IMG/VR virus record: IMGVR_UViG_3300021437_000088 | Span: 1-22,415 of that record | Strand: one strand, 5' to 3' | Source: a virus | Length of the DNA stretch: 22,415 nt | In this document: one piece after another, positions 1 to 22,415 of the stretch | How the letters are laid out: each line of letters opens with the position of its first letter | Position numbering within the stretch: position 1 is the stretch's first letter | Position numbers and translations under genes: made by a program | The notes under the pieces: model-generated | What the model saw: only the letters and a program-made list of their open reading frames with translations | Told to the model about the DNA's origin: nothing | The model's database searches: none

Positions 1-56
1 TGGAGCTTCCATACAAAAGAGAGTTTTTAGGGGTGGGGGCTAATTTTTAAAATAGA
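1..56 (+). other. tail of an unidentified upstream gene or leader
   Basis: These bases precede the small terminase gene. Two forward frames are open from the left edge, one stopping with TAA at 41-43 and the other with TAA at 48-50, so the end of an upstream gene may lie here. Too little sequence is present to choose a frame or name a product. The bases just before the terminase ATG are A/T-rich with no Shine-Dalgarno match, as is usual in Bacteroidota. Confidence 0.3.
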
Positions 57-449
57 ATGATAAAAGATGAATCAAAATATCCAGATGTACCAGAGCATTT
101 TAACGAACACGGAAAAACTGCTTGGTTTCATTGTTGTGAAATTTTGATTGAAGCTCACGGATTTGTTGATAGTTTTATTCCGCAATTAGAAGTTGTTTGT
201 TGGGAATACCAATGCTGGAAAAATCAGCAAAAAGCCATGATACAAAATTTTGATGATGGAATAGCAGTTGCTCCTTCTTCTGGTTATGAACAAATGAGTG
301 CAAGAGCTAATTTAATGAGCCGCCATTTTACAAGTTTCATTTCTGGTTGTAAGAATTTGGGAATCACACCTTCATTTATTGCACGAAACAAACTGATTTC
401 AAAAGACGATAACAGCGAAGATGAGTTCAAAGCATTTAAAAATAGCTGA
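57..449 (+). CDS. terS: phage terminase small subunit, P27-like
   Basis: A 130-residue protein directly upstream of, and overlapping by 29 bp, the large terminase gene. It has the look of the P27 family of small terminase subunits: an N-terminal proline and histidine-containing segment (PDVPEHF, residues 9-15), a helix with a conserved Trp (TAWFHCCEIL, about 21-30), a central 'CWEYQCW' helix (about 48-54) and a short polar C-terminus. The small subunit recognises the packaging site on the phage DNA and recruits the large subunit motor. The ATG at 57 follows an A-rich stretch. The assignment rests on gene order and on family-like spacing of the helices; sequence resemblance alone is modest. 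Confidence 0.8.
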   Translation: MIKDESKYPDVPEHFNEHGKTAWFHCCEILIEAHGFVDSFIPQLEVVCWEYQCWKNQQKAMIQNFDDGIAVAPSSGYEQMSARANLMSRHFTSFISGCKNLGITPSFIARNKLISKDDNSEDEFKAFKNS

Positions 450-2184
450 TAGCGTTTATCAAAATATTATTAAGTCGGCACATCAGTATGCTGTTGATGT
501 TGACGAAGGAGTAATCACAGCTTGTAAATGGGTAAAGTTAGCAGTAAAGCGATACTTTGATGATTTAAAGCATGGCCACGAAAGAGGGCTTGAGTTTAAG
601 CCAGAAAAAGCAGCTAAAGCAATTAATTTCTACAAATATGTAAAGCATACAAAGGGAGGTCAATTTGCTGGAAAGCCTTTTTTTTTAAGTCCTTGGCAGG
701 CGTTTATTATTTGGAATGTCTTTGGATGGTACGATAAAGAAACTGGAAGAAGGCGTTTTAATTATGCTTATATCAAAGTTGCTCGTAAAAATGGTAAATC
801 GACTTTGACTGCTCCGATTGGTTTATATATGTTGGCTTGTGAAGGTGAAGCGGTAGCAGAAGTTTACTCGGTAGCAACAAAGAAAGACCAGGCAAAAATC
901 ATCTTTGATGAAGCGAAAAGAATTATAGGTAAAAATGAGAAGATATTTAAAGATACCTATAAGAGATACCAGCATAAAATTGTAGTTGAGGACGGAGGAA
1001 CTTTTGAAGCACTTGGAAGTGACTCTGATACAATGGACGGACTAAATCCGTATTTCGTGGGTATAGATGAATATCACGCACATCCAAATGATGGAGTTTT
1101 TGAAGTGATGAAATCGGGTATCGGTGCAAGAATGAATCCGTTGATTTGGATTATTACAACGGCTGGTAAATCTATGACAAGTCCTTGTTTTGCTTTAGAA
1201 AAAGATTGTAAAAGTATCTTGGATGGATTAGTAAAAGATGATTCAATCTTCGCTATGATTTATGAGCTTGATGAGGAAGATATGAAAGTGGATGAAGTCC
1301 TTGGCAAAGATGGCGAAATAGAACATGAGTACCGTTGGGCAAATCCTGAGATATGGATTAAATCAAACCCAAATTTGGATGTATCAACCAGTACTCACTA
1401 TTTAAAAAAAGAATTAGCTGGTGCTTTACGGAGTTCAGCAAAGAAGAATAACTTTTTGACTAAGAATTTAAATGTTTGGGTTGATGCTCCCGAAACTTGG
1501 ATTGATGCGGATGTATGGCGATGTAATAATGAGCCTTTTGATGAGAAGTTACTAATTGGTGCTGAATGTTACGGAGGGATTGACCTTGCTAAACGTGATG
1601 ACTTTTGCAGTTTTTCTCTGGTGTTCAATATTGGAGATAAGAAAATAATTAAGTGCTGGTCATGGATTCCTAATAGTACGACCGAACAACGGACTTCTGG
1701 TGGATTACATGTTTTAGGAGATTGGATTGCAGATGGATATGTATTTGAAACTGATGGAGATATTACAGACTATGCAATCATTAAAGACTTTATTCTGGAA
1801 AAAGCTAAGTTATATGATATTAAAAGCATCGGATTTGACCCCTATAATGCAGTCGCTCTTGTGAATCAATTAACAGAACAAGGCGTAAATATGAGGGAGT
1901 TTAAGCAAGGTTTACCGATGCTTGTTCCAACAAAGGAGTTTTACGTTACGGCATTGAATTATGGTTTTAATGCTCTAAATAATCCTTGTTTGGCTTGGAT
2001 GGTTTCCAAGGTTGTAGTACGATACGATAAGAATGAAAATATGTTCATTCATAAAGGTGAATCTACTAAAATAACTGGTGGCAAGGTTGACGGAGTAGTG
2101 GCGACAGTTATTGCTTTAGGCGAAATGATTGATTTTGAAATTAATACTCCAGTAGAGTTTAATATTAGGAGTTTAGACGATTAG
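421..2184 (+). CDS. terL: phage terminase large subunit (packaging ATPase and nuclease)
   Basis: A 587-residue HK97-type large terminase. The N-terminal ATPase has a Walker A motif VARKNGKST with Lys126 and Ser127, and a Walker B motif FVGIDEY with Asp216 and Glu217. A Ser/Thr-rich coupling segment ITTAG follows at about 245. The C-terminal RNase H-like nuclease carries its expected acidic residues in GGIDLAKRDD (Asp388), IGFDPYN (Asp473) and GGKVDG (Asp557). The protein docks on the portal, translocates DNA into the prohead and cuts concatemers. It overlaps the small subunit gene in a different frame and is followed three bases later by the portal gene. All catalytic residues are present, so it is likely functional. 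A run of nine T within Pro-Phe-Phe-Leu codons near 678-686 is a place where sequencing errors could arise, but the frame is intact. Confidence 0.96.
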   Translation: MSSKHLKIADSVYQNIIKSAHQYAVDVDEGVITACKWVKLAVKRYFDDLKHGHERGLEFKPEKAAKAINFYKYVKHTKGGQFAGKPFFLSPWQAFIIWNVFGWYDKETGRRRFNYAYIKVARKNGKSTLTAPIGLYMLACEGEAVAEVYSVATKKDQAKIIFDEAKRIIGKNEKIFKDTYKRYQHKIVVEDGGTFEALGSDSDTMDGLNPYFVGIDEYHAHPNDGVFEVMKSGIGARMNPLIWIITTAGKSMTSPCFALEKDCKSILDGLVKDDSIFAMIYELDEEDMKVDEVLGKDGEIEHEYRWANPEIWIKSNPNLDVSTSTHYLKKELAGALRSSAKKNNFLTKNLNVWVDAPETWIDADVWRCNNEPFDEKLLIGAECYGGIDLAKRDDFCSFSLVFNIGDKKIIKCWSWIPNSTTEQRTSGGLHVLGDWIADGYVFETDGDITDYAIIKDFILEKAKLYDIKSIGFDPYNAVALVNQLTEQGVNMREFKQGLPMLVPTKEFYVTALNYGFNALNNPCLAWMVSKVVVRYDKNENMFIHKGESTKITGGKVDGVVATVIALGEMIDFEINTPVEFNIRSLDD

Positions 2185-2187
2185 AAA

Positions 2188-3405
2188 ATGGGATTACTGC
2201 AAATACTTGGATTAGATAAATTGTTTCAAATAGAGCAACGTTCAACAGCTACAATGCCCAAAACTTGGGATGAATTGTTGAATGCTGAACAAGGTTATTA
2301 TATGCCTTTTAACGGAAAAGATTTGTCTATCAGTGCTGTTTACGCTTGTATCAAAGTAATTTCTGAAACTATTTCTACTTTGCCGATTAAGCTTTATGAG
2401 AAAAAAGGGAAAGGGAAAACAGAAGCTGTAAATCATAAGCTACAAGATTTATTGATGACTGAGCCTAATGATTTTCAAACATGGGTGCAGTTTATCGAAG
2501 GTCTTTTAGTTTCTGCTTTGTTGGATGGTAACGGTTATGCAAGGATTTATCGTAACGGAAGAGGTGAACCAATTAGAATTCAGTTTTTAGCTAAGGGTGA
2601 ATGTATGCCTTATCACGTGAAATGGAATGGATACGAGTATCTGAGTTATTTTGTCTTTGGGCAAGAAGTTAATAAAGATGACATTATTCACATTACTTGC
2701 TTAGGGAATACAGGAGTGATAGGATTGAGCCCGATTACTTTAGCGGCCACTGCTATTGATACAGCTTTTCAAGCACAAAATACGATTAATAAGTTTTATC
2801 AAGGAGGTTTGCGGTCAAGTGCTGTTTTTACCAGTCCAAATGTTTTGCAAGATACTTCATTCAAGCGACTGAAAGACCAATTGAAAAAGCAAAGTGAAAG
2901 TAGTTTTATTTTGCTTGAAGGAGGTACAACAGCAACAAGTTTGACACTTTCTCCACAAGATGCCGAGATCATCTCGACTCGAAAGTTTCAGATTGAAGAT
3001 ATAGCACGGTTTTTTAGAGTTCCGCTGCACAAAATTGGCGACTTGGCAAGAAGTACAAACAATAATATTGAGCAACAAACAACTGATTTTTTGACTGACT
3101 GCATTATGCCGTGGGTCGAAAAGATTGAGCAAGAATTTAAGCGAAAGTTATTATTCACGAAAGAGAAAAAGACCTTTGTTTTTAACCTTGATACGAGCTA
3201 CTTGATGCGTGGTGATTCAAAATCAAGAGCTGAATATTATTCTAAAATGTTTTCTTGTTCGGCAATTACGCCAAATGAGATTAGAGAACTGGAAGGTTAT
3301 AATCCATTTGAGGATGAAAACGCCAATAAACTTTATTCGCAGATGCAAATGGTAGGTTTAGGCTCACAAAATCAACAAAATACTACTCAAAATGTCAAAA
3401 ATTAA
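2188..3405 (+). CDS. phage portal protein, HK97 family
   Basis: A 405-residue portal protein, close to the usual length for the HK97 family. Typical landmarks are the N-terminal AVYACIKVISETISTLP helix (about residues 51-67), a GNGYARIYRNGRGEP strand pair (about 113-127), and the C-terminal segment with RFFRVPLHKIGD followed by NNIEQQTTDFL and IMPWVEKIEQEF (about 273-315), which is the wing/stem region in this family. The portal dodecamer occupies one capsid vertex and is the gate for DNA entry and exit and the base for tail attachment. It sits between terminase and protease as expected, and its last 14 bases overlap the protease gene. Confidence 0.95.
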   Translation: MGLLQILGLDKLFQIEQRSTATMPKTWDELLNAEQGYYMPFNGKDLSISAVYACIKVISETISTLPIKLYEKKGKGKTEAVNHKLQDLLMTEPNDFQTWVQFIEGLLVSALLDGNGYARIYRNGRGEPIRIQFLAKGECMPYHVKWNGYEYLSYFVFGQEVNKDDIIHITCLGNTGVIGLSPITLAATAIDTAFQAQNTINKFYQGGLRSSAVFTSPNVLQDTSFKRLKDQLKKQSESSFILLEGGTTATSLTLSPQDAEIISTRKFQIEDIARFFRVPLHKIGDLARSTNNNIEQQTTDFLTDCIMPWVEKIEQEFKRKLLFTKEKKTFVFNLDTSYLMRGDSKSRAEYYSKMFSCSAITPNEIRELEGYNPFEDENANKLYSQMQMVGLGSQNQQNTTQNVKN

Positions 3406-4060
3406 AGGTTTTGAAAATAGAGCTTCAACTGGAAATATTAGCTCAAACAATGAATATTTAGAAGGTACTGCCATAGTTTTTGATTCTGTTTCAGAGGTTT
3501 TAGCTATGAAAATCAAAGATGAAACGGTACTATTTAGAGAGCAAATTTCTAAAAATGCTCTTGAGAATTGTCCGCTTGACCGTGTGATTTGTTGTGCTGA
3601 CCACGATGAAAGTATTTTCTTAGGTATTGCACCAAAAACGCTTGAATTGAATGTAACAGACCGAGGTCTTGACTATAAGTGCCTTTTGCCTCCTTCAAAA
3701 AAGCAATTGATTGAAGAGCGTGTAAACCGAAAAGAATATGAGGGTAATTCATTCAGATTTGCAGTAACAGAAGGCGGTGACTCTTGGGAGAAAATGCCAG
3801 ATGGTACATATCTAAGAACGATTAATCAGATTGGTTATATTGCTCATGTTGGCCCTGTGTTTAACCCTGCTTATACGCAAACAGATTTACAACTTGCCCA
3901 AAGAAGTTTCGAGGTTTGTATCAATATTGAGATTAGTCAAGATGATGATAAACAGCCAGAAGGAGAAGGAATGGACGGTGAAGGGATGCAAGATGATTCT
4001 ATGAGTCAAAAGAAAGAGCTTATTCGTCTGAGACAAAGAAAAGCAAAAGCAATGTGTTAG
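3392..4060 (+). CDS. HK97 family prohead protease
   Basis: A 222-residue serine protease of the HK97 gp4 / herpesvirus assemblin type. It processes the capsid protein's N-terminal delta domain during head maturation. The catalytic His lies in ADHDESIFLG (His71) and the catalytic Ser in GNSFRFAV (Ser120), followed by the HVGPVFNPAYTQT strand typical of the family at about 152-164. The C-terminal tail after residue 180 is acidic and Met/Asp/Glu-rich, then basic (RLRQRKAKA), and may act as a scaffold-like or self-cleaved extension. The gene starts inside the portal gene and precedes the major capsid gene, the canonical order. Confidence 0.93.
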   Translation: MSKIKGFENRASTGNISSNNEYLEGTAIVFDSVSEVLAMKIKDETVLFREQISKNALENCPLDRVICCADHDESIFLGIAPKTLELNVTDRGLDYKCLLPPSKKQLIEERVNRKEYEGNSFRFAVTEGGDSWEKMPDGTYLRTINQIGYIAHVGPVFNPAYTQTDLQLAQRSFEVCINIEISQDDDKQPEGEGMDGEGMQDDSMSQKKELIRLRQRKAKAMC

Positions 4061-4098
4061 TGTAAAAATAAAAGTGTAAAATTTTAATTGTGAATAAT

Positions 4099-5334
4099 AT
4101 GAGCCAAATGCCTAAAATTAGGGACTTGCAACAAGAATTAGGGGAAGTTGCTGATAGACAACAAAAACTAATTCTTGATTATCCAAAAGGATTGCCTGCG
4201 GATAAACAAACCGAATTCGATACCTTAGAAAAACGTGCTTCTGAAATCGAAAAACAGTTTGAAAACATTAAAAGTACTGAAAAAGTAGCTTCTTTGCTTT
4301 CTGGTGTTGATAGAGAAGGATTTAATCCTGCTAAAACTACTGCAGAGGAAAGAGAAATAAAACATTTGCAGGCTTTCAAAGGATTCCTTCAAAGCGGTGG
4401 TTCATTGAATGGATTATCCGAAGAAGAAAGAGCGATTTTGTTACCAAATGACCGAGCTCAAAGTGGAGCTAATCCAGGTACTGGTACAACTGGTGGTATT
4501 TTGATTCCTACTACTTTGGGAGACCAATTGGAAAAGATTTTGAAAGCTTATGGTGGTGTAATGCCAATTGCTTCATATCTGAGTACATCGTCTGGTAATC
4601 CTTTTGATTATCCAACCAATGACGATACTGCAAATAAAGGTAGTATTGTTGGTGAATCAGCTTCTGTGGGTTCTGGTACAGATGCGGTATTTGGTAAGGT
4701 ATCTTTCACATCGTACAAATATACTTCTGGTCAAGTTTTGATTCCTTTTGAATTGATTCGTGATTCTCAATTCGATATTATCTCTTTGATTTCTGAATTG
4801 GTAGGAACAAGAATTGCTCGTGCTATTAATGAACACTTTACTAAAGGAACTGGCTCAAGTCAACCTCAAGGCGTAACTGTTGGCGGTACATCATTCACTA
4901 CTGGCGTAAGTGGTACAGCGATTAGCTATGCAAACTTAGTTGATTTAGTTACTTCGTTAGACCCTGCTTATGCAAACTCTAATTGTCGTTTCATGTTCAA
5001 TAGCAATACGTTGGGAGCAATTAGAAAATTGGTAGATTCTCAAAACCGTCCATTATGGACCATGGGGGATATGATTAATGGCGTGCCAAACACTATTTTG
5101 GGAATTCCTTATGTAGTGAATCAAGATATGCCAGACATTGCACTTTCTGCAAAATCAATTGTTTTTGGAGACTTTTCTAAATACAAAATTAGAAAAGTAG
5201 GACAGCCAAGAATGCGTGTTTTGAATGAATTGAACGCATTGAATGACCAAGTTGGCGTACTTGCATTTGATACATACGACGGTAAAGTATTAGTACCAAA
5301 AGCTCTTCGTGTTTTAACTCATGCAGCATCTTAA
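4099..5334 (+). CDS. major capsid protein, HK97 fold
   Basis: A phage HK97-like major capsid protein of about 411 residues. The first 100 residues are highly charged and helical (IRDLQQELGEVADRQQ onwards), matching a delta-domain scaffold removed by the upstream protease. The mature shell domain probably begins near the Gly/Thr-rich AQSGANPGTGTTGG stretch, before the ILIPTTLGDQLEKIL helix. An E-loop-like SFTSYKYTSGQVLIPFELI region and a C-terminal RVGQPRM...LVPKALRVL P-domain region follow. I chose the ATG at 4099; a GTG three codons upstream (4090) and another ATG at 4108 are alternatives. Hundreds of copies build the icosahedral shell. Confidence 0.94.
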   Translation: MSQMPKIRDLQQELGEVADRQQKLILDYPKGLPADKQTEFDTLEKRASEIEKQFENIKSTEKVASLLSGVDREGFNPAKTTAEEREIKHLQAFKGFLQSGGSLNGLSEEERAILLPNDRAQSGANPGTGTTGGILIPTTLGDQLEKILKAYGGVMPIASYLSTSSGNPFDYPTNDDTANKGSIVGESASVGSGTDAVFGKVSFTSYKYTSGQVLIPFELIRDSQFDIISLISELVGTRIARAINEHFTKGTGSSQPQGVTVGGTSFTTGVSGTAISYANLVDLVTSLDPAYANSNCRFMFNSNTLGAIRKLVDSQNRPLWTMGDMINGVPNTILGIPYVVNQDMPDIALSAKSIVFGDFSKYKIRKVGQPRMRVLNELNALNDQVGVLAFDTYDGKVLVPKALRVLTHAAS

Positions 5335-5337
5335 TTC

Positions 5338-5721
5338 ATGGAAATAGAACTTTTAGAATCCGTTGCTGGTTTGTTCTTTTCCTTTGCTTGTGGCGAAATC
5401 GTTGAGGTTTCGCCAGAGCTTGGACAAAGTCTTATTAATGCTGGTCAAGCAAAATTGACTTTGAAGAATACAGAAGTTAATAATACTATTCAGCAAGAAG
5501 AGATTATTCCTCAAGAAGGAGTGATTGAGCCAGTTCAGCAAGAAGAGATTATTTCTCAGGAAGAAGTACCTACTCAAGAAGTAGTTTCAGCTTCTGAGGA
5601 GCAACTAATTCAAGAAGCAGTTTCAGAACAGGTTGAACCAGTAGCCGAAATTTCTGAGGAAGTTCCGCAAGAAACAATTGAAACAGATGTCAAGCCGAAG
5701 AATATCAAATCAAAAAGTTAG
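5338..5721 (+). CDS. small head-region protein with Gln/Glu-rich repetitive tail
   Basis: A 127-residue acidic protein just after the capsid gene. Residues 1-40 form a small domain with the pattern GEIVEVSPELGQSLINAGQA. The same pattern appears in the 58-residue protein at 6250-6426 (GDTAEIETETAEILIKFGYAE), so the two look like copies of one small domain. Residues 48-115 are a low-complexity run dominated by Gln, Glu, Val and Ile, with a 15-residue period beginning QQEEII. The C-terminus is basic (KPKNIKSKS). The function is not known; the position suggests a head-completion or decoration role. Its 3' end overlaps the next gene by 35 bp. Confidence 0.75.
   Translation: MEIELLESVAGLFFSFACGEIVEVSPELGQSLINAGQAKLTLKNTEVNNTIQQEEIIPQEGVIEPVQQEEIISQEEVPTQEVVSASEEQLIQEAVSEQVEPVAEISEEVPQETIETDVKPKNIKSKS
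5491..5553 (+). repeat. 18-bp direct repeat encoding QQEEII
   Basis: The 18 bases at 5491-5508 recur exactly at 5536-5553, 45 bp (15 codons) apart, inside the Gln/Glu-rich tail of the small head-region protein. The in-frame spacing suggests the tail lengthens or shortens by slippage. Confidence 0.8.
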
Positions 5722-6253
5722 TCCTATTTCATTGTCAAATGCGAAACGTTGGCTTAGAATCTTAGATACTGACACATCAGAAGACGAAACCGTAAAAGAA
5801 ATTATCCTTTCGGCTTTGGACTATGTAGAAACGTATCTGAATAAGAATGTTTCCTTAGATGTGTTTTTGTTGAGTTTATCGGATTTTTCGGACGTAACTA
5901 TTGATAAATTACCGTTTCACTCGCTTGTAAAAATTGAGTATTATAACACGGATAATGAGTTGACATTACTTACTGCTGAAAACTATGAACTGACTCAGAC
6001 GACTATCGAAGACGCAAGCATCAAGTTTTTGACTGAAATAGAAACTTATAGCAGAGAAGATGGAACAAAGAGAAGTGATACGGTGAAAATTACTTATCGT
6101 GCAGGATATACGTTTGATAATGTTCCGGGTAGTATCAAAACAGCTATGCAACTATTGATTTCAAAGTGGTTTGACAATAGGACTGACGAACGAAGTGATA
6201 AGCAAACAGCCGTTGAACGAATACTAAATCCGCTTAGGAATGTAAATGTATGA
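5687..6253 (+). CDS. head-tail connector protein, gp6-like
   Basis: A protein of about 188 residues with the head-tail connector (HK97 gp6 / DNA-packaging protein) signature near its N-terminus: SLSNAKRWLRILDTDTSEDETV followed by a long helix containing ALDYVETYLN. The C-terminal half ends with the expected VPGSIKTAMQLLISKWFDNRTDE helix. Members form a ring beneath the portal through which DNA passes. An ATG at 5687 is chosen; a TTG three codons upstream extends the frame but is less likely. The start lies within the previous gene, and the end overlaps the next as ATGA. Confidence 0.85.
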   Translation: MSSRRISNQKVSPISLSNAKRWLRILDTDTSEDETVKEIILSALDYVETYLNKNVSLDVFLLSLSDFSDVTIDKLPFHSLVKIEYYNTDNELTLLTAENYELTQTTIEDASIKFLTEIETYSREDGTKRSDTVKITYRAGYTFDNVPGSIKTAMQLLISKWFDNRTDERSDKQTAVERILNPLRNVNV

Positions 6254-6426
6254 TAAAGTTTGTAAAAGATTGGCGACAGTACATAGCTGGAGATACTGCC
6301 GAAATAGAAACAGAAACAGCAGAAATATTAATCAAGTTTGGCTATGCAGAAGATTCAAGCGGGGAATTTAGACAGGAAACTGACGATTCAGCACCGAGTG
6401 AAGACGGTCAACACGATAACCAATGA
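6250..6426 (+). CDS. 58-residue small head protein
   Basis: A short ORF too small for most automatic cut-offs. The ATG at 6250 overlaps the stop of the connector gene as ATGA, and the TGA is at 6424-6426. The product begins MIKFVKDWRQYIAGDTAE and has the motif G-D-x-x-E...LIKFGYAE seen in the small domain of the protein at 5338-5721. Its last 83 bp overlap the next gene in another frame. The start coupling, the family-like sequence and the lack of any other cover for 6254-6343 support it as a real gene. Proteins of this type recur next to connector genes in Bacteroidota phages; the role is unknown. Confidence 0.75.
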   Translation: MIKFVKDWRQYIAGDTAEIETETAEILIKFGYAEDSSGEFRQETDDSAPSEDGQHDNQ

Positions 6427-6679
6427 AGATACATTCGTTTATCAGACCTTAGCAGAAGTACAAGGTAAGAAGATTGAAAAAGAGGGAGGAAGTGAAAAGT
6501 TTGAATTGAATCAGACTATTTCAGAGTCTAAAACCCAATTTATCATTCGCTATCGTGCAGATATTAGACCCGATATGTTGATTTTGTGTGAAGGTGTTAC
6601 TTATGACATTACAGCCCAAAATGAATACGGAGAAACCAGAAGGCAGTGGTTAATTATAGATACTAAGCAAAGAAAATGA
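6344..6679 (+). CDS. head-tail adaptor (head closure) protein
   Basis: A 111-residue protein that begins MQKIQAGNLDRKLTIQHR, the 'G-x-L-(D/N)-R-x-I/L-T-I-Q' opening typical of the SPP1 gp16 / HK97-type head-tail joining family. Later strands (QFIIRYRADI, LILCEGVTYDI, RRQWLIID) complete the small beta-barrel. These proteins plug the connector after DNA packaging and accept the tail. The ATG at 6344 is preferred over a TTG at 6338. It overlaps the 58-residue gene before it and its stop forms ATGA with the next start. Confidence 0.88.
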   Translation: MQKIQAGNLDRKLTIQHRVKTVNTITNEDTFVYQTLAEVQGKKIEKEGGSEKFELNQTISESKTQFIIRYRADIRPDMLILCEGVTYDITAQNEYGETRRQWLIIDTKQRK

Positions 6680-7086
6680 CGACTCAATTCACTATTACCG
6701 CTAACCTTGAAAGAGAGGTTTTTCGAGAAATGAAAGCGACAATGGGCGTTAGAGCTTTGCAAAATACCTTATTACTAACGACTGCAAAAGTATTGATTCC
6801 TATTATCCGCAGAAATACGCCTATCTATTCAGGTGACACGCAAGCGGATATTAGAGCAAAGGTTGTGGATAGAAATGACCTTCATATTGCGAAAGTAATC
6901 GTGGGGATTGATGCCCGAAAAGGTCATGCTGGTTGGTACACGCAATTCATTAGGATGAAAGGTTCAAAGAAACGTAATGATTTTATAGAGCGTTCTGTTG
7001 AGCAATCAAAATCATTATTTGAGTCTGAGTTGCAATCGCAAATTAATCAGATGCTTGAAAAACATAGACAGAAAATAGCCTTATGA
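6676..7086 (+). CDS. HK97 gp10-like tail-joining protein
   Basis: A 136-residue protein with the HK97 gp10 family layout: an N-terminal helix (LEREVFREMKATMGVRALQNTLLL), the core motif IIRRNTPIYSGDTQADIRAKVV (the usual 'aP..tG.L..si' region), then strands leading to AGWYTQFIRMKGSKKRNDF (the 'y..f.E.Gt..~pf' region) and a C-terminal helix. Members sit at the head-tail interface. The start overlaps the preceding stop and the stop overlaps the following start, both as ATGA, so translation is probably coupled through this stretch. Confidence 0.85.
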   Translation: MTTQFTITANLEREVFREMKATMGVRALQNTLLLTTAKVLIPIIRRNTPIYSGDTQADIRAKVVDRNDLHIAKVIVGIDARKGHAGWYTQFIRMKGSKKRNDFIERSVEQSKSLFESELQSQINQMLEKHRQKIAL

Positions 7087-7466
7087 TAGGAGCATATTTA
7101 ACCCGAATTTTACTGCAAAATACCGATTTACAGGCAATTATTGATAGTAAAATAAAGCCGATTCACGGTACAGAGTTAGATTCATTCCCTGCTGTTCGCT
7201 ATGTTGAAGATGCTTTTGACCCTGATTTGTGTGCCGATGGTGGTGTGGGTAATTACTCAATTAAGTTTCTGATTTTTGGAGAAACTTACTCGCAGACAAA
7301 GACAATACAAGATTTGATATATCAGGAACTTGAGCGATTTACAGATAGTATGATTCTTTTTTGCTATCAGTCTTCAAGTCTGGATATTGCTGAGAGTGTC
7401 TCAGATATTAACGGTTATTCAATTTATAGTACTGAACAAAATTTCAAGGTAATAACTCAGAAATAA
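7083..7466 (+). CDS. tail completion/terminator protein, DUF3168-like
   Basis: A 127-residue protein in the position of the tail terminator (lambda gpU analogue), between the gp10-like gene and the tail tube gene. The sequence fits the DUF3168 family pattern: an N-terminal helix (YLTRILLQNTDLQAIIDSKI), FPAVRYVED, then a strand-helix pair (YSIKFLIFGETYSQTKTIQD) and YSIYSTEQNFKV at the end. The terminator hexamer caps the tail tube and sets the surface that joins to the head. It overlaps its neighbours on both sides, ATGA upstream and TAATG downstream. Confidence 0.8.
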   Translation: MIGAYLTRILLQNTDLQAIIDSKIKPIHGTELDSFPAVRYVEDAFDPDLCADGGVGNYSIKFLIFGETYSQTKTIQDLIYQELERFTDSMILFCYQSSSLDIAESVSDINGYSIYSTEQNFKVITQK

Positions 7467-7912
7467 TGGCAATTACAACAAAAGTACATGGTAGTAACAT
7501 TTTTTTGTTTGCTACCATTGGAGGTACAAAAAAGCTTGTAGGCTCAACTACAAAATTTGACACTGGCGTTACGGGAACTCCGATTGATGTTAGTTCGGTA
7601 GAATCAGGACTAAATAAAGAATATTTGCCTGCTTCGATGATGGATACAGATGTATCATTCGACGGTATTTACAAGGTTTATACTTCTGGTGATTTGACTG
7701 CTAAAGCTCAAGTAGATGATTTTTATGCAGCACTTAAAACAGGTGTTACGGTAGAAATTTACAAGGGTGCGGCTATTACTACTGGTTCAGTGGTTGACAA
7801 GGGGACTTTAGTTATCTCATCAGCAAAAGAAACTCATTCGATGGCAGATAAAAGTACTTATTCGGTAGCTGGTAAGATTTCTGGTGGCTGGGCTTCTGTA
7901 ACATTACCTTAA
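7466..7912 (+). CDS. major tail tube protein
   Basis: A 148-residue protein rich in Thr, Gly, Ser and Val with the alternating strand pattern of tail tube proteins: GSNIFLFATIGGTKKLVGSTTKFDTG at the N-terminus, then DVSSVESGLNKEYLPASMMDTDVSFDG, a Val-Glu-Ile-Tyr strand, and a C-terminal SVAGKISGGWASVTLP. It polymerises as stacked hexameric rings around the tape measure to form the flexible tail. The position just before the chaperone pair is decisive. A hairpin lies immediately downstream, which may help keep this transcript abundant relative to the genes that follow. Confidence 0.9.
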   Translation: MAITTKVHGSNIFLFATIGGTKKLVGSTTKFDTGVTGTPIDVSSVESGLNKEYLPASMMDTDVSFDGIYKVYTSGDLTAKAQVDDFYAALKTGVTVEIYKGAAITTGSVVDKGTLVISSAKETHSMADKSTYSVAGKISGGWASVTLP

Positions 7913-7919
7913 TTTTCAT

Positions 7920-7951
7920 AGCCTTGAGCCTGATTATTTAGGCTCAAGGCT
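7920..7951 (+). promoter_or_regulatory. 12-bp perfect hairpin after the tail tube gene
   Basis: The arm at 7920-7931 is the exact reverse complement of 7940-7951, leaving an 8-base loop (7932-7939). No T tract follows on either strand, so it is not a standard intrinsic terminator. It lies in the only sizeable gap (57 bp) of the tail gene block, between tail tube and chaperone genes. I infer an attenuator, or a structure that blocks 3' decay of the tail tube message. Confidence 0.75.
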
Positions 7952-7969
7952 TCTATTCAAATTACAACC

Positions 7970-8410
7970 ATGGAACAACTAACAATTTTAAACAGTGCCA
8001 AAGGGCGTTTTGAATTTCCTTTAGGCGACAAAGTATTTAAGTTTTTCTTCACAATGCGTTCTTACGAGATTATTAAAGAACGTTACAATATTGGCTTATT
8101 AGCTATTGCAGGCGATTTCTCAAAAATGGTAAATGTCTGTGTTTATTCTGGCTTGGTAGGTGCTTCTTCTCAAAACGGTTTATCTGAAAACTTTAGTCTG
8201 GTAGATTTTTACGATTTAGTCGATGAATTAGAGCCGACGGAAGAGCAAAGGATTGATATTTTTAAGGCGTTTCTTGATTCTATGGGTTTAATGGCTCGAA
8301 AGTCTGGAAAATCTGAGGAAGAAATCAAAATTGCAGAAGCTGAGGGAAAGCGTATGAGGGAGCTATTTCAAGATACTTCCCCAACAAAAACCGAGACAGC
8401 GAACTTGTAA
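7970..8410 (+). CDS. tail assembly chaperone, upstream frame (lambda gpG analogue)
   Basis: A 146-residue protein between tail tube and tape measure, the place of lambda G. It starts MEQLTILNSAKGRFEFPLGD with strands VFKFFFTMRSYEIIKERY, then a helical middle with the acidic DELEPTEEQ stretch and a charged C-terminal region. These chaperones bind the tape measure protein during tail assembly and are not kept in the virion. Near codon 125 the message contains GGGAAAG in frameshift phase, so some ribosomes should leave this frame and continue into 8350-8751, giving a product of about 260 residues. The unshifted product ends at TAA 8408-8410. Confidence 0.85.
   Translation: MEQLTILNSAKGRFEFPLGDKVFKFFFTMRSYEIIKERYNIGLLAIAGDFSKMVNVCVYSGLVGASSQNGLSENFSLVDFYDLVDELEPTEEQRIDIFKAFLDSMGLMARKSGKSEEEIKIAEAEGKRMRELFQDTSPTKTETANL
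8344..8350 (+). promoter_or_regulatory. programmed -1 ribosomal frameshift slippery heptamer
   Basis: GGGAAAG here reads as G GGA AAG in the chaperone frame, fitting X XXY YYZ. After a -1 slip the P-site tRNA re-pairs with GGG and the A-site tRNA with AAA. The -1 frame has a TGA at 8341-8343, directly before the site, and is then open to 8751. This is the same heptamer as the lambda G/GT site, in the same gene context. Confidence 0.88.
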
Positions 8411-8751
8411 AAAGTCTTGAATCGTTAGCCAACACAGAGGATTTAATGAAATTGTGTTTTGGTCGATTGCTGATAAGACCTAATGAGTTTTGGAAAATGC
8501 GTCCTAAAGATGTATTTCTAATGTTGAAAGGTCATTCTGAACAGTTCAAACAGCAAGAAGAATTCAAGATTCATTTGACTCGTGAAATAATGGCTGCGAT
8601 TTATAATAATGGTTTTAATGATCGAAAAGAAGGAAAGACAGGTGCTGAAATATGGCCACTTGATTCTGACCCAAAACCAGAAATACAACAAGTAAAAGAG
8701 TACTCCTTAGAAGAATTACAACACATAGAATCTTTATTAGCGAATTTATAG
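8344..8751 (+). CDS. tail assembly chaperone, -1 frame extension (lambda gpT analogue)
   Basis: An open frame from just after TGA 8341-8343 to TAG 8749-8751, one base back from the upstream chaperone. It is best read as the C-terminal part of a frameshift fusion, with 127 residues from the first frame and 133 from this one (8350-8751). The extension contains SELVKSLESLANTEDLM, then CFGRLLIRPNEFWKMRPKDVF, typical of the T-like half, which often has an 'F/Y-x-x-x-P-x-E-F-W-x-x-T/R-P' motif, and ends with a Glu-rich helix. The first ATG at 8446 could allow internal initiation, but the conserved-looking sequence starts upstream of it. The next gene begins immediately after the stop. Confidence 0.85.
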   Translation, partial: GKAYEGAISRYFPNKNRDSELVKSLESLANTEDLMKLCFGRLLIRPNEFWKMRPKDVFLMLKGHSEQFKQQEEFKIHLTREIMAAIYNNGFNDRKEGKTGAEIWPLDSDPKPEIQQVKEYSLEELQHIESLLANL

Positions 8752-11259
8752 ATGGCAATTAACAGCAAACTTACTCTTAGCAACGAACGATACTTGCAGG
8801 CATTAGAAGAAGCAGGCGGAGCATTGGCGAAGTTTGTCGGTCAGTCTTCTATACAAATGCAAGCCTTGTACAGGGAATCTGATTATCTGAATAGAGGATT
8901 GGCAGGTGGTATCGGACGATTTTCTAATGATATGAAGAGTTTTGGACAAAGTATGTCCATGTACGTTACATTACCAATTTTGGCGATGAGTGGTGCAATG
9001 ATTTCCGCTTATGCTAAAATAGATTCTTTGAGCCGTGGGCTTGATGCCATTACTGGAAGCACGCAAGCTACTGGTGAACGGATGAAAGAGTTAATGGAAG
9101 TTTCTAAGTTGCCGGGTTTAGGTTTTGAGGAAGCTGTTCAAGGGGATGTTCGTTTACGTGCGATTGGCTTTTCGGCTAAAACGTCAAAAGATGCTCTTTT
9201 ACAATTTGGAAATGCTATTGCAAGTACAGGTGGCGGAAAGTTGGAATTAGGTACTGTCATTACGCAATTGGGGCAAATGGCTTCTAAGGGTAAAGTATTA
9301 GCTGAAGACTTAAAACCAATTATTAATGCTTCTCCTTTAGTTGCAAAAGCCATAAAAGATATGTTCGGAACGGTAGATTCTGAGCAGATTTCTGGTAAAC
9401 TAAAAGCAGTAGGTAAAGATTCTCAGCAGTTTATTGAAGAACTTATTACAAAATTATCTGAATTACCACGTGTTACGGGTGGAATTGGGAATGCTCTTGA
9501 AACTTTTGGCGACTCTGCAAAGATTGCTATGTCTGGCTTCGGTGAAGCTTTGGATAAAAATTTGGGAATTACTGATAAGTTAAATGCACTGGGAAATACA
9601 ACCTTAAATTTGAGTGAAGGATTTAAATCATTAGACCCCAATTTACAGAAAATAATTATTGGCGTTGTTGGTTTTGTAGCCGTTGCTCCTCCCCTATTGG
9701 CTATTCTGGGAACTATTGGCGGAATGGTTGCCAGTGGAGGTGCTATTGCTACTGGTTTTGCCTTACTCACGGGGCCAATTGGTTTGGCAGCGGTTGCTAT
9801 TGCTGGATTTACGGATTTGGTAATTACTAACTGGGATTCTATTAAACAAACATTACGTGAAACTGGTATTTGGGATGCTGTTACAGAATATGTAAGTGTT
9901 TTTACTTCTACTATTTCAGCCGTTTTCACAGGTATAAAAACCGTGGTAATCACTACTTGGGACGCTATAAAAAGTACCGTAATGCCTATTGTGGAATCTA
10001 TCGGAATAGGAATTGCGATTGCTTTTCGCTCGATTGTTGGAGTGGCGACTGGTGTAATGAAAATTCTAAAAGGGATTTTTACACTTAGTTTTTCAGATAT
10101 TTGGGGCGGTGTAAAAGATGTGATTGCGAATGTTTTCATTGGTATTTTTGGTATAGTAAGTAAAGGGGTTGCAATTGTAGCATCTTTATTTGGCGGACTA
10201 GTTAAGTCTATAAGTTTCGGGAAATTTGGCGATAGTATTCTGCAATGGTCAGATACAATAGCAAAAGAAAATTGGACACTAAATAAAGTGAGTAGTCCTG
10301 CGAAAAGTATTGCAAGTGTAATGAGTCAAGGTACAGGCTCAACTACTACCAACGATTATACAAATGTAAATACAGGAGGTGGAAAGGGTAAAAAATCTGC
10401 TTTACCTGCACAATCTGAGGAGTTTAAGGCTTATTTTAAGGAGCTACAAGACAGAGATAAGGTTCTTGATGAAATCTATAAGAAAATTCAAGTAATGATT
10501 CCGAAAGGGGTTGAACTTGGGAAAATAGGCTCAAGGCTGATAAATGGTGATGATGCTTTTGGCAAAGTTGGAGCTGTTGACAATAGAAAGAATCTTATTT
10601 CTGGCTTAGTCGATAGCTTAAACAAGTCAATTCCTGCATTACAAGATAAACTAAAAGAAGCAGCAGGAACAATTGGTTCTGGAGTTAATTCACTTTATGA
10701 AAGGACAGTTTCCGCATTCAGTAAGTTTGATAGCAGTATTACTGTACCGATGATTGATGTATTTATGAATTTGAACGAAAGCTTGAATGGCATATTACAA
10801 CAAGGTGCTGAGAGTGTATTATCTGGAATCGGAAATATGGCTGGAAAAATGATTGTCGGTGCTTCATCTTTTAAAGATGCTGGTTCTGCAATCTTGGGAG
10901 TTATCGGAAGTATATTCTCGCAAATGGGGGAACAGTACATTAAAGCTGGGGTCATATTAGCAGGATTAGCACTTTTCGCAGCAAACCCTATTACAGGTTG
11001 GGCGGCAATGATTGGCGTAGGTTTGGCATTAACTGCCCTTGGCGGTGCTATTTCTGGGGCGATGTCTGGAGGTGGTAGTAGTTCTGGGGCTTCTTCTTAT
11101 TCTTCGGCTTCAAGTTATTCGCCTTCTGCTTCGAGTGCTGGAAGTATGTCGATGCAAAGAGCGATTCAAGTTGAAGTAATAGGAACAACGAGCATAAAAG
11201 GGAATGATTTGTATATCTCGTATCAAAATGCGAGTAGGTCTTATAAAACAAAAAGATAA
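8752..11259 (+). CDS. tail tape measure protein
   Basis: An 835-residue protein whose length sets the tail length; at about 1.5 angstrom per residue this suggests a tail near 125 nm (inference). The N-terminal part has a tape-measure domain with SFGQSMSMYVTLPILAMSG and repeated short helices about 80-280. Hydrophobic segments occur at about 301-362 and again near 737-770, as is usual for proteins that may enter the host envelope during DNA ejection. The far C-terminus is a Gly/Ser/Ala-rich low-complexity tail (about 772-805). Between are two Trp-containing repeats with 'TTWDAIKST' and 'TNWDSIKQT', typical of these proteins. It follows the chaperone genes directly. Confidence 0.93.
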   Translation: MAINSKLTLSNERYLQALEEAGGALAKFVGQSSIQMQALYRESDYLNRGLAGGIGRFSNDMKSFGQSMSMYVTLPILAMSGAMISAYAKIDSLSRGLDAITGSTQATGERMKELMEVSKLPGLGFEEAVQGDVRLRAIGFSAKTSKDALLQFGNAIASTGGGKLELGTVITQLGQMASKGKVLAEDLKPIINASPLVAKAIKDMFGTVDSEQISGKLKAVGKDSQQFIEELITKLSELPRVTGGIGNALETFGDSAKIAMSGFGEALDKNLGITDKLNALGNTTLNLSEGFKSLDPNLQKIIIGVVGFVAVAPPLLAILGTIGGMVASGGAIATGFALLTGPIGLAAVAIAGFTDLVITNWDSIKQTLRETGIWDAVTEYVSVFTSTISAVFTGIKTVVITTWDAIKSTVMPIVESIGIGIAIAFRSIVGVATGVMKILKGIFTLSFSDIWGGVKDVIANVFIGIFGIVSKGVAIVASLFGGLVKSISFGKFGDSILQWSDTIAKENWTLNKVSSPAKSIASVMSQGTGSTTTNDYTNVNTGGGKGKKSALPAQSEEFKAYFKELQDRDKVLDEIYKKIQVMIPKGVELGKIGSRLINGDDAFGKVGAVDNRKNLISGLVDSLNKSIPALQDKLKEAAGTIGSGVNSLYERTVSAFSKFDSSITVPMIDVFMNLNESLNGILQQGAESVLSGIGNMAGKMIVGASSFKDAGSAILGVIGSIFSQMGEQYIKAGVILAGLALFAANPITGWAAMIGVGLALTALGGAISGAMSGGGSSSGASSYSSASSYSPSASSAGSMSMQRAIQVEVIGTTSIKGNDLYISYQNASRSYKTKR

Positions 11260-13406
11260 TGGCTTACGGACTAAAATATAGACTTCAATTCAAGGATATT
11301 TTGAATAATGACGTTAGAGTAGATTTTTTTTTGAAGGATTATTCTGGTGGATTATCTGGATATTTGAGAGGTTCAGCAGGAAACGAGCTTATCTTAAAAA
11401 GAAATCTTGGCTCTGGTGGCGAACCTGAGTATATTGATAGTCACGAGTTTTCTATTGAGTTTATTCCGACGGAAAGCATCAATTTGAATACTTTTAGAAG
11501 CAAGAGTAATAAAAAATGGATGTTGAAAGTCTATATCAACGATGAACAGTTTTACTGGCTATGGTTGATTAATACAGATGCTCGTCAACCGATGAATTTT
11601 AAGCGTGGCGAACCTGTACGATTAACAGCGACTGATGGATTAGGGCTTTTGAAATCTGAACACTTATCTATGCAAGATGTGCAATCAGTTTGGGTTGACC
11701 CTTCTACGGGTGAATACTTGTACATTTACCCTTATCAAGAATCCCCACCTTCGCCACCTTCTGGTTGGGTAGAAGAGCAAGTGACGCTTGATTTCCCGAT
11801 TTTTGGCGAGATTAGTTATTTGGACGCTTTGGCACTTTGCTTAAAAAAAGTTGGATTTGATATTAATATAGCAGTTGTTTGCGGAATTACGACAGATTGG
11901 ATTGAAGCTTTAAGTACTTCGACGCATCCTTTGAAGCTGATTAAGATTTATGCTTCTGTTTTTGAAGGGAAATCAGTCTATGAGATTCTTCAGATACTTT
12001 GCGTTAATATGAATTGTATCGTATCTCAGTACGATGGACGTTGGTTTTTTTGGCGACCAAACGAGCTTTATTATACTTATTATAGTCGTGAGATTTTCGA
12101 TAAAGATGGTAATGCTATTGGCTCTGAATCTGCAAAGCCTATCTTATCTGCTGGAAGCTATGCCAATACCGATAAGCTTTTTTACATTAATAATAATCAC
12201 GATACCTACTTTTTTGAACCTTACAAAGCAATAACAGCTACTTGTGAGTATGCAAAGCCAATACAGTTAATTGACCCTAATTATCTGAATGGTAATATCT
12301 CAAAATATGGTTCTGATAGGATAGATTTTGATATTATTAAGGAGTATAGTTTAATGGGTTTTCGGCTTTATCGTGAATCTTCTTCTATACCATTCAGCTT
12401 TATTTCGTTGCCAACTTTCAAAATTTATGATGGCGAAAGCTTTGACATTGAACTATATTATAAGAGCCATGGAAGTAATGATAATAAATTATGTGTTGAG
12501 ATTGAAGCAATAGAAGAGGGGAATCCATATAATAGAATTTTCAAGTATACTAATTTTAAAAGTGTTGATGAAGGGGATAAATATTCTACAAATGAAAATG
12601 GGTATTCTGCTCAATGGGTTGGAGCTTATGAAAGAGATGGCGGGACTGTTACTTCTTATCTTTCTTTTGATGGAAGTGCGATAAAGGTCTTTAGTGAAAA
12701 TGCTAAGTATTTGGTTGAATCTGTTGATACTAAATTTGAATCTAACAATTTTGATTATCAAAAATTGACTATCAATATTCCTGCAATATTGATTCCTTTT
12801 ACGAGTACGTATGTATCGCCAAAATTAATTGCTACAAATGTAACCGTTAGGATATATTCTATGGCTACAAGTACAGATGGAAATATAGCTGTCGGTAGTT
12901 CAATTTCTGTTGGTGGCTTTGATGTTCGGAAGCATATCAACCGTTCTGATAAGTCCGATAATTGTAAAGTAGAAATTAATGAGCAATGTGATTATGAGCC
13001 AAAAACGATTGACCTAAACTTTGTTGATGACCCCGAAAGTGCGAACTATACACATAGAATAGGGAACGGCTCGCAATACTGGAAACGTCCTAATCGAAGC
13101 GAAAATAAAGCACTTTTTGAGATTTTGGCAGAAGATAGATTTAACCTTCGCACGCATGATGTGCCGAATATTGAAGGTGATTTCAGGTTTGATGCTGGCT
13201 TTCCAATTTGGAATAGATTTGAGTTTCCGCAATATGACGGAGCAATGTTTGTTCCGTGGGATGTGCAATTAAATTTTCAGAATAGAGTTTGTTCTGGGCT
13301 TTTTGTGCCAATTCTGGATGCTGATTCAAGTCATAAGGTAACTTTTTACACGACTAACCAAAACGACAAGGAGGTTGTTTATCTCCGCAAAAACATTACG
13401 ATATAA
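11259..13406 (+). CDS. tail tip hub / distal tail protein
   Basis: A 715-residue protein directly after the tape measure, where siphoviruses encode distal tail and tail-associated (hub) proteins. The N-terminal 130 residues form beta-rich sequence including EFSIEFIPTESINLNTF, VYINDEQFYWLWLINTDARQP and VRLTATDGLGLLKSE. That last element resembles the 'atDGLGxLk' motif I associate with Bacteroidota phage hubs. The central part (about 180-270) is mixed helix/strand around ISYLDALALCLKKVGFDIN. The C-terminal half is beta-rich and ends near a jelly-roll-like region. A single gene replaces the usual Dit and Tal pair, so it may combine both roles. Start and stop overlap the neighbours as TAATG. Confidence 0.75.
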   Translation: MAYGLKYRLQFKDILNNDVRVDFFLKDYSGGLSGYLRGSAGNELILKRNLGSGGEPEYIDSHEFSIEFIPTESINLNTFRSKSNKKWMLKVYINDEQFYWLWLINTDARQPMNFKRGEPVRLTATDGLGLLKSEHLSMQDVQSVWVDPSTGEYLYIYPYQESPPSPPSGWVEEQVTLDFPIFGEISYLDALALCLKKVGFDINIAVVCGITTDWIEALSTSTHPLKLIKIYASVFEGKSVYEILQILCVNMNCIVSQYDGRWFFWRPNELYYTYYSREIFDKDGNAIGSESAKPILSAGSYANTDKLFYINNNHDTYFFEPYKAITATCEYAKPIQLIDPNYLNGNISKYGSDRIDFDIIKEYSLMGFRLYRESSSIPFSFISLPTFKIYDGESFDIELYYKSHGSNDNKLCVEIEAIEEGNPYNRIFKYTNFKSVDEGDKYSTNENGYSAQWVGAYERDGGTVTSYLSFDGSAIKVFSENAKYLVESVDTKFESNNFDYQKLTINIPAILIPFTSTYVSPKLIATNVTVRIYSMATSTDGNIAVGSSISVGGFDVRKHINRSDKSDNCKVEINEQCDYEPKTIDLNFVDDPESANYTHRIGNGSQYWKRPNRSENKALFEILAEDRFNLRTHDVPNIEGDFRFDAGFPIWNRFEFPQYDGAMFVPWDVQLNFQNRVCSGLFVPILDADSSHKVTFYTTNQNDKEVVYLRKNITI

Positions 13407-16400
13407 TGGCAAAATCACTTTATACAGTTTCAGAACCGATTGATATTGTTACACTTTACGAGCAGAGTTTCAATTTGTCGGTATTGTTCAAAGACGGAAC
13501 ACAAAGAAAGAATATTTCTGGAGCAAGCTTCAAATTTGAGGTTTTAGATTATTATGCGAAGGAAACTTTCTTGAGCATTACTTCTGATAGTGTAGATGAT
13601 ACTAAGAAGATTACCTTAGAATCTACTCTGGGCGATGCTGTTTTAGACTTGATTAAGATTAAGGCTGATTTTATCGGGACGAGTAATAAAGCTCCAGAAC
13701 CGTTAAATTATACTTATAGGTTGAGCTATATAGTTGATGGTGTTGATTTCTTTGCCTTGAATGGCAAGTTTATCGTGTTGGAGTCGATGAATAGTTATTA
13801 CGAAGACGGACTCGTGAATAATAGTTCGGTAGTAGTGAGTTTTACGGAAACAACGGTAACAGTTGAAATTGGTGATGCTTCTGAACAGGTAGAGCTTGCA
13901 AGAGCTTTGAAAAACCAGACTGAAGCATTTAAAAATCAAGCTTCTACTTCGGCGGCTAATGCTTTAGTTAGCGAACAACACGCACTTACAAGTGAACAGC
14001 ACGCATTAACAAGTGAGCAAAATGCTTTAGATTCAGCTAATTTGGCAAGTCAAAAAGCTGATTTAATTCCGCAGTATTTAGGTACTTATAATGTAGCGAC
14101 TAATACTCCTACATTGAACCAGACCCCTACAAATGGTTTACCTAATGGTAGTTATTATGTAGTAACTGTTGGTGGAAATATTGGTTTTGCTGGTAATAAT
14201 TTCACAAGTGGAACTACATTCAATATTGGCGACAAATTATCTATTAAGGGAAATAGATATGATAGGATTCCTTTTGAGATTGCTGATAATTCTATTATAC
14301 CAGAAAAGTTGCAATTTATCGGAAAGTCTAAAAACTTAGCAAATCCATCTACTTTTACAGACAATTTCTTTCTTGAAAATGATAATACAGCAATTGCGAA
14401 CTCTTCGTATGGCTATACTGATTATATTCCTGTAACAGCAGGTTTGGCATATTCTGGCTCAGATGGAGTTAATGGTATGCGAAAAACTTGTTATTACAAT
14501 GCGAGCAAACAATTAGTGGCAGGAGGTAGTACAAATGCAATTACTACATTTACAGTACCTTCGGGAGTAGCATTTGTAAGAGTTACTTATTATACTATTA
14601 GAAAAACAAGCTTTCAATTTGAGCAAGCTTCTACTCCAACAAGCTTTGTGCAGTATAATTATTTACTTAATGTTGTTAAGATTGACGCAAAAGATGTAAT
14701 TGAAAGCTCATTAAAAAGAATGATTTCAGATGCAGATTATCAGTCATTTATTAATAAGGTTAATAAGTCTGATATAGGCTATATAGAAGGTAAAAACAAA
14801 TATGATGGTGGATATGTAGTTGACTCTTTAGTAATAAATACGACAGGAGCATTTACATTTGCATCTGGATTTGTAAGAACTACTTCACAAGCTGTACTTC
14901 CAAATCAACAGTACACGCTTTCTGGAATTAATTACATTACTTTTAATAGTATAGCAATTAGATTTGAAGATTCAAACAATAATCTTATTTCTTACATTAG
15001 TAATGCACAAGGAGGCGTTACGGGTTATCCTGTTACATTTACTACGCCTTCTAATTGTGCTTATGTCGTGTTTACTATTAGACATAGTTCTAATTCAGGG
15101 GTTGCTATTTCTACTGTAATTTCGACAATACAATTAGAAAAAGGTGCTATCGTAACTTCTTATGTTCCATATACTTCTGCAATATATATATTGTCTATTT
15201 TAGGTGTACAATTGCCTGTTTTGGGTGTAGCAGGGAAAAAAGGAGATATTACTTTGTACGCTTCTGATATTGTAGGCTTACAAACTGCATTAGATACAAA
15301 GCTAAATATTGCAGATATTACAATAGAGAATGTCGGAAAGTCTAAAAACTTAGCAAATCCATCTACTTTTACAGACAATTTCTTTCTTGAAAATGATAAT
15401 ACGGCAATTGCATATTCTTCTTATGGTTATACCGATTATATTCCTGTAACAGCAGGTTTGGCATATTCTGGCTCAGATGGAGTTAATGGTATGCGAAAAA
15501 CTTGTTATTACAATGCGAGCAAACAATTAGTGGCAGGAGGTAGTACAAATGCAATTACTACATTTACAGTACCTTCGGGAGTAGCATTTGTAAGAGTTAC
15601 TTATTATACTATTAGAAAAACAAGCTTTCAATTTGAGCAAGCTTCTACTCCAACAAGCTTTGTGCAGTATAATGCTGGAATAGATACTATTACAAAAATA
15701 TTAGGGTATGCTTTGGCAGGAAGTAATAGTAATACTACAAGTATCGATACAATCACATTTGAGTTAAGTGACAAAATACAATTTGAGGGTTGTAGTTATT
15801 TAGAAAGCTTGTATAGCTTAAAAGGAAAATCATACATACAAAAGTTAGCTTCAATGACTGATTGGAATATCGGTAATAGAGGTGTAGCTGGTAGTAGAAT
15901 GATTGATATTGTAGATAGATTAAGGGCTAATACTTCCGTATTTGGTATTATTCCAAAGTCTTTCAAGCCTACATATATTTTTCTTGGAAATAATGGAAAT
16001 GAGTATTTTCCATCGAATGGTGAAACTTTAGATTTATATTTAGAGCAATTCAAAATTGCTATTGAGCAAGTGCAAGCTTTAGGAGCAAAGTCTATTTTAG
16101 GCACGGACTATCATACAAATACAAATGTATGGCTTGAATCTAATTTACAGGAATTTGCAAAAAGAAGAAAAATACCTTATATAGGAATTGGTACTTATGG
16201 CTCAAAAATGATGAGCAACGGCTATTTAAACTTTTGGGTTGGTTCACATCCTGGATTAAGAGTTAATTCATTTATTAGCAACGAACTTAATTATTTCATT
16301 TCTCAGTTGCCTCGTCCACGCAAGGGATTGAAAATTTACAGGAACAGGAATACTATTTCTGCAATTTCAGAATTGAATTATGATACAATTGAGCAAAGAC

Positions 16401-17800
16401 AAGAACGGTTTATTGAACTATGTATCGGAGAAACATACTTAAATACTGCTGATTCATCTGAAAGTTATTATGATAGATTGAATGAGGGTACAATAATTGA
16501 TCCTAATAATGAAAATAATACAATTCCTACTTTTACTACCCAGAATAATAATAATGAGTACGTCAATTTGTTATCTGGTTCAAATATAGCCTTTAGCAAC
16601 TATGCTTTAGTCGAAATTATTAGTGAAAAACTTAATCTTTCAACTTTTGAAATCAAAATAAAAGGCGATGTAGGATTAACATTTTATGCAAAAAATAACA
16701 ATGATTCTTCGACTTACAGTACAGATGAGCAAGACAAAGCTTTAGTTTTTCAGGTTTCAAAAACTGTATTTGATAGTTTTGCAGATTCGGTAGGAACGCT
16801 TTTTACGAGTGCAGGCGTAAAGTCGGGTACTGTACAGTTTGCTTACAAGGGCAAATTGAAATCTTATAGTATGGGAAAAGGTTGGTTTTTATGCTTTACG
16901 GCTATCTCGGCGGTTGGACAAGGCGATAGAGTAGTGAATACTACAAGTATCACAAGGGTTTCTAATTCAACAACTGTTACAACCATTAATCAGAAATCAC
17001 CTTATAGATACAGTTATCCTTTTTTCGCTAATATGAATCAACCCAAAGGAGCTTGGAATATCCTAACGGCTGTTTATAATGCAGGTGAATATACGATAAC
17101 ATTAAGTACGGATTTTGCTAAGTATTTTCAGTTCGACAAGTTTAAATTACTAATTTCAAAAACAGGAAACTTTAATATTTCTTCTGTAATAACAACAAGT
17201 ACTGGTGGAATAATTAAGCCAGAAACAGTTGTAGAAATTGAACAAAAATTGGGAGGTTTAGAGCTAAATGCAATAAGAGGTTTTGATAGCAATTGGACCA
17301 CAACAGGCGGATGGACAGCTAATAATAATAACCTTGTTTCGATGCCTTCTACTGTAAGGGATTATCCACCGTATTTGTCTAATATTAATCATGTAGAATT
17401 AGGCTTAGATTCAGATGGTTTTAGTCAAAAAATATCGAAATCATTCACTTTTACAGAAAGTAGAGGGTTTAGAAAGCTGAGTATAAGGGTTGTAGCGAGA
17501 GTATTTCCCCTAATTTATAATCCTTCACAATCAGGTGCTTACTTTACAAATACGCCTGTTATTACAAAAACGAGCTTTGATTTAGGCGTTTTATGTGCAG
17601 GGTTAAGAAAGTCAGGTTCTTCAAATCCTGTAACTATAATGAGGAAAATGGTTGATATAGGTTGGCAAGAACTTGTTTTTGAAACTACTATACCGCCTTT
17701 TGAAACTGGTCTAATTTTAGACTTATGGCGTGATTGTGAGTTAGATAAAAACTTAGGAAATGCGATGCAAATTTTTGATGTAAGCTTGCAAATATTATAA
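13406..17800 (+). CDS. receptor-binding tail fibre/tailspike with SGNH-like domain
   Basis: A 1464-residue host-recognition protein. Residues 1-150 resemble a baseplate-attachment beta domain. Residues about 157-215 form a trimeric coiled coil with a heptad-spaced run (SEQHALT twice, then SEQNALD). A small beta domain YLGTYNVATNTPTL...GSYYVVTVGG follows. Three related beta modules come next: about 305-418, 462-592 and 643-756, the first and third nearly identical. Residues about 785-975 look like an SGNH/GDSL hydrolase fold: EGCS (Ser797), NRGVAG (824-829), FLGNNGNE (859-866) and GSHPG (His948). The Asp expected three residues before that His is Val945. The rest (980-1464) is beta-rich, with a likely carbohydrate-binding sandwich at the C-terminus. 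I infer binding, and possibly trimming, of surface polysaccharide. Confidence 0.82.
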   Translation: MAKSLYTVSEPIDIVTLYEQSFNLSVLFKDGTQRKNISGASFKFEVLDYYAKETFLSITSDSVDDTKKITLESTLGDAVLDLIKIKADFIGTSNKAPEPLNYTYRLSYIVDGVDFFALNGKFIVLESMNSYYEDGLVNNSSVVVSFTETTVTVEIGDASEQVELARALKNQTEAFKNQASTSAANALVSEQHALTSEQHALTSEQNALDSANLASQKADLIPQYLGTYNVATNTPTLNQTPTNGLPNGSYYVVTVGGNIGFAGNNFTSGTTFNIGDKLSIKGNRYDRIPFEIADNSIIPEKLQFIGKSKNLANPSTFTDNFFLENDNTAIANSSYGYTDYIPVTAGLAYSGSDGVNGMRKTCYYNASKQLVAGGSTNAITTFTVPSGVAFVRVTYYTIRKTSFQFEQASTPTSFVQYNYLLNVVKIDAKDVIESSLKRMISDADYQSFINKVNKSDIGYIEGKNKYDGGYVVDSLVINTTGAFTFASGFVRTTSQAVLPNQQYTLSGINYITFNSIAIRFEDSNNNLISYISNAQGGVTGYPVTFTTPSNCAYVVFTIRHSSNSGVAISTVISTIQLEKGAIVTSYVPYTSAIYILSILGVQLPVLGVAGKKGDITLYASDIVGLQTALDTKLNIADITIENVGKSKNLANPSTFTDNFFLENDNTAIAYSSYGYTDYIPVTAGLAYSGSDGVNGMRKTCYYNASKQLVAGGSTNAITTFTVPSGVAFVRVTYYTIRKTSFQFEQASTPTSFVQYNAGIDTITKILGYALAGSNSNTTSIDTITFELSDKIQFEGCSYLESLYSLKGKSYIQKLASMTDWNIGNRGVAGSRMIDIVDRLRANTSVFGIIPKSFKPTYIFLGNNGNEYFPSNGETLDLYLEQFKIAIEQVQALGAKSILGTDYHTNTNVWLESNLQEFAKRRKIPYIGIGTYGSKMMSNGYLNFWVGSHPGLRVNSFISNELNYFISQLPRPRKGLKIYRNRNTISAISELNYDTIEQRQERFIELCIGETYLNTADSSESYYDRLNEGTIIDPNNENNTIPTFTTQNNNNEYVNLLSGSNIAFSNYALVEIISEKLNLSTFEIKIKGDVGLTFYAKNNNDSSTYSTDEQDKALVFQVSKTVFDSFADSVGTLFTSAGVKSGTVQFAYKGKLKSYSMGKGWFLCFTAISAVGQGDRVVNTTSITRVSNSTTVTTINQKSPYRYSYPFFANMNQPKGAWNILTAVYNAGEYTITLSTDFAKYFQFDKFKLLISKTGNFNISSVITTSTGGIIKPETVVEIEQKLGGLELNAIRGFDSNWTTTGGWTANNNNLVSMPSTVRDYPPYLSNINHVELGLDSDGFSQKISKSFTFTESRGFRKLSIRVVARVFPLIYNPSQSGAYFTNTPVITKTSFDLGVLCAGLRKSGSSNPVTIMRKMVDIGWQELVFETTIPPFETGLILDLWRDCELDKNLGNAMQIFDVSLQIL
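14319..14659 (+). repeat. 341-bp direct repeat, copy 1, inside the fibre gene
   Basis: It matches 15333-15673 at 334 of 341 positions. All seven differences lie between 14389 and 14419; the 70 bp before and the 240 bp after are identical. Six codons are affected and only one changes the residue (Asn to Tyr). Confidence 0.95.
15333..15673 (+). repeat. 341-bp direct repeat, copy 2, inside the fibre gene
   Basis: Second copy of the repeat at 14319-14659. The offset is exactly 1014 bp, or 338 codons, so both copies are read in the same frame and a crossover between them would keep the fibre gene open. Confidence 0.95.
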
Positions 17801-17803
17801 TTA

Positions 17804-18439
17804 ATGAAAAAAACACTAATCTTTTTGCTGTTATCATTCAACCTTTATGCTGCCAATTTTGACAAGGCATTTGAGGTAACAATGATGAATGAAGGAGGTG
17901 AACAGTTCACTTCCTTCAAATACGATAATGATGGAGGTGGTACAAAGTATGGGGTTTCGTTGAACCAGTACCGTGCTATTGCTGCCAAAAATCTGAAAGA
18001 ATATGATAATGATTTAGATGGTAGTATTACGAAAAACGACCTTCGACTACTGACGATGGGTGGAGCTAAGAACATTTATAAGAAATACTATTGGGATAAG
18101 GTTGGAGGGGATAAAATAAAGTCTCAATTGGTAGCAGAAGTGATGTATGACTATCTGGTTAACGGGGGGTTTTCATTGAAGAAAGTACAACGATTAGTAG
18201 GCGTACAGCAGAAAGGAAAGATTGACTTAGCGACAATTAAGGCTATTAATCAGCAACCTTGTGAAGTGAGCCGAGTAGTATTACAAGACCGTGGGCGGTG
18301 GTTATTTTCAGTAATGAAGCGAACACGGCCATCTACTTATGCCAACTGTAAAAACGGATGGAAAAATAGAGTTAACAGATTCGTAAAACAATACAAAACA
18401 AAATGCAAAGATGAAAAATTTAATTATTTTACTGTTTAG
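17804..18439 (+). CDS. exported GH108 lysozyme (endolysin) with EF-hand-like loop
   Basis: A 211-residue endolysin. Residues 1-16 are a Sec-type signal peptide (KK, then a Leu/Ile/Phe core, ending LYA). The glycoside hydrolase 108 core has the motif MMNEGGEQFTS with catalytic Glu30, followed by NDGGGTKYGVSL (about 42-53). Residues 68-79 read DNDLDGSITKND, an EF-hand-type calcium loop with Asp68, Asp70, Asp72, Ser74, Thr76 and Asp79. The C-terminal half (about 105-180) matches PG_binding_3: VMYDYLVNGGFSLKKVQRLV and GKIDLATIKAI. The enzyme should hydrolyse peptidoglycan glycan strands in the periplasm and, being exported, may not need a large-pore holin. The gene begins four bases after the fibre stop and overlaps the lipoprotein gene. 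Confidence 0.9.
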   Translation: MKKTLIFLLLSFNLYAANFDKAFEVTMMNEGGEQFTSFKYDNDGGGTKYGVSLNQYRAIAAKNLKEYDNDLDGSITKNDLRLLTMGGAKNIYKKYYWDKVGGDKIKSQLVAEVMYDYLVNGGFSLKKVQRLVGVQQKGKIDLATIKAINQQPCEVSRVVLQDRGRWLFSVMKRTRPSTYANCKNGWKNRVNRFVKQYKTKCKDEKFNYFTV

Positions 18440-18812
18440 CCTTCTTATTTTATTCGGGTGTAAAAAGGAAGAAAATCTTAATATGAAATCCCAAGTTTCG
18501 ACCGTCAATCCTAAAATTGATACTATTTTGGGTTTAGATTTGAAATATGTACACCAGAAACAGAATGGGGTTTTTGATACCAGTTCTACAAGCCTAAAGG
18601 CAGCACTTTCTGAGCAACAAATGTTTGCAGAACAGATTAGTGAACGAACATATCAGGCAAGTTTAGTGCAAGATAGGATTAATGAAAAACTAAAGCGATT
18701 GCAAGAAATAGAAGTAGGCATTGATAGTGCGATAGAAAAGACTAATAAGCTGAATTATTTAATCTCGCAAAAGGTACAGAAAAAACATGAAATCTATGCA
18801 AAACTGGAATAA
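18411..18812 (+). CDS. lysis-cassette lipoprotein with coiled coil
   Basis: A 133-residue predicted lipoprotein. MKNLIILLFSLLILFGC is a type II signal peptide with lipobox ILFGC (Cys17). The mature start Cys-Lys-Lys-Glu-Glu fits the X-K-(D/E)2 lipoprotein export signal described in Bacteroidota, which would send it to the cell surface. The rest is mostly helical, with a likely coiled coil over 75-130 (QISERTYQASLVQDRINEKL onwards). It overlaps the endolysin by 29 bp and the next gene by 26 bp. Location in the lysis block suggests an outer-membrane spanin component; a surface lipoprotein that blocks superinfection is the alternative. No clear homologue is recognised. Confidence 0.7.
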   Translation: MKNLIILLFSLLILFGCKKEENLNMKSQVSTVNPKIDTILGLDLKYVHQKQNGVFDTSSTSLKAALSEQQMFAEQISERTYQASLVQDRINEKLKRLQEIEVGIDSAIEKTNKLNYLISQKVQKKHEIYAKLE

Positions 18813-19068
18813 GTGGAAGCTGGCAACTATGATACTTTTTATCTTATTAATTGCAGAGTCTTGGTACTTAGTTTATAAGAGCAAAAGTAAAGAAGTTTCA
18901 GTAAATCAGTCACTTGTAAATAGAATCATAAGCGATTCACTCAAATTTGAAAGAATAGAACATGAAAAAGATAGCATTGTTTTTGCTGATTCTGTGTATT
19001 TTCACAAGCTTGGGACTATGCCAAAAGCCAGTCTTGAAAGTGAATTTCATAAAGCCTTTTCAAGATAG
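18787..19068 (+). CDS. small single-span membrane protein (spanin or holin candidate)
   Basis: A 93-residue protein with one hydrophobic segment at about 12-30 (KLATMILFILLIAESWYLVY). It is preceded by a Lys/Trp-rich N-terminus and followed by a basic KSKSKE stretch. The remaining 60 residues are polar with a helix-forming tendency. The ATG at 18787 overlaps the end of the lipoprotein gene; an ATG at 18796 is possible. Its final 107 bp overlap the start of the next gene in a different frame, a nested arrangement reminiscent of Rz/Rz1 spanin pairs. Inner-membrane spanin or pinholin are both possible; the sequence does not decide. Confidence 0.6.
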   Translation: MKSMQNWNKWKLATMILFILLIAESWYLVYKSKSKEVSVNQSLVNRIISDSLKFERIEHEKDSIVFADSVYFHKLGTMPKASLESEFHKAFSR

Positions 19069-19363
19069 TATCAAAATATCACTTCTTGAAGCTGAAAATG
19101 CTTTGATAGTGAAAAGGAATTATGAGTCTTGTAGTTTTCTGAGAATTAAGGATGCTGAAACAATTGAGATACTCAGGACGCAAAACAAAGAAATCCTTGA
19201 TAGTTTGCAGACTGAGAAAATCAGGAATATTGAGCTTACAAATAAGCTGAAAGATAAGGATTTTTTACTGAAGGAATCGGAAGCAAAAATGAAAAGGAAA
19301 AGAGGTGAAAACTGGATTTGGCGTTTGGGTTTCGCTGCTAAAATATTGATTAGTTTGCTTTGA
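18962..19363 (+). CDS. secreted coiled-coil protein of the lysis cassette
   Basis: A 133-residue protein with an N-terminal hydrophobic signal sequence, MKKIALFLLILCIFTSLGLC. The Cys20 could be a lipobox only if Leu is accepted at -1 (LGLC), so lipid attachment is uncertain. Residues about 40-112 form a charged coiled coil (DAETIEILRTQNKEILDSLQ). The C-terminal WIWRLGFAAKILISLL is amphipathic and could insert into a membrane. The gene is nested over the 3' end of the previous one and is the last of the late operon, 31 bp before the terminator. The geometry (anchor, periplasmic coil, membrane-active tip) suits a spanin-like envelope-disrupting role. Confidence 0.6.
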   Translation: MKKIALFLLILCIFTSLGLCQKPVLKVNFIKPFQDSIKISLLEAENALIVKRNYESCSFLRIKDAETIEILRTQNKEILDSLQTEKIRNIELTNKLKDKDFLLKESEAKMKRKRGENWIWRLGFAAKILISLL

Positions 19364-19394
19364 TTGTTTATTGGAATAATGGTTGTGATAGTTA

Positions 19395-19426
19395 ACCGCC
19401 AGGAGGATTCTTCTGGCGGTTTTTTT
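19395..19426 (+). terminator. intrinsic terminator of the late operon
   Basis: An 11-bp stem (19395-19405 with 19410-19420, one G-T wobble) closes on a GATT tetraloop and runs directly into seven T (19420-19426). It lies 31 bp after the last lysis gene. The reverse strand lacks a T tract, so it should act only on plus-strand transcription. Confidence 0.93.
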
Positions 19427-19427
19427 G

Positions 19428-19841
19428 TTAATTCAACTCATTAGAACAAATTACGAAAATCTTGTCTAAGTGTCTGAGGCGTTCGGCTACGTCGAGAGTA
19501 GATTCGTTTTTCTTTTTGCCTATTGCTCGAAGGCTGATGCCATAACGGTAATACAGCCTATCGTAAATCACGTGCCAGACGTTTCGCTGGTCGGCATTTT
19601 TGGCGTTGCAGTACTGGTTTATGATTCTTCGTATTTTCATTCTGGTAGTTTCTTCTGGCAATACTTCGGTGCTACGTTCTGCTACAAGTAGAGCTTCGGT
19701 TGCTTTGTTTCGGATTTCTTCGATGTCTCGTAAGCGACTGTCCATTTCATTTTGCTTGCGTTCTATATCTACAAGCATTTGGGCGTAGTTGCAAATAATA
19801 AATATTAGTATTTCTACAAACGTGGTCTGAAAAATTAACAT
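19428..19841 (-). CDS. ORF6C-like antirepressor C-terminal domain protein
   Basis: A 137-residue frame whose C-terminal 80 residues resemble the phage ORF6C domain: TRMKIRRIINQYCN followed by RNVWHVIYDRLYYRYGISL. Before it is a coiled-coil linker (MLVDIERKQNEMDSRLRDIE). ORF6C usually follows an N-terminal Bro-N, KilA-N or Rha DNA-binding domain, which is missing here. The start is uncertain: the ATG at 19841 adds a hydrophobic lead that looks non-native, and an ATG at 19781 would begin exactly at the linker. It partly overlaps the ORF at 19747-19944. It may be the remnant of a longer antirepressor. The stop lies just past the late-operon terminator. Confidence 0.6.
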   Translation of the reverse strand: MLIFQTTFVEILIFIICNYAQMLVDIERKQNEMDSRLRDIEEIRNKATEALLVAERSTEVLPEETTRMKIRRIINQYCNAKNADQRNVWHVIYDRLYYRYGISLRAIGKKKNESTLDVAERLRHLDKIFVICSNELN

Positions 19842-19944
19842 GAAATACTACTTTTTCATTTATAGTATTATCTAAGTTCCTATTTTTCATGATTCTTTGC
19901 CCATAATACTGAGCAAAGAAGGCTAATTGTGTTTTGGCTGTCAT
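19747..19944 (-). CDS. short prophage protein, possibly truncated
   Basis: A 65-residue ORF that starts three bases after the stop of the 218-residue gene, so operon spacing favours its ATG. It begins MTAKTQLAFFAQYYGQRIM and later has IYYLQLRPNA. This resembles the N-terminal part of small Bacteroidota prophage proteins with an 'FFAQYWGQ' opening and an 'L-x-L-(R/K)-P-L-S' segment. The remaining residues (CRYRTQAK) do not continue that pattern, and the ORF6C frame lies one base over beneath it. I think it is either a truncated small protein or the 5' part of a frameshifted gene. Confidence 0.45.
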   Translation of the reverse strand: MTAKTQLAFFAQYYGQRIMKNRNLDNTINEKVVFHVNFSDHVCRNTNIYYLQLRPNACRYRTQAK

Positions 19945-19947
19945 ATG

Positions 19948-20604
19948 CTAAAAAGGTTTTTCAGTTGAGAAATATTTGAACCATGTTTCCTCTCTTAATT
20001 TAAAATTAAAAATATCGTGGTCTTGTATTTTAGTTAGTTCACCATAAAAACAGCTCTTTCTTTTAATATCATTTTCTGTTCTCCAAAACCAACCAATATC
20101 GCCAACTTTAGGTAAAGGCTTTGGTCTTTCTTGTGACCAACCGCCAGTAATAAAGTTATATTCGGTGAATGATAAAGGAACTTTTGTTTCATTAATTTCA
20201 AAATGAAATAATTTTTCGCTATCAAATTTAACTGAAATTGGATGAGTTTTTGTTAAATCAATATTAGTAACTGTTCCCCATCCTTCAAAGTATTGATAAA
20301 CTCTATCCCCTACATGAAATAAAGATTCTTCTTTTTGTTCTGGTTGTAATATTTTGATTTCCCCTGCTAATTCAATAGGGAAATGAAATTCTGGGTATGA
20401 ACCAAATCCAAAAGTTGCACCACAAGTTTTTTTGCCATTTTTTAAAAATCCTAATACTAAATCAGAGCCAATAAAAAACATAATTATAGTATCAAATTGT
20501 GGGTAATTTATAAGGTCTAATTTGCTATTTTTAGTATTACCAGAATATTTATTAATTGATTGTTCTGAAAATGCAAAAATTCTATATGTATTTTTATTTT
20601 CCAT
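19948..20604 (-). CDS. Bacteroidota prophage protein of unknown function
   Basis: A 218-residue protein in two parts. Residues 1-90 are an unrecognised domain. From about 98 on, the pattern VGDRVYQYFEGWGTV...PISVKFDSEK...LSFTEYNFITGGWSQERPKPLPKVGDIGWFW matches a small domain I know from many Bacteroidota prophage proteins, which begins 'GDxVYxxxxGWGTV' and carries 'LSFTEY...GFSQERPE.LPKxGxxVW'. Its function has not been established to my knowledge; the beta-barrel look (SH3-like GWGTV and VWF strands) hints at nucleic-acid or protein binding. It is packed between neighbours with gaps of three to four bases. Confidence 0.7.
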   Translation of the reverse strand: MENKNTYRIFAFSEQSINKYSGNTKNSKLDLINYPQFDTIIMFFIGSDLVLGFLKNGKKTCGATFGFGSYPEFHFPIELAGEIKILQPEQKEESLFHVGDRVYQYFEGWGTVTNIDLTKTHPISVKFDSEKLFHFEINETKVPLSFTEYNFITGGWSQERPKPLPKVGDIGWFWRTENDIKRKSCFYGELTKIQDHDIFNFKLREETWFKYFSTEKPF

Positions 20605-20608
20605 GTCT

Positions 20609-20998
20609 TTACAAGTTTACAAGTTTAAGCCCTATTTCAAGAGCCTGATTAATTTCAAAAAAACACTCATCATTTTGATACACTAAATGACCTTCTTGAT
20701 TAAGCACGGACCATAAGCCATTATGTCCCATGGTTACGTCTATTTTGTGATTATTCTTTAGCCAAATAATTAGTTGGAGGTGAGTTGGGCAAGAGTAAAA
20801 ACCATTCAAATAAATATTACTCTTGTCCTTAAAGTCAAAAAGTGTTTCAAATCCACCTCTGATAAACTTTTCAATAAAATTAGGCGAATGACCAGTTTTC
20901 TTTGATACTAAGCACGCACACCACTCTGAAAATTGTTTTTCATAAGCCAGTTTCGCCAGATCAAATGGTACAAATATGTTGATTAATTCTTGTCTCAT
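20609..20998 (-). CDS. small prophage protein of unknown function
   Basis: A 129-residue protein. The segment IFVPFDLAKLAYEKQFSEWCA (8-28) followed by CPTHLQLIIWLKNNHKIDV (70-88) and a C-terminal EINQALEIGLKLV helix fits the recurring Bacteroidota phage pattern 'ipfe.A..L.e.GF.e.c ... PTy.q.fdWlRekh...e....eA...cL.kLi'. No function is known for that pattern. The ATG overlaps the preceding stop as ATGA, so translation is coupled to the upstream gene. Confidence 0.7.
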   Translation of the reverse strand: MRQELINIFVPFDLAKLAYEKQFSEWCACLVSKKTGHSPNFIEKFIRGGFETLFDFKDKSNIYLNGFYSCPTHLQLIIWLKNNHKIDVTMGHNGLWSVLNQEGHLVYQNDECFFEINQALEIGLKLVNL

Positions 20999-21213
20999 AG
21001 CTTCTCTTTTTTAAATAATCCGATGTTTTCTAACTCCTTAATTGTGCTAAAATAGGTAGTTGATTCTTCTGGTTTTCCGTCTTCGAGTGCTGAGATAAGA
21101 TAGCCTAACTTCTTAGCGTCTGTTTCGTCTAATGCCTTAATGATGGCTATTTTGGCGTTTTGTGCAGTTACTTTTGTTTGTAGTTTTGCACTTTTGATGT
21201 GGTATTCTGGCAT
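20995..21213 (-). CDS. 72-residue hypothetical protein
   Basis: Begins MPEYHIKSAKLQTKVTAQ one base after the stop of the upstream gene. An upstream GTG (21237) extends the frame by eight residues but overlaps the neighbour, so the ATG is preferred. The sequence is helical and charged, with KALDETDAKKLGYLISALED at 25-45. No family is recognised. It ends in an ATGA overlap with the next gene. Confidence 0.6.
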   Translation of the reverse strand: MPEYHIKSAKLQTKVTAQNAKIAIIKALDETDAKKLGYLISALEDGKPEESTTYFSTIKELENIGLFKKEKL

Positions 21214-21214
21214 A

Positions 21215-21616
21215 TTAGTCAAGGATAAAATCAGCACTGAGTAAGTTATATTTTTTCATTAATTCACAGCGTTCTTTCAGGTAATTATCAATAGTTTCCT
21301 TGGGCATATCTGCCAGTTGGTAATTGACGTGTATTTCTGCCGTAATCACTCCGCAAAGCTTGTTGATAAGGTTCATTGAAGTGTCAGTTTCTTCGGGCGT
21401 GGCTTTTTGATAGTATAGCCTGAAAACGTCCTCAATCATCTTCTCGAAGTTTTTAGCTGCTTGCTTGAGTTTATGAGTGAAAATATAATTATCATAAAAT
21501 TTCATCTTCTCAAACTCAAATGAAATCACTTGTAAACATCCTAATATCGTAGTAGCTTGGTCTTCCTGACCTTTGATGACTACTTTTTTAGGCTCAATTT
21601 TTAGTTTCTTTTTCAT
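21215..21616 (-). CDS. 133-residue hypothetical helical protein
   Basis: The ATG at 21616 forms an ATGA overlap with the stop of the upstream gene and is chosen over an upstream TTG (21652). After a Lys-rich N-terminus (MKKKLKIEPKKVVIKG) come long helices, including LKQAAKNFEKMIEDVFRLYY and KETIDNYLKERCELMKKYNLL. No enzyme or DNA-binding motif is seen. A helical regulatory or structural role is possible; nothing decides it. No gene is recognised. Confidence 0.6.
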   Translation of the reverse strand: MKKKLKIEPKKVVIKGQEDQATTILGCLQVISFEFEKMKFYDNYIFTHKLKQAAKNFEKMIEDVFRLYYQKATPEETDTSMNLINKLCGVITAEIHVNYQLADMPKETIDNYLKERCELMKKYNLLSADFILD

Positions 21617-21828
21617 AGCTTTGAATAAAGTTCCCTTTGTTTTTTCTCCCAAAATTCACGTCCTTGGGTGCTTAAATCCCATCTGAAAGATGATGAAAGC
21701 ACGTGTACTGCCTTTTCGTAGGTTTCTTGATTGAGATATTCTTCTTGTTTTTGTCGAAGGATTTCTTGTACTGCAAGATAGCCAACTTCTTGCCCTAATG
21801 CCTTAATGAGTATTTGTTTCCGTGTCAT
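21613..21828 (-). CDS. 71-residue prophage protein
   Basis: A small protein with the C-terminal signature SSSFRWDLSTQGREFWEKKQREL. This resembles the 'S.aF.W..T.qG.dFW..i...' motif I know from Bacteroidota phage small proteins. The N-terminal half is helical with repeated Gln and Glu. The ATG at 21828 lies five bases after the stop of the leucine-rich-repeat gene, and its stop overlaps the next start. The function is unknown. Confidence 0.6.
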   Translation of the reverse strand: MTRKQILIKALGQEVGYLAVQEILRQKQEEYLNQETYEKAVHVLSSSFRWDLSTQGREFWEKKQRELYSKL

Positions 21829-21833
21829 ATAGT

Positions 21834-22415
21834 TTATTTATTGAAATAATAATAATTATAAACTCTCAAAGCCTCTTGATAATCTTCCTCAATTAATTTA
21901 TAATCTTGAGAATTGGGATCTGTTTCATAATATTGTCTATTTTTAAAGAAATACCTCCATTTGGTACTCTCTTTCTCCTTACATCCAATCTTTATGGTAT
22001 TGTGTGAGACTAATATATCCCACTTGCCTTTGTTTTTAATTCGTATAAAAGTATTTTTTTTAAAATTATCTGGCAATGAAGTGATAGAAGTACCTTCAAG
22101 GTTAAGATAACCTCCAACACTCAAATTATCTGGCAATGAAGTGATAGAAGTACCTCTAAGGTTAAGAGAATCTCCAACACTCAAATTATCTGGCAATGAA
22201 GTGATAGAAGTACCTCTAAGGTAAAGAGAACCTCCAACACTCAAATTATCTGGCAATGAAGTGATAGAAGTACCTTCAAGGTTAAGATAACCTCCAACAC
22301 TCAAATTATCTGGCAATGAAGTGATAGAAGTACCTCTAAGGTTAAGAGAACCTCCAACACTCAAATTATCTGGCAATGAAGTGATAGAAGTACCTCTAAG
22401 GTTAAGAGAACCTCC
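21834..22415 (-). CDS. leucine-rich-repeat protein, 5' end beyond the window
   Basis: The frame runs to the right edge without an ATG start; the nominal start at 22376 is an internal TTG (the Leu of SLPDNL), so the gene enters from outside. About 5.9 repeats of 20 residues are visible, each SLPDNLSVGG(S/Y)LNL(R/E)GTSIT with small variations. This length and 'LPxxL...L.L.GT.I' rhythm match the 20-22-residue bacterial LRR type seen in IpaH/SspH-like proteins. A distinct C-terminal part of about 75 residues follows, beginning NFKKNTFIRIKNKGKWDIL and ending with a Tyr-rich tail. LRR solenoids bind proteins or glycans. A target cannot be inferred. Confidence 0.85.
   Translation of the reverse strand, partial: GGSLNLRGTSITSLPDNLSVGGSLNLRGTSITSLPDNLSVGGYLNLEGTSITSLPDNLSVGGSLYLRGTSITSLPDNLSVGDSLNLRGTSITSLPDNLSVGGYLNLEGTSITSLPDNFKKNTFIRIKNKGKWDILVSHNTIKIGCKEKESTKWRYFFKNRQYYETDPNSQDYKLIEEDYQEALRVYNYYYFNK
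22063..22415 (-). repeat. 60-bp tandem repeat array in the leucine-rich-repeat gene
   Basis: Units align exactly at a 60-bp period from 22081 to the window edge, with a partial unit at 22063-22080. The unit at 22081-22140 is identical to that at 22261-22320. Comparing the array with itself at a 180-bp offset leaves 2 mismatches in 155 bp, fewer than at 60 bp (2 to 4 per 60). Confidence 0.95.

Follow-up and report, generated by a model that had tools for sequence, protein, structure and literature searches.

A probable lambda-type -1 ribosomal frameshift in the tail assembly chaperone gene of a phage related to Spirosoma-type prophages

The gpG and gpGT proteins of phage lambda have been described, and frameshifting between genes g and t is widely conserved in long-tailed phages (PMC5009743). 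The heptamer G_GGA_AAG is highly shift-prone in E. coli (PMC5009743), and 6-7% frameshifting was measured in a tail assembly chaperone cluster (PMC3711429). In the lambda genome, GGGAAAG is found in the phase G_GGA_AAG at positions 10109 to 10115 of NC_001416, and the same heptamer had been predicted to serve as a frameshift site in the virus examined here.

The DNA that we analyzed (the window) was a 22,415-nucleotide stretch of virus record IMGVR_UViG_3300021437_000088. In the window, two overlapping ORFs separated the major tail protein gene from the tape measure gene, and the second ORF was in the -1 frame relative to the first. The gene order was major tail protein, G, T, and tape measure, with terminase, portal, capsid, and neck genes positioned 5' of this group; the features of the chaperone locus described below are on the forward strand. 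The major tail protein gene (7466 to 7912) was assigned via PHROG 1407 (E=6.4e-9), and the tape measure protein gene (8752 to 11259) matched PHROG 58 and, above the cut-off, PF20155 TMP_3 (E=2.2e-15). G (7970 to 8410), the putative zero-frame tail assembly chaperone of 146 amino acids, was identified as an ORF and by its position before T and the tape measure gene. Distant relatives of G were detected in two loci (L182 and L179) via tblastn, and fold comparison yielded weak matches to viral tail assembly chaperone models; no solved structure matched G by profile, and none matched convincingly by fold.

T (8350 to 8751) is the predicted -1 frame extension, with 134 amino acids after the slip and a TAC_6-like core. 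This assignment was based on PF09550, coding score, alignment with relatives, and a structure model (mean pLDDT 78.6). The match of the window T to PF09550 Phage_TAC_6 had an E value of 1.2e-4 and a score of 22.8 bits, compared to a curated cut-off of 23.4 bits, and aligned T domains of two relatives scored above that cut-off (L111, 26.1 bits; L217, 24.5 bits). No solved structure matched T by profile, and fold comparison returned weak viral matches only.

Two repeats were observed elsewhere in the window. A duplicated 300-bp segment (14319 to 14618 and 15333 to 15632; 98% identity, 1014 bp apart) was located in a putative tail fibre gene of 1464 residues. In addition, 60-bp tandem units at 22003 to 22415, which extended to the end of the record, gave rise to repeats of about 20 residues (LPDNLSVGGSLNLRGTSITS) in a reverse-strand ORF (21834 to 22376).

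The original prediction placed the slip site at 8342 to 8350. The heptamer was indeed present, but its true span was 8344 to 8350, as two bases too many had been given. The G reading frame at this point was GAA GCT GAG GGA AAG CGT, and hence the in-phase word was GGGAAAG, read G_GGA_AAG; its identification as a slippery heptamer was based on the sequence, the phase, and recurrence in relatives. The other sequence features that had been predicted were borne out. A TGA at 8341 to 8343 shut the -1 frame directly 5' of the heptamer, and the -1 frame therefore opened exactly at 8344 to 8350. From there it was open for 135 codons, in agreement with the predicted length of about 400 bp, up to a TAG at 8749 to 8751, and the ATG of the tape measure gene began at the next base (8752). 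Translation of the fused G-T product yielded the expected 260 residues.

The -1 frame had the character of a coding sequence when scored with the window's own codon usage. Specifically, the segment that precedes any ATG (8344 to 8445) had a score of +3.2 in the -1 frame, compared to -8 and -14 in the remaining two frames, and the rest of the -1 frame (8446 to 8748) had a score of +21. When the codons of the window G gene were shuffled, only 2.2% of the shuffles had a strong heptamer in phase inside the G/T overlap, and 18% had any X_XXY_YYZ heptamer there. The forward ORFs of the window contained 42 X_XXY_YYZ heptamers in phase, and only 2 of them preceded more than 34 open -1 codons, namely those at 8344 (135 codons) and 7439 (157 codons). 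The latter, an in-phase AAATTTC (7439 to 7445), lay where the tail terminator ORF ends. The long -1 frame that follows AAATTTC is simply the next gene, and the placement of this heptamer is probably a coincidence, because the major tail protein starts from an ATG of its own (7466). The number of GGGAAAG words in the window (2, compared to 2.4 expected) was as expected, and word count was dropped as a line of evidence. The case rests on comparative evidence rather than on a single-site statistic.

Downstream of the heptamer, a possible stimulatory hairpin was located a few bases 3' of the site (8355 to 8383). This hairpin was weak (-7.9 kcal/mol; z -1.9 over 35 nt) and fell in the 4th percentile of 35-nt windows. 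Strong downstream structure over 90 nt was rejected (z -0.27).

Relatives were reached via portal and tape measure searches, which led to one locus (L063) as well as prophages from the order and family of Spirosoma profusum, and the corresponding regions were retrieved. The best tape measure relatives were prophages of the Spirosoma-containing family (matches in 25 of 222 genomes at E <= 1e-20), as anticipated when the phage was called Bacteroidota-like. Pattern scans of viral contigs based on one protein at a time (G, T, portal, or terminase) yielded no relatives, and tblastn searches in phages were likewise negative for G, T, the major tail protein, and the neck proteins.

In all 38 G/T overlaps (the window and 37 related phage or prophage loci), T was in the -1 frame relative to G, although this uniformity is partly a matter of selection, as most loci entered the set via a -1 pair; Cellulophaga phage phi39:1, which has another offset, was seen but stands outside the set. 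In-phase X_XXY_YYZ heptamers were present in 30 of the 38 overlaps, compared to 6.8 in codon shuffles, and strong slippery heptamers were present in phase in 27 of the 38, compared to 1.6 +/- 1.25. These comparisons do not translate into a probability because the relatives are partly dependent (L217/L218 and L225/L227 are near copies). GGGAAAG itself was carried by the window and six relatives (L063, L107, L133, L198, L225, and L227), and further types in the overlaps included GGGAAAC, AAAAAAG, AAAAAAC, CCCAAAC, and others. One overlap (L184) contained neither an in-phase X_XXY_YYZ heptamer nor GGGGTTT. Alignment with relatives had been proposed as a check on the conservation of both GGGAAAG and -1 coding; the -1 arrangement was kept, but the heptamer was not conserved. 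Relatives that keep both ORFs and lack the heptamer had been named as evidence against a frameshift. Most relatives were of this kind, yet they retained the -1 offset and another slip-like site was present, and we conclude that this refuter was badly framed.

Several tape measure matches with no recognisable G/T pair in front (L216, L219, L221/L235, and L228) were left out of the count. Some of these homologues were the best matches to the window's tape measure protein, and in L221/L235 a long ORF that matched no family searched was located about 0.5 kb upstream of the tape measure gene. A separate low-GC group (L239, L240, and L243, with L241 and L242 alongside) had a short T ORF in the -1 frame, with an overlap of about 15 nt with G. 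In L239, L240, and L243, the G C terminus was ...EAKND and T opened on SKK, and these sequences suggest a slip site in an A run.

The arrangement in the window could also be read as two genes, with T starting at ATG 8446 through its own initiation or through coupling to the end of G. As the original prediction anticipated, the -1 frame has its first ATG at 8446 to 8448, and a gene caller would pick this ATG and split the protein in two; AGAGGA is located a few bases 5' of it. However, the sequence, the core model, and the structure model all point to a likely mis-annotated start. The conserved T core began at residue 29 of the window T frame in a core model that was built partly from the very sequences on which it was then placed, and ATG 8446 corresponded to residue 35. 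Residues 31 to 39 formed a single helix in the structure model, and a start at ATG 8446 would be predicted to cut this first helix of the core. Moreover, the frame ahead of ATG 8446 scored as coding, and no ATG, GTG, or TTG was found ahead of the core in the window's T frame. The T frame was likewise without an ATG ahead of the core in 34 of 37 overlaps, and separate initiation could therefore not make the T domain whole. Thus, we consider two separately initiated genes very unlikely.

Even less likely, in our view, is that the overlap reflects a faulty assembly or the decay of a broken gene. As a metagenomic virus record, the window offers a single copy to judge from, and some tape measure relatives are found in loci that lack a recognisable G/T pair; nevertheless, the -1 arrangement recurred in 37 other loci, many of them from cultured genomes, and slip-like sites were far above chance. 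We give equally little credence to a fusion made by transcriptional rather than ribosomal slippage. Some relatives (L050, L072, and phi39:1) have long A runs at which RNA polymerase could slip, but the longest run at the window site was three bases (GGG and AAA).

The sequence, its phase, the coding character of the -1 frame, and the conservation of the -1 arrangement are supported directly, and these features indicate that the tail assembly chaperone gene very probably undergoes a programmed -1 ribosomal frameshift. From these features we infer that slippage occurs, how efficient it is, and what the two products do. Under a programmed frameshift, most ribosomes would read ORF 7970 to 8410 and produce the 146-residue G. 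A minority would slip back one base at G_GGA_AAG, with the glycine and lysine tRNAs re-pairing on GGG and AAA, and would then continue in the -1 frame to 8751 and produce the G-T fusion of 260 residues. If the two products act as in lambda, G would bind the tape measure protein and the T part would recruit the major tail protein, with the ratio of G to G-T being important for tail assembly.

The exact site in the window had no orthologous support at close range, as the nearest relatives use another site. Eight overlaps contained GGGGTTT, read NNG GGG TTT A, compared to 0.18 in shuffles, and GGG accounted for 17% of the glycine codons in these loci. This word is non-canonical and contains no in-phase X_XXY_YYZ heptamer. 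The carriers of G_GGG_TTT_A were L182, L188, L189, L196, L220, L223, L224, and L232, plus a later viral contig (L233, 4971 to 4978). Three of them (L182, L220, and L233) were among the window's nearest relatives based on G, T, and tape measure similarity, and they carried GGGGTTTA in the position occupied by ATG GGT TTA in the window, about 20 codons upstream of the window's GGGAAAG. At this position, the window has GGGTTTA (8284 to 8290) in the canonical X_XXY_YYZ phase, and the -1 frame from this word was closed after 10 codons by a TGA (8314 to 8316). In the GGGGTTTA group, the T frames became alike from Gly-Val-Tyr onward, which places the shift at GGGG, a position that we infer and do not read directly because both frames constrain those bases. 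A full-text literature search for frameshifting at GGGGUUU or GGGGTTT returned no paper that seemed relevant from its title and abstract. We find the arguments evenly balanced for a history in which relatives retain the -1 fusion even as its slip site shifts in position and type. In this history, re-pairing at the widespread, non-canonical G_GGG_TTT_A would probably involve the glycine tRNA only, and the window would have lost this older site as GGGAAAG took over about 20 codons downstream.

A programmed frameshift would correct the gene model for this phage and its relatives, which would make a 260-residue fusion and a 146-residue protein and not two unrelated small genes. It would also add a lineage of Spirosoma-type prophages to the known range of the lambda-type tail frameshift, and the relatives form a set in which the turnover of slip sites can be studied.

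Among described systems, the locus most resembles the lambda gpG/gpGT pair. The order V-G-T-H, the -1 overlap, and G_GGA_AAG near the end of G are shared with lambda, and the lambda-type reading of the locus stands on this basis, with a downstream part that is TAC_6-like. In contrast to lambda, in which the zero frame runs 6 codons past the site, it runs 20 codons past the site in the window. The T part had no BLASTP match to lambda T, and thus "lambda-type" is a functional description only. In the case of PF09550 Phage_TAC_6 and TIGR02216 (the rcc01693 family), the window T core matched the first half of the profile, but the score of T was slightly below the Pfam cut-off and far below that of TIGR02216. 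The gp19/gp20 genes of phage phi39:1, which are annotated as two hypothetical proteins, are also sited before the tape measure gene, and the gp20 frame aligned with the T core of L063 at 33% identity. The difference is that gp20 is at +1/-2 of gp19, with a run of eight A (L002, 10685 to 10704), and this sequence points to a -2 or +1 shift or to slippage during transcription. Virion proteomics notes accompany phi39:1 gp14 to gp18 and do not accompany gp19 and gp20. As in HK97-type and related chaperone frameshifts, to which we liken the locus by description, a gene pair would be joined by a frameshift. The locus is a well-supported, ordinary case of the known tail-chaperone frameshift family, with a mechanism predicted from sequence.
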